From Streptacidiphilus sp. ASG 303 (GTDB lineage Bacteria; Actinomycetota; Actinomycetes; Streptomycetales; Streptomycetaceae), in contig NZ_JAJLRA010000003.1 of the NCBI RefSeq assembly GCF_020991365.1, forward strand, positions 62,001 to 126,000: 64,000 nt of DNA, given 5' to 3'. Below, one piece after another: positions 1 through 64,000 of this stretch; positions within the stretch are counted from its first letter, which is position 1, and each line of letters begins with the position of its first letter. Below the pieces are notes generated by a model that was not told the DNA's origin, did not search any database, and worked only from the letters and a program-made list of their open reading frames with translations. Both the position numbers and the translations under genes were made by a program.

Positions 1-783
1 CTCGCGGTCGTCTTCTACGGCGCCGTGGCGCTGTCCGGCCACTTCACCATCAACTGGGCGATGTGGCCGCTGACCGTGGGCGGCCTGGCGATCCCCGCCT
101 ACTACCTGCTCCGGATCAAGCGCGACCGCGACCTGAGCCGGGACGAGCAGTCGAAGATGACCGGGTACGTCTGGTTCTTCGTGGCCGCCGCCATCTTCTG
201 GATGATCTACGACCAGTCCGGCTCGACGCTGAACCTGTTCGCGGAGAACAACACCTCCTCCACGCTCCTCGGCTTCGGCTTCCCCGCCAGCTGGTTCCAG
301 TCCCTGAACCCGCTGATGATCATGGCGCTGGCGCCGCTCTTCGCCTGGCTGTGGGTCGCCCTCGCCCGGCGCGCGAAGGAGCCGAGCACCACGGTCAAGT
401 TCGCCTACGGCCTGCTGCTGATCGGCGCGTCCTTCCTGGTCATGATGCTGGCCCAGGCCGCCGCCTCCGACGGCACCAAGGTGAGCCCGCTGTGGCTGAC
501 CGTGGTCTACCTGATCCAGACCGTCGGCGAGCTGTGCCTGTCCCCGGTGGGCCTGTCGGTGACCACCAAGCTGGCGCCGCAGAAGTACGCCAGCCAGATG
601 ATGGGCGTGTGGTTCCTCGCCGTGACCGCGGGCGACTGCGTCACCGCGCTGGTGCAGCTGGCGGGCGCCAACATCGACAGCCAGGGGTACTTCGCCTTCC
701 AGGGCGTCCTGGCGGTGCTGGCCGGCGTCGCCGTGGTGATGTACCGCCGCAAGGTGGTCGCCCTCATGGGCGACGTGCACTGA
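1..783 (+). CDS. POT/PTR-family proton-dependent peptide transporter, C-terminal part (5' end outside window)
   Basis: The frame is open from base 1 and ends at TGA 781-783, giving the last 260 residues of a membrane protein; the N-terminal half lies upstream of the window. The segment has several hydrophobic helices. It carries features of bacterial di-/tripeptide:H+ symporters: the helix with ELCLSPVGLSVTTKLAP, followed by the QMMGVWFL stretch typical of late POT helices. Such proteins import small peptides across the cytoplasmic membrane using the proton gradient. A strong hairpin follows the stop and separates it from the convergent gene. The family call is firm; substrate is unknown. Confidence 0.85.
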   Translation, partial: LAVVFYGAVALSGHFTINWAMWPLTVGGLAIPAYYLLRIKRDRDLSRDEQSKMTGYVWFFVAAAIFWMIYDQSGSTLNLFAENNTSSTLLGFGFPASWFQSLNPLMIMALAPLFAWLWVALARRAKEPSTTVKFAYGLLLIGASFLVMMLAQAAASDGTKVSPLWLTVVYLIQTVGELCLSPVGLSVTTKLAPQKYASQMMGVWFLAVTAGDCVTALVQLAGANIDSQGYFAFQGVLAVLAGVAVVMYRRKVVALMGDVH

Positions 784-799
784 CGCACGGCACAGCGGA

Positions 800-843
800 G
801 GGGCCCGGGGCCGGTACGGAGATCCGTACCGGCCCCGGGCCCC
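800..843. terminator. Bidirectional hairpin terminator between convergent genes
   Basis: Arms 800-819 and 824-843 are perfectly complementary over 20 bp with a 4-nt loop. The hairpin starts 17 bp after the transporter stop and lies 51 bp before the stop of the convergent ATP-binding gene. Like most streptomycete terminators it lacks a clear U-tract. Confidence 0.85.
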
Positions 844-894
844 TCACCGTTCCGCCGTCCCGCGGGCCGGGGCCGCTGCGCCCCGGGAAGGCCC

Positions 895-1428
895 TCAGGA
901 GCGCGCCCAGGGGGCGTCCAGCTCCACCCAGACCGTCTTCCCGGGCCCGGCGGTCCCGTCGGCGGAGACGCCGTCCGCGGCCGGGGCGGGGTGCCCGACC
1001 ACGCCCCAGCGGCGGCTGAGCCGGCCCACGATGTGCAGGCCGTGGCCGCCCGGCTTGCCCCGCTCGTGGGGCCGGCGCGGCTCGGGGTGGGACGGGTTCG
1101 CGTCGGCCACCTCGATCCGCAGCGCGTCGTCCGTGCAGTGCAGCAGCAGCTCCTGGGGGCCGCCCGCGTGCAGGCAGGCGTTGGTGACGAGCTCCGAGAC
1201 CACCAGCAGCACGTCCTCCGCGACCGCCAGCGCCTCCTCGTCCTCCCCCGGCAGCCACTCCCAGTCCTCCAGGGCCCCCCGGGTGAAGTCGCGGCTGCGA
1301 GCCACCACACCCTTGGTCCCGGCCAGCGCCAGACGGCGCACCTGGCCGCCCGGTGGCAGGGAGGAAGGCCTCCTGCGGCCACCGGAGGTGTGGGGGTCCT
1401 CCGGCACCCGAGGCCGGATGGTGCTCAT
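895..1428 (-). CDS. ATP-binding anti-sigma factor / serine kinase (RsbW-SpoIIAB-like HATPase)
   Basis: 177 residues from ATG 1428, preceded by GGAGGGG. The protein is a single histidine-kinase-like ATPase fold: an N-box with VVSELVTNACLHAG around residues 77-89 and a glycine-rich loop GGHGLHIVG around 127-135. This architecture is typical of anti-sigma factors that bind a SigB/F-type sigma factor and can phosphorylate an STAS antagonist. The gene next to it encodes an STAS protein and a SigB-type sigma gene lies just beyond, so the three probably form one partner-switching unit. From memory, a similar trio (SigI with its partners) lies next to hutI in S. coelicolor. The specific sigma partner is inferred from position only. 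Confidence 0.82.
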   Translation of the reverse strand: MSTIRPRVPEDPHTSGGRRRPSSLPPGGQVRRLALAGTKGVVARSRDFTRGALEDWEWLPGEDEEALAVAEDVLLVVSELVTNACLHAGGPQELLLHCTDDALRIEVADANPSHPEPRRPHERGKPGGHGLHIVGRLSRRWGVVGHPAPAADGVSADGTAGPGKTVWVELDAPWARS

Positions 1429-1571
1429 GCCGCCCCTCCGTTTCGCTGCGGTCCACTGCGCGCCGTCCCGGCCGCGGTGTCGACCGCGGGCGCCGCCGCG
1501 CACACCGACCCGGCCCGCCCCGGCCGGATCCTGCCGGCTCTCCTGCCCGCACTTCGCCGGTGGATGCACAT

Positions 1572-1997
1572 CTACCGGTCCGCCAGCGCCTCGTCGAGGG
1601 AGCCGTGCACCCGGAAGACGGTCTCCGCCCCGGTGATCTCGAACACGCGGGCCACCGCGGGCCGCATGGCCGCGAGGTGGACGGCGCCGCCCGCCTCCTG
1701 GGCCCGCAGCCGGGCGGCGAGGAGCACGTTGAGGCCGGTGGAGTCGCAGAAGAGCAGGTCCGAGCAGTCGACGACGATGCGGTCCTCGCCCTCGTCGAGG
1801 GCCCGCTCCAGCGGTCCCCGCAGCAGGTCGGCGGTGTCGTGGTCCAGCTCCCCCGAGGGGGCGACCACCACGCTCCCGGCGACGCTGCGCACCGCGACGG
1901 CGAGCCGGTCGGCCCCTGCGGCCTCCCCCGGCGTCAGCCCCACGGCGTCGCCGCCCGCGCTGTCCGAGCCGGGCGTACCGGCTGATCCACGGTCCAT
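1572..1997 (-). CDS. Anti-sigma factor antagonist (STAS domain)
   Basis: 141 residues; ATG 1997 follows GGGAGG at good spacing. The STAS domain occupies about residues 35-138. The phospho-acceptor motif CDSTGLNVL places the expected serine at residue 86. When unphosphorylated, such proteins sequester the ATPase-type anti-sigma factor and release the sigma factor. The gene is co-directional with the downstream anti-sigma gene (143-bp gap) and divergent from the sigma gene at 2154, with about 156 bp between the start codons. The N-terminal 30 residues are an acidic, Gly/Ala-rich extension without known function. Confidence 0.85.
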   Translation of the reverse strand: MDRGSAGTPGSDSAGGDAVGLTPGEAAGADRLAVAVRSVAGSVVVAPSGELDHDTADLLRGPLERALDEGEDRIVVDCSDLLFCDSTGLNVLLAARLRAQEAGGAVHLAAMRPAVARVFEITGAETVFRVHGSLDEALADR

Positions 1998-2153
1998 CTA
2001 TGACCTCCCGGCGCCATCATCCCCCATCCCGGGCGATGAACTCGGCTTGCATCCTTGCAGACGGTCGGGGTAGGCAGGAACAAGAGGTGTCCGTACACGG
2101 AGGTGGCATGGCAGCCAACCATGCGCATCCCACCCGAGGGAGGAGCATCACCC

Positions 2154-3083
2154 ATGGCAGCCCAGCTCGACGCCACGCGGCACGACGACGCGTCGTCGGA
2201 GACGGCGCGCACCGCGGCAGCGGAGCGGCCGGAGGCGGCCGCGCAGGTCACGGGAGCGCCGGTCCGCCGGCCCGCCTCGCTGGGGGACCTGCCGGAGATC
2301 CCGCCCGCGGACACGGTCGGCCCCCTGGACGCCAGGGCGCTCTCCAAGGTGCTCTTCCGCCGTATGGAGACCCTGGAGGAGGGCACGCACGAGCACGCCT
2401 ACGTGCGTAACACCCTCATCGAGCTCAACCTCGCCCTGGTGAAGTTCGCCGCCTCCCGGTTCCGCTCCCGCAGCGAGCCGATGGAGGACATCGTCCAGGT
2501 CGGCACGATCGGCCTGATCAAGGCGATCGACCGGTTCGAGATGGACCGCGGGGTGGAGTTCCCCACCTTCGCCATGCCCACGATCATCGGTGAGATCAAG
2601 CGGTTCTTCCGCGACACCAGCTGGGCCGTCCGGGTACCGCGCCGCCTGCAGGAGCTGCGGCTCGACCTGGCCAAGGCCACCGACGAGCTGGCGCAGCAGC
2701 TGGACCGCGCCCCCACCGTCGCCGAGCTCGCCCGCAAGCTGGACATCCCCGAGGACGAGGTCGTCGAGGGCATGGCCGTGAGCAACGCCTACACCGCCAG
2801 CTCGCTGGACGCGCAGCCCGAGGAGGACGAGACCGAGGGCGCGCTCGCCGACCGCATCGGCTACGAGGACCACGGCATGGAGGGCATCGAGTACCGCGAG
2901 TCCCTCAAGCCGCTGATCGCCGGGCTGCCCGAGCGCGACCGCCGGATCCTCTCGCTGCGCTTCGTCGGCAACATGACGCAGTCGGAGATCGGTGCCGAGC
3001 TGGGCATCTCCCAGATGCACGTCTCGCGGCTGCTCACCCGGACGCTGACCCGGCTGCGGGCCGGGCTCCTCGTGGAGGAGTGA
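2154..3083 (+). CDS. RNA polymerase sigma factor, SigB/SigF/SigG subfamily
   Basis: 309 residues from ATG 2154, which follows GGGAGGAG at 8-nt spacing; upstream in-frame ATGs (2121, 2055) lack a comparable site. Region 2 includes the HAYVRNTLIELNLALVKFAA stretch and the DIVQVGTIGLIKAIDRFE core-binding/-10 segment. Region 3 follows, then region 4 with helix-turn-helix MTQSEIGAELGISQMHVSRLL. It directs RNA polymerase to stress-type promoters and is likely controlled by the divergent anti-sigma/STAS pair. Position beside hutI suggests it is the SigI-type paralogue, but the SigB family is large in Streptomyces and I cannot assign it from sequence alone. Confidence 0.88.
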   Translation: MAAQLDATRHDDASSETARTAAAERPEAAAQVTGAPVRRPASLGDLPEIPPADTVGPLDARALSKVLFRRMETLEEGTHEHAYVRNTLIELNLALVKFAASRFRSRSEPMEDIVQVGTIGLIKAIDRFEMDRGVEFPTFAMPTIIGEIKRFFRDTSWAVRVPRRLQELRLDLAKATDELAQQLDRAPTVAELARKLDIPEDEVVEGMAVSNAYTASSLDAQPEEDETEGALADRIGYEDHGMEGIEYRESLKPLIAGLPERDRRILSLRFVGNMTQSEIGAELGISQMHVSRLLTRTLTRLRAGLLVEE

Positions 3084-3137
3084 CCACCCGCCGCACGGCC
3101 TCGCCGGCCACCCGTACGCACCCCCGCCGCCCCGGAG

Positions 3138-3165
3138 CGCGCCGCCGTCCCGGGGCGGCGGCGCG
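3138..3165. terminator. Hairpin between sigma factor gene and hutI
   Basis: Arms 3138-3147 and 3156-3165 (CGCGCCGCCG / CGGCGGCGCG) with an 8-nt loop, in the 123-bp gap between two convergent genes. Confidence 0.65.
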
Positions 3166-3206
3166 TTCCGGCGCGCGGGGGCCGGAGGCCGGCGGACGGA
3201 CCCGGG

Positions 3207-4376
3207 TCAGAGCTCCCGCACGCCGCCGCGCCAGACGGCGGAGACCAGGGGCACCCCGGGCCGGTAGGCGAGGTGGACGTGGGAGGGCGCGTCCAGCAGC
3301 ACCAGGTCGGCGCGGGCGCCGGGGGCGATCCGGCCGACGTCGGTGCGGCGCAGGGCGCGGGCGCCGCCCGCGGTGGCGGCGTGCACGGCCTCGTCCGGGG
3401 TCATGCCCATCTCCCGGACGGCGACCGCGACGCAGAACGGCATCGAGGTGGTGAAGCTGGAGCCGGGGTTGCAGTCCGTGGAGAGGGCCACGGCGGCGCC
3501 CGCGTCCAGCAGGCGGCGCGCGTCCGGGTAGGGGGCGCGGGTGGAGAACTCGGCGCCGGGCAGCAGGGTGGCGACGGTGTCCGAGGAGGCCAGGGCGGCC
3601 ACGTCGGCGTCGTCCAGGTGGGTGCAGTGGTCGGCGGAGGCGGCGCCCAGCTCCACGGCGAGCTGCACGCCGGGGCCGGGGCCGAGCTGGTTGGCGTGGA
3701 CGCGGGGGACGAGCCCGCGGGCCGCCCCGGCGTTCAGGACGGCGCGGGCCTGGTCCCCGTCGAAGGCGCCGCGCTCGCAGAAGACGTCCACCCAGCGGGC
3801 GTGCGGGGCGCAGGCGTCGAGCATGGGCCCGGTGACGAGGTCGACGTAGCCCGCCGGGTCGTCCGCGTACTCGGGGGCGACGACGTGGGCGCCCAGGTAG
3901 GTCGTCTCGGGGGTGTGCCGGGCGGCGATCCGCAGGGCACGGGCCTCGTCCTCCACGGTGAGGCCGTAGCCGGACTTGCACTCCACGGTGGTGGTGCCCT
4001 GCCGCAGCGCCTCCCGGACCAGGCGGGCGACGCCCGCGTCCAGCTCGGCGTCGGTCGCGGCGCGGGTGGCGGCGACGGTGGTGCGGATGCCGCCCGCCGT
4101 GTAGGGCCGCCCGGACATGCGGGCGGCGAACTCGGCGGTGCGGTCCCCGGCGAAGACCAGGTGGGCGTGGGAGTCGACGAAGCCGGGCAGCGCGGCACGG
4201 CCGCCCGCGTCGTGCACGGTGTCGGCGGCGGGGGCGGCCGCGGCCGGTCCGGTCCAGGCGACGCGGCCGTCCTCCAGGACGACGGCGGCGTCGGCGAGCA
4301 GGCCGAGGGGGCCGGTGCCGTGCGCCTCGTCGTTGGTGACGAGGCTGCCGATGCCGGTGATCAGGGTGGCGGTCAT
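3207..4376 (-). CDS. hutI: Imidazolonepropionase
   Basis: 389 residues; ATG 4376 is preceded by GGAAG. The amidohydrolase fold shows the metal-binding HAH pair at residues 70 and 72 ([11 protein letters not shown]), the conserved CKSGYGL segment, HANQLG, and [10 protein letters not shown] near the C terminus, all typical of HutI. It hydrolyses 4-imidazolone-5-propionate to N-formimino-L-glutamate, the third step of histidine breakdown. It is the last gene of a minus-strand run hutU - M20 hydrolase - formimidoylglutamate deiminase - hutI, and starts 28 bp after the previous stop. Length fits the family. Confidence 0.93.
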
Positions 4377-4404
4377 GGGTCGCTTCCTGCCGCGCGGGGC
4401 GGCG

Positions 4405-5775
4405 CTACCGGCCGCGCAGGGCGGCGATCGAGTCCCGCAGGGCGGCGGGCACGTCGGGGACCAGCTGGTGGACGCCGTCGCGGACGACGTGGCGGCCGCC
4501 CACCACGACGTGGCGGACGTCGGCGGCGGACGCCGCGAACACCGCGGTCTCGGCGCCGAGCCGGGGGACGGCGCCGGCGGTGCGCACGGAGTCCAGGGCG
4601 ACGGCGGTGAGGTCGGCGAGGGCGCCCGGCTCGATCCGGCCGGCCTCCTCCCAGCCCAGGGAGGCGTGGCCGTCCTCGCCGGCGGCGCGCAGCAGGGCGG
4701 CGGCGGTCCAGTGGCCGCGGCGGCGGGTGCGCAGCCGCTCGTCCAGCTCCAGGGCGCGGGCCTCCTCGAAGGGGTCGACGACCGCGTGGCTGTCGCTGCC
4801 GAGGGTGATGCGGCAGCCGGCGTCGGCGAGGTCGCGGGCCGGCCCGATGCCGTCGGCGAGGTCGCGCTCGGTGGTGGGGCACATGCAGACGGAGGCCGCG
4901 GAGCCGCCGAGGAGCCGGACGTCCTCACCGGTGAGGTGGGTGGCGTGGACGGCGCTGGTGCGCGGGCCGAGGACGCCGTGGTCGGCGAGGAGCCGGGTGG
5001 GGGTGGCGCCGTGCGCGTCGAGGCAGGCGTCGTTCTCGGCGGTCTGCTCGGAGAGGTGGACGTGCAGCGGGGCGCCGCGCTCCTCCGCCCAGCGGGCGAC
5101 GGTGGCGAGCTGGCCGGCGGGCACGGCCCGCACCGAGTGGACGGCGGCGCCGACCCGGGCGTGGGGGGTGCCGCGGTGGGCGTCGGCGAACGCGGCGGCG
5201 CGGGCGGCCCAGGCGTCGGCGTCGCCGTCGCTGAAGCGCCGCTGGTGGGGCTCGGGGGCGGCGCCGAAGCCGGAGGAGAGGTAGCAGGTGTCGAGCAGGG
5301 TGATGCGGATCCCGGCCCGGGCGGCGGCCTCCACCAGCGCCTCGCCCATCGCGTTGGGGTCGGCGTAGGGGGCGCCGCCGGGGGTGTGGTGGACGTAGTG
5401 GAACTCGCCGACGCAGGTGGTGCCCGCGAGCGCCATCTCGGCGTAGACGGCGGTGGCGAGGGCCAGGTAGGTGTCCGGGTCGAGGGCGGCGGCGAAGCGG
5501 TACATCTGGTCGCGCCACGTCCAGAAGGTGCCGGAGCCGACCTGGACGGTGGCCCGCAGCGCCCGGTGGAAGGCGTGCGAGTGGGCGTTGGCCATGCCGG
5601 GCAGCAGCAGGCCGCCGAGGCGGACCGCGCGGGGCGGGCAGGGGCCGGAGCCGGGGGTGACGGCGGTGATGCGGCCGTCGCCCCCGACCTCCACCAGCAC
5701 CTGCTGCTCGACGGCGGGGGCGGGCGCTCCCGGCCGCCGCAGCCAGGCGTGCTCGGCCCAGTAGGCGGTCGTCAC
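4405..5775 (-). CDS. hutF: Formimidoylglutamate deiminase (N-formiminoglutamate iminohydrolase)
   Basis: 456 residues from GTG 5775. The GTG overlaps the stop of the preceding M20 gene by 4 nt, implying translational coupling. The protein is an amidohydrolase with the metal motif [12 protein letters not shown], a SEQTAEND segment and [15 protein letters not shown], all typical of HutF. It converts N-formimino-L-glutamate to N-formyl-L-glutamate and ammonia, defining the five-step histidine pathway rather than the direct HutG route to formamide. It lies between the M20 amidohydrolase and hutI in the same operon. The start is well fixed by the overlap; substrate is inferred from family and context. 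Confidence 0.9.
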
Positions 5776-7073
5776 CGGCACGCCAGCTCCTCCAGGACGT
5801 CGGCCAGGGCGGCGGCCCCGGCGAGGCAGTCGGACTCCTCGGCGGACTCCGCGGGCGAGTGGGAGACGCCGGTGGGGTTGCGGACGAAGAGCATCGCGGT
5901 GGGCACGGCGGCGGAGAGGATGCCCGCGTCGTGCCCGGCGCCGGTGGGCAGCACCGGCACCTCGCGGCCGGTCGCGGCCCGCACGGCGGCGGCGAGGCGG
6001 TCGCGCAGCGGGACGTCGAAGGAGACGACGGGCGTGTACGACTCGCGGGCCACCTCGACGCGCACCCCCTCGCGGGCGGCGTGCTCCTCGGCGGCGCGGC
6101 GGACCGCCGCCACGGCGTCCTCCAGGGCGGGCTCGTCGGCGGCGCGGGAGTCCAGCCAGCCGCGCACCAGGGAGGCGATGGCGTTGGTGCCGTTGGGCTC
6201 CACGGCGACCCGGCCGAAGGTGGCGAGGGCGCCGCCGCCGCGGGTGTGCTCGCGGGCGGCGAGCACGGCGCCGGCGTAGGCGGCCATGGGGTCGCGGCGG
6301 TCCTCCGGGCGGGTGGTGCCCGCGTGGTTGGCCTCGCCGTGGAAGTCGAACCGCCAGCGGCCGTGCGGCCAGATCGCGGAGGCGACGCCGACGGGGTGGT
6401 CGCCCAGGGCCCGGCCCTGCTCGACGTGGAGCTCGACGAAGGCGCCGATGCGGGTGAGCCGGTCGTCGTCGCGCCCGAGGGCGGCGGGGTCGTGGCCGGC
6501 GCGCTCCATGGCGTCGGCGAGGCGGACCCCGTCCGCGTCGGTCAGCGCGCGGGCCCGCTCCGGCGCCAGGACGCCCGTGGTGAGGCGGGAGCCGGTGCAG
6601 GCGACGCCGAAGCGGGCGCCCTCCTCGTCGCCGAAGTTGACGACGGCGAGCGGCCGGACGGGCCGGGCGCCGCGCCCGCGCAGGGCGTCGACGGCGGCGA
6701 AGGAGGAGACCACGCCGAGCGGGCCGTCGTAGGCGCCCCCGTCGGGCACGGAGTCCAGGTGGGAGCCGGTGACGACGGCGTCCCCGGCCCCGGGGTCGCC
6801 CCACCAGGCCCACTGGTTGCCGTTGCGGTCCACCTCGTACGCCAGGCCGCGGGAGCGGGCCTGCTCCTCGAACCAGGCGCGGCACTCGGCGTCGGCGCCG
6901 TTCCAGGCGTGGCGGCGGTAGCCGCCGGTGGCGCCGTACCGGCCGACGGGCAGCAGCTCCCGCCACATGCGCCGGTACGCGTCACCGGCGGCGCCCAGCC
7001 GCTCCTCGGCGCCGGGCCGCCCCTCGCCGCCGGGACGCTCCCCGGCGGCCCGGGCCTCCTGCGCGGGGGCCAC
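5772..7073 (-). CDS. M20-family amidohydrolase (allantoate amidohydrolase / N-carbamoyl-amino-acid hydrolase type) in the hut operon
   Basis: 433 residues from GTG 7073, directly abutting the hutU stop (7074-7076). The di-metal ligands expected for the carbamoylase/allantoate amidohydrolase group are visible: His105 in GSHLDS, Asp116 in GAYDGPLGV, Glu150/151 in FGDEEGARF, His216 in ELHVEQG and His381 in GAGHDAGIL. Family members cleave N-carbamoyl or ureido groups. Its place between hutU and hutF, and the lack of a recognisable HutG in the window, suggest it may remove the formyl group of N-formylglutamate; that is inference. A true allantoate role would be odd in this operon, as no other ureide genes are nearby. 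Confidence 0.82.
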   Translation of the reverse strand: MAPAQEARAAGERPGGEGRPGAEERLGAAGDAYRRMWRELLPVGRYGATGGYRRHAWNGADAECRAWFEEQARSRGLAYEVDRNGNQWAWWGDPGAGDAVVTGSHLDSVPDGGAYDGPLGVVSSFAAVDALRGRGARPVRPLAVVNFGDEEGARFGVACTGSRLTTGVLAPERARALTDADGVRLADAMERAGHDPAALGRDDDRLTRIGAFVELHVEQGRALGDHPVGVASAIWPHGRWRFDFHGEANHAGTTRPEDRRDPMAAYAGAVLAAREHTRGGGALATFGRVAVEPNGTNAIASLVRGWLDSRAADEPALEDAVAAVRRAAEEHAAREGVRVEVARESYTPVVSFDVPLRDRLAAAVRAATGREVPVLPTGAGHDAGILSAAVPTAMLFVRNPTGVSHSPAESAEESDCLAGAAALADVLEELACR

Positions 7074-8750
7074 TCAGCCCTCCCCGCCCTCGCGCATGGG
7101 GACGCGGACCCCGCGCTCGTCGGCGACCTCGGCGGCGCGGTCGTAGCCGGCGTCGACGTGGCGGATGACGCCCATGCCCGGGTCGTTGGTGAGGACGCGG
7201 CGGATCTTCTCCCCCGCGAGGGCGGTGCCGTCGGCGACGGTGACCTGCCCGGCGTGGATCGAGCGGCCGATGCCGACGCCGCCGCCGTGGTGGATCGAGA
7301 CCCAGGAGGCGCCGGAGGCGACGTTGACCATGGCGTTGAGCAGCGGCCAGTCGGCGATGGCGTCGGAGCCGTCGAGCATGGCCTCGGTCTCCCGGTAGGG
7401 GGAGGCGACGGAGCCGCAGTCGAGGTGGTCGCGGCCGATGACGACCGGCGCGGACAGCTCGCCGCTCCCCACCATGGCGTTGAACCGCTCGCCCGCCCGG
7501 TCGCGCTCGCCGTAGCCCAGCCAGCAGATGCGGGCGGGCAGGCCCTGGAAGTGGACCTTCTCCTGGGCCATGCGGATCCAGCGGGCGAGGGACTCGTTCT
7601 CGGGGAAGAGGTCGAGGACGGCCCGGTCGGTCCTCGCGATGTCCGCCGGGTCGCCGGAGAGCGCGGCCCAGCGGAACGGGCCCTTGCCCTCGCAGAACAG
7701 CGGCCGGATGTAGGCGGGGACGAAGCCGGGGAAGGCGAAGGCGCGCCCGTAGCCGGCGAGCTGCGCCTCGCCGCGGATGGAGTTGCCGTAGTCGAAGACC
7801 TCGGCGCCCCTGTCGAGGAAGCCCACCATCGCCTCCACGTGCCGGGCCATCGACTCCCGGGCCCGCTCGGTGAACTCGGCGGGCTTGGTGCGGGCGTACT
7901 CGGCCATGTCGGCGAAGTCGACGCCGGTCGGCAGGTAGGCGAGCGGGTCGTGGGCGCTGGTCTGGTCGGTGACGATGTCGATCGGCGCGTCCATCGCGAG
8001 GAGCTGCGGGACGAGGTCGGCGGCGTTGCCGAGCAGGCCGATGCTGAGCGGCTCCCGCCGGTCGCGGGCCTCGACGGCGAGCCGGAGCGCGTGCTCGACG
8101 GAGTCGGCCCGCACGTCGAGGTAGCGGTGCTCGATCCGGCGGGCGATGCGGCTGGGGTCGCAGTCGATGCAGAGCGCGACGCCGCCGTTCATGGTGACGG
8201 CGAGGGGCTGGGCGCCGCCCATGCCGCCGAGGCCGGCGGTGAGGGTGACCGTCCCGGCGAGGGTGCCGCCGAAGCGCTTGGCGGCGACGGCGGCGAAGGT
8301 CTCGTAGGTGCCCTGGAGGATGCCCTGGGTGCCGATGTAGATCCACGACCCGGCGGTCATCTGCCCGTACATGGTGAGGCCGAGCTGCTCCAGGCGCCGG
8401 AACTCCTCCCAGTTCGCCCAGTCGCCCACCAGGTTGGAGTTGGCGATGAGGACGCGCGGCGCCCACTCGTGGGTCTGCATGACGCCGACCGGGCGGCCGG
8501 ACTGCACGAGCATGGTCTCGTCCTGCCTGAGGGTGCGCAGGGTGCGGACCATGGCGTCGTACGAGCGCCAGTCGCGGGCGGCCTTGCCGGTGCCGCCGTA
8601 GACGACGAGCTTGTCCGGGTGCTCGGCGACCTCGGGGTCGAGGTTGTTCATGAGCATCCGCAGGGCGGCCTCCTGCTGCCAGCCCTGCGTGCCGAGCGCG
8701 GTGCCGCGGGGCGCCCTGACCTCGCGCGGGCCGCTCTGCTGCTGCGTCAT
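7074..8750 (-). CDS. hutU: Urocanate hydratase
   Basis: 558 residues; ATG 8750 follows GGGAGG. The urocanase signature [10 protein letters not shown] lies at residues 401-410 with the conserved Cys409. The NAD-binding region contains [15 protein letters not shown] (about 171-185). The enzyme hydrates urocanate to 4-imidazolone-5-propionate using tightly bound NAD+, the second step of histidine catabolism. It is the first gene of the minus-strand hut operon and its stop abuts the GTG of the M20 hydrolase. Its promoter lies in the 157-bp gap shared with the divergent caspase-STAND gene. hutH, the first-step enzyme, lies separately about 7.5 kb away. Confidence 0.96.
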
Positions 8751-8797
8751 GCGCCTCGACCTCCCTGGTCCGCCGTCCGGGCGGGGTGGATGGAGTC

Positions 8798-8820
8798 ATT
8801 CAAAGTCCGATGCAGTGAAT
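8798..8820. promoter_or_regulatory. AT-rich inverted repeat upstream of hutU
   Basis: ATTCA (8798-8802) and TGAAT (8816-8820) form inverted half-sites with a 13-bp spacer, in the AT-richest part of the gap between hutU and the divergent caspase-STAND gene. It may be the binding site of a hut regulator or simply promoter DNA; no direct evidence. Confidence 0.35.
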
Positions 8821-8907
8821 ATATCCGCACAGCGGGGCCGGGGCCAGAGCACGGGATCCGCGCCGGACGCCTGTACGGCGGGGCGGTCCGGCCGCAGAAT
8901 GTGCGGC

Positions 8908-11900
8908 ATGGGGGACGGAGGGGGACGGCTGGCGCTGGTGGTGGGCTGCCGGTGGCGGAGCTTCGGCCACGGCCAGGAGCACATCACCGACGCCGCGGCG
9001 GGGCTGGCCGAGGTGCTGTACGACCCCGCCCTCGGGGCCTGGTCGCCGGCGCTGCCGGACCGCCCCGTGGTGGAGGACCCCGGCGTCGAGGAGCTGGACG
9101 CGGCGCTCTCCCTCGCCTTCGAGACGGCCGCCGCCGCGCGCGCGGTCCTGCTCGTCGCCTACGTGGGGCACGGCGTCTCCCGGAACGGCGCCTTCTACCT
9201 CGTCCCCGCCGACCACCCGGAGGACCTGTCCGTCATCCGCGCGCGCCGGGTGGTCGAGCCGCGGTCCCTGCTGCACACCCTGCACGAGGGCTGCTCCGGC
9301 CTCGAGGGGCTGGTGCTGCTGGTGGACGCCTGCCAGTCCGGGGAGCTGGTCGCGGTGGACCGGCCCGCCCTGACGCCCGGCATCGGGCGGCTCGTGGTGG
9401 CGACCTCGACCTCCGGGGCGCGGCGTGCCGCCGGCTCCGCCTTCACCCGGGCCCTGACCACGGCGGTCCGCACCGGCGTGCCCGGCGCCGGGGACCACAT
9501 CTGGCCGTTCGACATCGAGGAGTCGTTGGCGGCTGCGTGCGGCCGCCAGTCGCCGCAGCACATCCTGCGGCTCGACCGGGCCCAGGACGCAGGCCTGTGG
9601 CTCGCCCACAACCGGGCGCGGCGCGCCCAGCGGCTGCGCGGGGCGGTGGGCACGTCGCTGCCCTTCGCCGAGCTGGAGGGCCTGCCGTCCCTCTACCAGT
9701 ACCCCGAGGGCCCCGACCCGGTCCGCGCGACCGTGGCACGCCACCGGTGCACGGCGCTGACCGGTCCCGGGGGCTGCGGCAAGACCGCGACCCTCCACAT
9801 GCTGGCCGTCGACGGCGCGTGGGCCGGCGGGGTGCCGGAACCGGGCCGGGAACCGTCGGCGGTGCGGGCCGCCGCGCTGTACCACTGCTCCGCGGGCAGT
9901 ACGGCGGAGGACGCCGCGGGCAGGATGAGCGCCCAGCTCGCCCACCAGCTGGCCCCCGTGCCGGGCAGCCCCTACGAGACCGCCCGGGCCCGATTCGCGG
10001 CAGCCGCCGACTACGAGGAGCGGCTGCGCATGCCGGCGTTCGACCAGCTGCTGCTCGGGCCGCTGCGCCACCTGTCCCCGGAGGTGGCGGTCACCCTGAT
10101 GCTGGACGGGCTCGACGAGCTGCCGGCCGAGTCCCGGCCCGAGGCGGGGCGCGCCCTCGCGGCCCTCGCCGACGACGGCGCCTTCCCGCACGTTCGGGTC
10201 GTGGTCACCGTCCGCAGCGACGCCGGGGCGCCGGACCTGCCGGACGGGTTCGCCACGGTCCGGATCCCGCCGGCGACACCCGGGCGGGTGGCCCGGTACC
10301 TGGCCTCCGCCGGGCGGTCGGCGGAGGGGGCCGAGCGGATCAGCAGCTGGTCGGAGGGCAACTGGCTGCTCGTGTCCCTGCTGGCCGGGGAGGACGCCGG
10401 CCCGGTCCCGGCGGAGCGGTCCGGGCACCCGGACCTCGCCGCCGTGTACGCCCGCTACCTGCGGGAGGTGGCCTCCTCCGACCTGCGCGGGTGGCAGTCC
10501 GGACGGGCGCCGCTGCTGGCCCTGCTCGGGGCCTCCCGGGCCGCGGGCGGGGTACCCGTGCCGCTGCTGTGCGCCGCCTCGGCCCTGCTGGGCGGCCCGG
10601 GTACGGAGGCGGGGGTGCGCGAGGCCCTCGGCCCGCTGCGCCGGGTGGTCCGCCGCACGGGAGGAGGGGCGCGGGGCGGCGCGGTCCGGCTGTTCCACTC
10701 CACGTTCGCCGAGTTCCTGGCGGTGCGGCGCGCGGACGCCCCGGTGCCGCCCGCCGCAAGCGCCCACTGGGCACTGGCCGGGGCCCTCGCTAGCCTCGAG
10801 GGCATGGCCGACGAGGACGAGGCGGTCCGCACCTATGCGCACGCCAACCAGGCGCACCACCAGTGGGAGGCGGGGGACCACCACGGGGCCGTACGGACCC
10901 TGATGGCGCGCCCCTCGGCGATCCCGCGCCAGAACCTGGAGACCTGGACGGCCTGGTCGCGGCGGATCGGCGAAGCCCTGGGGGACGACCACCCGCTCGC
11001 CCTGCAGGCCCGCCAGCAGACCGCGGCGTGGCACAGCAGGTGCGGACAGTACGACGCCGCGCGGCGGTCCTACCGGTCCTTGGTGGACGACCTGCTGGCG
11101 GCGGTCGGCCCGGACGACCCGCTCACCCTGCGGACCATGCTGGACGCGGCGCTGTGCCGCGGCGTCGCGGGCGACGCCGCCGGAGCGCGCGAAGCGCTGC
11201 GGGATCTCGTACCGCGGATCGGGGCGGTCCTCGGCCCCGACCACCCGCTGTCCCTGGAGGGCGGCCACGCGCTCGGCGACTGGACCGGCCTCGCGGGCGC
11301 CCCCCAGCAGGCCGTCCGGGACCTCGCCGGAGTGCTGGAGCGGTGCACGCGCGCCCTGGGCCCGGACCACCGCGAGACGCTGGGCTGCCGCAACTCCCTG
11401 GCCCGGTGGACCGGGGAGTCCGGGCGGGCCGCGGAGGCGGTCGGGCAGTTCCGCGCCCTCCTGCCGGCCCAGGAGCGGGTCCTGGGCCCCGACCACCGCG
11501 AGACCCTGCGCACCAGGAACAACATCGCCTACTGGAGCGGTGAGGCGGGGCGGCCCGCCGAGACCCTGGCGCTGCTGCAGGGCCTGCTGTCCGACCAGGA
11601 GCGGGTCCTGGGCCCCGACCACCCGGACACCCTCCGGACCCGGCACGGCATCGGCGTGTGGACCGGGGCGAACGGCGACCCGCAGGAGGCGGTCCGGCTG
11701 CTGGAGGGGGTGCTCGCGGACCGCGTGCACATCCTGGGCCCCGACCACCCGGACACCCTGCGGACGCTCAACAACCTCGGCCGGTGGCACGGCGAGGCGG
11801 GGAACCACGCGGAGGCGCTGGAGCGCCTGCGCGACACGCTGGAACGCCGCGAGCGCACCCTGGGGCCCGCACATCCGGACACCCTGCGCACGCGGAACAA

Positions 11901-12183
11901 CCTCATCGACACCCTGGGCGCCTCGGGCGACGCGGCCGCGGCGCTCGCGCACAGCAGGGAGCTGCTGCCGGTCCAGACGGAGGTGCTCGGCGCGGAGCAC
12001 CCGGACACCCTGAGGACCGGGTTCAACGAGGCCCGGTGGACTGCGGCGCTCGGCCGGTCCGACGAGGCGGCGGCGCTGCTGCGCAGGCTCGTCGCACGGC
12101 AGGCAGGGGTCCTGGGACCGGATCATCCCGAGACCGTGCGGGCCCGGGGGCTCCTGGACCGCCTCACGGACGGGCGCGGCTGA
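8908..12183 (+). CDS. Caspase-like peptidase - STAND NTPase - tetratricopeptide repeat protein (probable conflict/defence sensor-effector)
   Basis: 1091 residues from ATG 8908 (an ATG at 8899 is also in frame; neither has a clear ribosome binding site). The N-terminal domain is caspase-like: the candidate catalytic His88 sits in AYVGHGVS after a hydrophobic strand and the candidate Cys142 in LLVDACQSG. The central NTPase has Walker A GPGGCGKT (286-293), Walker B VTLMLDGLDELP (395-406) and VVVTVRSD as sensor strand. After a helical segment, about eight or nine 42-residue repeats (LGPDHPDTLRTRNNLA...) run from about residue 690 to the end. This effector-switch-sensor order matches bacterial STAND/NLR-like conflict proteins. 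Induced proteolysis on sensing a target is inferred. The convergent small gene (12228-12737) is a likely partner. Confidence 0.85.
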   Translation: MGDGGGRLALVVGCRWRSFGHGQEHITDAAAGLAEVLYDPALGAWSPALPDRPVVEDPGVEELDAALSLAFETAAAARAVLLVAYVGHGVSRNGAFYLVPADHPEDLSVIRARRVVEPRSLLHTLHEGCSGLEGLVLLVDACQSGELVAVDRPALTPGIGRLVVATSTSGARRAAGSAFTRALTTAVRTGVPGAGDHIWPFDIEESLAAACGRQSPQHILRLDRAQDAGLWLAHNRARRAQRLRGAVGTSLPFAELEGLPSLYQYPEGPDPVRATVARHRCTALTGPGGCGKTATLHMLAVDGAWAGGVPEPGREPSAVRAAALYHCSAGSTAEDAAGRMSAQLAHQLAPVPGSPYETARARFAAAADYEERLRMPAFDQLLLGPLRHLSPEVAVTLMLDGLDELPAESRPEAGRALAALADDGAFPHVRVVVTVRSDAGAPDLPDGFATVRIPPATPGRVARYLASAGRSAEGAERISSWSEGNWLLVSLLAGEDAGPVPAERSGHPDLAAVYARYLREVASSDLRGWQSGRAPLLALLGASRAAGGVPVPLLCAASALLGGPGTEAGVREALGPLRRVVRRTGGGARGGAVRLFHSTFAEFLAVRRADAPVPPAASAHWALAGALASLEGMADEDEAVRTYAHANQAHHQWEAGDHHGAVRTLMARPSAIPRQNLETWTAWSRRIGEALGDDHPLALQARQQTAAWHSRCGQYDAARRSYRSLVDDLLAAVGPDDPLTLRTMLDAALCRGVAGDAAGAREALRDLVPRIGAVLGPDHPLSLEGGHALGDWTGLAGAPQQAVRDLAGVLERCTRALGPDHRETLGCRNSLARWTGESGRAAEAVGQFRALLPAQERVLGPDHRETLRTRNNIAYWSGEAGRPAETLALLQGLLSDQERVLGPDHPDTLRTRHGIGVWTGANGDPQEAVRLLEGVLADRVHILGPDHPDTLRTLNNLGRWHGEAGNHAEALERLRDTLERRERTLGPAHPDTLRTRNNLIDTLGASGDAAAALAHSRELLPVQTEVLGAEHPDTLRTGFNEARWTAALGRSDEAAALLRRLVARQAGVLGPDHPETVRARGLLDRLTDGRG
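11220..12160 (+). repeat. 126-bp tandem DNA repeats encoding the 42-residue TPR array
   Basis: The C-terminal part of the caspase-STAND gene is built of units of exactly 42 codons, each beginning near the codons for LGPDHPDTLRTR. Copies beginning AGGAGCGGGTCCTGGGCC at 11471 and 11597 are 126 bp apart and almost identical over the conserved part, while the segment between conserved parts varies. Confidence 0.8.
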
Positions 12184-12200
12184 CCGCCCGGCTCGCCGCC

Positions 12201-12230
12201 GCCGTGCTCAGCCGTGTTCAGCCGTGTTCA
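12201..12230. repeat. Three tandem copies of GCCGTGYTCA between convergent genes
   Basis: GCCGTGCTCA, GCCGTGTTCA and GCCGTGTTCA follow each other without gaps. The last copy contains the stop codon (12228-12230) of the minus-strand EACC1-like gene; a partial fourth copy (GCCGTG) follows. Confidence 0.8.
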
Positions 12231-12737
12231 GCCGTGCGCGGCGGGTGCGCCCCCGGCCGGGGGTGCACCCGCCGGCCCCGGTTCGCGCGCGGGGCCGCCG
12301 AGCAGCCGCTCGGCGAGGACGGCGGCGTCGGCCGCGCTCCCGCGGACCTCCACCGTCTGCACCACCCGCCCGTCCAGCTCGCGGGTCACACGGAACACGG
12401 GAGCGGGGTCGCGTCTGCCGCCGGACCGGCGCTCACGCCGGTCCTGGAGCAGCAGGAGGACGACCTGGAGCGCCGCGGGGGCGACAGTCCCGGTCCACTG
12501 CAGCACCTCGAGGCCGCCCATCACGTCCGGGTCCGAGGTGTCCGCCACCTGCCGCACCCGGCCGCGGAGGTCCGGGACCCCGGCGAGGCCGGCCCGCAGC
12601 TCCCGCAGCTCCCGCTGGACCTGGACCTCGGCGTCCCCGTCGTCCAGAACGCTCTCGACGGAGACCACCCAGCGCTCGGCGGCCCGGCCGCCGGCCTCCG
12701 GATCGCGCGGCTCCCGGTCCTGCACCCGGTCCTGCAT
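12228..12737 (-). CDS. EACC1-like effector-associated small protein
   Basis: 169 residues; ATG 12737 follows GGGAGGGG. The core has an N-terminal ferredoxin-like beta-alpha start (about 38-62, ELRELRAGLAGVPDLRGRV), a hydrophobic helix (PAALQVVLLLLQDRRER, about 86-102) and a final strand-rich part (FRVTRELDGRVVQTVEV), then a Pro/Ala tail. This order resembles the EACC1 effector-associated constant component of actinobacterial conflict systems, as I remember the family. Its location converging on the caspase-STAND-TPR gene with a 44-bp gap strongly fits. EACC1 proteins are thought to couple a sensor to a protease or other effector. The family call is by eye and should be treated as probable. 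Confidence 0.62.
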   Translation of the reverse strand: MQDRVQDREPRDPEAGGRAAERWVVSVESVLDDGDAEVQVQRELRELRAGLAGVPDLRGRVRQVADTSDPDVMGGLEVLQWTGTVAPAALQVVLLLLQDRRERRSGGRRDPAPVFRVTRELDGRVVQTVEVRGSAADAAVLAERLLGGPAREPGPAGAPPAGGAPAAHG

Positions 12738-12895
12738 GGCGCACCCCTCCCTGCGAACTCCCGACGCGGCGAACTCCTGACGCAGCGTCGGAAAGGGTGG
12801 CACGCATGGCGCCGGAAGTGAAGGCCCTCCCGGCCGGTCGGGATCCCGGAGGGCCCCGGGCCGACCGTCGTCCGCGGGCGGACGCGGGGAGACCC

Positions 12896-13276
12896 TCAGC
12901 GGCGGCGCCCGGAGCCGAGGTACTGCTCGTTGTTGCGGCTGTTGTCGCCGCCGCCCTCGGTCGTGTTGTTGCTGTTCGGGGAGCCCACGATGTTCGTGGG
13001 GCTGCCGGAGTCGTTCGCGCTGCCGTCGAGCCGCACGTTCTGGCTGTTGCTGAGGTTGCCGCTGTGCACGGGGCCGTTGGCGCAGATCCGGGTGCCCTCG
13101 GCGCAGCGGACGTCCGCGTCGATGTCCGTGCGGTTGCCGTCGGGGAAGTCCCACAGCAGGCCGGGCGGGCCGTCCCAGGACGCCGCCGACGCGGACGCCG
13201 CCCCGGGCAGCAGCAGGCCGGCGGCTCCCGCCCCCACCGCCAGGCACCTCGCCAGGCACCTCGTCACTCCACGCAC
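12896..13276 (-). CDS. Secreted Asn/Ser/Gly-rich small protein (paralogue of the neighbour at 13403)
   Basis: 126 residues from GTG 13276, with GGAGG 6 nt upstream. A Sec signal peptide covers about residues 1-31, ending near ASASAA. The mature part has two cysteines (58 and 65), then C-x-NGPVHSGN, then a low-complexity tract rich in Asn, Ser and Gly with recurring SGN/NS units, and ends in Arg-rich GSGRRR. The same C-x-NG-x-x-HSGN core occurs in the upstream neighbour. No enzymatic motif is visible. A cell-surface or amyloid-like structural role is possible by analogy with small secreted streptomycete proteins, but I do not recognise the family. Confidence 0.68.
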   Translation of the reverse strand: MRGVTRCLARCLAVGAGAAGLLLPGAASASAASWDGPPGLLWDFPDGNRTDIDADVRCAEGTRICANGPVHSGNLSNSQNVRLDGSANDSGSPTNIVGSPNSNNTTEGGGDNSRNNEQYLGSGRRR

Positions 13277-13402
13277 CGCGCACCTCCGCTCCCGGCGCGT
13301 CCCGGAGCGGGACGCGGCCGCCCCGGGATGGCTACCTCGGCGGCCGCGGTCCGAACGTGCGGGGCCGCGTCTTCACCCGGACGGCGGCGGGCCGCGACCG
13401 GG

Positions 13403-13816
13403 TCAGCGCCGCCCGCCCCGCCCGCCCACGGCCTGGACGGTGTTGCCGCTGTCCACGCTGTCGCCCGCGGTGGAGTTCGCCGCGTTGGAGGAGCCGTTGA
13501 CGCTGGACAGGTTGCCGCTGTTGTTGGGGTTGCCGTGGTTGACGAAGTTCCCGCTGTTCACGCTGTTGCCGCTGTGGATCGCGCCGTTCACGCACTCGAC
13601 GGGCGCCTTGTAGGTCACCCCGACCAGGGGCCCGCAGAGCACCCCGGACGTCACCTGGGCCAGCGACCCCAGGTCGGCCCCGGCCACCGCGGAGAGCAGC
13701 GACCGCTCCGGCGCCGGCCGGGCCGCGACCCCCCTCGCCGCCGCCTGCGCCTGCGCCGCCGCCAGCAGGCACAGTGCCCCCGCCGCCGCGGCCCCCGCCC
13801 GTGTGATGCCTCTCAT
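13403..13816 (-). CDS. Secreted Asn/Ser/Gly-rich small protein (paralogue of 12896-13276)
   Basis: 137 residues from ATG 13816, preceded by GGAAGG. The signal peptide (about 1-26) ends near AQAQAA. Cysteines 61 and 75 flank a short segment, then CVNGAIHSGN, and then units of the type SGN-xxN-SGN run to about residue 125, giving a three- and six-residue rhythm of Asn. The protein ends GGRGGRR. Shared signal start (MRG[IV]TR), paired cysteines, HSGN core and Arg-rich end show it is a paralogue of the downstream gene. The gap between the two is 126 bp. Function unknown; an exported, fibre-forming protein is one idea. Confidence 0.68.
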   Translation of the reverse strand: MRGITRAGAAAAGALCLLAAAQAQAAARGVAARPAPERSLLSAVAGADLGSLAQVTSGVLCGPLVGVTYKAPVECVNGAIHSGNSVNSGNFVNHGNPNNSGNLSSVNGSSNAANSTAGDSVDSGNTVQAVGGRGGRR

Positions 13817-14028
13817 GCCCGCCCGCCTTCCGCCGCCGCCACGTCCACGGCGTCGGTTGTACGGCGCGGCCGGGCCGGGACGGCGCAGGCGCACCGCCCT
13901 CTGCCCGAAGTCCGCCGGTTCCGCACCCCGGCGTGGGCCGATCGGCCCATCCGGTCCCCCCGGGCGGAGGCCGCGACCTGCGATAACCCGTTGCCGGGCG
14001 GCTCGGCGCCGGGGCAGGATCGGCAGGC

Positions 14029-14568
14029 ATGGAACACCCGCCCGAGACCATCGCCTCCGGCCCCGTCGTCCTGCGCCGCCGCCGGGCGGCCGACGCCGCC
14101 GCCGTGGACCGGCTCGTCACCGAGTCGCTCGACCACCTGCTGCCCTGGATGCCGTGGGCCGCGCACCACGACGCGGCGGCCGCCACCGCCTACACCGCGG
14201 ACTGCGAGCGCCACTGGGAGTCCGGCGAGGCGTACGACTACGCGATCACCTGCGACGGGCAGGACGTCGGGAACTGCTCGCTGATGCGCCGGATCGGGCC
14301 GGGCGGGCTGGAGATCGGCTACTGGCTGCACCCGGCCTGGACGGGCCGGGGCCTGGCCACGGCCGCCGCGCGGGCGCTGGTGGAGGCGGCCTTCGCGCTG
14401 CCCGGCACCGGGCGGGTGGAGATCCACCACGACGCGGCCAACCACGCCAGCGGCGCCGTCGCCCGCCGGGCGGGCCTCACCGAGGCCGAGCGGCGCCCCG
14501 CCGCGCCGGACGCGCCGCAGGCGTCGGGCGAGTGCGGGATCGACGTGGTCTGGCGCACCACCCGCTGA
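14029..14568 (+). CDS. GNAT-family N-acetyltransferase (RimJ/RimL-like)
   Basis: 179 residues from ATG 14029, with CAGGAT 8 nt upstream and no Shine-Dalgarno site, suggesting a leaderless mRNA. The fold follows the RimJ/RimL pattern: N-terminal strand LRRRRAADAAAVDRLV, a central GGLEIGYWLHPAWTGRGLATAA segment forming the acetyl-CoA pyrophosphate-binding loop (WTGRGLAT, about residues 104-111), and a C-terminal AARRAGLTEAE-type helix. It transfers an acetyl group from acetyl-CoA to an unknown amine. It is convergent with the RpiR-type regulator, with a hairpin between them. Confidence 0.85.
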   Translation: MEHPPETIASGPVVLRRRRAADAAAVDRLVTESLDHLLPWMPWAAHHDAAAATAYTADCERHWESGEAYDYAITCDGQDVGNCSLMRRIGPGGLEIGYWLHPAWTGRGLATAAARALVEAAFALPGTGRVEIHHDAANHASGAVARRAGLTEAERRPAAPDAPQASGECGIDVVWRTTR

Positions 14569-14573
14569 CCGCG

Positions 14574-14607
14574 CCCGGCCGGGGCCCGGACGCGGGCTCC
14601 GGCCGGG
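14574..14607. terminator. Hairpin between GNAT gene and RpiR-type regulator
   Basis: Arms 14574-14588 and 14593-14607 pair over 15 bp with one mismatch and a 4-nt loop, in the gap between convergent genes. Confidence 0.65.
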
Positions 14608-14638
14608 GGACGCCGCCGGGGAGCCCTGCCGGGGGCAC

Positions 14639-15514
14639 TCAGTCGAGGAAGAGGCCCCGGGCGGCGGCGGTGTGCTCGAAGGCCTCCAGCCGGGCCTCCG
14701 CGCCGGGCAGCTCGTCGCACATGGCCTGGAGCAGGACCCGGCCGAGCACCATCGGCGCGCAGGCGGTGTCGAAGACCAGGCTGCTGCCGACGGCGGCGGG
14801 CAGCAGCAGGTCGGACATCCGGGCGACGGGGGCGAAGGCGCTGTCGGCGACGGTGACCACGGTGAGCCCGCAGTCGCGGGCGGCGGTGAGGGCGTCGGTG
14901 AGCTCGCGGGGGTAGCGGGGCAGGGCGAAGCACATCAGCGCCGAGGCGCCCGCCGCCGCGGCCTGCTCGACACGGTCGGTGAGCATGGAGCCGCCCTCGT
15001 CGAGGAGCCGCACGTCGGGGTGGACCTTGGCCGCGAAGTAGGCGAAGCCGCGGGCCTGGGCGGAGGCGGCGCGCAGGCCGAGGACCGGCAGCGGGCGGGA
15101 GGCCGCGAGGATCCGGGCGGCGCGCGCGACCGGCTCGGGGTCGGCGAGGAGCTCGGCGAGCCGGTTGAGGTTGTCGATCTCGGCGAGGACGGCGCGCTGC
15201 TGCTCGTTGCGGACGGCGTCGCGGGGCGACTCGGCGGGGGCGGCGCCGGCGGCGGCCTCGGCGGGGCCGAGGTCCCGCAGCCGCCTGCGCAGGCCGGGGT
15301 AGCCGTCGTAGCCGAGGGCGACGGCGAAACGGGTGACGGAGGGCTGGCTGACCCCGGCGAGCTCGGCGACCTCGACGCTGGAGAGGAAGGGCGCGTCGGC
15401 CGCGTGCTGCACCAGGGCGTGCGCGATGCGGCGCTGGGTGGGGGTGAGCCGGCTGCCCTCGAAGAGGCGCAGCAGGCGGGCGGAGGGGCCGAGCGCCTCG
15501 TCGGCGGTGGTCAT
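14639..15514 (-). CDS. RpiR/MurR-family transcriptional regulator (HTH + SIS domain)
   Basis: 291 residues; ATG 15514 follows GAGGAG. The N-terminal RpiR-type helix-turn-helix covers about residues 12-85, with VEVAELAGVSQPSVTRFAVALGY as recognition part. A SIS domain (about 125-260) follows and contains ALMCFALPRYPRELTDALTAA, the phosphosugar-binding-type loop. RpiR proteins usually sense a phosphorylated or small metabolite. The gene lies between the defence region and hutH, facing away from the small membrane protein gene. RpiR-type regulators near hutH make it a candidate regulator of histidine use, but that is positional inference. A 4 x 12-bp tandem repeat sits directly upstream. Confidence 0.85.
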   Translation of the reverse strand: MTTADEALGPSARLLRLFEGSRLTPTQRRIAHALVQHAADAPFLSSVEVAELAGVSQPSVTRFAVALGYDGYPGLRRRLRDLGPAEAAAGAAPAESPRDAVRNEQQRAVLAEIDNLNRLAELLADPEPVARAARILAASRPLPVLGLRAASAQARGFAYFAAKVHPDVRLLDEGGSMLTDRVEQAAAAGASALMCFALPRYPRELTDALTAARDCGLTVVTVADSAFAPVARMSDLLLPAAVGSSLVFDTACAPMVLGRVLLQAMCDELPGAEARLEAFEHTAAARGLFLD

Positions 15515-15537
15515 GGGTCTCCTCGGTGCGGGCTCTG

Positions 15538-15585
15538 GTCCAGCCACTGCTTCGGCCGCTGCCTCAGGCACTGCTTCAGGCACTG
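15538..15585 (-). repeat. Four 12-bp tandem repeats in the leader of the RpiR-type gene
   Basis: On the gene strand the units are CAGTGCCTGAAG, CAGTGCCTGAGG, CAGCGGCCGAAG and CAGTGGCTGGAC. They end 24 nt before the ATG at 15514 and would read A-V-P-E style repeats if translated in the gene's frame, but a strong ribosome binding site follows them. Confidence 0.75.
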
Positions 15586-15798
15586 CCGACTGTGCATGAG
15601 GCCATTCAGCGGGGCAAGGGCTTTCCGGATGCCGGGCGCGGCGGTCAGCGGGGCCGGCGGCGGGCGGCGGCCTGGGGGCAGGGCGGGGGCGGGCCGGGGC
15701 CGGGGCGGCGGGGACGACCCTGAACCGCCCCTGAGAGACCCCCCGTTCGCCCCCGAGAACCCTGGACGGCCGGGGCGGCGGGGACCACGCTGGACCGC

Positions 15799-16206
15799 AT
15801 GGAGAAGCCGCCGCGCACCGAGCTGCACAAGGACCTCGACGCCGCCGTCCAGACCCGCAAGGAGCTGGGGCCGGAGTACGAGGAGGAGGTCGTCGACGCG
15901 TTCCTGGCCCGGGTCGACGCCCGGCTCGACGCACGCGTGGAGCAGCGGGTCGCCGAGCGGCTGGACGCGTACGGACCGGCGCGGCGCGGGGCGTACGGGC
16001 CGCCGCGGGGCCGGGCCGGGAGCCGGCTGGCCGTGATCTCGCTGGCCCTGGGCATCCCGCTCTCCGGCGTCGGCGGCGGCACCGGCGGGCTGACCGGTCT
16101 GGTGGTGGTGTGGGCCGGGATCGTGGGGGTCAACGCGGCGGCCGCCCTGGGCGAGCGCCGGGAGGAGCGGGAGGAGCGGCGGCGGCGCCGGGACGGCTGG
16201 GAGTGA
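15799..16206 (+). CDS. Small membrane protein of unknown function
   Basis: 135 residues from ATG 15799; a CACGCT element 7 nt upstream fits a leaderless start. The first 80 residues are charged and helical (VQTRKELGPEYEEEVVDAFL, then repeated VDARLDARVEQRVAERLDAY). One hydrophobic region, about residues 76-116, can form two membrane helices separated by a Gly-rich turn. The C terminus is a dense Glu/Arg helix. This is a common streptomycete membrane protein layout with no known biochemical role. It ends 37 bp before the stop of convergent hutH. Confidence 0.72.
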   Translation: MEKPPRTELHKDLDAAVQTRKELGPEYEEEVVDAFLARVDARLDARVEQRVAERLDAYGPARRGAYGPPRGRAGSRLAVISLALGIPLSGVGGGTGGLTGLVVVWAGIVGVNAAAALGERREEREERRRRRDGWE

Positions 16207-16243
16207 CCCCGGCCGCGCCCGGCACCGGCCGCCGCCTCCCGCA

Positions 16244-17830
16244 TCAGGCCAGCGGCCCGGTGACGGCCTCGACGGCCTCGACCAGTCCGCCGCCCGCCAC
16301 GAGGGCGGCCGCGGCGTCCAGGTCGGGGGCGAGGAAGCGGTCCGGTCCGACGCCGCCGACCCCGGCCGCGCGGACGGCGGCCAGCGCGGCGGCGGTCGCG
16401 GGGGCCAGCGGGTCGGTGTCGCGCGAGGTGTAGGCGCTGCGGCGGATCTCCAGCGCCCGGGCGGCGGCGGTGAGCTCCACGGCGAGGACGCGGCCGAGGT
16501 TGTCCACGGCGGTGCGCAGCTTGCGGGCGGCGGACCAGCCCATGGAGACGTGGTCCTCCTGCATCGCCGACGAGGGGATGGAGTCGACCGAGGCGGGCAC
16601 CGCGAGGCGCTTGTTCTCGCTGACCAGGGCGGCCTGCGTGTACTGGGCGATCATCAGGCCGGAGTCGACGCCCGGGTCGTCGGCGAGGAACGGCGGCAGG
16701 CCGTGCGAGCGGTTGCGGTCCAGCAGCCGGTCGGTGCGGCGCTCGGCGATCGAGCCGAGGTCGGCGGCGGCGACGGCCAGGAAGTCCAGGACGTAGGCGA
16801 CGGGCGCGCCGTGGAAGTTGCCGTTGGACTCCACGCGGCCGTCGGGCAGCACCACGGGGTTGTCGACGGCGGAGGCCAGCTCGCGGTCGGCGACCAGGCG
16901 GGCGTGGTCGAGGGTGTCGCGGCCGGCGCCGGCGACCTGCGGGGCGCAGCGCACGGAGTAGGCGTCCTGGACGCGGGGCGCGTCGTCCTGGTGGTGGCCG
17001 GTGAGGCCGGACCCGGCGAGCACCTTGAGCATGTTGGCGGCGGAGGCGGCCTGGCCGGGGTGCGGGCGGATCGCGTGCAGCTCGGGGGCGAGGACCCGCT
17101 CGGTGCCGAGCAGCGCCTCCAGGGACATCGCGGCGGTGATGTCGGCGGTGGTGAAGAGGCGGGCCAGGTCGGCGCAGGCCATCACGAGCATGCCGAGCAT
17201 GCCGTCGGTGCCGTTGATGAGGGCCAGGCCCTCCTTCTCGTGCAGCTCGACGGGGGTGATGCCGGCCGCGGCGAGCAGCTCGCCGGCGGGGCGGACGGTG
17301 CCGTCGGGCCCGTACGCCTCGCCCTCGCCCATGAGGACCAGGGCGCAGTGGGAGAGCGGCGCGAGGTCGCCGGAGCAGCCGAGCGAGCCGTACTCGCGGA
17401 CGACGGGGGTGATGCCCGCGTTGAGGACGGCGGCCATGGTCCGGGCGACCAGGGGGCGGACGCCGGTGCGGCCGGAGGCGAGGGTCTTGAGCCGCAGGAA
17501 CATCAGGGCGCGGACGACCTCGGGCTCGACGGCCGGGCCCATGCCGGCGGCGTGCGAGCGGACGAGGGAGCGCTGCAGCTGGGCGCGGAGCTCGGGGCTG
17601 ATGTGGCGGACGGCGAGGGCGCCGAAGCCGGTGGAGACGCCGTAGACGGGGCGGGGCTCGGCGGCCAGGGCGTCGATGCGGGCGCGGGAGGCGGCCATCC
17701 CGTCCAGGGCCGCGGCGGAGATCTCGACCCGGGCGCCGCCGCGGGCCACGGCGAGCACGTCGTGCGCGCTGACAGAATCCTTGCCGACCGTCACCACGGT
17801 GCTCTCGCCCTCCACGGCATGCATATCCAT
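16244..17830 (-). CDS. hutH: Histidine ammonia-lyase
   Basis: 528 residues if started at ATG 17830; ATG 17824 and GTG 17836 are alternatives. The MIO prosthetic-group signature reads GSLGCSGDLAPLSH with the tripeptide C152-S153-G154, cysteine replacing the usual alanine. VYGVSTGFG around residue 62 supplies the catalytic tyrosine, and QDAYSVRCAPQV is the conserved substrate-site segment. It deaminates L-histidine to urocanate, feeding HutU at 7074-8750. No Shine-Dalgarno is seen; TTGTCA (17861-17866) and GAGAAT (17837-17842), spaced 18 bp, place the transcription start near 17830, suggesting a leaderless mRNA. A palindrome covers the start region. Confidence 0.95.
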   Translation of the reverse strand: MDMHAVEGESTVVTVGKDSVSAHDVLAVARGGARVEISAAALDGMAASRARIDALAAEPRPVYGVSTGFGALAVRHISPELRAQLQRSLVRSHAAGMGPAVEPEVVRALMFLRLKTLASGRTGVRPLVARTMAAVLNAGITPVVREYGSLGCSGDLAPLSHCALVLMGEGEAYGPDGTVRPAGELLAAAGITPVELHEKEGLALINGTDGMLGMLVMACADLARLFTTADITAAMSLEALLGTERVLAPELHAIRPHPGQAASAANMLKVLAGSGLTGHHQDDAPRVQDAYSVRCAPQVAGAGRDTLDHARLVADRELASAVDNPVVLPDGRVESNGNFHGAPVAYVLDFLAVAAADLGSIAERRTDRLLDRNRSHGLPPFLADDPGVDSGLMIAQYTQAALVSENKRLAVPASVDSIPSSAMQEDHVSMGWSAARKLRTAVDNLGRVLAVELTAAARALEIRRSAYTSRDTDPLAPATAAALAAVRAAGVGGVGPDRFLAPDLDAAAALVAGGGLVEAVEAVTGPLA

Positions 17831-17835
17831 ATGCA
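17820..17835. promoter_or_regulatory. Palindrome TGCATATCCATATGCA over the hutH start codons
   Basis: 7-bp arms with a 2-bp centre, AT-rich in a GC-rich genome, covering the three possible start codons and the predicted +1. Could be an operator for a hut repressor; the protein part is constrained only by M-D-M-H. Confidence 0.45.
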
Positions 17836-17836
17836 C

Positions 17837-17866
17837 ATTCTCATCAGGTGAATGGCAGTATGACAA
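17837..17866 (-). promoter_or_regulatory. Predicted hutH promoter
   Basis: On the minus strand TTGTCA (17861-17866) and GAGAAT (17837-17842) are separated by 18 bp. The expected start of transcription is at or next to the hutH ATG at 17830. Confidence 0.5.
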
Positions 17867-18022
17867 CCCGGCGGGGGCGCCCGGACCGGGTAAGGGGCCC
17901 GGATCGGGGGAAGGGTGCCGGACCGGGGGAGGATGGGCCGCGCAGGCGGCGGACGGCGGCGCGGGCAGCGGCACGGGCGACGGTACGGGACGGGCGACGG
18001 CGCGGGACGGACGGGTGACGGC

Positions 18023-18856
18023 ATGGGACGGGTGACGGAGCGCCGCAGGGTGGTCCGGCTGCGGGACGGGGCGAGCAGTGTGCGCCCGGACTCCCTGGCG
18101 GCCGAGGAGCCGCTGGAGATCCGGATCGGCGGTCAGCCGCTCACGGTCACCATGCGCACCCCCGGGCACGACTTCGACCTGGTGGCGGGCTTCCTGGTCT
18201 CCGAGGGGCTGCTGCACTCCGCGGACCGCCTGGCCGCGCTCCGGTACTGCGCCGGGACGGACGCGGACGGCGCCAACACGTACAACGTGGTGGACGCAGC
18301 CGTGCGCGGCGCCGCGGAGATCCCCGTCTCCCTGCACCGCAACCTCCTCACCTCCAGCGCCTGCGGCATCTGCGGCCGCGACACCGTGGACGCGGTGCGC
18401 ACCCGTTCGCACTGGGACGTCGCCGCCGACCCGGTGCGGCTGGACCCCGAGGTGCTGTACGCCCTGCCCGACCGGCTGCGCGCCGCCCAGAAGGTCTTCG
18501 ACACCACCGGCGGCCTGCACGCCGCCGGGCTCTTCACCGCCGACGGGGAGCTGCGCTGCGTGCGGGAGGACGTGGGACGGCACAACGCCGTCGACAAGGT
18601 GGTGGGGTGGGCCCTGCGGGAGGGGCTGCTGCCGCTGTCCGGGCACGTGCTGATGGTCAGCGGGCGGGCCTCCTTCGAGCTCACCCAGAAGGCGGCCATG
18701 GCCGGGATCCCCGTGCTGGCGGCCGTCTCCGCGCCCTCCGGCCTCGCCGTCGACCTCGCCGCGGAGCTGGGCCTGACCCTGGTCGGCTTCCTGCGCGGCC
18801 GGTCCGCCAACCTGTACGCGGGGGCGGAGCGCGTCACGGGCGCACCGGCGGGCTGA
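18023..18856 (+). CDS. fdhD: Formate dehydrogenase accessory sulfurtransferase FdhD
   Basis: 277 residues from ATG 18023; the region upstream in frame is low-complexity GC-rich sequence without family similarity. Visible FdhD features are the EEPLEIRIGG start, GHDFDLVAGFLVSEGLL, the paired-cysteine motif SSACGICGRDT (about residues 112-122), REDVGRHNAVDKVVGW and the C-terminal SAPSGLAVDLA segment. FdhD transfers sulfur from IscS-type desulfurases to the molybdenum cofactor of formate dehydrogenase. No formate dehydrogenase gene lies in the window. It is divergent from hutH, sharing a 192-bp gap. Confidence 0.92.
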   Translation: MGRVTERRRVVRLRDGASSVRPDSLAAEEPLEIRIGGQPLTVTMRTPGHDFDLVAGFLVSEGLLHSADRLAALRYCAGTDADGANTYNVVDAAVRGAAEIPVSLHRNLLTSSACGICGRDTVDAVRTRSHWDVAADPVRLDPEVLYALPDRLRAAQKVFDTTGGLHAAGLFTADGELRCVREDVGRHNAVDKVVGWALREGLLPLSGHVLMVSGRASFELTQKAAMAGIPVLAAVSAPSGLAVDLAAELGLTLVGFLRGRSANLYAGAERVTGAPAG

Positions 18857-19008
18857 CCCGCGGGGCGCGTGCGGGCGCGGCCCGCGCCGCGCCCGCCGCC
18901 CGGCCGCCGTGGACCCGGGCCGGACGGCCCGCCCCGGCCCACGGCCCCTCCGCACGGCCGCACGGCGGCGGGGCCGCACGCCCGGTCCCGCGCCGCGCGG
19001 CCGCCCGC

Positions 19009-20814
19009 TCAGTCCGGCGGCGAGGCCGGGCCCGACAGCGCCACGGCCACCAGCGCCCGCAGCACCGGGGCGACCCCCGCCAGCGGCAGCGTCGCCTCGT
19101 CCGCGAACAGCTCGACCAGCCAGCCCCCGGCGGCGTTGCTGCCGCCCGCCGCGACCATCCCGCGGTAGCCGCCGACCACGAGCACGGCCTCCTCCGCGGG
19201 GTCGTTGCCCGGGCTGCCGGTGCGCAGGGCGAAGGCGTCGCCGCGGACGGCCCGCTCCGTCAGCGGGTAGGAGCGCAGGTCGAAGACGGCGTCGGGGGCC
19301 TCGTTGAGGGCGCGCTGCGCCTGCGCCCCGGCGCCGGCGGGCCCCCGGGTCATCCGGTGCACCGAGTACCGCACGGTGCGCATCCGCCGGGAGCCCGGCG
19401 GCACGTAGGAGGTCCACCAGGCGACGGCGTCCAGCATCCGCGCGGCGGTCTCGGCGACGGCAGCGAGGCGGCCGGCGGTGTCGGCCGGGTGGGCGACGCG
19501 GACGGGCTGCCCCTCGACGGTGTGGCCCGCGTCCAGGACGGCGAGGACGGCCGGGATCAGCTGGGCCGGGTCGGCGCTGTGCAGGGCGCCCCGGAAGCGC
19601 CGGCGGTCGGGCCGCCGGGCGCGGCCGCCGCGGCCGGACCGCTCGGCGGAGTCGGCGAGCTGCACCACCGCGTCGGGCGACCGCCCCCGCCCGGCGACCA
19701 CGGGCTCGGCGGCGCGGGCGGCCTTGGCCCGGTACTGGGCGGCGTCCGCCAGCCGGAAGAGGCGGTCGGCGGTGGTGACCGGGCCGATGGGGTCTCCGGT
19801 GGAGGCGACGCCGCAGGCGACGCCCTCGCCCTCGCCGAGCTCCAGCGCCCGGGTGCACAGCTCCTCGGCGACGCGGACCACCTCGTCGGCGCTCTGGCCC
19901 TCGGCCAGCAGGCAGAACTCGTCGCCGCCGAGCCGGGCGGCGATGCTGCCGGGCAGGCGGGCGCCGCACAGGGAGAGCAGGCTGGCGAAACGTTCCAGCA
20001 GGCGGTCGCCGACCTCGTGGCCGTGCACGTCGTTGATCCGCTTGAGCCCGTTGACGTCGCAGACCACCAGGGAGACCACCACGCCCTCGCGGCGGTGCGC
20101 CTCCAGGGCCGCGTCCAGCCGGCCGTCCACGGCGCGCCGGTTGGCCAGGCCGGTCAGCGGGTCGGTGAAGGCCAGGCGCCGCAGGTCCTCCAGCCGCTCG
20201 GTCTGGGCCAGCCCCGCCGAGATCTGCGCCGCGACCAGGGTGGCGAAGTCCGTGTCCCCGGCGGTGAAGACCGGGCTGCCCAGGCCCCGGGCCAGGTACA
20301 GCTCCCCCCAGGCGCGGCCGTGCAGCACGATCGGCGCGACCAGGCAGGACGACCGGCCCCGGCGGCGCAGCGCGGCGGCCCGCTGACGGCTGAAGGCGGC
20401 GCCGCGCGGGGGCACCCCGGCGGGCGGCCCGGCCTCGCCGTCGTCCGCGGTCTGCACCCAGGCGCGGGGCAGCCGGCGCTGGGCGTCGAGGAAGCTGACG
20501 ATCTCGGGGAAGTCGGCCACGGGGTAGGACTCGTCCTCGGGCAGCGGCTCCTCGCCCGGCGCCAGGTCGCCGTGGTTGACCAGCACCCGCAGCCGCCCCG
20601 ACTCGCGGTCCCACACCGAGACGGCGGACATCGCCGCGCCCAGCGCCCCGCGGGCGCGGCCCGCGGCGGCCCGCACCGCCTCCAGGGGGGACTGGGCGGC
20701 GGCCATCGCCTGGGCGATCTCGACGACGGCGCGCAGCCGCGCATCCGGGTCCACCACCGCCGGGGCGTCCTCCGCCCGCTGCGCCTCGCCGCCCACGGTC
20801 TCCCTCTCTGCCAT
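19009..20814 (-). CDS. GAF-GGDEF diguanylate cyclase-like protein with C-terminal extension
   Basis: 601 residues from ATG 20814 (a TTG 12 nt upstream is also possible). A GAF-like sensor (about residues 25-205) is followed by a GGDEF domain (about 220-385) with the intact active-site motif RLGGDEFCLL and the substrate helix FTDPLTGLANRRAVD. An extra C-terminal domain of about 200 residues (TVRYSVHRM..., then VFDLRSYPLTERAV) of unknown fold follows. The intact GGDEF suggests synthesis of cyclic di-GMP, which in Streptomyces controls entry into development. I see no EAL domain. The inhibitory RxxD site is not evident before GGDEF. Confidence 0.85.
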   Translation of the reverse strand: MAERETVGGEAQRAEDAPAVVDPDARLRAVVEIAQAMAAAQSPLEAVRAAAGRARGALGAAMSAVSVWDRESGRLRVLVNHGDLAPGEEPLPEDESYPVADFPEIVSFLDAQRRLPRAWVQTADDGEAGPPAGVPPRGAAFSRQRAAALRRRGRSSCLVAPIVLHGRAWGELYLARGLGSPVFTAGDTDFATLVAAQISAGLAQTERLEDLRRLAFTDPLTGLANRRAVDGRLDAALEAHRREGVVVSLVVCDVNGLKRINDVHGHEVGDRLLERFASLLSLCGARLPGSIAARLGGDEFCLLAEGQSADEVVRVAEELCTRALELGEGEGVACGVASTGDPIGPVTTADRLFRLADAAQYRAKAARAAEPVVAGRGRSPDAVVQLADSAERSGRGGRARRPDRRRFRGALHSADPAQLIPAVLAVLDAGHTVEGQPVRVAHPADTAGRLAAVAETAARMLDAVAWWTSYVPPGSRRMRTVRYSVHRMTRGPAGAGAQAQRALNEAPDAVFDLRSYPLTERAVRGDAFALRTGSPGNDPAEEAVLVVGGYRGMVAAGGSNAAGGWLVELFADEATLPLAGVAPVLRALVAVALSGPASPPD

Positions 20815-20944
20815 CGATGGGATCAAGATTACGGCGGCTTTGCCACGATATGCCCGACCGGTGGGAGTGCGTTCGACGGGACGGAGGACACCCGGCCGCG
20901 GCGCGGGGGCGGGCGCCCGGGGGCGGGCGCGGGCGCGGCGGGGG

Positions 20945-22174
20945 TCAGCCGTGCTCGGGGCGGCGGGTGAGCAGCCAGGGCTCGACCAGGCCGAGCCCGC
21001 GCACCGGCCGGCGCCACATGGGCTGCAGGTGGAAGCGGTGCTCCGGGGCCTTCCGGTCCACGGTGTGGACGGGCCCGCCGGCGGCGACCCCGACGGCGGC
21101 GACCGTGGAGAGGGCCTCGGCGAGGCCCTCCGCCGGGGTCCCCGGGGCGGCCCCGGCGGACGGCGGCACCGCGCCCTCCCGCTCCAGGGCGGCGGCGAAC
21201 TCCCCGTCGATCAGCACGGCGTCCTTCGGCGCGATCGAGGTGAGCCGGCTGGCCAGGTTGACGGTCGTGCCGAAGACGTCGCCCATCCGGGAGGTGACCG
21301 TGCCGAAGGCCATGCCGACCCGCAGCGCGGGCATCGTGTCGTCCTTGGTCAGGGTCTCCACCAGGGCGAGGGCGATCTCCGCGGCCACGGCGGGGTCGTC
21401 GGAGACGTAGAGGATCTCGTCGCCCAGGGTCTTGATGAGCCGCCCGCCGTGGCCGGCGACCAGGTCGGCGCAGGTGGACTCGAAGGTCTCGACCAGCTCG
21501 CCGAGCTCCTCCTCCTCCAGCCGCCGGGACAGCCGGGTGAAACCCACCAGGTCGGCGAAGCCGACGGCGAGGCGTCCGCTGGTCACCTCGTCGTCCTCGG
21601 CGGCCTGGACGACGCGGCCGGTGACGGCGGCCAGCTGGCGCCGCCACACGTACACCAGGAACTCCTCCAGCTCCGGCAGGAGCAGCTGCACCAGCGGGTA
21701 GGCGACGTCGGCCCGGGAGAGGCCGGGCTCCAGCGACTGGGTGAGGCTCTCCAGGAAGGTGTCCATCTGCCACTCGGCGAGCCGGGCCGTGGTCTGGCCG
21801 GTGGAGCGCGCCACCTGGATCGCCATGGGCTCGCTGATCAGCCCCGCCTCGACGAGGCCCGCGAGGCGGCGCAGCGCGATGACGTCGGCGTCGGTGAGGG
21901 CGCGGGACTGGCCGATGTCGGGGAAGCCCATCGCCCGCCAGAAGCGGCTGGCCAGCTCCATGGGGACGTCCGCGGAGCGCGCCGCCTGGTACGGGGTGTA
22001 CCGGCGCGGCGCGTCGAGGATCAGCTGCTCCAGCCTGAGCGCGACGGTGCTCTCGTCGTCCTGCTCGTCGGGCGGGCCGGCGGGGTCGGGGTGGTCCGCC
22101 GGTCGGGGGCGGCCCGCCGGGTCCGGGTCGGGTCCGGGCAGCCGCTCCCGCGTGGTGCCGTCGTCGTCTGTCAC
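20945..22174 (-). CDS. cya: Class III adenylate cyclase
   Basis: 409 residues from GTG 22174, preceded by a weak GGGGATGGA site. The C-terminal half (about 205-380) is a class III nucleotidyl cyclase: the metal-binding FADLVGFTRLS, TLGDEILYVSDD with the second aspartate, and GTTVNLASRLTSIAP with the transition-state Asn/Arg pair. The N-terminal 200 residues (RRYTPYQAARSADVPMEL..., FWRAMGFPDIG) match the autoregulatory domain found in Rv1264-type pH-responsive mycobacterial cyclases, as I remember it. It makes cAMP, needed in Streptomyces for germination and differentiation. The gene follows the GGDEF gene on the same strand reversed, so two second-messenger enzymes sit side by side. Confidence 0.9.
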   Translation of the reverse strand: MTDDDGTTRERLPGPDPDPAGRPRPADHPDPAGPPDEQDDESTVALRLEQLILDAPRRYTPYQAARSADVPMELASRFWRAMGFPDIGQSRALTDADVIALRRLAGLVEAGLISEPMAIQVARSTGQTTARLAEWQMDTFLESLTQSLEPGLSRADVAYPLVQLLLPELEEFLVYVWRRQLAAVTGRVVQAAEDDEVTSGRLAVGFADLVGFTRLSRRLEEEELGELVETFESTCADLVAGHGGRLIKTLGDEILYVSDDPAVAAEIALALVETLTKDDTMPALRVGMAFGTVTSRMGDVFGTTVNLASRLTSIAPKDAVLIDGEFAAALEREGAVPPSAGAAPGTPAEGLAEALSTVAAVGVAAGGPVHTVDRKAPEHRFHLQPMWRRPVRGLGLVEPWLLTRRPEHG

Positions 22175-22348
22175 CGTTCCATCCCCGTGCGGTCGCCGCA
22201 CTTCTCCGCCGTCGAGCCGGGCCTCGGGCCGCGGGCTGCCGCAGTGGCCTGCCTCACACCGCCGTCCTGAGGAATGTTCGCACGGAATCACCGGGACCGG
22301 GGTATCCGGCCGCGATGCGGACCGGCGCTTCCGTGCTTCGGACGCCGG

Positions 22349-23365
22349 TCACCGCTCATCCGGTTCCGGCCCCTCCGGGCCCGCGGGCCGCACGGGCCCC
22401 TCCGGCCGCCGCGCGTCCCCCGGCCCCGGCCGCTCCCCGGGGCGGGGCGGCGGGCCCGGTTCCTCCGGCTGCGGGCGGACGTGCACGACGTCCCCGGCGC
22501 TCACCGCGTGCTCGGCGCCGTCGCCGGTCCGCACCACCAGCCGCCCGTCGCCGTCGACCGCGACCGCGCGGCCCTCCAGGGCCCGGTCGCCGGGCAGCAG
22601 CACCCGGACCCGGCGGCCGACGGTGGTGCAGCGGGCGGTGTAGGCGGGGAGCAGGCCGCTGGCCTCGGGGTCGCCGCCGGCCCGCCGCCACTCCTCGTAC
22701 AGCTCGGCGAAGGAGCGCAGCAGCGCCCGCAGCAGGGTGTCGCGGTCGGTGACGGCCGCGCCCGCGAGGGCGAGGGAGCCGGCGCCGGGCACCGGCAGTT
22801 CGGCGGCCCGCAGCGACACGTTGACGCCGATGCCGGGGACGACGGCGCCGTCGGCCAGCTCGGTGAGGACGCCGCCGAGCTTGCGCTCCTCGCCGTCCAC
22901 CGTGACCAGCAGGTCGTTGGGCCACTTCAGGCCGACCTCGACCTCGGCGATCCGGGAGAGGGCGGAGGCGGCCGCGACGCCCGCCAGCAGCGGCATCCAG
23001 CCGTACCGGTGCGGCGGCACGCCGGGGCCGGGGCGCAGCAGCAGGGAGAGGAAGAGGCCGGAGCGGGCGGGGGCGGTCCAGCGGCGGTCGAGGCGGCCGC
23101 GGCCCGCGATCTGCCGCTCGGCCACCAGCACCGCGCCCTCCTGCGCGCCGGCGCGGGCGCGCTCGGCCAGGTCGCTGTTGGTGGAGCCGGTCTCGGCGAC
23201 CACCTCCAGGGAGGTCCACAGGCCGCCGGGGGCGACCAGGGCGCGGCGCAGCCGGGCGGCGTCCAGCGGCGGCCGGTCCAGGTCGGTCCAGGGGGAGGGC
23301 CCCTCGCCGGTGAAGCCCCTGAGTCCGCTGGTGCGGCGGCGGCTGCCGCCCGTCTCGTCGCTCAC
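22349..23365 (-). CDS. birA: Biotin-[acetyl-CoA-carboxylase] ligase
   Basis: 338 residues from GTG 23365, with TAGGCT 6 nt upstream and no Shine-Dalgarno site, so probably leaderless. The biotinyl-AMP site is clear: VAETGSTNSDLAERA, then AERQIAGRGRLDRRW (the GRGR loop) and the lysine in VGLKWPNDLLV, followed by a C-terminal SH3-like part. No N-terminal helix-turn-helix is present, so it is a plain ligase and not a repressor. It attaches biotin to the carboxylase alpha subunit encoded at 28206. It is divergent from the carboxylase beta subunit gene, so ligase and substrate genes are neighbours. Confidence 0.92.
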   Translation of the reverse strand: MSDETGGSRRRTSGLRGFTGEGPSPWTDLDRPPLDAARLRRALVAPGGLWTSLEVVAETGSTNSDLAERARAGAQEGAVLVAERQIAGRGRLDRRWTAPARSGLFLSLLLRPGPGVPPHRYGWMPLLAGVAAASALSRIAEVEVGLKWPNDLLVTVDGEERKLGGVLTELADGAVVPGIGVNVSLRAAELPVPGAGSLALAGAAVTDRDTLLRALLRSFAELYEEWRRAGGDPEASGLLPAYTARCTTVGRRVRVLLPGDRALEGRAVAVDGDGRLVVRTGDGAEHAVSAGDVVHVRPQPEEPGPPPRPGERPGPGDARRPEGPVRPAGPEGPEPDER

Positions 23366-23611
23366 GGCGCCAGCCTATGCGGGCGGCCGCCGCGCCGCGG
23401 ACCCGCGGCGGACCGGCGGCGGACCTGCGGCGGCGGAAACCCGGGGGCGCCTGTGGTGCTCGCCATACTGACAACGTCCCCGTGATCGCTACGCTACGCA
23501 GTGGTAATCCTCCGCCCCGTCCCCCTTCCCGGCGGTACGGCAGCGGCCAGGGCCGACCTCTGAGCACCCACCCTCACCAGCTCACGGCGACTACCTAGGG
23601 AGAAGCGCGGG

Positions 23612-25192
23612 ATGGCCGAAGCGGAGACCGACATCCACACCACCGCGGGGAAGATCGCCGACCTGCGGCGGCGGATCGACGAGGCGGTGCACTCCGGTTC
23701 GGAGCGCGCCGTGGAGAAGCAGCACGCCAAGGGCAAGATGACCGCCCGCGAGCGGGTGGAGCAGCTGCTGGACGAGGGCTCCTTCGTGGAGTTCGACGAG
23801 TTCGCGCGCCACCGCTCGACCAACTTCGGCCAGCAGCACAACCGCCCGTACGGCGACGGCGTGGTGACCGGCTACGGCACCGTCGACGGCCGCCCGGTGG
23901 CGGTCTTCGCCCAGGACTTCACCGTCTTCGGCGGTTCGCTGGGCGAGGTCTTCGGCGAGAAGATCGTCAAGGTCATGGACTTCGCGCTGAAGACCGGCTG
24001 CCCGGTCGTCGGCATCAACGACTCCGGGGGCGCCCGCATCCAGGAGGGCGTGGCCTCGCTCGGCCTGTACGGCGAGATCTTCCGCCGCAACGTGCACGCC
24101 TCGGGCGTGGTGCCGCAGATCTCGCTGATCATGGGCCCGTGCGCGGGCGGCGCGGTATACTCCCCCGCGATCACCGACTTCGTGGTGATGGCGGACCAGA
24201 CCTCGCACATGTTCATCACCGGCCCGGACGTCATCAAGACCGTCACCGGCGAGGACGTCGGCTTCGAGGAGCTGGGCGGGGCGCGCGCCCACAGCACCAA
24301 GTCGGGCGTGGCGCACCACATGGCGTCGGACGAGAAGGAGGCCGTGGAGTACGTCAAGGCGCTCCTGTCCTACCTGCCGTCCAACAACCTGGAGGAGCCC
24401 CCGGTCTACGCGGAGGAGGCCGACCTGGCCGTCTCCGAGGAGGACCTGGAGCTGGACGCGATCGTCCCGGACTCCGCCAACCAGCCGTACGACATGCACC
24501 GGGTCATCGAGCACGTGCTGGACGACGGCGAGTTCCTGGAGACCCAGTCGCTCTTCGCCCCCAACATCGTCACCGGCTTCGGCCGGGTCGAGGGCCACGC
24601 GGTGGGCGTCGTCGCCAACCAGCCGATGCAGTTCGCCGGCTGCCTCGACATCGACGCCAGCGAGAAGGCCGCACGCTTCGTCCGCACCTGCGACGCCTTC
24701 AACATCCCGGTGCTGACCTTCGTGGACGTGCCCGGCTTCCTCCCCGGCACCGGCCAGGAGTGGGACGGCATCATCCGCCGCGGCGCCAAGCTGATCTACG
24801 CCTACGCCGAGGCGACCGTGCCGCTGATCACGGTCATCACCCGCAAGGCGTTCGGCGGCGCGTACGACGTCATGGGCTCCAAGCACCTGGGCGCCGACCT
24901 CAACCTGGCGTGGCCGACCGCGCAGATCGCGGTGATGGGCGCGCAGGGCGCGGTCAACATCCTGCACCGCCGGGAGATCGCCGAGGCCGAGGACCAGGAC
25001 GCGAGGCGGGCCGAGCTGATGGCGGACTACGAGGACACGCTCCTCAACCCGTACGTCGCCGCCGAGCGCGGCTACGTCGACGCGGTGATCCTGCCGTCGG
25101 AGACGCGGCAGCACGTCGTGAAGGGGCTGCGGGCGCTGCGGAAGAAGCGCGAGACGCTGCCGCCGAAGAAGCACGGCAACATCCCGCTCTGA
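23612..25192 (+). CDS. pccB: Acyl-CoA (propionyl-CoA type) carboxylase beta subunit, carboxyltransferase
   Basis: 526 residues; ATG 23612 follows AGGGAGAAG. The two crotonase-like halves are visible: [16 protein letters not shown] with the oxyanion region in the first and [16 protein letters not shown] in the second. The start [21 protein letters not shown] is typical. It transfers CO2 from carboxybiotin to propionyl- or acetyl-CoA, giving methylmalonyl- or malonyl-CoA for fatty acid and polyketide synthesis. A small epsilon subunit gene follows, and the biotin-bearing alpha subunit lies at 28206. Acetyl versus propionyl preference cannot be settled by eye; PccB is the likely name by synteny with S. 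coelicolor as I recall it. Confidence 0.92.
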
Positions 25193-25201
25193 GCCGCCCC
25201 G

Positions 25202-25224
25202 CCGCCGGGGCCGGGCCCCGGCGG
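25202..25224 (+). terminator. Hairpin after carboxylase beta subunit gene
   Basis: CCGCCGGGG (25202-25210) pairs with CCCCGGCGG (25216-25224), 5-nt loop, starting 10 bp after the pccB stop. It may attenuate read-through into the epsilon subunit gene. Confidence 0.5.
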
Positions 25225-25340
25225 CCCGTCGTCCCGCCGCCCCCGTCCCGCCGCCTGCCCGCCCCTCGCCGGCGGGCGGCGGGCCCATCCGTCCAGGAGT
25301 GCCCCCGCGCCCCGGGGTGCCCGACGACCAGGAGTGCCCC

Positions 25341-25559
25341 ATGACCCCCGTCAAGGTGCTGCACGGGCAGCCCACCCCCGAGGAGCTGGCCGCCGTCATG
25401 GCGGTGGTCTCGGCCCGGGCCGCGGCGGCCGCGGCGGCGGCGGCCGCGCAGCGCACCGCCGGCGGCCCGGCCTCCGCCTGGGCCGACCGCGCCGCCGCCA
25501 TGCGCCGCATGCCCGCCCCCGGCCCCCACGCCTGGCGCACCTCGGGCTGGGCCCGCTGA
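25341..25559 (+). CDS. pccE: Acyl-CoA carboxylase epsilon subunit
   Basis: 72 residues; ATG 25341 is preceded by AGGAG. The protein begins with the typical VKVLHGQPTPEELAAV motif of actinobacterial AccE/PccE proteins, continues with a poly-alanine helix, and ends with a Pro/Trp-containing tail (PGPHAWRTSGWAR). Epsilon subunits bind the carboxyltransferase hexamer and stabilise the complex with the alpha subunit. It lies 148 bp downstream of the beta subunit gene, as expected for PccB-PccE pairs. Confidence 0.88.
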   Translation: MTPVKVLHGQPTPEELAAVMAVVSARAAAAAAAAAAQRTAGGPASAWADRAAAMRRMPAPGPHAWRTSGWAR

Positions 25560-25617
25560 CGCCCGGCGCCCCCGCCGGCCGTCGGCACCGCACGCCGGCG
25601 CCGCACGGCCCCCGATC

Positions 25618-25633
25618 TGAGTACGCGTACTCA
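25618..25633. promoter_or_regulatory. Perfect 16-bp palindrome TGAGTACGCGTACTCA
   Basis: A fully symmetric site 36 bp before the start of the 41-residue membrane protein gene. It is well placed to cover the -35 region of that gene and is not a hairpin followed by T residues. The cognate regulator is unknown. Confidence 0.55.
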
Positions 25634-25668
25634 GGCGCGGGGCCCGCGGCGGGCGCACCATCGGTGGT

Positions 25669-25794
25669 GTGCTCTGGTCGGATCCACGTGACGAACCGTC
25701 ACCCGAAGGCCGGCGCGCGCTCGGGATGATGCGCCGCGCGGGTGCCGTCATCGCCGTCTTCGCCGTCCTGGTCCTCGCCCTGCTGGTGCGCTGA
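25669..25794 (+). CDS. mmpB: 41-residue single-pass membrane protein (MmpB-like)
   Basis: Short gene from GTG 25669 to TGA 25792-25794. The product starts MLWSDPRDEPSPEG, has an Arg-containing linker (RRALGMMRR) and one membrane helix (about residues 24-40, AGAVIAVFAVLVLALLV) ending in Arg. The MLWSDP start is one I associate with streptomycete small proteins annotated as morphogenic membrane protein MmpB; this recall is unverified. The N-in/C-out short helix fits a small regulator of membrane or division complexes. It lies between pccE and maf in the same orientation, behind a perfect palindrome. Confidence 0.68.
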   Translation: MLWSDPRDEPSPEGRRALGMMRRAGAVIAVFAVLVLALLVR

Positions 25795-25836
25795 CCGGGC
25801 CCCGGGCGCCCGGCGCGGCGCTCTACCCTGGTCGGC

Positions 25837-26454
25837 ATGAGCGACCACCGCACCCTCGTCCTCGCCTCCGCCTCCCCCGCCCGCCTGGGACTGCTCCGGC
25901 AGGCCGGCCTCGACCCGCACGTGATCGTGAGCGGGGTGGACGAGTCCGCCCTGACCGCCTCCACCCCCGGCGAACTCGCGCTGCTGCTGGCCGAGGCCAA
26001 GGCCGCCGCGGTGGCGGGGCGCCTGGCGGTCGACCCCGAGGGGCTGGAGAACCCGCTGGTCGTCGGCTGCGACTCGGTGCTGGACCTGGACGGCGAGGCG
26101 CTCGGCAAGCCCGCCGACGCCGCCGACGCCACCGCCCGCTGGCAGGCGATGCGCGGCCGGGAGGGCGTGCTGCGCACCGGCCACTGCGTGATCGACGTCG
26201 CCACCGGCGCCCGCGCCGCCGCGACCGCCTCCACCACGGTCCGCTTCGGCACCCCGGACGACGAGGAGGTGGAGGCGTACGTCGCCTCCGGCGAGCCGCT
26301 GCACGTCGCGGGGGCGTTCACCCTCGACGGGCGGTCCGCGCCGTTCCTGGAGGGCATCGAGGGCGACCACGGGAACGTCATCGGCCTCTCCCTCCCCCTG
26401 CTGCGCCGCCTGCTGGCCGAGGTGGGCGTGCGGATCACCGACCTGTGGGCATGA
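25837..26454 (+). CDS. maf: Maf-family nucleoside triphosphate pyrophosphatase
   Basis: 205 residues from ATG 25837. TACCCT lies exactly 7 nt upstream with no Shine-Dalgarno, so the mRNA is probably leaderless. Maf features are [18 protein letters not shown] with the SxxR phosphate site, the [17 protein letters not shown] motif with the catalytic aspartate, and [18 protein letters not shown] near the end. Maf proteins hydrolyse non-canonical or modified nucleoside triphosphates to monophosphates and slow septation when overproduced. The gene follows the small membrane protein gene by 42 bp. Confidence 0.92.
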
Positions 26455-26537
26455 TCGCGTCATCCCGGTAGCCTGGCCGCCCGCGGACGGGGCAGGGGTG
26501 CCGCGGGGACGCGGCAGGCGGCAGGAAGGGGCCGGGG

Positions 26538-27311
26538 ATGGGCGACGGAGTGCTGAACGTGGTGCTCGGCGTGGTGGCGAGCCTCGTCAGCGCCGGACTC
26601 GGCTGGCTGGCGCAGACGCTGCGGCGCAGGCGGCGGCTGGAGCGCGTGCGGGAGTTCCTCGGCATGGCCGAGGGCACCGAGTGCCTGCTGGTGGTGCCCC
26701 GGCACGCCAAGCTGCCGGACGGCGCGGCCGTGGCGCTGCAGGACGCGTACGCGCTGATGGAGCTGGCGGCGCTGATCCGGGAGTGCGGGGCCCACGCCCA
26801 CATCGCCTCGCACGACCGGGTGCAGCAGGGCGTCGGCACCAAGGCCGAGGTCTGCCTCGGCGGACCGTCCGTCAACAGCCGGACCGCCGCCCACCTCGCC
26901 TGGCGCTTCCCCGGCCTGCGGGTCGGCGAGTGGACCGGCCCCGGCAGCCCGATGCCGATCACCGCGGGGGAGCACTCCTTCTCCCGCGTGCCGGACCAGG
27001 CCGAGTACGCGGTGCTGGCCCGCATCCCCGGTTCGGACAGCCGCCGCCCGGTCTTCCTGGTCTGCGGGCAGACCCCGGTCTCCAACCAGGCGGCGGTGCG
27101 CTACCTGATGGCCCACCGGCGGCGGCTGATGCGCGCGTACGGCGCGGGGAAGCCGTTCTGCCTGGTCGTCAGGGCCGTGAACACGCCGGCCTACGGGCCG
27201 GACGTGGTGGAGCTGGCGGCCGACGTCACCCGCGAGGCGGTCACCCCGCCGCCCCCGCCCGCGCCGACCGGCGAGCCCGCGGCCGGCACCGCGGGCGCCG
27301 CGTCGTCCTGA
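26538..27311 (+). CDS. Membrane-anchored conserved protein of unknown function
   Basis: 257 residues; ATG 26538 has AGGAAGG 8-9 nt upstream. One N-terminal membrane helix (about residues 5-25) is followed by a basic stretch RRRRRLER. The soluble part shows alternating strand/helix segments: EGTECLLVVPRHA, then DAYALMELAALIRECGAHAHI, then EVCLGGPSVNSRTAAHLAWRFPGLRV and RPVFLVCGQTPVSNQAA, suggesting a Rossmann-like fold with a GGP loop. The last 30 residues are Pro/Ala-rich. I do not recognise the family. It follows maf by 83 bp in the same direction and is convergent with the next membrane protein. Confidence 0.72.
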   Translation: MGDGVLNVVLGVVASLVSAGLGWLAQTLRRRRRLERVREFLGMAEGTECLLVVPRHAKLPDGAAVALQDAYALMELAALIRECGAHAHIASHDRVQQGVGTKAEVCLGGPSVNSRTAAHLAWRFPGLRVGEWTGPGSPMPITAGEHSFSRVPDQAEYAVLARIPGSDSRRPVFLVCGQTPVSNQAAVRYLMAHRRRLMRAYGAGKPFCLVVRAVNTPAYGPDVVELAADVTREAVTPPPPPAPTGEPAAGTAGAASS

Positions 27312-27386
27312 GCCCGGGGCCGGGGCCGGGGCGGGCCGGATGCGGGGCCGGGGCGGGTGCGCCGCCCCGGCCCGCTCCGGGCCGCC

Positions 27387-27893
27387 TCAGGCCGGCTGCG
27401 GACCGCCGGCGACCGGCGGCACGGGCGGCACCGGCGGCACGTCGGCGGGCGGCACCTCGGCGCCGGCCGCCCCCGCCGGGGGCTCGCGCAGCACCAGCAC
27501 CGCCAGCACCACGACGGCCAGCACCAGCGTCAGCCCGGTGAAGACCGCCCACCCCGCGAGGCCCAGCAGCACGGCCGCCAGCAGGCCGTGCAGCACCGCG
27601 CACCCGACCAGCAGCCCCCGGGCGAGCCGGCCCGCGCCGCGCGGGGCCGCACCGTGGCGGCGGCCCGCACCGGACAGTCCGGCCCGCGCCGCGACCACCG
27701 CGCAGACCAGCAGGAACGCCGCGAGCAGCCCCTGCCCGACCCAGGCCCCGACCGCCATGGCGTCGGTGGACAGGCCGCCGATCGACATCGACTGCTTCCG
27801 CACGGCCAGGCCCATGACCAGGCCGAGCACCGCGAACACCAGCGCCTCCGCCACCAGCAGCACCGCCGCCGCGACGAGTACGGCTCTCCGCAC
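27387..27893 (-). CDS. Four-helix membrane protein of unknown function
   Basis: 168 residues from GTG 27893, preceded by GAGAGGGGG. Four hydrophobic segments are visible (about residues 4-30, 45-70, 90-110 and 115-140), followed by a Pro-rich cytoplasmic or external tail (VPPADVPPVPPVPPVAGG). No catalytic or binding motif is visible. It lies between the membrane-anchored protein (convergent) and the carboxylase alpha subunit (divergent). Confidence 0.65.
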   Translation of the reverse strand: MRRAVLVAAAVLLVAEALVFAVLGLVMGLAVRKQSMSIGGLSTDAMAVGAWVGQGLLAAFLLVCAVVAARAGLSGAGRRHGAAPRGAGRLARGLLVGCAVLHGLLAAVLLGLAGWAVFTGLTLVLAVVVLAVLVLREPPAGAAGAEVPPADVPPVPPVPPVAGGPQPA

Positions 27894-28205
27894 GGCCCGC
27901 CCCCTCTCCCCGACGCCTCTTCCCTCCGGCGGGGGAACGTTACTGACTGTCCGTCTCACTGCTCAAGGGGGCGGACGGCCCCGGCTCCGCGGGCGGGGTG
28001 GTGAAGGCCACTGCGCCGCTCCAGCGAGGTTCCGACGGTGTCCGGGGACGCGGCGTACCGTGGTGACCAGGGCGTCGTCACGGAGGCGGCACAGCCGGTG
28101 ACGGCCCGGGATGACTCTCCGTGTGGGCAAGGTCACCATGGGGGGTGACTCGATAGTAGGGAACACTGCTCCCTACACTCGCCTAGGTTCAAGAAGGGAG
28201 CCATC
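27894..28205. other. 312-bp intergenic region upstream of the carboxylase alpha gene
   Basis: Contains the divergent promoters of the four-helix membrane protein and the carboxylase alpha subunit. Apart from the inverted repeat at 28156-28176 I see no coding sequence or RNA gene here. Confidence 0.6.
28156..28176. promoter_or_regulatory. Inverted repeat in the carboxylase alpha promoter
   Basis: GTAGGGA (28156-28162) and TCCCTAC (28170-28176), perfect 7-bp arms with a 7-bp spacer. The right arm runs into TACACT (28174-28179), a plausible -10 element 26 bp before the GTG start, so a bound protein would block the promoter. Confidence 0.5.
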
Positions 28206-29981
28206 GTGCGCAAGGTGCTCATCGCCAACCGCGGAGAGATCGCAGTCCGCGTCGCCCGGGCCTGCTCTGACGCCGGAATCGCCAGCGTCGCCGTCTACGC
28301 CGACCCGGACCGGGACGCGCTGCACGTCCGCGCGGCCGACGAGGCCTATGCGCTGGGAGGCGACACGCCCGCCACCAGCTACCTCGACATCGCCAAGGTG
28401 CTGAAGGCGGCGGCCGACTCCGGCGCGGACGCCGTCCACCCGGGCTACGGCTTCCTCTCCGAGAACGCCGAGTTCGCCCAGGCCGTCATCGACGCCGGGC
28501 TGACCTGGATCGGCCCGCCGCCGCAGGCCATCCGCGACCTGGGCGACAAGGTGGCCGCCCGCCACATCGCGCAGCGCGCCGGCGCCCCGCTGGTGGCCGG
28601 CACCCCCGACCCGGTCTCCGGCGCCGACGAGGTCGTCGCCTTCGCCCGCGAGCACGGCCTGCCGATCGCCATCAAGGCGGCGTTCGGCGGCGGCGGCCGC
28701 GGCCTGAAGGTCGCCCGCACGCTGGAGGAGGTCCCGGAGTTGTACGACTCCGCGGTGCGCGAGGCGGTCGCCGCCTTCGGCCGCGGCGAGTGCTTCGTCG
28801 AGCGGTACCTGGACCGGCCCCGCCACGTCGAGACCCAGTGCCTGGCCGACCGGTACGGCAACGTGGTCGTCGTCTCCACCCGCGACTGCTCGCTGCAGCG
28901 CCGCCACCAGAAGCTGGTCGAGGAGGCCCCGGCGCCGTTCCTCTCCCCCGAGCAGAACGCGGAGCTGTACCGCGCCTCCAAGGCCATCCTCAGGGAGGCC
29001 GGCTACGAGGGCGCGGGCACCTGCGAGTTCCTGGTCGCCGCGGACGGCACCATCTCCTTCCTGGAGGTCAACACCCGCCTGCAGGTCGAGCACCCGGTGA
29101 CCGAGGAGGTCTCCGGCATCGACCTGGTGCGCGAGCAGTTCCGCATCGCCGACGGCGAGGAGCTCGGCTACACCGACCCCGAGCTGCGCGGCCACTCCTT
29201 CGAGTTCCGCATCAACGGCGAGGACCCGGGCCGCGGCTTCCTGCCGGCGCCCGGCACCGTCACCGCGTTCGCCGCGCCGACCGGCCCCGGCGTGCGGCTG
29301 GACTCCGGCGTGGAGGCCGGATCGGTGATCGGCCCGGCGTGGGACTCGCTGCTCGCGAAGCTGGTCGTCACCGGCGCGACCCGGAGGCAGGCGCTGGAGC
29401 GGGCCCGCCGGGCGCTGGCGGAGTTCCAGGTCGAGGGCATGGCCACCGCCCTCCCGTTCCACCGCGCGGTGGTCGCCGACCCCGCGTTCGCCCCCGAGGT
29501 GCACGGCGACGCGGAGCCGTTCACCATCCACACCCGGTGGATCGAGACCGAGTTCGACAACACCATCGCCCCCTTCGCGGGCGGCGGCGCCGAGGGCGAG
29601 GAGCCCGAGGGCCGCGAGACCGTGGTGGTCGAGGTCGGCGGCAAGCGCATCGAGGTCTCGCTGCCCTCGTCGCTGGGCGCCTCCGCCGCACCGGCGGCCG
29701 CGGGCGCGGGCACCGCCAAGGCCAAGCGCCGCAGCGGCGCCCGGAAGGCCGGCTCGGCGGTCTCCGGCGACGCGCTCGCCTCGCCGATGCAGGGCACGAT
29801 CGTGAAGGTCGCCGTCGAGGACGGTCAGGAGGTCCAGGAGGGCGACCTGGTCGTCGTCCTGGAGGCCATGAAGATGGAGCAGCCCCTCAACGCGCACAAG
29901 TCCGGCACCGTCACCGCGCTGTCCGCCGAGGTCGGCGCGAGCGTGACCAGCGGCGCCGTGCTCTGCGAGATCAAGGACTGA
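28206..29981 (+). CDS. accA: Acetyl-/propionyl-CoA carboxylase alpha subunit (biotin carboxylase + biotin carrier)
   Basis: 591 residues from GTG 28206, with AAGGGAG upstream. Biotin carboxylase domain: [20 protein letters not shown] start, the ATP-grasp glycine loop [26 protein letters not shown] with the metal/bicarbonate residues. A linker rich in Ala/Lys (about 495-520) leads to the biotinyl domain (about 520-591) with [12 protein letters not shown], the lysine being the biotin site. It carboxylates its own biotin with ATP and bicarbonate and passes CO2 to beta subunits such as that at 23612. birA, which biotinylates it, is nearby. The start is followed by a strong terminator after the stop. 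Confidence 0.95.
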
Positions 29982-30029
29982 CGTCCGCCGCAGCACCCCG
30001 GGTGCCGGCTCCGGCCGGACCCGGCACCC

Positions 30030-30069
30030 GGGCGGGGCCCCGCGGAGCACGCTCCGCGGGGCCCCGCCC
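30030..30069 (+). terminator. Terminator of carboxylase alpha gene
   Basis: Perfect 19-bp arms 30030-30048 and 30051-30069 with a 2-nt loop, 48 bp after the stop codon. Confidence 0.85.
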
Positions 30070-30160
30070 GTTCCGCCCGCCTCCGGGCGCCCGGGCCCAC
30101 CGGACCGGCCTGCCGGACCGCCGGTCCGGGCGGCCAACCCGATCGGCCGGTCAACCGCCG

Positions 30161-30221
30161 CTTAAGCACGCCCTAAGCCCTCCGGCAGACCCCCGGCTCC
30201 CGTGCGCGGCCGGTCTAGCGT
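30161..30221 (+). promoter_or_regulatory. Orphan response-regulator-type promoter
   Basis: CTTAAG (30161-30166) and CCTAAG (30172-30177) are spaced 11 bp, like OmpR/PhoB direct repeats. TAGCGT (30216-30221) is at the right place for a -10 element. No convincing gene follows within several hundred bases; a strong hairpin lies 201-235 bp downstream. Confidence 0.4.
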
Positions 30222-30421
30222 GGTCCTCGACGCCGGAGAGAGCGCGGCGGCGGGGGGGAGGGGGCCGGACCGGCCCGGCCCCTCTCTGCCGCCCCGGGCA
30301 TCCGCTCCTCCGGTACCGCGGACACCGGACCCCTCCGCCCCGGTGTCCGCGGGGCGCCGCCGGACCGCGCACCCCGACTCCTCCACCCGGGGGCCGCGGC
30401 ACCGCGAACGGCGCCGGCAGA

Positions 30422-30456
30422 GTGAGGCCCCCGGCAGCTCCCGCCGGGGGCCTCAC
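30422..30456 (+). terminator. Strong hairpin in the gap before the DeoR-type gene
   Basis: GTGAGGCCCCCGGC (30422-30435) pairs perfectly with 30443-30456, 7-nt loop. It could end a transcript from the promoter at 30161-30221 or terminate the minus-strand DeoR-type gene. Confidence 0.65.
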
Positions 30457-30619
30457 CCGCCTGTGCAGCCGTCCCGCGCATCCGCTCCGCGCCGCCTGCG
30501 CCCGCCGTCCGCGGGCCGTCCCGCTCCCGCTGCGTGCCGCTGGTGCATCCTGCCGCCCGCGCACCGTCCCGCCCGCCGTGGTCCGCCGGGTCCGCCCGGC
30601 GCTCTCCCCCGCCCGCTCC

Positions 30620-31636
30620 TCAGCGCTTGCGGCGGCTGCCCAGCTCCGCGAGCCGGGCCGCCTGGCCCGGCCCCGCCAGACCCGCGCCGGGCGCGGCGCC
30701 CGGGGCGGCGTGCGGGGGCCCGCCGTGGGCGCCCGGACGGCGCTGGCCGGGCAGCGGGGCGCCCTGGGGGGCGCGGCGGGGATCGGCCGGCGCGGCGGCC
30801 CCGGGGTGCGCCGCCGGGCCGTGGCCGTAGGACTGCGGCTGGTCCCCCGCGAGGCCGAGCGGCGCGACGGTCACCTGCACCCCCCGGTCGGCGAGCGCGT
30901 CCAGCTCCCGGGCGGTGCGGTCGTCGGCGGTGGCCTGCTCGTCGGTGACGAGGTGGGTGACCGCGTCGGTGGGCACCGTCTGGAACATGGTGTCCGTGCC
31001 GAGCTTGGTGTGGTCGGCGAGGACGACGACCTCGGCGGCGGCCTGCACCAGGGCCCGGTCCACGCTGGCGGAGAGCATGTTGGTGGTGGACAGGCCGCGC
31101 TCGGCGGTGAGCCCGCTGCCGGAGACGAAGGCCCGCGCCACCCGCAGCCCCTGGAGGGACTGCTCGGCGCCGCTGCCCACCAGGGCGTAGTTGGAGCCCC
31201 GGAGCGTGCCGCCGGTCATCACGACCTCGACGCGGTTGGCGTGCGCCAGGGCCTGGGCGACCAGCAGGGAGTTGGTGACCACGGTCAGCCCGGGGACCCG
31301 GGCCAGCCTGCGGGCCAGCTCCTGCGTGGTGGTGCCCGCGCCCACGACGACCGCGTCGCCCTCCTCGACGAGGCCGGCGGCGAGATCGGCGATCGCGCTC
31401 TTCTCGGCCGCGGCGAGGTGGGTCTTCTGCGGGTACCCGGGCTCCCGGCTGAAGCCGCCGGGCAGCACCGCGCCGCCGTGGCGGCGGTCGAGCAGCCCTT
31501 CGGCCTCCAGGGCCCGCACGTCCCGGCGCACGGTCACTTCGGAGGTCTGGACGACACGTGCGAGCTCCCGGAGCGACACTGCCCCGTTGGCGCGCACCAT
31601 TTCGAGAATCAACTGGCGACGTTCTGCTGCGAACAC
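30620..31636 (-). CDS. DeoR-family transcriptional regulator
   Basis: 338 residues from GTG 31636; TACGGT lies 7 nt upstream without a Shine-Dalgarno, so it is probably leaderless. The N-terminal DeoR helix-turn-helix (about 1-57) contains AVSLRELARVVQTSEVTVRRDVRALEAEGLL. The ligand domain (about 75-250) has the sugar-phosphate-binding features VGAGTTTQELA and ADHTKLG. The last 80 residues are a Pro/Gly/Ala-rich tail, unusual for the family. Such regulators respond to phosphorylated sugars. Its position next to nucleoside salvage genes makes it a candidate for binding the shared CTACGCGCGTAG sites, but this is inference only. Confidence 0.88.
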   Translation of the reverse strand: MFAAERRQLILEMVRANGAVSLRELARVVQTSEVTVRRDVRALEAEGLLDRRHGGAVLPGGFSREPGYPQKTHLAAAEKSAIADLAAGLVEEGDAVVVGAGTTTQELARRLARVPGLTVVTNSLLVAQALAHANRVEVVMTGGTLRGSNYALVGSGAEQSLQGLRVARAFVSGSGLTAERGLSTTNMLSASVDRALVQAAAEVVVLADHTKLGTDTMFQTVPTDAVTHLVTDEQATADDRTARELDALADRGVQVTVAPLGLAGDQPQSYGHGPAAHPGAAAPADPRRAPQGAPLPGQRRPGAHGGPPHAAPGAAPGAGLAGPGQAARLAELGSRRKR

Positions 31637-31709
31637 GGAACAGACCGTAACCCGCGTGACCGTCTGCTTTCAGGCGTTTGCACCTGGTAGCCGAAGTTGC
31701 TCGCAGGCG

Positions 31710-31740
31710 GACGGCGCGCACCTCTACAATGCGCGCCGTC
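31710..31740. promoter_or_regulatory. Inverted repeat between the DeoR-type gene and lpdA
   Basis: GACGGCGCGC (31710-31719) and GCGCGCCGTC (31731-31740) are perfect 10-bp arms around an 11-nt AT-rich loop containing TACAAT. It could be an operator or a terminator-like hairpin. Confidence 0.4.
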
Positions 31741-31806
31741 ATATGCCGCGCCCGCCCCCTCGGCGTGCGCCCCCGCGCCCGGCGGGGGCGCGGGACGGGG
31801 GAGGGG

Positions 31807-33252
31807 TCAGGACCCGCTCTCGCCCCCGTCGCGCCTGCGGTGCAGGCGGCGGGCGGCCTCGGCGGTGGAACCGGAGAGCGACGGGTAGACCGTGAAGGCG
31901 CCGGACACCTGCTCGACGGTGAGGTTGTTGTCGACCGCGAGCGAGATGGGGTGGATCAGCTCGCTGGCGCGCGGGGCGACGACCACGCCGCCGACCACGA
32001 TGCCGGTGCCGGGGCGGCAGAAGAGCTTCACGAAGCCGTCGCGGATGCCCTGCATCTTGGCGCGGGGGTTGCCGCGCAGCGGCAGCTTCACGCAGACCGC
32101 GTCCATCGTCCCGCAGTCGACGTCGGCGGCCGTGTAGCCGACGGTGGCGATCTCGGGGTCGGTGAAGACGTTCGAGGAGACGGTCTTGAGGTCGAGCGGC
32201 TGCACCGCGTCGCCGAGCGCGTGGTACATCGCTATGCGGCCCTGCATGGCGGCGACCGAGGCCAGCATGAGCACGCCCGTGCAGTCGCCGGCCGCGTAGA
32301 CGCCGGGGGCGGAGGTGCGGGAGACCCGGTCGACCTTGACGTGGCCGGACTCGGTGAGCTTCACGCCCGCCTCCTCCAGGCCCATGGCGGCCGTGTTGGG
32401 GATGGAGCCGACCGCCATCAGGCAGTGGGTGCCGGTGATGACCCGGCCGTCGGAGAGGGTCACCTCGACGGTGTCCCCCACCCGCTTGGCGGACTCGGCG
32501 CGGGAGCGGGACATCACGTTCATGCCGCGGCGGCGGAAGACCTCCTCCAGCACGGTGGCGGCGTCCGGGTCCTCGCCCGGCAGCACCCGGTCGCGGCTGG
32601 AGACCAGGGTGACCTTCGAGCCGAGGGCCTGGTACGCGCCGGCGAACTCGGCGCCGGTGACGCCGGAGCCGACCACGATCAGCTCGCCCGGCAGCTCCTC
32701 CAGGTCGTAGACCTGGGTCCAGGTGAGGATGCGCTCGCCGTCCGGCTGGGCGTCGGGCAGCTCGCGCGGGTGGGCGCCGGTGGCGATGAGGACGGCGTCG
32801 GCGCGCAGGGTGCGGGTCTCGCCGTCGGCGGTCTCGACGACGACGGCGCGCGAGCCGTCGTGGTCCTGGCGGCCCTCCAGGCGGCCCTTGCCGCGCAGCA
32901 CGGTGACGCCCGCACGGGTGACGGAGCGGGTGATGTCGTGCGACTGGGCGACGGCGAGCCGCTTGACGCGGCGGTTGACCTTGCCCAGGTCGACGCCGAC
33001 CACCCGGGCCGCCCGCTCCAGCGGCGGGGTGTCGTCGGCGACGATGATGCCGAGCTCCTCGTAGGAGGAGTCGAACGTGGTCATCACCTCGGCGGTGGCG
33101 ATCAGCGTCTTGGACGGGACGCAGTCCGTCAGCACCGCCGATCCGCCGAGCCCGTCGCGGTCGACGACGGTCACCTCCGCGCCGAGCTGCGCGGCCACCA
33201 GGGCCGCTTCGTATCCGCCGGGTCCGCCACCGATGATCACGATCCGAGTCAC
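31807..33252 (-). CDS. lpdA: LpdA-type NAD(P)H:quinone oxidoreductase / flavoprotein disulfide-reductase homologue
   Basis: 481 residues from GTG 33252, with GACAAT 6 nt upstream. The N-terminal FAD-binding motif [21 protein letters not shown] (its first part) and a second nucleotide-binding [12 protein letters not shown] (about residues 180-191) are present, as is the FAD motif [13 protein letters not shown]. The redox site reads [15 protein letters not shown]: only one of the two cysteines of dihydrolipoamide dehydrogenase is present. This fits the mycobacterial LpdA (Rv3303c) group, which reduces quinones rather than disulfides, as I recall. It is divergent from the gamma-glutamylcyclotransferase-like gene. 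Confidence 0.85.
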
Positions 33253-33266
33253 GCCCCCATTGTCCC

Positions 33267-33282
33267 GCACGGCGCGCCGTGC
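33267..33282. promoter_or_regulatory. Perfect 16-bp palindrome GCACGGCGCGCCGTGC
   Basis: Lies just upstream of the predicted lpdA -10 element (33259-33264, minus strand), between lpdA and the divergent GGCT-like gene. GC-rich palindromes arise easily in this genome, so an operator role is tentative. Confidence 0.35.
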
Positions 33283-33422
33283 GCGACGCCGGGTGCGGCC
33301 TGCGCCCGCGGGGCGCCCTCCGCGGTCCGGGTCCGCCGCCCCGGCCGCGGCCCGCCCCGCGCGGGCGCGGGTCCCGCGGGCGTCCTGCGCGCGCGGGGGG
33401 CCGCTCACGTACCCTGGTCGGC

Positions 33423-33860
33423 ATGTCGCTCTACGCCGCGTACGCCACCAACCTCGATGCGCGGCAGATGAGCCGCCGCGCCCCCCACTCGCCGCTCCGC
33501 GGCACCGGCTGGCTCGACGGCTGGCGCCTGACCTTCGGCGGGGAGCAGCTGGGCTGGGAGGGGTCGCTGGCGACCGTCGTGGAGGACGGCAAGGAGCAGG
33601 TCTTCGTCGCGCTGTACGACGTGGCGCCGATGGACGAGGAGGGGCTGGACCGCTGGGAGGGGGTCCAGCTGGGCCTGTACCGGAAGGTGCGGCTGCGGGC
33701 GCACACCCTCGACGGCGAGGTGCCGGTGTGGACGTACGTCCTGGACGACTACGAGGGCGGCCTGCCCTCGGCCCGGTACCTGGGGCTGATCGCGGACGCC
33801 GCGGAGTCCGCCGGGGCGCCGTACGACTACGTGATGGACCTGCGCAAGCGCCCCTGCTGA
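33423..33860 (+). CDS. Gamma-glutamylcyclotransferase-like protein
   Basis: 145 residues from ATG 33423. TACCCT lies exactly 7 nt upstream, as before maf, pointing to a leaderless mRNA. The start [16 protein letters not shown] matches the GGCT-fold phosphate-binding loop (usual YGSNM replaced by YATNLD). [19 protein letters not shown] contains the acidic catalytic position, followed by [22 protein letters not shown] and a C-terminal YLGLIADAA. The fold is the gamma-glutamyl cyclotransferase/AIG2-like barrel. The exact substrate is unknown. Confidence 0.82.
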
Positions 33861-33965
33861 GGGCCCCCGGCGGCACCCGTCCGCCGCTGCCGCCGACGCG
33901 GCCGGGGCCCCTGCGGCGGCAAAACCCCCGAGCGGTAACAATCCGGTATGCGTCACCCGATCGGT

Positions 33966-33977
33966 CTACGCGCGTAG
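33966..33977. promoter_or_regulatory. Nucleoside-regulon operator (PNP promoter)
   Basis: CTACGCGCGTAG, perfect 12-bp palindrome. It overlaps the -35 position relative to TACCCT at 33991-33996. The same site occurs before deoC, adenosine deaminase and (degenerate) the BMP transporter. Confidence 0.75.
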
Positions 33978-34003
33978 GGGGTTTTCGGGCTACCCTCACG
34001 TGC

Positions 34004-34825
34004 GTGAACGCTTCCCCGCAGTCGGTGGCCCCCGCCGACCCCCACGCCGCCGCCCGCACCGCCGCCGCCCGCCTCCGCGAGCTCACCGGGGCGGAGCGCC
34101 ACGACGTCGCGCTGGTCATGGGCTCCGGCTGGGTGCCCGCCGCCGACGCGCTCGGCGCACCCGAGCACGAGTTCCCGGTCACCGAGCTGCCCGGATTCCC
34201 CGCACCGGCCGTCGCGGGCCACGCGGGCACCGTCCGCTCGCTGCGGATCGGCGCGAAGCGCGCCCTGGTCTTCCTGGGCCGCACGCACTACTACGAGGGC
34301 CACGGCGTCGCCGCCGTCGCCCACGGCGTGCGCACCGCGGTCGCGGCCGGCTGCTCCACCGTCGTGCTCACCAACGGCTGCGGCGGCCTGCGGCCGACCT
34401 TCAGCCCCGGCCAGCCGGTGCTGATCAGCGACCACATCAACCTCACGGCGACCTCCCCCATCCTCGGCGCCAACTTCGTCGACCTCACCGACCTCTACTC
34501 GCCGCGGCTGCGGGCCCTGTGCAAGGAGGTGGACCCCTCCCTGGAGGAGGGCGTCTACGTCCAGTTCCCCGGCCCGCACTACGAGACCCCGGCCGAGATC
34601 GGCATGGTCCGGGCCATCGGCGGCGACCTGGTGGGCATGTCCACCACCCTGGAGGCCATCGCCGCCCGCGAGGCCGGCGCCGAGGTGCTCGGCATCTCCC
34701 TGGTCACCAACCTCGCCGCCGGCATGACCGGCGAGCCCCTCAACCACGAGGAGGTCCTGGAGGCCGGCCGCTCGTCCGCCTCCCGGATGGGTGCGCTGCT
34801 GGCCAAGGTCCTCGAGCGGATCTGA
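34004..34825 (+). CDS. Purine nucleoside phosphorylase
   Basis: 273 residues from GTG 34004. TACCCT (33991-33996) lies 7 nt upstream and no Shine-Dalgarno is seen, so it is probably leaderless. PNP family II features: [43 protein letters not shown] with the base-site region, [14 protein letters not shown] and VTNLAAGM. It cleaves (deoxy)inosine and (deoxy)guanosine with phosphate to give the base and (deoxy)ribose 1-phosphate. A phosphosugar mutase gene follows by 140 bp, after a hairpin. An operator palindrome lies over the -35 region. Confidence 0.93.
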
Positions 34826-34862
34826 TGCCCGCACCGCCGATCGGTGCGAGCTGGTGCCCGGA

Positions 34863-34896
34863 GGGGGCCCGCGGGGAAGGTGTCCCCCGGGCCCCC
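34863..34896 (+). terminator. Hairpin between PNP and phosphosugar mutase genes
   Basis: Left arm 34863-34876 pairs with 34884-34896 over 13 bp with one bulged base. It may reduce read-through from PNP to the mutase gene, which has its own ribosome binding site. Confidence 0.55.
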
Positions 34897-34965
34897 TTCC
34901 GGCTGCCGCCCCCGTCCCCTCCCTGCTCCCCGTTCCCACCGGCCCACACCACAGGAGTCGAAGCA

Positions 34966-36696
34966 ATGGCGCTCGCACCCGAGAACGACCTGCTCAAGCG
35001 GGCCCGCACCTGGCTCGCCGAGGACCCCGACGAGGAGACCCGCGAGGAGCTGCGCGCCCTGCTGGCCGCCGCCGAGGGCGGCGAGCCCTCCGAGCGCGAG
35101 TGCCGCGCCTGGTCCGAGCTGGCGTCCCGCTTCTCCGGCACCCTGCAGTTCGGCACCGCGGGCCTGCGCGGCGAACTGGGCGCCGGGCCGATGCGGATGA
35201 ACCGCGCCGTGGTGATCCGCGCCGCCGCCGGCCTCGCGGCGTACCTGCGGCACGAGGGCCACGGCGGCGGCCTGGTCGTCGTCGGCTACGACGCCCGCCA
35301 CAAGTCGTACGACTTCGCCCGCGACACCGCCGCCGTCATGGTCGGCGCCGGGCTGCGCGCCGCCCTGCTGCCGCACCCGCTGCCCACCCCCGTGCTGGCC
35401 TTCGCGGTCCGGCACCTGGGCGCGGTCGCGGGCGTCACCGTCACCGCCAGCCACAACCCGCCGCGCGACAACGGCTACAAGGTCTACCTCGGCGACGGCG
35501 CGCAGATCGTGCCCCCCGCCGACGCCGCCATCGCCGCGAGGATCGACGCCGTCGCCTCCCTGCACCAGGTCGAGCTCGCCGCCGACGGCTGGGAGGTGCT
35601 GCCCGCCCACGGCGAGGGCGGCATCGTGGACGCCTACCTGGACCGCGCCGCCGCCGTCACCGACCCGCACACCCCGCGCGACCTGTCGGTGGTCTACACG
35701 CCGCTGCACGGCGTGGGCCGCGACGTCCTGCTCGCCGCCTTCGCCCGCGCGGGCTTCGCCGCGCCGACCGTGGTCGCCGAGCAGGCCGAGCCGGACCCGG
35801 ACTTCCCCACCGTCGCCTTCCCCAACCCGGAGGAGCCGGGCGCGATGGACCTGGCCTTCCGCACGGCCGCCGACGTCCGCCCCGACCTCGTCATCGCCAA
35901 CGACCCGGACGCCGACCGCTGCGCCGTCGCGGTGCCCGACCCCGGCAGCCCGATGGGCTGGCGGATGCTGCGCGGCGACGAGGTGGGCGCGCTGCTCGCC
36001 GCCCACCTGGTGGCCAAGCACGTCGAGGGCACCTTCGCCACCACCGTCGTCTCCTCCTCGCTGCTCTCCCGGATCGCCGCCGCCTCGGACCTCGCGTACG
36101 CCGAGACCCTGACCGGCTTCAAGTGGATCTCCCGGGCCCCGGGCCTGCGCTACGGCTACGAGGAGGCGCTGGGCTACTGCGTCGACCCCGAGGGCGTCCG
36201 CGACAAGGACGGGATCACCGCAGCCCTGCTGGTCGCCGAGCTGGCCGCCACCCTCAAGGCCTCCGGCCGCACCGTGGCGGACCTGCTGGACGACCTGGCC
36301 CTGGAGTACGGCCTGCACGCCACCGACCAGCTCTCGGTGCGGGTGGCCGACCTGTCGCTGATCGCCGACGCCATGCGGCGGCTGCGCGCGCACCCGCCGG
36401 CGTCGCTGGCGGGCCTGGTCGTGGAGTCCGCCGACGACCTGGAGGAGGGGTCCGCGGACCTGCCGCCCACGGACGGCCTGCGCTACCGCCTCTCCGGCGC
36501 CACCGTCGGGTCGGCGGTCCGCTCGGCCCGGGTCGTGGTGCGGCCCTCCGGGACCGAGCCGAAGCTCAAGTGCTACCTGGAGGCCGTGGTGCCGGTCGGC
36601 TCCGCCGCCGGCCTGCCGGCCGCCCGCGCCGCGGCGGCCGAGGTGCTCACCGCGCTGAGGAAGGACGTCGCCGCGGCGGCGGGCATCGACGCGTAG
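34966..36696 (+). CDS. Phosphosugar mutase, PGM2/phosphopentomutase-like
   Basis: 576 residues; ATG 34966 follows AGGAG. The alpha-D-phosphohexomutase superfamily motifs are complete: VTASHNPPRDNGYK with the phosphoserine (about residue 164), NDPDADRCAVAVPD for Mg2+, the sugar-specificity loop GYEEALGYCVDPEG, and RPSGTEPKLKCYLE for phosphate. It moves phosphate between positions of a sugar. Length and context, directly after purine nucleoside phosphorylase, fit PGM2-type enzymes that act on (deoxy)ribose 1-phosphate, giving the substrate of DeoC. Annotation as phosphomannomutase/phosphoglucomutase is equally common. No separate deoB is in the window. Confidence 0.88.
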   Translation: MALAPENDLLKRARTWLAEDPDEETREELRALLAAAEGGEPSERECRAWSELASRFSGTLQFGTAGLRGELGAGPMRMNRAVVIRAAAGLAAYLRHEGHGGGLVVVGYDARHKSYDFARDTAAVMVGAGLRAALLPHPLPTPVLAFAVRHLGAVAGVTVTASHNPPRDNGYKVYLGDGAQIVPPADAAIAARIDAVASLHQVELAADGWEVLPAHGEGGIVDAYLDRAAAVTDPHTPRDLSVVYTPLHGVGRDVLLAAFARAGFAAPTVVAEQAEPDPDFPTVAFPNPEEPGAMDLAFRTAADVRPDLVIANDPDADRCAVAVPDPGSPMGWRMLRGDEVGALLAAHLVAKHVEGTFATTVVSSSLLSRIAAASDLAYAETLTGFKWISRAPGLRYGYEEALGYCVDPEGVRDKDGITAALLVAELAATLKASGRTVADLLDDLALEYGLHATDQLSVRVADLSLIADAMRRLRAHPPASLAGLVVESADDLEEGSADLPPTDGLRYRLSGATVGSAVRSARVVVRPSGTEPKLKCYLEAVVPVGSAAGLPAARAAAAEVLTALRKDVAAAAGIDA

Positions 36697-36700
36697 GGGC

Positions 36701-36739
36701 CCGGGTCCCGGCGCCCCGCCCGGGGGCTCCGGGACCCGG
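36701..36739. terminator. Terminator after phosphosugar mutase
   Basis: CCGGGTCCCGG (36701-36711) and CCGGGACCCGG (36729-36739), 11-bp perfect arms, starting 5 bp after the stop; lies between convergent genes. Confidence 0.75.
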
Positions 36740-36802
36740 TCCGGACGCGGGGCCGGGGTGCCCCCGGGGACACGGGGTCCCGCGGAGGGCCGGGCCGCGG
36801 GC

Positions 36803-36880
36803 GGCCGGGCCGCGGGTGGCCGGTCGGCCGGTGGCCGGGCCGCGGGTGGCCGGTCAGCCGGTGGCCGGTCAGCCGGTGGC
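36803..36880. repeat. 30-bp tandem repeat reaching into the stop codon of the PH-domain gene
   Basis: Two copies of a 30-bp unit beginning GGCCGGGC (36803 and 36833) are followed by shorter GGCCGGTCAGCCGGT units. The stop codon (36869-36871) of the minus-strand PH-like gene lies inside the last unit. Confidence 0.7.
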
Positions 36881-37540
36881 GAGCAGGACGGCGAGGGCGA
36901 CCAGGCCGGCGGCGGCGGGGGCGATGACCCACCAGCACCAGGCCACGGCCACCTCGCCGGCGGCCTCGGGGCGGGTGCGGTTGCGCTCGGCGGTCTCCCG
37001 GAGGATGTCGACGACCTGCTCGGACCAGGCGCGGGCGGGGTCGGGCGCGCCGGGGAGGGCGGCGCGGCCGCCGGGGCGGCCCGGGGCGCGGCCGGCGCGG
37101 CCCGCGTACGGGTCCTCGGCGGCGGCGCGGGCCGCGGTCCGGGCGGCGCGCTTGCGCTGGCGCAGGGAGACGGGGACCGCCCAGACCTGGTACGTGCGGC
37201 CGCCGGCGAGCAGTTCGACGGAGTAGCCCGACCGGAGGCCCTCGACGGCGGCCCAGGGCGCCCGGACCGTGCGCAGCGGGTTGCGGACCAGCAGGCGCTC
37301 CTCGTTCGCGCGGACCACCGGGCGCAGGGTGTAGGCGGTCACCAGGGGGGCGAGGACGAACGCGACGGCCAGGGCGGTCCACGGGGTGCGCCCGGTGCCG
37401 TACACGACGGCGTCGGTGATCAGCCAGGCCGAGATGGCCAGCAGCAGCACGCCGGAGACGGCGCCGGGGACGGAGCGGAAGACGCGGTCGGCGTACTCGG
37501 GCCCGCCCGAGGGGGCGGCCTTGCCTGCGGGGTCGGTCAT
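36869..37540 (-). CDS. PH-like domain membrane protein
   Basis: 223 residues from ATG 37540, with CAGAAT 8 nt upstream. Two membrane helices (about residues 27-45 and 53-70) precede a bacterial PH-like domain beginning RPVVRANEERLLVRNPLRTVRAPWAAVEGLRSG (written here by its start RPVVRANEERL), which ends in AVPVSLRQRKR. A basic linker and a C-terminal membrane helix (AVAWCWWVIAPAAAGLVAL, about 201-219) follow. Such proteins are common in actinobacteria without a proven function. It is divergent from deoC and convergent with the phosphosugar mutase. Confidence 0.75.
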   Translation of the reverse strand: MTDPAGKAAPSGGPEYADRVFRSVPGAVSGVLLLAISAWLITDAVVYGTGRTPWTALAVAFVLAPLVTAYTLRPVVRANEERLLVRNPLRTVRAPWAAVEGLRSGYSVELLAGGRTYQVWAVPVSLRQRKRAARTAARAAAEDPYAGRAGRAPGRPGGRAALPGAPDPARAWSEQVVDILRETAERNRTRPEAAGEVAVAWCWWVIAPAAAGLVALAVLLATG

Positions 37541-37627
37541 GAGTAGGGATTCTGCCTCAGGGATCGTGGGGACGACGTGCGGGTGTGTTGCGGTACGGCA
37601 TCGGTTGCACCGCACCCCACCGGGATG

Positions 37628-37639
37628 CTACGCGTGTAG
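37628..37639. promoter_or_regulatory. Nucleoside-regulon operator (deoC promoter)
   Basis: CTACGCGTGTAG, one base off the perfect palindrome at 33966. It ends 1 bp before the predicted -10 element TATGCT (37641-37646). Confidence 0.75.
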
Positions 37640-37652
37640 ATATGCTGGTGTG

Positions 37653-38645
37653 GTGACTATGTCCACTGCTGCAGCCAACGCCCCCGGTGCCGTGGGCGGC
37701 GGCCTCGCCGACGTCGCCGCGTCCGAGGCCTCCCTGCGCCGCTTCCTGCACGGCCTGCCCGGCGTCGACGCCGTGGGCCTGGAGGCCCGCGCCGCGTCCC
37801 TGGGCACCCGCTCGATCAAGACGACGGCCAAGGCCCAGGCCATCGACCTCGCGATCTCGATGATCGACCTGACCACGCTGGAGGGTGCGGACACCGCGGG
37901 CAAGGTCCGCTCGCTCTGCACCAAGGCGAAGAGCCCCGACCCGGGCGACCCCTCCTGCCCGCGGGTCGCCGCGGTCTGCGTCTACCCCGACATGGTCGCC
38001 ACGGCGCGGGCCGCGGTCCAGGGCACCGGGATCAACGTCGCCTCCGTCGCCACCGCCTTCCCCTCGGGCCGGGCCGGCCTGCCGGTGAAGCTGGCCGACA
38101 CCGCCGAGGCGGTCGCCGCCGGCGCCGACGAGATCGACATGGTGATCGACCGGGGCGCCTTCCTCTCCGGCCGGTACCTGCGGGTCTTCGAGGAGATCGC
38201 CGCCGTGAAGGAGGCCTGCCGCCGCACGGACGGCCCCGACGCCCACCTCAAGGTGATCTTCGAGACCGGCGAGCTGCAGACCTACGACAACGTCCGCCGC
38301 GCCTCCTGGCTGGCGATGCTGGCCGGCGCCGACTTCATCAAGACCTCGACCGGCAAGGTGGCCGTCAACGCCACCCCGCCGGTGACGCTGCTGATGCTGG
38401 AGGCGGTCCGCGACTTCCGCGCCGCCACCGGCACGCAGGTCGGCGTGAAGCCGGCCGGCGGCATCCGCACCACCAAGGACGCCATGAAGTACCTGGTCAT
38501 GGTGAACGAGACGCTCGGCGACGGCTGGCTCTCCCCGGACTGGTTCCGCTTCGGCGCCTCCAGCCTCCTCAACGACCTGCTGATGCAGCGTCAGAAGCTG
38601 ACCACCGGCCGGTACTCCGGTCCCGACTACGTGACGGTGGACTGA
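37653..38645 (+). CDS. deoC: Deoxyribose-phosphate aldolase
   Basis: 330 residues if started at GTG 37653 (6 nt after TATGCT, leaderless); ATG 37659 and GTG 37650 are alternatives. The class I aldolase Schiff-base lysine lies in ADFIKTSTGKVAVNATP, a second conserved lysine in VGVKPAGGIRT, and the catalytic Asp region in DEIDMVIDRGAFLSG. It splits 2-deoxyribose 5-phosphate into acetaldehyde and glyceraldehyde 3-phosphate, ending deoxynucleoside breakdown. An aldehyde dehydrogenase gene follows by 5 bp and may consume the acetaldehyde. An operator palindrome sits in the promoter. Confidence 0.94.
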   Translation: MTMSTAAANAPGAVGGGLADVAASEASLRRFLHGLPGVDAVGLEARAASLGTRSIKTTAKAQAIDLAISMIDLTTLEGADTAGKVRSLCTKAKSPDPGDPSCPRVAAVCVYPDMVATARAAVQGTGINVASVATAFPSGRAGLPVKLADTAEAVAAGADEIDMVIDRGAFLSGRYLRVFEEIAAVKEACRRTDGPDAHLKVIFETGELQTYDNVRRASWLAMLAGADFIKTSTGKVAVNATPPVTLLMLEAVRDFRAATGTQVGVKPAGGIRTTKDAMKYLVMVNETLGDGWLSPDWFRFGASSLLNDLLMQRQKLTTGRYSGPDYVTVD

Positions 38646-38650
38646 GCCCG

Positions 38651-40234
38651 ATGGCCAACCCCCAGAAGAACAGCGACCAGAAGAACAAGAAGGCCGCCCC
38701 GGCCGAGGCCCCGGCGGCTCCGGCCACCCCGGCCGCCCCGGCCGCCCCGGCGGCGGACGGCGGCTTCCCCGGGAAGCTCTTCTCCTACGCCCCCGCCCCC
38801 GAGTCCCCCGCCGCCGCGGGGGAGATCGCCTCCTCCTACGGGCACTTCATCGGCGGCGAGTTCACCGAGAGCGCGGGCCGCGAGGCGCTGAAGACGGTGA
38901 ACCCGGCGACCGAGGAGGTGCTCGCCGAGTTCGCGCAGGGCACCGAGGAGGACGTCGACCGCGCGGTGCGGGCCGCCCGCGACGCCTTCCCCGCCTGGTC
39001 CGCGCTGCCCGGCGCCGAGCGCGCCAAGTACCTCTTCCGGATCGCCCGGATCGTCCAGGAGCGCAGCCGCGAGCTGGCCGTGCTGGAGTCGATCGACAAC
39101 GGCAAGCCCATCCGCGAGACCCGCGACGTGGACCTGCCGCTGGTCGCCGCGCACTTCTTCTACTACGCCGGCTGGGCCGACAAGCTGGAGCACGCCGGGT
39201 TCGGCCGGAGGACGACGGACGGCACGAGCGGCCCGGCCCCCAGGCCGCTGGGCGTGGCCGCGCAGGTCATCCCGTGGAACTTCCCGCTGCTGATGCTGGC
39301 GTGGAAGATCGCCCCGGCGCTGGCCACCGGCAACACCGTCGTCCTCAAGCCCGCCGAGACCACCCCGCTGACCGCGCTGCGGTTCGCGGAGATCGTCCGC
39401 CAGGCCGGGCTGCCGGCGGGCGTCGTCAACATCGTCACCGGCGACGGCCGCACCGGCGCCGCCCTGACCGCCCACCCGGACGTCGCCAAGGTCGCCTTCA
39501 CCGGCTCCACCGAGGTCGGCCGCTCCATCGCCCGGGGCCTCGCGGGCACCCGGAAGAAGCTGTCGCTGGAGCTGGGCGGCAAGGCCGCCAACATCGTCTT
39601 CGACGACGCCCCGGTCGACCAGGCCGTCGAGGGCATCGTCGACGGCATCTTCTTCAACCAGGGCCACGTCTGCTGCGCGGGCTCCCGCCTGCTGGTGCAG
39701 GAGTCGGTCCACGACGAGGTGCTGGACGCGCTCAAGCGGCGCATGTCGACGCTGCGCGTCGGCGACCCGCTGGACAAGAACACCGACGTCGGCGCGATCA
39801 ACTCCGCCGCCCAGCTGGCCCGCATCCGCGAGCTGTCCGCGGCCGGCGAGGCCGAGGGCGCCGAGCGCTGGTCCCCGGCGTGCGAGCTGCCCTCGAGCGG
39901 CTTCTGGTTCGCCCCGACCGTCTTCACCGGCGTGGGCCAGGCCCACCGGATCGCCCGCGAGGAGGTCTTCGGCCCGGTGCTGTCGGTGCTGACCTTCCGC
40001 ACCCCGGCCGAGGCCGTGGAGAAGGCCAACAACACCCCCTACGGCCTCTCCGCCGGCGTCTGGACGGAGAAGGGCTCCCGCATCCTGTGGATGGCGAGCC
40101 GCCTGCGCGCGGGCGTGGTGTGGTCCAACACCTTCAACAAGTTCGACCCGACCTCGCCCTTCGGCGGCTACAAGGAGTCGGGCTACGGCCGCGAGGGCGG
40201 CCGCCACGGCCTGGAGGCGTACCTCGATGTCTGA
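38651..40234 (+). CDS. Aldehyde dehydrogenase (NAD(P)+-dependent)
   Basis: 527 residues; ATG 38651 starts 5 bp after deoC and the upstream end of deoC is purine-rich. The first 45 residues are a Lys/Pro/Ala-rich extension, rare in the family. The ALDH core shows VIPWNFPLLMLAWK with the catalytic asparagine, LELGGKAANIV with the general base Glu, and NQGHVCCAGSRLL with the nucleophilic cysteine. It oxidises an aldehyde to the acid; acetaldehyde from DeoC is the most likely substrate from context. It overlaps the next ALDH-like gene by 8 bp, so the two are translated together. Confidence 0.9.
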   Translation: MANPQKNSDQKNKKAAPAEAPAAPATPAAPAAPAADGGFPGKLFSYAPAPESPAAAGEIASSYGHFIGGEFTESAGREALKTVNPATEEVLAEFAQGTEEDVDRAVRAARDAFPAWSALPGAERAKYLFRIARIVQERSRELAVLESIDNGKPIRETRDVDLPLVAAHFFYYAGWADKLEHAGFGRRTTDGTSGPAPRPLGVAAQVIPWNFPLLMLAWKIAPALATGNTVVLKPAETTPLTALRFAEIVRQAGLPAGVVNIVTGDGRTGAALTAHPDVAKVAFTGSTEVGRSIARGLAGTRKKLSLELGGKAANIVFDDAPVDQAVEGIVDGIFFNQGHVCCAGSRLLVQESVHDEVLDALKRRMSTLRVGDPLDKNTDVGAINSAAQLARIRELSAAGEAEGAERWSPACELPSSGFWFAPTVFTGVGQAHRIAREEVFGPVLSVLTFRTPAEAVEKANNTPYGLSAGVWTEKGSRILWMASRLRAGVVWSNTFNKFDPTSPFGGYKESGYGREGGRHGLEAYLDV

Positions 40235-41141
40235 CCCCGTGATGTCCGGCGCTGCGGCGCGGCTCGACGTCTTCAAGACCTACAAGCTCTTCGTGGGCGG
40301 GAAGTTCCCCCGCTCCGAGAGCGGACGGGTGTACGAGGTGACCGACAGCAAGGGCGGGTGGCTCGCCAACGCGCCGCTCGGCACCCGCAAGGACGTCCGC
40401 GACGCGGTGGCCGCCGCCCGCAAGGCCTTCCCCGGCTGGTCGGGCGCCACCGCCTACAACCGCGGCCAGATCCTGTACCGGGCCGCCGAGATGCTGCAGG
40501 GCCGCCGCGAGCAGTTCGCCGCCGAGGTGGCGGCGGGCGAGGGCACCGGCGCCGAGCGGGCCGCCGCCCTGGTGGACGCCGCCGTCGACCGCCTGGTCTG
40601 GTACGCGGGCTGGACCGACAAGGTCGCCCAGGTCGCGGGCGCCGCCAACCCGGTGGCCGGGCCGTACTTCAACCTGTCCACGCCCGAGCCGTCCGGCGTG
40701 GTCGGCGTCGTCGCCCCGCAGGCCGGGCCCGGCCACTCGCTGCTCGGCCTGGTCTCCGTGGTCGCCCCGGCGGTCGCGGCGGGCAACACCGTCGTGGTGG
40801 TCGCCTCGGAGGCCGCGCCGCTCCCCGCCCTCTCCCTGGGCGAGGTGCTGGCCACCTCCGACCTGCCCGGCGGCGTCGTCAACATCGTCTCCGGCCGGGT
40901 GCGGGACACCGCCCCGACGCTCGCCTCCCACCAGGACGTCAACGGCCTGGACCTGGCGGGCGCGGACGCCGGGGGCCCCGGCTCGGCAGCCGCCCTGGAG
41001 GCCGCCGCCGCGGACACCCTCAAGCGGGTGCTGCGCCCGGCGCCCGAGCCGGCCGCCGAGGACTGGACCGCCGACCCCGGCACCGGCCGCCTGCTGGCCT
41101 TCCTGGAGACCAAGACGGTCTGGCACCCCATGGGGATCTGA
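40227..41141 (+). CDS. Truncated, probably inactive aldehyde dehydrogenase-family protein
   Basis: 304 residues from ATG 40227, overlapping the active ALDH gene by 8 bp. It aligns by eye with the N-terminal two thirds of ALDHs: KLFVGGKFPRSESG, a cofactor-binding region, GNTVVVVASEAAPLPAL and LPGGVVNIVSG. The catalytic asparagine loop reads APQAGPGH instead of PWNFP, there is no ELGGK, and the part holding the catalytic cysteine is absent; the protein ends KTVWHPMGI. It is not a frameshifted gene: codon use is normal and it starts at a clean overlap. A structural or regulatory partner of the full-length ALDH is likely. Confidence 0.82.
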   Translation: MSDPVMSGAAARLDVFKTYKLFVGGKFPRSESGRVYEVTDSKGGWLANAPLGTRKDVRDAVAAARKAFPGWSGATAYNRGQILYRAAEMLQGRREQFAAEVAAGEGTGAERAAALVDAAVDRLVWYAGWTDKVAQVAGAANPVAGPYFNLSTPEPSGVVGVVAPQAGPGHSLLGLVSVVAPAVAAGNTVVVVASEAAPLPALSLGEVLATSDLPGGVVNIVSGRVRDTAPTLASHQDVNGLDLAGADAGGPGSAAALEAAAADTLKRVLRPAPEPAAEDWTADPGTGRLLAFLETKTVWHPMGI

Positions 41142-41156
41142 CCCCTCCCCCGCCGC

Positions 41157-41199
41157 CCGACGGGCGCGCCCCGGCCCTCCGCCGGTGCGCGCCCGTCGG
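41157..41199 (+). terminator. Terminator of the deoC-ALDH-ALDH operon
   Basis: CCGACGGGCGCGC (41157-41169) pairs perfectly with 41187-41199, 17-nt loop, 16 bp after the stop. Confidence 0.75.
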
Positions 41200-41429
41200 C
41201 GTCCCCGCGACCGGGGCCGCCCCGGCCCGGAGCACGGGTGCGGCACGCCGGGCTGCGCCGCCGGGCGCGACCCGCGGCCGCGCAGGACGGACCCCGCGGC
41301 CGCGGCTGTCGCCCCGCCCGAGGACCACCGCCGTCCACCCGAACCGCGGACGGCTTCGAGGGACTTGAGAGCGCCGTCACTGTCAGGGGGGTGTGAGGGG
41401 CGCACCCTCATGCGTCAGACTGGTGTCCC

Positions 41430-42074
41430 GTGAGCGACTCCCCCGTGAACCCCGTGCCGATCCTCCCTGCCCGCGTCGTGCTGCTGTCCGGGCCCTCCGG
41501 ATCGGGGAAGTCGTCACTGGCCGAGCGGATCGGACTGCCGGTCCTCCAGCTCGACGACTTCTACAAGGACGGGGACGACCCCACGCTGCCGCTGCTGCCG
41601 GACGGCAGCGGCGCGGTGGACTGGGACTCCCCGCTCTCCTGGCACGCCGAGGACGCGATGGCCGCGATCCGGCTCCTCGCGGAGACCGGGCGGGCCGAGG
41701 TGCCGGTGTACTCCATCCCCGACAACGGCCGGACCGGCACCCGGGTGCTGGAGCTGGCCGGCGCCGCCGCGTTCGTGGCGGAGGGGATCTTCGCCGCGGA
41801 GATCGCGGCGCGGTGCGCGGCCGAGGGCCTGCTCGGCGACGCGATCTGCCTGCGGAACCGGCCGCTGACCACCGCCTGGCGCCGCTTCCGCCGCGACGTG
41901 CGGGAGGGCCGCAAGTCGGTGCCGTTCCTGCTCCGGCGCGGCTGGCGGCTGATGCGGGCCGAGCGCGGGATCGTGGCCCGGCAGGAGGCGCTGGGCGCGT
42001 ACACGTGCGCGGGGGCGGAGGCGCTGCGCCGGGTGCAGGCGGTGGCCGAGGTCCGGGAGCCGGCGGCGGTCTGA
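41430..42074 (+). CDS. Uridine kinase-like P-loop kinase
   Basis: 214 residues from GTG 41430, with CAGACT 8 nt upstream; probably leaderless. The P-loop GPSGSGKSS is at about residues 21-29. QLDDFYKDGDDPTLP is the uridine kinase/PRK-type acceptor segment, VDWDSPLSW follows as in uridine kinases, and FAAEIAARC plus RFRRDVREGRKS form the lid region. It probably phosphorylates uridine or a related nucleoside with ATP/GTP. Position among nucleoside genes supports this. Substrate within the uridine kinase/pantothenate kinase/PRK group is not proven. Confidence 0.83.
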   Translation: MSDSPVNPVPILPARVVLLSGPSGSGKSSLAERIGLPVLQLDDFYKDGDDPTLPLLPDGSGAVDWDSPLSWHAEDAMAAIRLLAETGRAEVPVYSIPDNGRTGTRVLELAGAAAFVAEGIFAAEIAARCAAEGLLGDAICLRNRPLTTAWRRFRRDVREGRKSVPFLLRRGWRLMRAERGIVARQEALGAYTCAGAEALRRVQAVAEVREPAAV

Positions 42075-42417
42075 CCCGCCGGGGCCCCGCGGCCCCGCAC
42101 GCGCATCCCCGCCCGCACCCGGCGCCGCACCCGCACCCGGCGCCGTGGCGGCGGTGCGCGGGCAGGGCGGGGACGGCCGCGGCCGTCGGCCCGGGGCACG
42201 GGAAGGGGCCCGGCGCCTCTCCCCCGGCGCCGGGCCCCTCCTGCGGTCCTCCCCCGTCGGCGACGGCTCCCCCGAGCCGGCACCGGAGTCCCGCTGCCCC
42301 CTCCCGTTCCCCCGTTCCCCCTCCGTCCCGGCCGGTCCCCCCGGACCGTCCGGGCCCCTCCCGTCCCACCCGACGGAAGTCCTCGCGGGCGCCCTCGCGG
42401 ACGCCGCGCACCCTGCC
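42075..42417. other. 343-bp gap between uridine kinase and sigQ
   Basis: Contains short GC-rich direct repeats (CGCACCCGGCGC type, about 42097-42143) and the hairpin at 42205-42238. No gene is evident. Confidence 0.55.
42205..42238. terminator. Hairpin terminator between convergent uridine kinase and sigQ genes
   Basis: GGGGCCCGGCGCC (42205-42217) pairs perfectly with 42226-42238, 8-nt loop. Confidence 0.8.
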
Positions 42418-43284
42418 TCAGGCGACCAGCTCGCCGAAGGCCCGGGCGAGGTCGCCGCCCCGGTTGAGGGTGTCGTCCTCGCGCAGCCGGCGCAGGGCGC
42501 GCCAGATGCTGCTCTTGACGGTGCCGACGCTGATGCCGAGCACGTCGGCGATCTCCGGGTCGGTCCGGCCCTCGTAGTAGCGCAGCACCAGCATGGTGCG
42601 CTGCTGCTCGGGCAGCTTGGCGAGCGCCTGCCACAGCACGGCCCGCAGCTCGGTCCCGCCCATGGCGTCGGTGTCGCCGGCCGCCTCGGGCATCTCCTCG
42701 GTCGGGTACTCGTTGACCTTGCGGCGGCGCCAGGCGGAGATGTGCAGGTTGGTCATGGTGCGGCGCAGGTAGCCGCCGACGGCCGCCTTGTCGGAGATCC
42801 GGCCCCAGGCCCGGTAGGTGCTGAAGAGCGCGGTCTGCAGCAGGTCCTCGGCCTCGTGGCGGTCGCCGGTGAGGTGGTAGGCCGTGGCGTACAGGGAGGC
42901 GCGCCGCTCGCGGACGTACGCGGTGAAGTCCTCGGTGTGGTCCACCTCGGGCTCCGCCGCGGGCGCGAACGCCCCCTGTGCGCCTCCCCGTGCGCCCCGC
43001 CCGGCCCGGTCCAGGTACTGGACCTGGCCGCCGGCACCCCCCGGGAGGTCGGCCGCCGCGGGGAGGACCCCCCGCAGCGCCACGGCGCCCGTACCGCCGC
43101 CGGTCCCGTCGGCGGCGGGCTGCCGCCGTCCGGTCCCGAACAGCCGGTCCCCCGCGGCCTGGTGGACGCACCCCCGCACGCCCACCGCACCGGCGGCCTC
43201 GTCGGCCCGGACGGGCCGGCGGCCGGACGAGGGGCGCACGGACCGGACAGGCGAAGCGGTCCTGGTCTGAAGCGTTGCGTTCAT
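42418..43284 (-). CDS. sigQ: SigE-family ECF RNA polymerase sigma factor SigQ
   Basis: 288 residues from ATG 43284. The first 115 residues are a low-complexity Gly/Ala/Arg-rich extension. Sigma region 2 begins EDFTAYVRERRASLYATAYHL and contains DRHEAEDLLQTALFSTYRAW. Region 4 holds the helix-turn-helix DPEIADVLGISVGTVKSSIWRALRRL. The layout fits the SigE-type ECF group without an adjacent anti-sigma gene. It is divergent from the afsQ1-afsQ2 operon, exactly as sigQ is in S. coelicolor, where AfsQ1 controls it. An AfsQ1-type site lies in the shared 399-bp region. The long N-terminal extension makes the start codon less certain. Confidence 0.88.
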   Translation of the reverse strand: MNATLQTRTASPVRSVRPSSGRRPVRADEAAGAVGVRGCVHQAAGDRLFGTGRRQPAADGTGGGTGAVALRGVLPAAADLPGGAGGQVQYLDRAGRGARGGAQGAFAPAAEPEVDHTEDFTAYVRERRASLYATAYHLTGDRHEAEDLLQTALFSTYRAWGRISDKAAVGGYLRRTMTNLHISAWRRRKVNEYPTEEMPEAAGDTDAMGGTELRAVLWQALAKLPEQQRTMLVLRYYEGRTDPEIADVLGISVGTVKSSIWRALRRLREDDTLNRGGDLARAFGELVA

Positions 43285-43683
43285 CGTGCGCCCCCGTGTC
43301 GGTACGAGCGGATGGTTCCGGTGCCCCGGGTCCGATCCGGCCCCCGTCTCCCCTCGGGTGCGGCCGGAGGTCCTTGCGGGCCCCTTCTCCGTGACAACGA
43401 AAAGCTTGCCCGCGGCGCGTCATGGCGCTGTCCGCCGACTGTCACAGGGCTGTCACAGGGGCGGAGGGCCGGTCGCCGGGCAGGCGGGCGCCCGGCACGG
43501 CGGCTGCTGCGGCCGCGCCCTCCGGCACCTTCCACGCACGCACGGGCCCCCGCGGTTCCGCAGGGCGGCCTCCCGTCGGACGGCGGGGGGCGAACGCCGC
43601 AAACCGGGGCACGGTGCGCGCGTCGCGGACGGAACCGGGCGGGGCGGGTGAACCGGCGGGCCGGAGTGGGTCAGAATGTGCCC
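43285..43683. other. 399-bp sigQ-afsQ1 divergent regulatory region
   Basis: Holds promoters for both directions, an AfsQ1-type box (43441-43456) and the afsQ1 -10 element CAGAAT (43672-43677). No gene seen. Confidence 0.65.
43441..43456 (-). promoter_or_regulatory. AfsQ1 binding box
   Basis: On the minus strand the sequence is GTGAC-N6-GTGAC (GTCAC at 43441-43445 and 43452-43456 on the plus strand), matching the GTnAC-N6-GTnAC AfsQ1 consensus as I recall it. It lies in the sigQ-afsQ1 gap. Confidence 0.75.
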
Positions 43684-44361
43684 GTGCCGTTCCTACTGCT
43701 CATCGAGGACGACGACGCGATCCGCACCGGCCTCGAACTCGCCCTGACCCGCCAGGGCCACCGTGTGATGGCCGCCGCCTCGGGCGAGGACGGCCTGAAG
43801 CTGTTCAAGGAGCAGCGTCCGGACCTGATCGTCCTGGACGTGATGCTGCCCGGGATCGACGGCTTCGAGGTCTGCCGGCGCATCCGCCGCTCCGACCAGT
43901 TGCCGATCATCCTGCTGACCGCCCGCAGCGACGACATCGACGTGGTGGTCGGCCTGGAGTCCGGCGCCGACGACTACGTCGTCAAACCGGTGCAGCCGCG
44001 GGTGCTCGACGCCCGCATCCGGGCCGTGCTCCGCCGCGGCGAGCGCGAGAGCTCCGACTCGGCCGCGTACGGGTCGGTGGTGATCGACCGGGCGGCCATG
44101 ACGGTCACCAAGAACGGCGAGGACCTGCAGCTCACCCCGACCGAGCTGCGGCTGCTGCTGGAGCTCAGCCGCCGCCCGGGCCAGGCCCTCTCCCGCCAGC
44201 AGCTGCTGCGGCTGGTGTGGGAGCACGACTACCTGGGCGACTCCCGGCTGGTGGACGCCTGCGTGCAGCGGCTGCGGGCGAAGGTGGAGGATGTACCGTC
44301 GTCGCCGACGCTGATCCGGACCGTGCGCGGGGTCGGATACCGGCTCGACCCCCCCTCGTAG
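43684..44361 (+). CDS. afsQ1: Two-component response regulator AfsQ1
   Basis: 225 residues from GTG 43684, with CAGAAT 6 nt upstream, so probably leaderless. The receiver domain (1-115) has the acidic pair IEDDD, the phospho-acceptor Asp52 in VLDVMLPG and the lysine in YVVKPV. The C-terminal OmpR-type winged helix (about 130-222) ends VRTVRGVGYRLDPPS. The sequence agrees closely with S. coelicolor AfsQ1 as I remember it. AfsQ1 responds with AfsQ2 to nitrogen (glutamate) status and controls antibiotic, nitrogen and sigQ genes. The kinase gene follows by 51 bp. Confidence 0.94.
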   Translation: MPFLLLIEDDDAIRTGLELALTRQGHRVMAAASGEDGLKLFKEQRPDLIVLDVMLPGIDGFEVCRRIRRSDQLPIILLTARSDDIDVVVGLESGADDYVVKPVQPRVLDARIRAVLRRGERESSDSAAYGSVVIDRAAMTVTKNGEDLQLTPTELRLLLELSRRPGQALSRQQLLRLVWEHDYLGDSRLVDACVQRLRAKVEDVPSSPTLIRTVRGVGYRLDPPS

Positions 44362-44412
44362 CAGCGTCCCGCCCCCTCCGGGCGGCGGGACCGGACCCCA
44401 CGGAATGCGGAC

Positions 44413-46134
44413 GTGACGGACTATCAGGAGACCGCCCCGCCGCGCGGCGTGGCGGAAGGCGAGCGGCCGGGCCGCCGGATGCGGCTGACGTCGCTGCGGA
44501 TACGGCTGATCGCGGTGTTCGCCCTGGTCGCGCTGACCGCGGCGGTGTCGGCGTCGGGGATCGCGTACTGGCTGAACCGGGACGCCGTCCTCAAGCGGGC
44601 CCAGGACAGCGCCCTCAACGACTTCCGCGACTCCCTCACCCGCAACGTCTCGGAGATGCCGCTCGCGCCGGACTGCCGGGACCTGCAGGCCCTGGCCCGG
44701 GTGGTGGCCAGCCCGCCGCCCGGCCTGAACTACCAGGTCGTGGTGGTCGACGCCGCCCACCCCGACTGCACGGCCTCGTCCCTGCCCGAGCAGTTCACCC
44801 TGGCCCGCGTCCCGGCCGCGCTGCGGGCCGCGGTGCCGGTCGCACGCCCCCTGGGGGACGGCAACAGCTACCGCTACCACCTGTACTGGCAGCGGGTGGT
44901 CCTGGACGGCGAGCCGTTCCTGGTCGGCGGCACCCGCATTGTGCCGACCGGGCCCACGGCGTACATGTTCAAGTCGCTGGGCGACGAGCGGGCCGACCTC
45001 GACACGCTCGCCTGGTCGCTGGGCATCGCCGCCCTGCTCGCCCTCGTGGGCTCGGCGCTGCTGGCGCAGGCCGCCTCCGCCACCGTGCTGCGGCCGGTGC
45101 AGCGGCTCGGCGAGGCGGCGCGCCGGCTGGGCGAGGGCCGCTGGGACACCCGGCTGGAGGTCCGCGGCGCCGACGAGCTGGCCGACGTGGCGCGGACCTT
45201 CAACAGCACCGCCGAGGCGCTGGCCGCCCAGGTCGAGGAGCTGAGCGCGCGGGAGGCGGCGAGCCGCCGGTTCGTCGCCGACATGTCGCACGAGCTGCGC
45301 ACCCCGCTGACCGCGATGACCGCCGTGACGGACATCCTGGAGGACGAGGCCGACGCGCTCGACCCGATGATCGAGCCCGCCGTGCGGCTGGTCGTCAGCG
45401 AGACGCGCAGGCTCTCCGACCTGGTGGAGAACCTCATGGAGGTCACCCGGTTCGACGCCGGGACGGCGAAGCTGGTCGCGGACGAGGTGGACATCGCCGA
45501 CCTGATCATGTCCTGCATCGACGGGCGGGCCTGGTTCGACGCGGTGGAGCTGGACGCCCCGCGCGGCATGGTCGCCCGGGTCGACCCGCGGCGGCTGGAC
45601 GTGGTCTTCGCCAACCTGATCGGCAACGCCCTCAAGCACGGCGGCTCGCCGGTCGTGGTGCGGGTGCGCACCGAGCCGCGCCCCGCGCACGTGCGGACCG
45701 CGGAGGGACGGGCCGTGCTCCCGCCGGAGGAGCAGGTCGTCGTCGAGGTCCGGGACAGCGGGCCCGGCATCCCCGAGGACGTGCTGCCGCACGTATTCGA
45801 CCGGTTCTACAAGGCCGACAAGGGCCGGGCGCGGTCCGAGGGCAGCGGGCTCGGCCTCTCCATCGCGATGGAGAACGCCCGCATCCACGGCGGTACCATC
45901 ACCGCCGCGAACGCCCCCGCCAAGCCCGACGGCTCGCCGGGCGGGGCGGTGTTCACCCTGGTCCTGCCGAAGGAGCCCTCCGGCGGGCCGGACGGCGGAC
46001 CGGCCGACGCGGACCCGCCGGGCGGGAGCGGCGGGCGCGGGAGCGCCGGGGGCGTCGGGGGCGCCGCAGGCGGTGCGGGTGTGCAGGACGGGAGCGCGGG
46101 CGAGGGCGCGGGCGCGGGAAGGGGACAGCGGTGA
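44413..46134 (+). CDS. afsQ2: Sensor histidine kinase AfsQ2
   Basis: 573 residues from GTG 44413. Two membrane helices (about residues 29-55 and 199-225) border an extracellular sensor domain of about 145 residues. HAMP follows (about 225-280), then the H-box VADMSHELRTPLTAM with His293, an N-box (VFANLIGNALKHG), DSGPGIPED, FDRFYKADKG and GSGLGLSIAMENARIHGG. A Gly/Ala-rich tail of about 60 residues after FTLVLPKEP is unusual. It phosphorylates AfsQ1. The stop overlaps the lipoprotein gene start by 4 nt. Confidence 0.94.
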   Translation: MTDYQETAPPRGVAEGERPGRRMRLTSLRIRLIAVFALVALTAAVSASGIAYWLNRDAVLKRAQDSALNDFRDSLTRNVSEMPLAPDCRDLQALARVVASPPPGLNYQVVVVDAAHPDCTASSLPEQFTLARVPAALRAAVPVARPLGDGNSYRYHLYWQRVVLDGEPFLVGGTRIVPTGPTAYMFKSLGDERADLDTLAWSLGIAALLALVGSALLAQAASATVLRPVQRLGEAARRLGEGRWDTRLEVRGADELADVARTFNSTAEALAAQVEELSAREAASRRFVADMSHELRTPLTAMTAVTDILEDEADALDPMIEPAVRLVVSETRRLSDLVENLMEVTRFDAGTAKLVADEVDIADLIMSCIDGRAWFDAVELDAPRGMVARVDPRRLDVVFANLIGNALKHGGSPVVVRVRTEPRPAHVRTAEGRAVLPPEEQVVVEVRDSGPGIPEDVLPHVFDRFYKADKGRARSEGSGLGLSIAMENARIHGGTITAANAPAKPDGSPGGAVFTLVLPKEPSGGPDGGPADADPPGGSGGRGSAGGVGGAAGGAGVQDGSAGEGAGAGRGQR

Positions 46135-46448
46135 GCGGTGGGGTGCGGAGCGCCTGCAGGGGCGCGGCGGTGGTCGTGCTGCTGGGCGCCTCGGTGGCCG
46201 CGTGCGGCATCCGGCCCACGGCCGTGCCCGTGGACGCGGGCGCCCCGGCGAGCCGCACCGCGTGTCCGACGGCGCCAGCCGACGTCACCGCGGCCCCGAG
46301 CGGGACCGCCGTGGCGGGCGCCCTGGCCGCGCCCTTCGCCGCCAAGCAGCCGACGGCGGCCGGCTCCCCCACGGCCTTCGGCCCCGCCGCGCCGCCGACG
46401 GCCCGCCCCTCGGCGACCCCCGGCTGCCTGCGGGACGCCCGCCCCTGA
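46131..46448 (+). CDS. Small lipoprotein coupled to afsQ2 (AfsQ3-like)
   Basis: 105 residues from GTG 46131, overlapping the afsQ2 stop in GTGA. A lipoprotein signal has the lipobox GASVAAC with Cys25. The mature part is Ala/Pro/Thr-rich with cysteines near each end (TACPTAP and TPGCLRD) and no enzymatic motif. In S. coelicolor a lipoprotein gene follows afsQ2 and has been proposed to modulate the kinase; here tight translational coupling supports the same idea. It probably sits on the outer face of the membrane near the AfsQ2 sensor domain. Confidence 0.78.
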   Translation: MSGGVRSACRGAAVVVLLGASVAACGIRPTAVPVDAGAPASRTACPTAPADVTAAPSGTAVAGALAAPFAAKQPTAAGSPTAFGPAAPPTARPSATPGCLRDARP

Positions 46449-46563
46449 CACCGGCGGGGCCGCCACCGGACGGCCCCGGCCGGTCCGGCGCCGTCCGCCG
46501 GGTGCGCGGAACGGACCGTTCCCGCGCGGAACCGCCCGGTCCGTCCCGCGCGTCCTTCCGCAC

Positions 46564-47292
46564 GTGCAGCGAGGAGGCACCGGCGTACGGGCCGGGGACG
46601 GCCGGCAGCCCGGACAGGGACGGCGGAGGGCCGCACCGGCGGTCTGGGCGTCGCCGCGGCCGCCCGCGACCCCGGCGCTCCGCACCGCCGGCCTGGTGCT
46701 GCTCGGCGTCCACCTGGCGGTCGTGGCCTGGTTCGCCCTCCGCCCGGTGCCCGTCGCCTGGGTGTACGACGCCAACCTGCGGCCCTTCGCCTCCATCGGC
46801 CGCGACCTGTCCGCGGGCACGGCGGAGAGCTACCGCCGCCTCGCCCTGGGCGTGCTGACCACGGCGCCGCTCGGGGTGCTGCTGCCGCTCGCCGACGGCA
46901 GGACGGGCGTGCGCTGGCTGCCGTCGCTGCTGCGGACCCTGGCCGCGGCGGGCCTGATCCGCACCGGGCTGGAGTTCCTGCAGACGTGCGTGCCCGGGCA
47001 CGTCCTCGACGTGGACGACGTGCTGCTGGGCCTGTTCGGCGTGGCCGCGGCCCACTTGGCCGTGGTGCCCGCGGCACGGGCCCGGCTGCGCCGCCGCGGC
47101 GGGCGGCCGGGCCCGTCGGAGGCGGACGCCCCGGGGGACGCGGCGGGCGGACCCGGGGGTGCGGCGGGCGGACCCGGGGGTGCGGCGGCCGCCCCGGCGG
47201 GCGGCCTGCTCCCGCGCCGCCGGCGCCCGGTGCAGGACGCGGCCGCCGCCCCGGCACCGTACGAGGTGGCGCAGGCCCCCGGCCCGTCCTGA
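46564..47292 (+). CDS. VanZ-family membrane protein
   Basis: 242 residues if started at GTG 46564; the first 40 residues are Arg/Gly-rich and a later start is possible. The VanZ-like core (about 40-160) has four membrane helices and the typical sequence FALRPVPVAWVYDANLRPFA, GVLLPLADG and LEFLQTCVPGHVLDVDDVLL, where ...GR/H..D.DDV.. is the VanZ signature. The C terminus is a Gly/Pro/Ala-rich tail containing a repeated AAGGPGG unit. VanZ proteins are linked to low-level teicoplanin resistance, but most actinobacterial homologues are uncharacterised. Confidence 0.8.
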   Translation: MQRGGTGVRAGDGRQPGQGRRRAAPAVWASPRPPATPALRTAGLVLLGVHLAVVAWFALRPVPVAWVYDANLRPFASIGRDLSAGTAESYRRLALGVLTTAPLGVLLPLADGRTGVRWLPSLLRTLAAAGLIRTGLEFLQTCVPGHVLDVDDVLLGLFGVAAAHLAVVPAARARLRRRGGRPGPSEADAPGDAAGGPGGAAGGPGGAAAAPAGGLLPRRRRPVQDAAAAPAPYEVAQAPGPS

Positions 47293-47639
47293 GCGCTCCC
47301 GGACGGGCGGACCGGCGGCCCGCGCACGGCCGGCCGGGGCGGGAGCGGCCCGGGCGGGTACGGCCGGGGCCGGTGCGGCCCGGGCGGGTACGGCAGGGGT
47401 CAGGGCGGGTGCGGCCAGGGCGGGTGCGGCCGGGACGGGACCGGCCCGGACCGGCCCGGACCGGCGGGCGACCCCGAGAGGGCCCCTGACGGCCCCCCGG
47501 GAACGGGACCGGCGCGACCCCGGGGGATCCGGGGGTCGCGGATCGGCGCGCGGACCGATGCCGGACGTGCCGCCGCGGCGGAGGATCGAGGCGGACGGCA
47601 GGCCCGGAGAGGCCGGCCGGAACGCAGGAGGAGATCCCC
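47293..47639. other. 347-bp gap with degenerate GC-rich tandem repeats
   Basis: About 47330-47480 consists of imperfect copies of CGGCCGGGGCGGG / CGGGTGCGGCC type units on the plus strand. No gene or convincing promoter seen apart from the Shine-Dalgarno site of the PspC gene at its end. Confidence 0.55.
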
Positions 47640-47822
47640 ATGACCACGCTCGCCCGCCCCCGCCACCACCGCGTCGTCGCCGGCGTCTGCGCCGGACTCG
47701 CGGAGCGCTTCGGCCTGAACCCGTGGACGGTGCGGGTGGTCTTCCTGGCCTCCTGCCTGCTGCCGGGTCCCCAGTTCCTGCTCTACCTGGCCCTGTGGCT
47801 GCTGCTCCCCCAGGAGCCGTGA
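47640..47822 (+). CDS. PspC-domain small membrane protein
   Basis: 60 residues; ATG 47640 is preceded by AGGAGGAG. The whole protein is a PspC domain: VVAGVCAGLAERFGLNPWTVRVVFL, followed by a membrane hairpin ending YLALWLLLPQEP. PspC domains act in envelope-stress responses; stand-alone copies such as this are common in actinobacteria and their partners are unknown. It is followed by a long hairpin. Confidence 0.87.
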   Translation: MTTLARPRHHRVVAGVCAGLAERFGLNPWTVRVVFLASCLLPGPQFLLYLALWLLLPQEP

Positions 47823-47880
47823 CCGGCCGGCGGCGCCCCGGGCGCAGGGCCGGGCTCCGGGGGCCCGCCCCCGGACGGCA

Positions 47881-47927
47881 CGGAGGCCCGCCCCCCGGGA
47901 CGGCAGGTTCCGGGGGGCGGGCCTCCG
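47881..47927. terminator. Strong bidirectional terminator
   Basis: 18-bp perfect arms 47881-47898 and 47910-47927 with an 11-nt loop, between the convergent PspC and Gly-rich protein genes. Confidence 0.85.
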
Positions 47928-47944
47928 CCGCGCGCGGAGCGCGG

Positions 47945-48505
47945 TCAGCCGCCGAGCATGCCGCCCAGGCCGCCGAAGCCGCCGAGGCCGCCGCCGTTCG
48001 CCCCTCCGGCGCCCGTGCCGTTGCCGCCGAAGCCGTTGCCGAAGCCGTTCCCGGCCCCGCCGTTGCCGCCGAGGCCGCCGCCGAGCCCCCCGCCGCCCAG
48101 GGCGCCCAGGACCTGGCCCACCGGGCCGCCGACCGAGTTGCCGCGGGCACCGGGGGTCACGGAGACGCCACCGGCCCGGTGCTGCCGGGGCCGGTTCTGC
48201 TCGGCCAGGTGCCCGGCGGCCTCGGCGGCGCCGGCCAGGGTCGGCTGGAGCGTCTGGAGGCCCTCCGAGGCGATGCGGGCCCCGGTGCCGGGGTTGAGGT
48301 CGCCCAGGGTGCTGCCGACGGTCCCGGCGAGGGGCAGCTGTCCGAGGGTACCGGTGACGGGGCTGCCGGCGAGGGCGCTCCCGGCGGGGAGCGGCAGGGC
48401 GCCGGCCTGCGCGGCCGGGGCTGCGGCGGCGGTGCCCGCGGCTCCCGCCGCGAGGGCGGCTCCGAGCACGGCGGTGCCTGCGGTCCTGAGGGCGGCCTTC
48501 TTCAT
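47945..48505 (-). CDS. Secreted Gly-rich protein of unknown function
   Basis: 186 residues; ATG 48505 follows GAGGAA. The signal peptide (about 1-29) ends GTAAAAPA. The middle is Ala/Leu/Pro-rich (GALPLPAGSALAG..., TLQPTLAGAAEAAGHLAEQN), with amphipathic helices, and the last 60 residues are Gly/Asn repeats of the type GGxGN and GFGNG, ending GGFGGLGGMLGG. No cysteine or active-site motif is visible. It is probably a cell-wall or spore-surface associated structural protein. It is downstream of nothing obvious in its direction and has its own promoter region of about 200 bp shared with the end of adenosine deaminase. Confidence 0.72.
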   Translation of the reverse strand: MKKAALRTAGTAVLGAALAAGAAGTAAAAPAAQAGALPLPAGSALAGSPVTGTLGQLPLAGTVGSTLGDLNPGTGARIASEGLQTLQPTLAGAAEAAGHLAEQNRPRQHRAGGVSVTPGARGNSVGGPVGQVLGALGGGGLGGGLGGNGGAGNGFGNGFGGNGTGAGGANGGGLGGFGGLGGMLGG

Positions 48506-48713
48506 GGGGTTCCTCGCGGTGCTGGTGGCGTGCGGCGCCGGGGGGTGCGCCCTGCTACGCCTCGTGTGCTGTGGAGCACCCACCGTAGTGACGCCGGTCG
48601 CCGCCGGACAAACGACGTCCCCCGCACGGCGCAACGCGCGCCGGACGGGGGACGGGAGCCGGACGGGCTCCGGAGGGGGCGGACGGCGGGGCCGCGCCGG
48701 GCGCGGCGCGCGG

Positions 48714-49865
48714 TCACACCCGCTCGGCACCGCCGAAGAGCCACTCCGCCTTCAGCTCCGCGTAGCCGGGCTTGATCACGTCGTTGATCATGGCCAGGCG
48801 CTCGTCGAACGGCAGGAACGCGGACTTCATCGCGTTGACGGTGAACCACTGCAGGTCGTCCAGGGTGTAGCCGAAGGCGTCCACCAGGTGCTGGAACTCG
48901 CGGCTCATGCTGGTCCCGCTCATCAGCCGGTTGTCGGTGTTGACCGTGACCCGGAAGTGCAGGCGGCGCAGCAGGCCGATGGGGTGCTCCGCGTACGAGG
49001 AGGCGGCGCCGGTCTGCAGGTTGGAGGTGGGGCACATCTCCAGCGGGACGCGCCGGTCCCGCACGTACGCCGCCAGCCGGCCCAGCCGCACCTCGCCGGC
49101 GGGGCCGGTCGTGATGTCGTCGATGATGCGGACGCCGTGGCCGAGGCGGTCGGCGCCGCACCACTGGAGCGCCTGCCAGATGGAGGGCAGGCCGAAGGCC
49201 TCCCCGGCGTGGATGGTGAAGTGGTTGCTCTCCCGCTTGAGGTACTCGAACGCGTCGAGGTGCCGGGTGGGCGGGTGGCCCGCCTCGGCGCCGGCGATGT
49301 CGAAGCCGGCCACGCCGCGGTCGCGGTAGGCGTTGGCGAGCTCGGCGATCTCCAGCGAGCGGGCGGCGTGGCGCATGGCGGTGAGCAGCGCGCCGACCCG
49401 GATGCGGTGCCCGTTCTCGCGGGCGCGGCGCTCGCCCAGCCGGAAGCCCTCGTTGACGGCCTCGACGACCTCCTCCAGGGTGAGCCCGGCCTCCAGGTGC
49501 TGCTCGGGGGCGTAGCGCACCTCGGCGTAGACGACGCCGTCGGCGGCGAGGTCCTCGGCGCAGTCGGCGGCGACCCGGACCAGCGCCTCACGGGTCTGCA
49601 TCACGGCGCAGGTGTGGGCGAAGGTCTCCAGGTAGCGCTCCAGGGAGCCGGAGTCGGCGGCCTCCCGGAACCACAGGCCGAGCTTGTCGGGGTCGGTGGT
49701 GGGCAGGCCCTCGTAGCCGCACGCGGCGGCGAGCTCCACGATGGTCCGCGGGCGCAGGCCGCCGTCGAGGTGGTCGTGGAGCAGCACCTTGGGGGCGCGG
49801 CGGATCTGGTCCGCGGTGGGGGTGTGCGGGGCCGTGCCCGCGCCGGTGGCGATCGTGTTCTCCAT
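48714..49865 (-). CDS. add: Adenosine deaminase
   Basis: 383 residues from ATG 49865. TATCGT (minus strand, 49872-49877) lies 6 nt upstream with no Shine-Dalgarno, so the mRNA is probably leaderless. Features are the zinc pair [11 protein letters not shown] near the start, TIHAGEAFG with the catalytic Glu, and GHGVRIIDD. The late motif reads [15 protein letters not shown], where classical enzymes have TDDP; the same variant is known in actinobacterial Add as I recall. It deaminates (deoxy)adenosine to (deoxy)inosine, feeding purine nucleoside phosphorylase at 34004. An operator palindrome precedes the -10 element. Confidence 0.93.
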
Positions 49866-50198
49866 TGGCCAACGATACCGCCTACGCGCGTAGAAGTGGC
49901 GTTTCGAGTCGGTATCGTTCTCCGGAACACCCGGCGTCCGCCGGGCGGCACCGGCCTCCGCCGCCACCGGCCCCGGACGGACCGCTCCCGCCGCCGGGCG
50001 GGGGCCGGAACGCCGCCCGCCCCTCCGGACGGCGGGCCCCCTCCGCAGGGCGACACGAACCCCGGCCCGGAGGACGGCACGCTCACCGGCACCGGCACCG
50101 GCAGCGGCATCGGCACGCGCGGGCCGGGAACGGCGGCAGGCCCTTCCTCCGCACCGTGGAAGGTGCGATGGGGCGCCCCCGGCCCGCGCCGCCCCCCC
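49866..50198. other. 333-bp gap between add and the LysR-type gene
   Basis: Holds the add promoter and operator at its left end. The rest is GC-rich with short GGCACC-type repeats (about 50088-50115). No gene is evident. Confidence 0.55.
49882..49893. promoter_or_regulatory. Nucleoside-regulon operator (add promoter)
   Basis: CTACGCGCGTAG, identical to the site before PNP. It ends 4 bp before the predicted -10 element of add. Confidence 0.78.
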
Positions 50199-51167
50199 TC
50201 AGTCGTGGTCGAGCAGCCGTCCGCGCCGCGACAGGACGAAGTCGCGGAACTCGGCCACCGGCCGCGTCGCCGGGCGGCCCGCCACCCAGGCCAGCCCGAT
50301 GGCGCGGCGGGTGCGGGGCGCGGTGACGTCCAGCTCCACCACCCCGGGCCGCGGCACCAACGCCGGGGGCAGCAGCGCCACGCCGAGCCCCGCCGCGACC
50401 AGGCCGCGCAGCGTCTCCGCGTCCTCCCCCTCGAAGGCCACCCGGGGAGCGAACCCGGCCTCCTCGCAGAAGCCCTCCAGGAGCACCCGCAGCCCGTACC
50501 CGCGCTCCACCGCGACGAACGGCTCGTCCGCCACCTCGGCGAGCCGGACGCGGCGGCGCCCGGCCAGCCGGTGGTCGGCCGGGACGGCCAGGTGGAGGCG
50601 CTGCTCGTCCAGCGGGCGGGCCACCAGGTCGGGCGCGTCCGGCAGCGGCGAGACCAGGCACAGGTCCAGCTCGCCGGAGCGCAGCCGCCCCAGCATGGCG
50701 GCGACGTAGTCCTGCACGAGCTGGAACCGCACCCGGGGGTGGTCGGCGCGGAAGCCGCGCAGCAGCGCCGGCACCGCGTCCGTCCCCATGGTGTGGAGGA
50801 AGCCGAACACGACCCGCCCGGCCTCCGGGTCCGCCTCCGCCCGCGCCGCCTCCGCGCCCCGCTCCAGCTCGGCCAGCGCCCGCTCGACCGAGCCCAGCAG
50901 CACCCGGCCCGCCCGGGTGAGCCGCACCGTGCGCCCCTGCCGGGCGAGCAGCGCCACCCCCAGCTCCTCCTCCAGCCGCGCCACCGTGCGGCTGAGGGTC
51001 GGCTGCGGCACGGCCAGCAGCTGCGCGGCCCGGGTCACGTGCTCCAGCCGGGCCACCGCGGCGAACCGGGCGAGCCGGGGCGCCAGCAGTCCCGCGGGAC
51101 CGTCCGGTCCCAGCTCGGCGAGCATCCCGGGAAGGTCCTGCGGCTCCTGCCTCGTCCCATACGCCAC
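50199..51167 (-). CDS. LysR-family transcriptional regulator
   Basis: 322 residues from GTG 51167, with CAGAAT (minus strand, 51175-51180) 7 nt upstream; probably leaderless. The winged helix-turn-helix at about residues 28-88 contains RFAAVARLEHVTRAAQLLAVPQPTLSRTVARLEEELG (quoted here by its core QPTLSRTVARLEEELG). The effector-binding domain (about 110-315) has the usual two-lobed periplasmic-binding-like fold. It is divergent from an MFS transporter gene with a T-N11-A site between them, so it probably controls that transporter. Confidence 0.9.
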   Translation of the reverse strand: MAYGTRQEPQDLPGMLAELGPDGPAGLLAPRLARFAAVARLEHVTRAAQLLAVPQPTLSRTVARLEEELGVALLARQGRTVRLTRAGRVLLGSVERALAELERGAEAARAEADPEAGRVVFGFLHTMGTDAVPALLRGFRADHPRVRFQLVQDYVAAMLGRLRSGELDLCLVSPLPDAPDLVARPLDEQRLHLAVPADHRLAGRRRVRLAEVADEPFVAVERGYGLRVLLEGFCEEAGFAPRVAFEGEDAETLRGLVAAGLGVALLPPALVPRPGVVELDVTAPRTRRAIGLAWVAGRPATRPVAEFRDFVLSRRGRLLDHD

Positions 51168-51188
51168 GGCATCGATTCTGCCCGCCGC

Positions 51189-51203
51189 ATGCATTGGACG
51201 CAT
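51189..51203. promoter_or_regulatory. LysR-type T-N11-A site
   Basis: ATGC (51189-51192) and GCAT (51200-51203) form a dyad with a 7-bp spacer, fitting the T-N11-A pattern of LysR regulators, in the 63-bp gap between the divergent regulator and MFS gene. Confidence 0.55.
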
Positions 51204-51230
51204 CGAACGGCACCGTCCTACGTTCGGACC

Positions 51231-52520
51231 ATGCCAGCCGCCAGTACCGGGGCGTCCGCGGCCGTGCCGCCGGACGCCCGCGCCGCCGCCGTCACCGACC
51301 TCCGCCACCGCGCCGGCGAGCCCGGCTACCGCCGCGCCAACCTCGCCCTCTTCGCCGCGGGCATGGCCACCTTCGTGCTGCTGTACTGCACGCAGGGCCT
51401 GCTGCCGGTCCTCTCCGCCGACCTCGGCCTCACCCCCGGGCAGGCGAGCTGGACCGCGTCCGCCGCCACCCTGGGCCTGGCCGTGGCGCTGCTGCCCGCC
51501 AGCGCGCTCTCCGACCGGTACGGGCGGACCGCCGTCATGACGGCCTCGGTGTCCGGCGCCGCACTGATCGGCCTCGCGCTGCCCTTCGCCCCGGACCTCA
51601 CCGCCCTGGTGGCGCTGCGGGCCCTCCAGGGCGCCGCCCTCGCGGGGCTGCCCGCCACCGCCATGGCCTACCTCGCCGAGGAGGTGCACCCCTCCGCCCT
51701 GGCGGGCGCCATGGGCCTGTACGTGGCCGGCAACAGCATCGGCGGCATGGGCGGGCGGCTGCTGTCCGGCTGGACCGCCGCCGCCTGGGGCTGGCGCTGG
51801 GGCGTGGCGTCGACCGCCGTCCTCGCCCTGGCCTGCGCGGCGGCCTTCCGGCTGCTGGTGCCCGCCGCCCGGCACTTCCGCCGCGCCCCGGTCGACCCGC
51901 GGGCGCTCGCCCGCACCGTCGCCGGGCACCTGCGCAACCCGCTGCTGGCGCGGCTGTACGCGCTGGGCGCGCTCTTCATGGCGGTCTTCGGCGCCGTCTA
52001 CACCACCGCCGGGTACCGGCTGATCGCCGAGCCCTTCCGCCTGCCCGAGTCGGCCGCCGCCTCCGTCTTCGCCGTCTACCTGGTGGGCACCGCCACCTCG
52101 GCGGGCGCCGGGCGGCTGGCGGGCCGGCTCGGCCGGCGCGGCGCCCTGTACGCGGCGACCGGCACCACCGTGGCGGGCCTGCTGGTCAGCCTCGGCGACA
52201 CCCTCGTCTGCGCCCTGCTCGGTCTGGTCCTGATCACCGGCGGCTTCTTCGCCGGCCACGCGGTGGCCTCCTCGTCCGTCGGGCGGACCGCCGCGACCGG
52301 CCGCGCCCAGGCCTCGGCGCTGTACCTGATCGCGTACTACACGGGCAACAGCCTCGGCGGCACCCTCGGCGCCGACGCCTTCCACGCCGCCGGGTGGCCG
52401 GGCACCGCCGCCGTCGGCCTGACCGCGATGGTCCTCGCGGCCGGCGTCACCCTGTACGCCACCCGCCGCGCCCTCGCCGACCGCCGGGCGGGCGTCCGCG
52501 CCCTGTCGGGCTCCGCCTAG
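51231..52520 (+). CDS. MFS transporter (YnfM-like drug/metabolite exporter)
   Basis: 429 residues from ATG 51231, with TACGTT 6 nt upstream and no Shine-Dalgarno site. Twelve hydrophobic helices are visible. The motif A variant ALSDRYGRTAVM lies in the loop between helices 2 and 3, and the mid-chain break of about 25 residues (ARHFRRAPVDPRALART) separates the two six-helix bundles. GMGGRLLSGW in helix 5 resembles YnfM/Bcr-type exporters. It probably exports a small compound under control of the divergent LysR-type regulator. Substrate unknown. Confidence 0.88.
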   Translation: MPAASTGASAAVPPDARAAAVTDLRHRAGEPGYRRANLALFAAGMATFVLLYCTQGLLPVLSADLGLTPGQASWTASAATLGLAVALLPASALSDRYGRTAVMTASVSGAALIGLALPFAPDLTALVALRALQGAALAGLPATAMAYLAEEVHPSALAGAMGLYVAGNSIGGMGGRLLSGWTAAAWGWRWGVASTAVLALACAAAFRLLVPAARHFRRAPVDPRALARTVAGHLRNPLLARLYALGALFMAVFGAVYTTAGYRLIAEPFRLPESAAASVFAVYLVGTATSAGAGRLAGRLGRRGALYAATGTTVAGLLVSLGDTLVCALLGLVLITGGFFAGHAVASSSVGRTAATGRAQASALYLIAYYTGNSLGGTLGADAFHAAGWPGTAAVGLTAMVLAAGVTLYATRRALADRRAGVRALSGSA

Positions 52521-52703
52521 CCGCAGGGCGCCGGACCCCGCGCGGACGGATGCGGTCGGGGCGGAGCCGTCCCTGTCCGCCGCCGTGCGGAGCCGGTCCG
52601 CGGGGCGGGGCGCGGCGGGCGCCCCGGACAGCGCCCGGGCAGCGGGGCCGCCGGGGGCGGAAAACCGGTCGCCGGGGGCGGGGTCGGGGCGCAGACTGGC
52701 GCG

Positions 52704-53435
52704 GTGCCCGACCTCGCCTTCTCCGACCCGGACCTGGCCGCCCTGTACGACGTGCTCAACCCCTGGCGGCCGTGCGACGACTTCTACCTGGGCCTCGTGA
52801 TGCCCGCGGCCTCCGTGCTCGACGTCGGCTGCGGGACGGGCGCGCTGCTGCGCCGGGCCCGCGAGGAGGGCCACACCGGGCGGCTGTGCGGGCTCGACCC
52901 CGCCGCCGCGATGCTGGACCGGGCCCGCGTGCGGACCGACGTGGAGTGGGTCCTCGGCGACCTCGGCACGGCCGGGTGGCGCGAGGAGTTCGACCTGGCG
53001 GTGATGACCGGCCACGCCTTCCAGGTCCTCGTCGGCGACGACGAGGTGCGGGCCGCGCTCGCCGCCGTCCGCGCCGCCCTCGCCCCCGGCGGCCGCTTCG
53101 CGTTCGAGACCCGCAACCCGGCCGCCCGGGCGTGGGAACGCTGGACCCCGGACCGCGCGGTCGGGGCCGTGGACGGCGCCGGACGCCCGGTACGGGTCTC
53201 GCACGCGGTGGAGGAGGCGTCGGGGGGCGTCGTCCGCTTCACCGAGACCTACACCGGCCCCGCCTGGGACCGGCCGCGGGTGAGCCGCAGCACCCTGCGG
53301 TTCCTCGGGCCGGAGGCGCTGGCGGACTTCCTGGCCGGGGCGGGCCTGGCGGTGGAGGAGCAGTACGGGGACTGGGACCGCAGCCCGCTGACCGCGGCCT
53401 CCCCCGAGATCGTCACCGTCGCCCGCCGCCCCTGA
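52704..53435 (+). CDS. Class I SAM-dependent methyltransferase
   Basis: 243 residues from GTG 52704, with CAGACT 6 nt upstream. The SAM-binding motif I is SVLDVGCGTGALLRRA (about residues 37-52), motif II includes GLDPAAAMLDRAR, and motif post-I/III includes FDLAVMTGHAFQVL and LAPGGRFAFETRN. The C-terminal part is a beta-rich cap (VRFTETYTGPAWD) as in methyltransferases acting on small molecules. Substrate unknown. It lies between the MFS gene and the GNAT gene in the same direction, but gaps of over 100 bp argue for separate promoters. Confidence 0.88.
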   Translation: MPDLAFSDPDLAALYDVLNPWRPCDDFYLGLVMPAASVLDVGCGTGALLRRAREEGHTGRLCGLDPAAAMLDRARVRTDVEWVLGDLGTAGWREEFDLAVMTGHAFQVLVGDDEVRAALAAVRAALAPGGRFAFETRNPAARAWERWTPDRAVGAVDGAGRPVRVSHAVEEASGGVVRFTETYTGPAWDRPRVSRSTLRFLGPEALADFLAGAGLAVEEQYGDWDRSPLTAASPEIVTVARRP

Positions 53436-53565
53436 CCGGTCCGCGCCCCGGAGGCCGGGCCGCCCGTGACGCACTGCCGCCCGGCCCCGTGCCCGTCGGC
53501 ATGCACCGGCCGGCCCGCGACAATCCGGTGGCCCCGGCGGACCGCCGCCGCTAGTCTGCGCCGCC

Positions 53566-54141
53566 GTGACAGGAACCCCCGCAGCGGAGCTGGTGATCCG
53601 CCCCGAGACGTCCGCCGACCACGCCCTGATCCGCGAGGTCCACGCGCGGGCCTTCGGCGACGCCGTCCGCGTCCCGGGCCTGGTGGACGCGCTGCGGACC
53701 GCCCCCGCAGCCCTGGAGCCGCTCTCCTTCGTCGCCGTGCACGACGGCCGGGTGGTCGGCCACGTGATGCTCAGCGCGGCACGTCTGGACGCCCCGCGGC
53801 GGATCGTGGACGTCCTCACCCTCTCGCCCCTGGGCGTGCTCCCCGAGCACCAGGGCCGCGGCGTCGGCACCCGGCTCGTCGGCCACGCCCTGGCAGCCGC
53901 CGCGGCGGCGGGGGCACCGCTGGTCTTCCTGGAGGGTTCGCCGGACTACTACGGCCCCCGCGGCTTCGAGCGCGCCGACGCCGCAGGATTCCGCTCCCCG
54001 TCGCTGCGCATCCCTCCCCCGGCCTTCCAGGTCGCCCGGCTCCCCGCGTACGAACCGTGGATGACCGGAACCTTCGTCTACGCGGAGACCTTCTGGGCGC
54101 TGGACTGCGTGGGCCTGCGCGAGGAGGGCGGCGGCGGGTGA
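53566..54141 (+). CDS. GNAT-family N-acetyltransferase
   Basis: 191 residues from GTG 53566, with TAGTCT 8 nt upstream; probably leaderless. The start LVIRPETSADHALIREVHARAFG and central VDVLTLSPLGVLPEHQGRGVGTRLV, with the acetyl-CoA loop HQGRGVGT (about residues 97-104), are typical of the YhbS/putative acetyltransferase group, as is GSPDYYGPRGFERAD near the end. Acceptor unknown. Confidence 0.88.
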   Translation: MTGTPAAELVIRPETSADHALIREVHARAFGDAVRVPGLVDALRTAPAALEPLSFVAVHDGRVVGHVMLSAARLDAPRRIVDVLTLSPLGVLPEHQGRGVGTRLVGHALAAAAAAGAPLVFLEGSPDYYGPRGFERADAAGFRSPSLRIPPPAFQVARLPAYEPWMTGTFVYAETFWALDCVGLREEGGGG

Positions 54142-54197
54142 CGCCGCACCGCCCGGGGGCGGACGGCCCCCGCGGCCGGCCGGTAGGGTCGGGCGGC

Positions 54198-55175
54198 GTG
54201 ACGGACCTGGAGGGCCTGCCCGAGGGGGCGCTGCGGACGGTCGACGGCACCACGGTCGCCCTGGTCGCCCCGCACGCCGGACTGGACCGGCTGCCCGAGG
54301 CGGTCGGCGCGCTGCGCGGCCTGCGCCGCGTCGACCTCGACGGCAACGCCCTGACCGGCCTGCCCGCCGGCGTCACCGGCCTGCCGCACCTGGAGACCCT
54401 CCTGCTCTACGGCAACCGGCTCACCGAGGTGCCCGCGGGGCTGGACCGGGCCGCCGCCCTCCGGCACCTGAGCCTCGGCGGCAACCGCCTCACGTCGGTC
54501 CCCGACACGCTCTGGCGGCTGACCGGCCTGCGCTCCCTCAACCTCGCCGAGAACGCGCTCACCCACGTCCCCGAGGCCGTCGGCCGCCTGACGGAGCTGC
54601 GGATGCTCGACCTGGGCCACAACCGGCTGGACCGCGTCCCCGAGGCGGTCGGCGACCTGCCGCACCTCACCGACTACCTGTACCTGAGCGACAACGGCCT
54701 CACCTCGGTCCCCGCCTCCCTCGGCAGGCTGGACCGGCTGGACTACCTCAACCTCACCGACAACCGGCTCACCGCGCTGCCCCCGGAGATCGGGGGCATG
54801 GCGGCCCTGTGCGAGCTGCGCCTGTACAACAACCGGCTGGAGGCGCTGCCGGACACCATCGGCCGGCTGTCCCGGCTGCGCGAGCTGCACCTCGCGGGCA
54901 ACCGGCTCACCGCCCTGCCGGGGAGCGTCGGGGACCTGCGGCGGCTGCGCGTCCTGGACCTGCGCGGCAACCCGCTGGAGCGGCTGCCCGCCTCGGTGGG
55001 GCGGCTGACGGACCTCACCTGCCTCGACCTGCGGGCGACCCGGCTGCGCGAGCTGCCCGACGGCCTGGGCGCGCTGCCCCGGCTGGAGAGGCTCGACCTG
55101 CGGTGGACCAAGCCCGACCGGCTGCCCGACTGGATCGACGCACTCCGCGGACGCGGCTGCCGGGTCCTGCTCTGA
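54198..55175 (+). CDS. Leucine-rich-repeat protein
   Basis: 325 residues from GTG 54198, with TAGGGT 8 nt upstream and no Shine-Dalgarno site. The protein is almost entirely leucine-rich repeats of 22-23 residues with the plant-like consensus LxxLxxLxLxxNxLTxVPxxIGxL; about 12 repeats can be counted from residue 33 to the end, for example SLNLAENALTHVPEAVGRL. No signal peptide, no kinase or other effector domain and no F-box are present. It should form a curved solenoid for protein binding in the cytoplasm. Function and partner are unknown; LRR-only proteins are rare in Streptomyces. Confidence 0.85.
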   Translation: MTDLEGLPEGALRTVDGTTVALVAPHAGLDRLPEAVGALRGLRRVDLDGNALTGLPAGVTGLPHLETLLLYGNRLTEVPAGLDRAAALRHLSLGGNRLTSVPDTLWRLTGLRSLNLAENALTHVPEAVGRLTELRMLDLGHNRLDRVPEAVGDLPHLTDYLYLSDNGLTSVPASLGRLDRLDYLNLTDNRLTALPPEIGGMAALCELRLYNNRLEALPDTIGRLSRLRELHLAGNRLTALPGSVGDLRRLRVLDLRGNPLERLPASVGRLTDLTCLDLRATRLRELPDGLGALPRLERLDLRWTKPDRLPDWIDALRGRGCRVLL

Positions 55176-55226
55176 CGGCCGGGACCCGCGGTCCGACGTC
55201 CCCGGGCATGTCCGACGGCCCGGGTC

Positions 55227-55268
55227 GTGCGGGGGGTCCGCGGCCGGACGGCCGCGGACCCCCCGCAC
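55227..55268. terminator. Strong bidirectional terminator between LRR gene and deoA
   Basis: 19-bp perfect arms 55227-55245 and 55250-55268 with a 4-nt loop between convergent genes. Confidence 0.88.
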
Positions 55269-55281
55269 ACATGACGCCCCG

Positions 55282-56559
55282 TCAGACGATCCGGTCCAGG
55301 ACGATCGGGGACGGCGTGAAGGCGGTGCCCGCCGGGGCCACGGAGACCGCGCCGTCGAGGGCCTCGGCCGCGTAGGCGAAGCGCTCGGGGGTGTCGGTGT
55401 GGAGGGTGAGCAGCGGCTGCCCCTCGGTGACGGTGTCGCCGGGCTTGGCGTGGATCTCCACGCCGGCGCCCGCCTGCACCGGGTCCTCCTTGCGGGCGCG
55501 GCCCGCGCCGAGGCGCCAGGCGCAGACGCCGACGGCGTACGCGTCGAGGCCGGTGAGCACGCCGGAGGCGGGGGCGGTGACGACCTGGCGCTCGCGGGCG
55601 ACGGGCAGCTCCGCGTCGGGGTCGCCGCCCTGGGCCGCGATCATCCGGCGCCAGTGGTCCATGGCGGAGCCGTCGCGCAGGGCGTCGGCCGGGTCCTTGC
55701 CGTGGACGCCCGCCGCGGCGAGCATCTCGCGGGCGAGCGCGAGGGTGAGCTCGACGACGTCGGCGGGGCCGCCGCCGGCCAGCACCTCCACCGACTCGCG
55801 GACCTCCAGCGCGTTGCCCGCGGTGAGGCCGAGCGGGGTGGACATGTCGGTGAGCAGGGCGCGGGTCTCGACGCCGGCGGCCCTCCCGAGGCCGACCATG
55901 GTGCGGGCGAGCTCGCGGGCGTCGTCGAGGTTCTTCATGAAGGCGCCGGAGCCGACCTTGACGTCGAGGACCAGGGCGCCGGTCCCCTCGGCGATCTTCT
56001 TGCTCATGATGGAGCTGGCGATCAGCGGGATGGCCTCGACGGTGCCGGTGACGTCGCGCAGCGCGTACAGCTTCTTGTCGGCCGGGGCGAGGCCGTCGCC
56101 CGCGGCGCAGATCACGGCGCCGCAGTCGCGCAGGGTGCGCATCATCTCGTCGTTGGAGAGCAGCGCCCGCCAGCCGGGGACGGACTCCAGCTTGTCCAGG
56201 GTGCCGCCGGTGTGGCCGAGGCCGCGGCCGGAGAGCTGCGGGACGGCGGCGCCGCAGGCGGCGACCAGCGGGGCGAGCGGCAGGGTGATCTTGTCGCCGA
56301 CGCCGCCGGTGGAGTGCTTGTCGGCGGTGGGCAGCGGCAGGGAGGAGAAGTCCATCCGCTCGCCGGAGCGGATCATGGCGTCGGTCCAGCGGCTGATCTC
56401 GCGGGCGTTCATGCCGTTGAGGAGGATCGCCATGGCGAGCGCGGACATCTGCTCGTCGGCGACGTCGCCGCGGGTGTAGGCGTCGATCACCCAGTCGATC
56501 TGCGCGTCGGTCAGCTCGCCGCGGTCGCGCTTGGTCCGGATCACGGAGATGGCGTCCAT
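55282..56559 (-). CDS. deoA: Thymidine phosphorylase
   Basis: 425 residues; ATG 56559 follows AAGGAA. Family features are KHSTGGVGDKITL for phosphate, the signature SGRGLGHTGGTLDKLES, KKLYALRDVTGTVEAI and the C-terminal VTAPASGVLTGLDAYAVG domain. It splits thymidine or deoxyuridine with phosphate into the base and deoxyribose 1-phosphate, which the mutase at 34966 and DeoC can then process. It is the last gene of the minus-strand transporter-cdd-deoA operon, separated from cdd by a 144-bp gap with a strong hairpin. Confidence 0.94.
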   Translation of the reverse strand: MDAISVIRTKRDRGELTDAQIDWVIDAYTRGDVADEQMSALAMAILLNGMNAREISRWTDAMIRSGERMDFSSLPLPTADKHSTGGVGDKITLPLAPLVAACGAAVPQLSGRGLGHTGGTLDKLESVPGWRALLSNDEMMRTLRDCGAVICAAGDGLAPADKKLYALRDVTGTVEAIPLIASSIMSKKIAEGTGALVLDVKVGSGAFMKNLDDARELARTMVGLGRAAGVETRALLTDMSTPLGLTAGNALEVRESVEVLAGGGPADVVELTLALAREMLAAAGVHGKDPADALRDGSAMDHWRRMIAAQGGDPDAELPVARERQVVTAPASGVLTGLDAYAVGVCAWRLGAGRARKEDPVQAGAGVEIHAKPGDTVTEGQPLLTLHTDTPERFAYAAEALDGAVSVAPAGTAFTPSPIVLDRIV

Positions 56560-56587
56560 GGGGGTTCCTTGCTGTGGGGAGGAAGCA

Positions 56588-56646
56588 CGAGGAGTGTCGC
56601 GCCCCGGCCGGGGCCGGTGGGCCAGGACCGGGCGCGACACTCCTCG
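56588..56646 (-). terminator. Large hairpin between cdd and deoA
   Basis: 17-bp perfect arms 56588-56604 and 56630-56646 around a 25-nt loop that itself contains CCGG repeats. Being inside the operon it may attenuate or process the transcript. Confidence 0.6.
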
Positions 56647-56703
56647 GGGGCACCCGTCGGGAAGACCCGCCGGGGTGCGTTCGGGTGTGCAGGGACCGCC
56701 GGG

Positions 56704-57120
56704 TCAGCGCCCCGGGAGTCGCTCGGGGCCGAAGGCGTCGGGCAGGACCTCCCGCATCGGGCGGATGCCCGACGGCAGGTCGACCAGGAGGTCCGGGCCG
56801 CCGTGCTCGTGGAGCAGCTGGCGGCAGCGGCCGCACGGCATGAGCCGCTCGCCCTCGCCGTCGCAGCAGGTGAAGGCCACCAGCCGGCCGCCGCCGCTGA
56901 GGTGCAGGGCGGAGACCAGGCCGCACTCGGCGCAGAGGCCGAGCCCGTAGGAGGCGTTCTCCACGTTGCAGCCGGTGACCGTGCGGCCGTCCTCGACCAG
57001 GGCGGCGGCGCCGACCGGGTACTTGCTGTACGGGACGTACGCGTGGGCCATGGCGTCCCGCGCGGCGGCCCGCAGGCCCTCCCAGTCGACGGCCGCGTCC
57101 GCGTCCCGGGCGGCCGTCAC
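56704..57120 (-). CDS. cdd: Cytidine deaminase
   Basis: 138 residues from GTG 57120, overlapping the stop of the upstream permease gene in GTGA. Zinc and catalytic motifs are CAECGLVSAL with the catalytic Glu, and PCGRCRQLL with two more zinc cysteines. AYVPYSKYPVGAAA and GCNVENASYG are the usual substrate loops. It deaminates (deoxy)cytidine to (deoxy)uridine, the substrate for DeoA. The coupling to nucleoside permease genes shows the operon imports and degrades pyrimidine nucleosides. Confidence 0.95.
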   Translation of the reverse strand: MTAARDADAAVDWEGLRAAARDAMAHAYVPYSKYPVGAAALVEDGRTVTGCNVENASYGLGLCAECGLVSALHLSGGGRLVAFTCCDGEGERLMPCGRCRQLLHEHGGPDLLVDLPSGIRPMREVLPDAFGPERLPGR

Positions 57121-58415
57121 TTGCCCTGTCCCCTGCGGTAGACGAGGCCGTCCGCCTTGGGCATCCGCAGCCGCTGCGAGGCCAGGGAGAGCACCAGCAG
57201 CGTGGCCACGTACGGGGTGGCGCCGACGAACTCGATCGGCACGGTGTCGGTCGTGGCGTACCAGACCAGCAGCCCCGCGCCGGCGACCGCGCTGACGACG
57301 GCGGCGGTCCACCGGCGGCGGTAGGCCCGCCACAGGGCGATGACCAGCAGCAGCACGGCGACCAGGAGCAGCAGGGCGTGGACGGAGGGGCCGCCGTTGC
57401 GGAGCTGCAGCGAGTCGGTGTAGCCGAAGAGGCCCGCGCCCATGGCGAGGCCGCCCGGCCGCCAGTTGCCGAAGATCATCGCCGCGAGGCCGATGTAGCC
57501 GCGGCCGCCGGTCTGGCCCTCGTTGTAGATGTGCGAGGGGACCATGGCGATGAAGACGCCGCCGAGGCCCGCCAGGGCGCCGGAGGCGATGACGGCCAGG
57601 TACTTGTAGCGGTAGACGTTGACGCCGAGGGACTCGGCGGCGGTCGGGTTCTCGCCGCAGGAGCGCAGCCGCAGGCCGAAGGCGGTCTTCCAGAGCGCGA
57701 AGAAGGTGCCGATCAGCAGGGCCACCGCCAGCAGCGTCAGCAGCGACACGTCGGTGGTGAGGCCGCCGAGGATGCCCGCGACGTCCGAGACCAGGAACCA
57801 GTGGTGCGCCGCGACCTTGTCCAGCCAGTCCGAGACCCACGGGAGCGAGACGCTGCCGATGTCGTCGATCGGCGGGGACTGCTTGGGGCTGCCCGCCGGC
57901 TTGTCGGCGAAGACCAGCTTGGCGAGGTACTGGGTGGCGCCCAGCGCCAGGATGTTGATGGCCACACCGGAGACGATGTGGTCGACGCCGATGGTGACGG
58001 TGACGAAGGCGTGGACCAGGCCGCCGAGCGCGCCGCCGGCCATGCCGGCCAGCACGCCGAGCCAGGGGCTGGTCTGCCAGCCGGCCCAGGCGCCGAAGAA
58101 GGTCCCGAGGATCATCATGCCCTCGAGGCCGATGTTGACCACGCCGGCCCGCTCGGCCCACAGGCCGCCGAGGCCGGCCAGGCCGATCGGCACGGCCATG
58201 GTGAGGGCGCCGGCGATCTGGCCGGGGGAGGTGACGTCCTGGGCGCCGGTGAGGGCGCGCACGGCCGAGACCGCCACCAGGGCGCCCGCGACGATCAGCA
58301 GGACCACCGCCGGGGAGAGCCTGCGGCGGCCGGTCAGGCGGGCGGCCTGGCCGGCGCCGGTGGTGCCGGCGAGGGCCTCGGCGGTCTTGTCGCCGGTGGG
58401 GCTGGGGGCGCTCAC
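57117..58415 (-). CDS. Nucleoside ABC transporter permease (second)
   Basis: 432 residues from GTG 58415, preceded by GGAGG and overlapping the upstream permease stop by 4 nt. About ten hydrophobic helices; the segment ERAGVVNIGLEGMMILGTFFGAW is the typical NupC/YufQ-type permease motif (quoted core VVNIGLEGMM), and GENPTAAESLGVNVYRYKY is the cytoplasmic coupling loop. With the other permease and the ATPase it forms the membrane channel for nucleosides delivered by the BMP lipoprotein. The stop overlaps the cdd start. Confidence 0.92.
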   Translation of the reverse strand: MSAPSPTGDKTAEALAGTTGAGQAARLTGRRRLSPAVVLLIVAGALVAVSAVRALTGAQDVTSPGQIAGALTMAVPIGLAGLGGLWAERAGVVNIGLEGMMILGTFFGAWAGWQTSPWLGVLAGMAGGALGGLVHAFVTVTIGVDHIVSGVAINILALGATQYLAKLVFADKPAGSPKQSPPIDDIGSVSLPWVSDWLDKVAAHHWFLVSDVAGILGGLTTDVSLLTLLAVALLIGTFFALWKTAFGLRLRSCGENPTAAESLGVNVYRYKYLAVIASGALAGLGGVFIAMVPSHIYNEGQTGGRGYIGLAAMIFGNWRPGGLAMGAGLFGYTDSLQLRNGGPSVHALLLLVAVLLLVIALWRAYRRRWTAAVVSAVAGAGLLVWYATTDTVPIEFVGATPYVATLLVLSLASQRLRMPKADGLVYRRGQGK

Positions 58416-59533
58416 GCCGGCACCTCCTGGTTCTGGGTCTGGACGGCCTGGGCGGCGAGCTCGCGGCCCACCCGGCTCTGCTGGCGGCGCAGCCCGTACC
58501 GGCGGACCAGCTCGTAGGCGACCACGACGGCGAGGACGATGACGCCCTGGATGACGCCGGCGATCTCCTTGTCGTAGCCCGCCATCTCCAGGTGGCCGGT
58601 GGCGCGCTCGATGAAGGCCCACAGCAGTGCGCCGACGGCGACGCCGATCGGGTTGTTGCGGCCGAGGAGGGCCACCGAGATGCCGGTGAAGCCGACGCCG
58701 GCCGGGAAGTTGAGGCTGTACTGGTAGGAGTTGTTCAGCAGCTCCGGCATGCCGACCAGGCCGGCCATGGCGCCGGAGATCAGCATGGCGGTGACGACCA
58801 TCCGCCTGACGTTGACGCCGCTGGCGAGGGCGGCGCTGTCCGAGCCGCCGGCGGTGCGCAGGTCGAAGCCGAAGCGGGTGCGGGACAGGCCCCACCAGAA
58901 GGCGACGCCGGCGACGACCGCGACGAGGAGGAAGCCCCACAGGGGGCCGCCCTTCGTCGCGAACGAGAAGAAGTGGCCGGAGTCGGGGATGAGCGGGGTG
59001 GCGACGTTCCCGGAGGAGTCCAGGTTCGCGAGCCGGCTCGGGTTGAGCAGGTAGGAGATCAGGTAGGTGGCGATCGCGTTGAGCATGATGGTCGAGATGA
59101 CCTCGCTCACGCCGCGGGTCACCTTGAGCGCGCCGGCGATGCCGGCCCACATGGCGCCGACCAGCATGGCGACCAGCACGATCACCAGGACGTGCAGCAC
59201 GCCCGGCAGGTGCAGCTGCGCGCCGACCACGGCGGCGAAGAAGGCCGCCATGCGGTACTGGCCGTCCACGCCGATGTTGAACAGGTTCATCCGGAAGCCC
59301 AGGGCGACCGCGAGACCCGCGAGGTAGTAGGTGGTCGCCTTGTTGAGGATGTAGACCTGGCTGTCGGCCTTGGAGCCGTAGTCCAGCATCTCGGAGAACG
59401 CCTGGAAGGGGTCCTTGCCGGAGGCGAGCAGCACCAGGGCGGTGACGACCAGGGCGGTGACCACGGCGAGCACCGGGGCCGCGAGGCCGAGGAGCAGCCG
59501 CTCCCCGTCCAGCTTCTTCAGGGACTTGTTCAT
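58412..59533 (-). CDS. Nucleoside ABC transporter permease (first)
   Basis: 373 residues; ATG 59533 is preceded by GGAGAAG. About eight to ten hydrophobic helices. The coupling loop is seen in DLRTAGGSDSAALASGVNVRRM, and RMNLFNIGVDGQYRMAA is the counterpart of the permease signature. It pairs with the 57117-58415 permease in a BMP/NupABC-type uptake system. It starts 4 bp after the ATPase stop and overlaps the second permease gene, consistent with one polycistronic mRNA. Confidence 0.92.
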   Translation of the reverse strand: MNKSLKKLDGERLLLGLAAPVLAVVTALVVTALVLLASGKDPFQAFSEMLDYGSKADSQVYILNKATTYYLAGLAVALGFRMNLFNIGVDGQYRMAAFFAAVVGAQLHLPGVLHVLVIVLVAMLVGAMWAGIAGALKVTRGVSEVISTIMLNAIATYLISYLLNPSRLANLDSSGNVATPLIPDSGHFFSFATKGGPLWGFLLVAVVAGVAFWWGLSRTRFGFDLRTAGGSDSAALASGVNVRRMVVTAMLISGAMAGLVGMPELLNNSYQYSLNFPAGVGFTGISVALLGRNNPIGVAVGALLWAFIERATGHLEMAGYDKEIAGVIQGVIVLAVVVAYELVRRYGLRRQQSRVGRELAAQAVQTQNQEVPA

Positions 59534-59537
59534 GGGG

Positions 59538-61286
<1,749 letters not shown>

Positions 61287-61398
61287 CCGCCCCGGGTGGA
61301 CGCGAGGCAGAACTCGGACGGTGCGGGTGGGGGGCATGGCCTGGACCGGGTCCGGTGCCGGGACGTGTCGTCCGGCCCGGCCCCGCCCGGTACGGGAA

Positions 61399-61433
61399 GG
61401 GGCCCGCCGCGCGCGGCGCGTTCGGCGGGCCCC
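61399..61433 (-). terminator. Hairpin between BMP lipoprotein and ATPase genes
   Basis: 11-bp perfect arms 61399-61409 and 61423-61433 with a 13-nt loop, 44 bp after the lipoprotein stop. It probably lets the binding protein be made in excess over the other transporter subunits. Confidence 0.72.
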
Positions 61434-61477
61434 TCGACCGTCGGTGCGGAACCTGCCCCGGGGGGCAGGGACCGGCG

Positions 61478-62560
61478 TTACTGCTTGACGGTGGTCGGCG
61501 GCGTGACCTTGCCGTCGATGATGTCCTGCTTGGCCTTCTCGATCTTGGCGACGGTGGCCGCGTCGAGGGCGGCGGTGTTGGTCTTGGAGTAGCCGACGCC
61601 GCCGCTCTTCAGGTCGAAGGTGACGGTGCCGGTCTTCGCCGAGCCGTCCTTGACCGACTTGATGAAGTCGAAGACCGCGACGTCGACGTTCTTGATCGCC
61701 GAGGTGAGGATCGCGTCCCTGCTCTTGGCGAGGGCGTCCTGCTTGTACTGGTCCGAGTCGACGCCGATGGCCCAGGCCTTCTTGGCGGCGACGGCCTCGA
61801 TCGCACCGTTGCCGGAGCTGCCGGCCGCGGCGTAGACGACGTCGACGCCCTTGTCCAGCATGCCCTGCGCGGCGGCCTTGCCCAGGTCGGGCGAGGTGAA
61901 GCCCTTGAAGTCCGGCGGCTGCGAGAGGTACTGCGGGGTGACCGTGGCGCTCGGGTCGGTCGCCTTGACGCCCGCGGTGAAGCCGGCCTCGAACTTGTTG
62001 ATCAGCGGCACGTTGACGCCGCCGATGAAGCCGATCTTGTGGGTCTTCGACTTCGCCGCGGCGGCCACGCCGGCGAGGTAGGAGCTCTGCTCCTCGGTGA
62101 AGACCAGGCTGGTGACGTTCGGGGCGTCGACGACGGAGTCGACGATCGCGAACTTGGTGTTCGGGTGCTCCTTGGCGACCGTCTTGACGGCGTCGGCGTA
62201 GGAGAAGCCGATGGCGATGATCGGGCTGTAGCCCGCCTCGGCCAGGTCCTTCAGACGCTGCGTCTTGTCGGCGGGGGTCTCGTTGGCGCCGGCGGAGAGC
62301 TCCTTGGTGGCCACACCGAGCTGCTGCTTGGCCTGGTCGAGACCGCGGGCGGCCGAGTCGTTGAAGGACTGGTCGCCACGGCCGCCGATGTCGTAGGCCA
62401 TGCCGACCTTGACACCGCCGCCGGCGGCACCGGCCCCGGCCGAACCGGAGGGGCTGGTGGTGGTGGAGCTGCTGTCCGACGTGCTGCCGCAGGCGGCGAG
62501 CGTGGCGATGCCCAGCGAACCGCTGAGCACAACCGCGGCGAGCTTGGTTACTCGGCGCAA
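61478..62560 (-). CDS. BMP-family nucleoside-binding lipoprotein
   Basis: 360 residues if started at TTG 62560, which is preceded by GGAAGGAG at 8 nt; an upstream GTG at 62581 would put that ribosome binding site inside the gene. The lipoprotein signal has lipobox GIATLAAC (Cys about residue 25), then a Ser/Thr/Gly linker. The Bmp/PnrA fold shows GMAYDIGGRGDQSFNDSA, IAIGFSYADA, YLAGVAAA and GFIGGVNVPLINKFEAGF. It captures nucleosides outside the membrane and delivers them to the permeases. The promoter region carries a degenerate copy of the nucleoside operator. Confidence 0.93.
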   Translation of the reverse strand: MRRVTKLAAVVLSGSLGIATLAACGSTSDSSSTTTSPSGSAGAGAAGGGVKVGMAYDIGGRGDQSFNDSAARGLDQAKQQLGVATKELSAGANETPADKTQRLKDLAEAGYSPIIAIGFSYADAVKTVAKEHPNTKFAIVDSVVDAPNVTSLVFTEEQSSYLAGVAAAAKSKTHKIGFIGGVNVPLINKFEAGFTAGVKATDPSATVTPQYLSQPPDFKGFTSPDLGKAAAQGMLDKGVDVVYAAAGSSGNGAIEAVAAKKAWAIGVDSDQYKQDALAKSRDAILTSAIKNVDVAVFDFIKSVKDGSAKTGTVTFDLKSGGVGYSKTNTAALDAATVAKIEKAKQDIIDGKVTPPTTVKQ

Positions 62561-62611
62561 GGGAGTTTCTCCTTCCGACACGCACCTGTCTGGCGTGATC
62601 GAACGCCACCG

Positions 62612-62623
62612 TAACGCGCGTAG
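62612..62623. promoter_or_regulatory. Nucleoside-regulon operator (BMP transporter promoter, degenerate)
   Basis: On the gene strand CTACGCGCGTTA; ten of twelve bases match CTACGCGCGTAG. It overlaps a possible -10 element TACGGT, 50-60 bp before the lipoprotein start. A second dyad, AACACA-N2-TGTGTT (62624-62637), adjoins it. Confidence 0.65.
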
Positions 62624-62760
62624 AACACAGTTGTGTTACGGCTTCGCCGGAAGGGGCGGTTGTTATCAAACCGTGGCGGGACGGGGCGTATAGCGGGCGG
62701 AACGGGCGGTGACACCGCCCTTTCGACCCCTTGCGCTCCCGTACCGTACCCCTCCCGGCG

Positions 62761-62777
62761 GCCCCCGGTCAGGGGGC
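62761..62777 (-). terminator. Short hairpin after M20 amidohydrolase
   Basis: GCCCCC (62761-62766) and GGGGGC (62772-62777), 5-nt loop, just after the stop at 62783. Confidence 0.35.
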
Positions 62778-62782
62778 GCGGG

Positions 62783-64000
62783 TCAGAGGGCGCGCGCGTG
62801 CTCCAGCGCCAGCGAGCAGAACAGCTCCACGCCCACGCCGATCGCCCGCTCGTCCACGTCGAAGGTCCCCTGGTGCAGGTCGCGGACCCCGGACTCGGCG
62901 GGGTCGCGCACCCCGAGCCGGGCCAGCGCGCCGGGGATCTTCTCCAGGTACCAGGAGAAGTCCTCGCCGCCGAGGCTCTGCTCGGTGTCCTCCACGACGG
63001 TGGTGCGCGGCCCGCCGAAGCGGGCGTGCATCGCGGCGTCCAGCTGGGCGACCGACTCGGCCTCGTTGACCACCGGCGGCACCCCGCGGTGGTAGGTCAG
63101 CTCCCACTTGGCCCGGTGGGCCTCGGCCATCCGGGCGATCAGCTCGTGCAGCAGCTCGGGCGCCTCGCGCCAGCCGGCCAGCTCCAGGCAGCGGACGGTG
63201 CCCTCCAGCTCGGCGTGCTGCGGGATCACGTTGGCGGCCGAGCCGGAGGTGATCCGGCCCCAGACCAGGCTGACGCCCCAGCGGGGGTCCACCCGCCGGC
63301 CGAGAGCACCCGGAAGGTCGGCGGCCATCCGGGCGACGGCGCCCACCAGGTCGGTGGTCAGGTGCGGCCGGGCGGTGTGCCCGCCCGGCCCGTCGAGGGA
63401 GAGCACCAGGCGGTCGCAGGCCGAGGTGATCGCCCCGACGCGCAGGCCGACCCGGCCCACGTCGACCTTCGGGTCGCAGTGCACGGCGAACATCCGGCCC
63501 ACGCCCTCCAGGCCGCCGGCCTTGATGACGTCCAGCGCCCCGCCCGGCATGACCTCCTCGGCGGGCTGGAAGACCAGCCGCACCGGCTGCCGCAGCCGGC
63601 CCGCCTCCGCCGCCTCGGCCAGCACCAGCGCGGTGCCCAGCACCACGGCGGTGTGGACGTCGTGGCCGCAGGCGTGCGCCCGGCCGGGCACGGTGGAGCG
63701 GTACGGGACGTCGGTCTTGGCGTCGTCGATGGGCAGCGCGTCGATGTCCGCCCGGAACGCCAGCAGCGGGGTGCCCGACGGCGTGCCCTCGGGGACGATG
63801 TCGCAGACCAGGCCGGTGCCGGCGGGCAGCACGCGGGGCTGCAGGCCGGCCCGGGTCAGGCGCTCGGCGAGCAGCGCGGTGGTGCGGAACTCCTCGCGGC
63901 CCAGCTCGGGGTGCATGTGCACGTCGCGGCGGAAGGCCACCAGCTCGGCGGCGTGCGCGCGGACCCGGGCCCGGAGGAGGTCGGCCCCGGGGAGGTCGGT
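62783..64000 (-). CDS. M20-family amidohydrolase (hippurate hydrolase/IAA-amino-acid hydrolase type), 5' end outside window
   Basis: The frame stays open to the window edge, giving 405 residues without the true start. The M20D metal site is visible: HACGHDVHTAVVLG (Cys and His ligands), FQPAEEVMPGG with the Glu pair, AVHCDPKVDVG and LGGEDFSWYLEKI near the end. FRADIDALPIDD is the usual substrate-binding start of the catalytic domain. Such enzymes remove N-acyl or N-aroyl groups from amino acids. It lies upstream of the BMP transporter operon on the same strand, but a 222-bp gap with promoter elements separates them. Confidence 0.9.
   Translation of the reverse strand, partial: TDLPGADLLRARVRAHAAELVAFRRDVHMHPELGREEFRTTALLAERLTRAGLQPRVLPAGTGLVCDIVPEGTPSGTPLLAFRADIDALPIDDAKTDVPYRSTVPGRAHACGHDVHTAVVLGTALVLAEAAEAGRLRQPVRLVFQPAEEVMPGGALDVIKAGGLEGVGRMFAVHCDPKVDVGRVGLRVGAITSACDRLVLSLDGPGGHTARPHLTTDLVGAVARMAADLPGALGRRVDPRWGVSLVWGRITSGSAANVIPQHAELEGTVRCLELAGWREAPELLHELIARMAEAHRAKWELTYHRGVPPVVNEAESVAQLDAAMHARFGGPRTTVVEDTEQSLGGEDFSWYLEKIPGALARLGVRDPAESGVRDLHQGTFDVDERAIGVGVELFCSLALEHARAL

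Follow-up and report, generated by a model that had tools for sequence, protein, structure and literature searches.

A probable two-gene form of ALDH16 encoded beside deoC in Streptacidiphilus sp. ASG 303

In classic aldehyde dehydrogenases (ALDHs) of the ALDH1/ALDH2 type, each subunit has a C-terminal strand of its own and pairs with another copy of itself. In single-chain ALDH16, the C-terminal domain lies against the catalytic part of the same polypeptide, where a second ALDH subunit would otherwise sit, and the ALDH16 dimer is a special form that mimics the classic ALDH tetramer. The primary paper on the ALDH16 structure is reportedly that of Liu and Tanner from 2019. Human ALDH16A1 is one protein with two ALDH-like domains. 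Passages of two publications describe the human protein as a pseudoenzyme of unclear function that lacks catalytic residues and is linked to gout (PMC10650815; PMC8160307), and a section of the first, a review, lists its substrate as unknown (PMC10650815).

In this study, we analysed a 64,000-nucleotide stretch of the Streptacidiphilus sp. ASG 303 genome, here called the window, with a focus on two overlapping ALDH-like genes. These genes and the features around them are as follows.

33983..34825, + strand: purine nucleoside phosphorylase (Pfam PNP_UDP_1, E 1.9e-41); tested stretch, true start not set
35014..36696, + strand: phosphoglucomutase/phosphomannomutase-family enzyme (Pfam PGM_PMM domains I-IV); tested stretch, true start not set
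37659..38645, + strand: deoC, deoxyribose-phosphate aldolase, directly upstream of gene 1; start codon chosen by eye
38651..40234, + strand: gene 1 (ATG 38651 to TGA 40234; 527 aa), putative ALDH16 catalytic half in which Asn, Glu and Cys are present
38651..38758, + strand: N-terminal tail of gene 1 (residues 1-36), rich in Pro and Ala and predicted to be disordered
40213..40217, + strand: GGAGG, Shine-Dalgarno-like, 9 nt 5' of the gene 2 ATG
40227..40234, + strand: ATGTCTGA, the 8-bp overlap of the gene 1 stop and the gene 2 start, in different frames
40227..41141, + strand: gene 2 (ATG 40227 to TGA 41141), putative non-catalytic half of ALDH16 (304 aa), a Rossmann-type domain and beta-flap including the C-terminal strand

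The preliminary description of this locus had reported an intact ALDH gene that overlaps by 8 bp a homologue without catalytic residues, and this arrangement was confirmed from the sequence (38651-40234 and 40227-41141). It had also called the codon use of gene 2 normal, which held, as third-position GC was 0.987 in gene 2, near the values of gene 1 (0.996) and deoC (0.988). The results of Pfam analysis showed that gene 1 matches residues 1-457 of the 461 in the Aldedh model (E 2.4e-167), and gene 2 only residues 8-218 (E 5.6e-38). Among the 43 NCBIfam families matched, gene 1 scored below the cut-off of each of the 25 that were listed. Its N-terminal tail lies within residues 1-42 of the joined model described below, which were predicted with pLDDT below 50. 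Five fused homologues whose starts were inspected, with the nearest ATG taken, begin at a YxPAPE motif, which comes after the tail of gene 1.

Gene 1 carries the catalytic motifs of an ALDH, namely the Asn (N210), the Glu (E307) and a Cys pair (C341/C342), and we infer from these kept residues that its product would oxidise aldehydes with NAD. The Pfam match of gene 2 stops before the Glu and Cys region. We compared 200 domain pairs from split and fused loci, a set that includes some loci of one genome fetched twice and is not 200 independent genomes. The results showed that the Cys pair and the Glu were each retained in 85 of the 86 split and all 114 fused catalytic halves, and the Asn in 85/86 split and 113/114 fused halves, the latter with one unread letter. 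Among the gene 2-type domains, PWN was found in 0/200 and G[QH]xC in 1/200, which, together with the early end of the Pfam match, bears out the earlier claim that gene 2 is catalytically dead.

The sole exception among the split catalytic halves came from a genome of the same family (G016; loci L163 and L292), in which the catalytic half is without Cys, Glu and Asn. The reading frame of this half is open and shares 49% identity with gene 1 of the window (E 3.6e-128), and a search of this genome, the one of its genus covered here, gave no closer copy of gene 1. The genome retains gene 2 and deoC beside the degenerate half. The loss of catalytic residues resembles that of human ALDH16A1, and in G016 the complex may serve a role besides catalysis.

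We searched the PDB with both products. Gene 1 matched the ALDH16 of Loktanella sp. best (6mvr residues 11-474, E 4.1e-169), and its best match outside ALDH16 reached E 1.3e-124; the best match of gene 2 was residues 494-766 of the same structure (E 3.5e-57), and its best match outside ALDH16 reached E 2.6e-29. Because both match 6mvr collinearly, the gene pair accounts for almost all of the ALDH16 chain. Gene 2 and five further copies from actinobacteria were 39-45% identical to the Loktanella domain. The Loktanella enzyme (6mvr/6mvs/6mvt/6mvu) and the gene pair have the same domain order, predicted fold and relative placement; in both, the catalytic residues are in the first domain, and a strand that is missing there is present in the second. 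The Loktanella enzyme is one chain, whereas the window has two genes, and the two forms make up separate groups in trees. Human ALDH16A1, compared here by description, is one chain and dead, in contrast to the two genes of the window, of which gene 1 has catalytic residues.

We next compared the C-termini. Gene 1 shares its fold and catalytic residues with classic ALDH1/ALDH2 and ends at EAYLDV; its last residue, 527, aligns with residue 505 of 517 in human ALDH2 (5l13), so that gene 1 is about 12 residues shorter than the classic enzymes. Seven of the eight ordinary ALDHs inspected extend past this point with a further strand that contains a Lys, for example EAYTEVKSVWVNLK, and the eighth (L007) differs there. 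Gene 2 ends in FLETKTVWHPMGI, in which the last ALDH beta-strand is kept as ETKTVWHPMG. Across the 200 domain pairs, the strand pattern was found in 0/200 catalytic halves, and the strict motif ExKTxWxPxG was present in 66/86 split and 41/114 fused second domains. A relaxed motif near the end, K[TN]xWxP, which was picked after the strict result was known, was present in 77/86 split and 109/114 fused second domains.

We modelled gene 2 with AlphaFold from an alignment of 53 sequences (pLDDT 87.0, pTM 0.87). The model has strands at residues 139-142, 147-155 and 293-301, and it aligns with whole ALDHs up to about residue 497; with 1cw3, for example, its residues 10-304 match residues 12-497 (279 residues, 1.8 Å). 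The statement in the preliminary description that gene 2 keeps only the N-terminal ALDH part is thus wrong, as the last beta-strand is retained and the fold aligns with 1cw3 from 12 to 497; in this model, gene 2 is an ALDH minus its catalytic domain, with the first and last pieces retained. By itself, the gene 2 model did not single out ALDH16 among ALDHs in the fold comparison, with Z 37.3-37.4 against 6mvr/6mvs/6mvu tied with many ordinary ALDHs. The preliminary description had also missed that the pair corresponds to the halves of ALDH16, which is known as a single chain and has had its structure solved, and that the strand missing from gene 1 is present in gene 2.

The two products were also modelled as one chain joined in silico, without templates and with an alignment of 52 of 75 usable naturally fused proteins (pLDDT 84.4, pTM 0.82). 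For the joined chain, 730 of 751 residues could be aligned with 6mvs (1.8 Å, Z 52.8) and 463-479 residues with single-domain ALDHs (Z 47.6-50.3), and the Foldseek TM-score by target against three ALDH16 entries was 0.92-0.94. The Z of 52.2-52.8 for ALDH16 barely exceeds that for single-domain ALDHs (at most 50.3), and it is the aligned length that makes the difference. The model shows both proteins to be compatible with the ALDH16 arrangement, and this is compatibility and not binding because the chains were joined and the alignment came from fused relatives.

We described the two forms across phyla; those other than Actinomycetota were identified from the record title of their centre genome, and this genome was included in the count. 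Before counting, two ordinary ALDHs (L199, L200) and a locus that ends before the catalytic half (L258/L288) were dropped. All 58 loci with the pair in a first set of Actinomycetota were split, as were 58 of the 60 regions in a second set that shares genomes with the first, the other two being ordinary ALDHs. Matches in Pseudomonadota were found in 27 of 299 genomes, and 27/27 were fused. A scan of named genomes with the Loktanella domain, a query that favours fused relatives and gives no measure of each form's share, returned 80/80 fused loci among the best 80 of 583, mostly Rhodobacterales by title. One of these records, titled Nocardioides marinus (L069), is fused, of the Rhodobacterales type and 74% identical to the Loktanella domain; transfer, contamination or mislabelling could each account for it. 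Because L069 is fused, the split form in Actinomycetota has one exception.

Both forms were found in two further phyla. In Verrucomicrobiota, 15 of 145 genomes had matches, of which 13 were split, one was fused (L209/L117) and one consisted of a second domain joined to a catalytic-half remnant. The last of these (L251/L290, genome G850) retains only the C-terminal ~90 residues of the catalytic half in front of the second domain, and the rest of that half and deoC were absent from the 2 kb of contig upstream; it is either a truncated copy or an assembly error. In five Verrucomicrobiota, the halves are separated by 1.4-1.9 kb with another gene, which was of the POT transporter type by Pfam in the one tested; because of this intervening gene, the halves must be separate proteins there. 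In two loci of the phylum (L276 and L277), a short open frame of ~140-170 residues takes the position of the transporter gene between the halves. In Gemmatimonadota, 71 of 101 genomes had matches, and the 20 best-scoring loci comprised 11 fused, 8 split and 1 cut. The remaining 51 had open frames of at least 786 residues around the match, as for fused genes, judged by frame length only. One of the 8 split loci (L269/L289, genome G922) has a fused type of sequence interrupted by a TAG, followed by a gap before the second half, and may be a recent fission or an error.

We built a tree of each half from 63 of the 200 domain pairs after identity thinning; both trees were quick ones, built with no bootstrap. 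In the tree of catalytic halves, the ALDH16 rows were separated from the outgroup (99), and the split (97) and fused (99) forms made up separate clades, with the root between them; several outgroup rows and L163 have long branches there, and the program warned that long branches meet. In the tree of gene 2-type domains, all copies grouped together (100), the fused copies grouped with 6mvr (99) and the split copies grouped at 68. On these trees, the two halves appear to have been associated already when the split and fused forms diverged.

Several features of ALDH16 were thus found in the pair: an N-terminal catalytic ALDH (gene 1), a second, non-catalytic ALDH-like domain with Rossmann fold and beta-flap (gene 2), a strand that is absent from the catalytic part and carried by the second domain, and the grouping of both domains with ALDH16 in trees. 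The two domains are not in one polypeptide, being encoded by two genes in different frames, and we therefore call the pair a split variant and not a standard ALDH16. The split ALDH16 is a variant of a known family; no description of it was found in the literature searched, outside which most subscription journals lie, and one may well exist in print.

To assess conservation, we examined 150 genomes of the family. Gene 2 was found in 149 of them, the missing case being a genome 71% complete. The earlier claim that gene 2 is maintained therefore stands, with gene 2 neither absent nor broken in close relatives as a rule. One of the 149 copies (G078:C1:5555265-5556127, locus L152) is in two pieces in different frames, through a frameshift or a sequencing error. 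In a phylum sample of 296 genomes, including that of the window, and with thresholds of at least 225 bits for gene 2 and 1e-130 for gene 1, 71 genomes had a gene 2 match and 70 a gene 1 match other than an ordinary ALDH; both halves were present in 69, neither in 224 and one half in 3. Genomes left out as holding ordinary ALDHs only were G174, G206, G256 and G385 (4 of 75) in the gene 2 search and G256 (1 of 71) in the gene 1 search. In two of the three unpaired cases (G353 and G428), gene 2 is accompanied by a partial gene 1 at a contig end; in the third (G281), gene 1 is cut by the contig end and gene 2 was not seen. Homologues of gene 1 as diverged as that of G016 (E 3.6e-128) fall below the 1e-130 threshold. 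Against ten relatives, dN/dS was 0.21-0.49 for gene 2 and 0.11-0.40 for gene 1, values that are rough and probably too high given third-position GC near 0.99. By these sequence comparisons, gene 2 is evolving under constraint.

We also examined the start of gene 2. The commonest start offsets in Actinomycetota were -8, -4 and -1, and the 8-bp offset was found at 31/58 loci of the first actinobacterial set and 15/58 of the second, in a count that takes the start nearest the stop and so gives some loci a codon later than the conserved ATG. A Shine-Dalgarno-like motif preceded 74 of 92 distinct split starts and was found at 481 of 2266 control positions, a count confounded by the fact that the same codons encode the conserved GLEAY end of gene 1. 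Coupled translation of the two genes appears likely from this arrangement.

To relate the pair to its neighbours, we analysed the surrounding genes. The assignment of deoC is based on NCBIfam TIGR00126 (179.2 bits, cut-off 117.3) and Pfam DeoC, both on 37674-38642. Gene context makes the mutase-family enzyme at 35014..36696 probably a phosphopentomutase, and with its purine nucleoside phosphorylase and aldolase the locus looks like one for deoxynucleoside breakdown. The window's gene order fits the numbering in Streptomyces, where excerpts of two papers give SCO4917 as purine nucleoside phosphorylase and SCO4914 as deoxyribose-phosphate aldolase (PMC3293853, PMC6302529). A PH-domain protein is encoded further upstream of deoC on the opposite strand. 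Downstream, a P-loop protein (41430-42074) has a weak Pfam PRK match, to the uridine kinase family, with E 0.0052, below the cut-off.

The link to deoC extends beyond the window. Overall, deoC was upstream in 149 of 158 regions and in both forms; eight of the others are cut contigs and one is a truncated copy (L290). Among the fused loci (best 80 of 583), deoC was upstream on the same strand in 77/80, at a distance of 46-398 nt from the catalytic-half match, and among the split actinobacterial regions it was on the same strand in 54/58, within 600 nt in 50 and at 0.95-2.6 kb in four. In the seven cases of these two groups without deoC (three fused, four split actinobacterial), the contigs start inside the gene. 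The wider Verrucomicrobiota and Gemmatimonadota regions had deoC in 18/20, the other two being a cut locus (L288) and the remnant copy (L290). Fused relatives of the Loktanella enzyme thus share the upstream deoC. We name acetaldehyde as the substrate mainly because this linkage spans phyla and both forms; going by synteny, the natural substrate is probably the acetaldehyde released by DeoC, and the tie to DeoC proposed in the preliminary description is plausible on these counts. The SPU bacterial microcompartment loci, according to part of one paper, likewise pair an aldolase of the DeoC type with an aldehyde dehydrogenase, and differ in that this dehydrogenase is believed to produce acetyl-CoA inside a shell (PMC4207490).

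Taken together, we consider it very probable that the pair encodes a split ALDH16, composed of a catalytic subunit and a strand-bearing pseudo-ALDH subunit, probably two of each, which probably oxidises the acetaldehyde from DeoC. Gene 1 would encode a catalytic ALDH subunit without the strand that classic ALDHs use for subunit pairing, and gene 2 a pseudo-ALDH subunit made up of a Rossmann-type domain and a beta-flap with that strand, and no catalytic domain. The gene 2 protein would pack on the gene 1 protein where a second ALDH subunit would sit, and the resulting heterodimer would probably pair again to give two of each subunit. The complex would then probably oxidise the acetaldehyde that DeoC releases from deoxyribose-5-phosphate during deoxynucleoside breakdown. 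The gene 2 product is likely a physical partner of the gene 1 product, and it is probably an obligate structural subunit of an ALDH16-type enzyme.

Gene 2 might instead encode an independent regulator or scaffold, one that attaches to gene 1, DeoC or other ALDHs, may inhibit or recruit them, and does not stand in for the ALDH16 C-terminal domain. That gene 2 has its own start and yields a separate chain would suit such a role, and inactive members of enzyme families often act as regulators of the active ones, according to part of a review (PMC10650815). We regard it as unlikely, since gene 2 carries the very strand missing from gene 1, the fused clade has the same two domains in one chain, and the lone gene 1 among the 296 genomes, at the thresholds used, sits at a contig end. 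Ribosomal frameshifting within the 8-bp overlap, which would give a full-length ALDH16 chain, is very improbable. Gene 2 is indeed read in frame +1, and a TGA followed by C occurs in the overlap, but stop and start do not keep a constant offset (-8, -4, -1 and others), the slip from GTC to TCT would be expected to pair badly, and split Verrucomicrobiota have a gap, which holds another gene in five genomes. A programmed frameshift fusion was rejected on the variable offsets and on these gaps and intervening genes.

There is next to no chance that gene 2 arose by recent duplication of gene 1 and is now decaying. Its truncation, its place beside a member of the same superfamily and the one family genome in which it lies in two pieces would fit such a history, but the sampled gene 2-type domains fall into a single clade (support 100), separate from both ordinary ALDHs and domains of the gene 1 type, gene 2 is kept in 149/150 family genomes, and dN/dS is well below 1. 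On these three grounds, a pseudogene or recent duplicate was rejected.

The split ALDH16 bears on the biology of the wider family. The adjacency of both forms to deoC suggests a purpose for the poorly understood ALDH16 family, and its frequency supplies a first substrate candidate. A separate gene for the C-terminal domain in bacteria could be deleted, titrated and restored, which bears on the role of that domain. More tentatively, and with rather less than even confidence, we propose that the founding job of ALDH16, in either form, was to clear the acetaldehyde that DeoC generates during the breakdown of deoxynucleosides, perhaps in a complex with DeoC, and that one old clade has the strand-donating pseudo-ALDH as a separate subunit. 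If this is true, human ALDH16A1 would be the dead descendant of a nucleoside-salvage enzyme, which would fit its reported link to uric acid.
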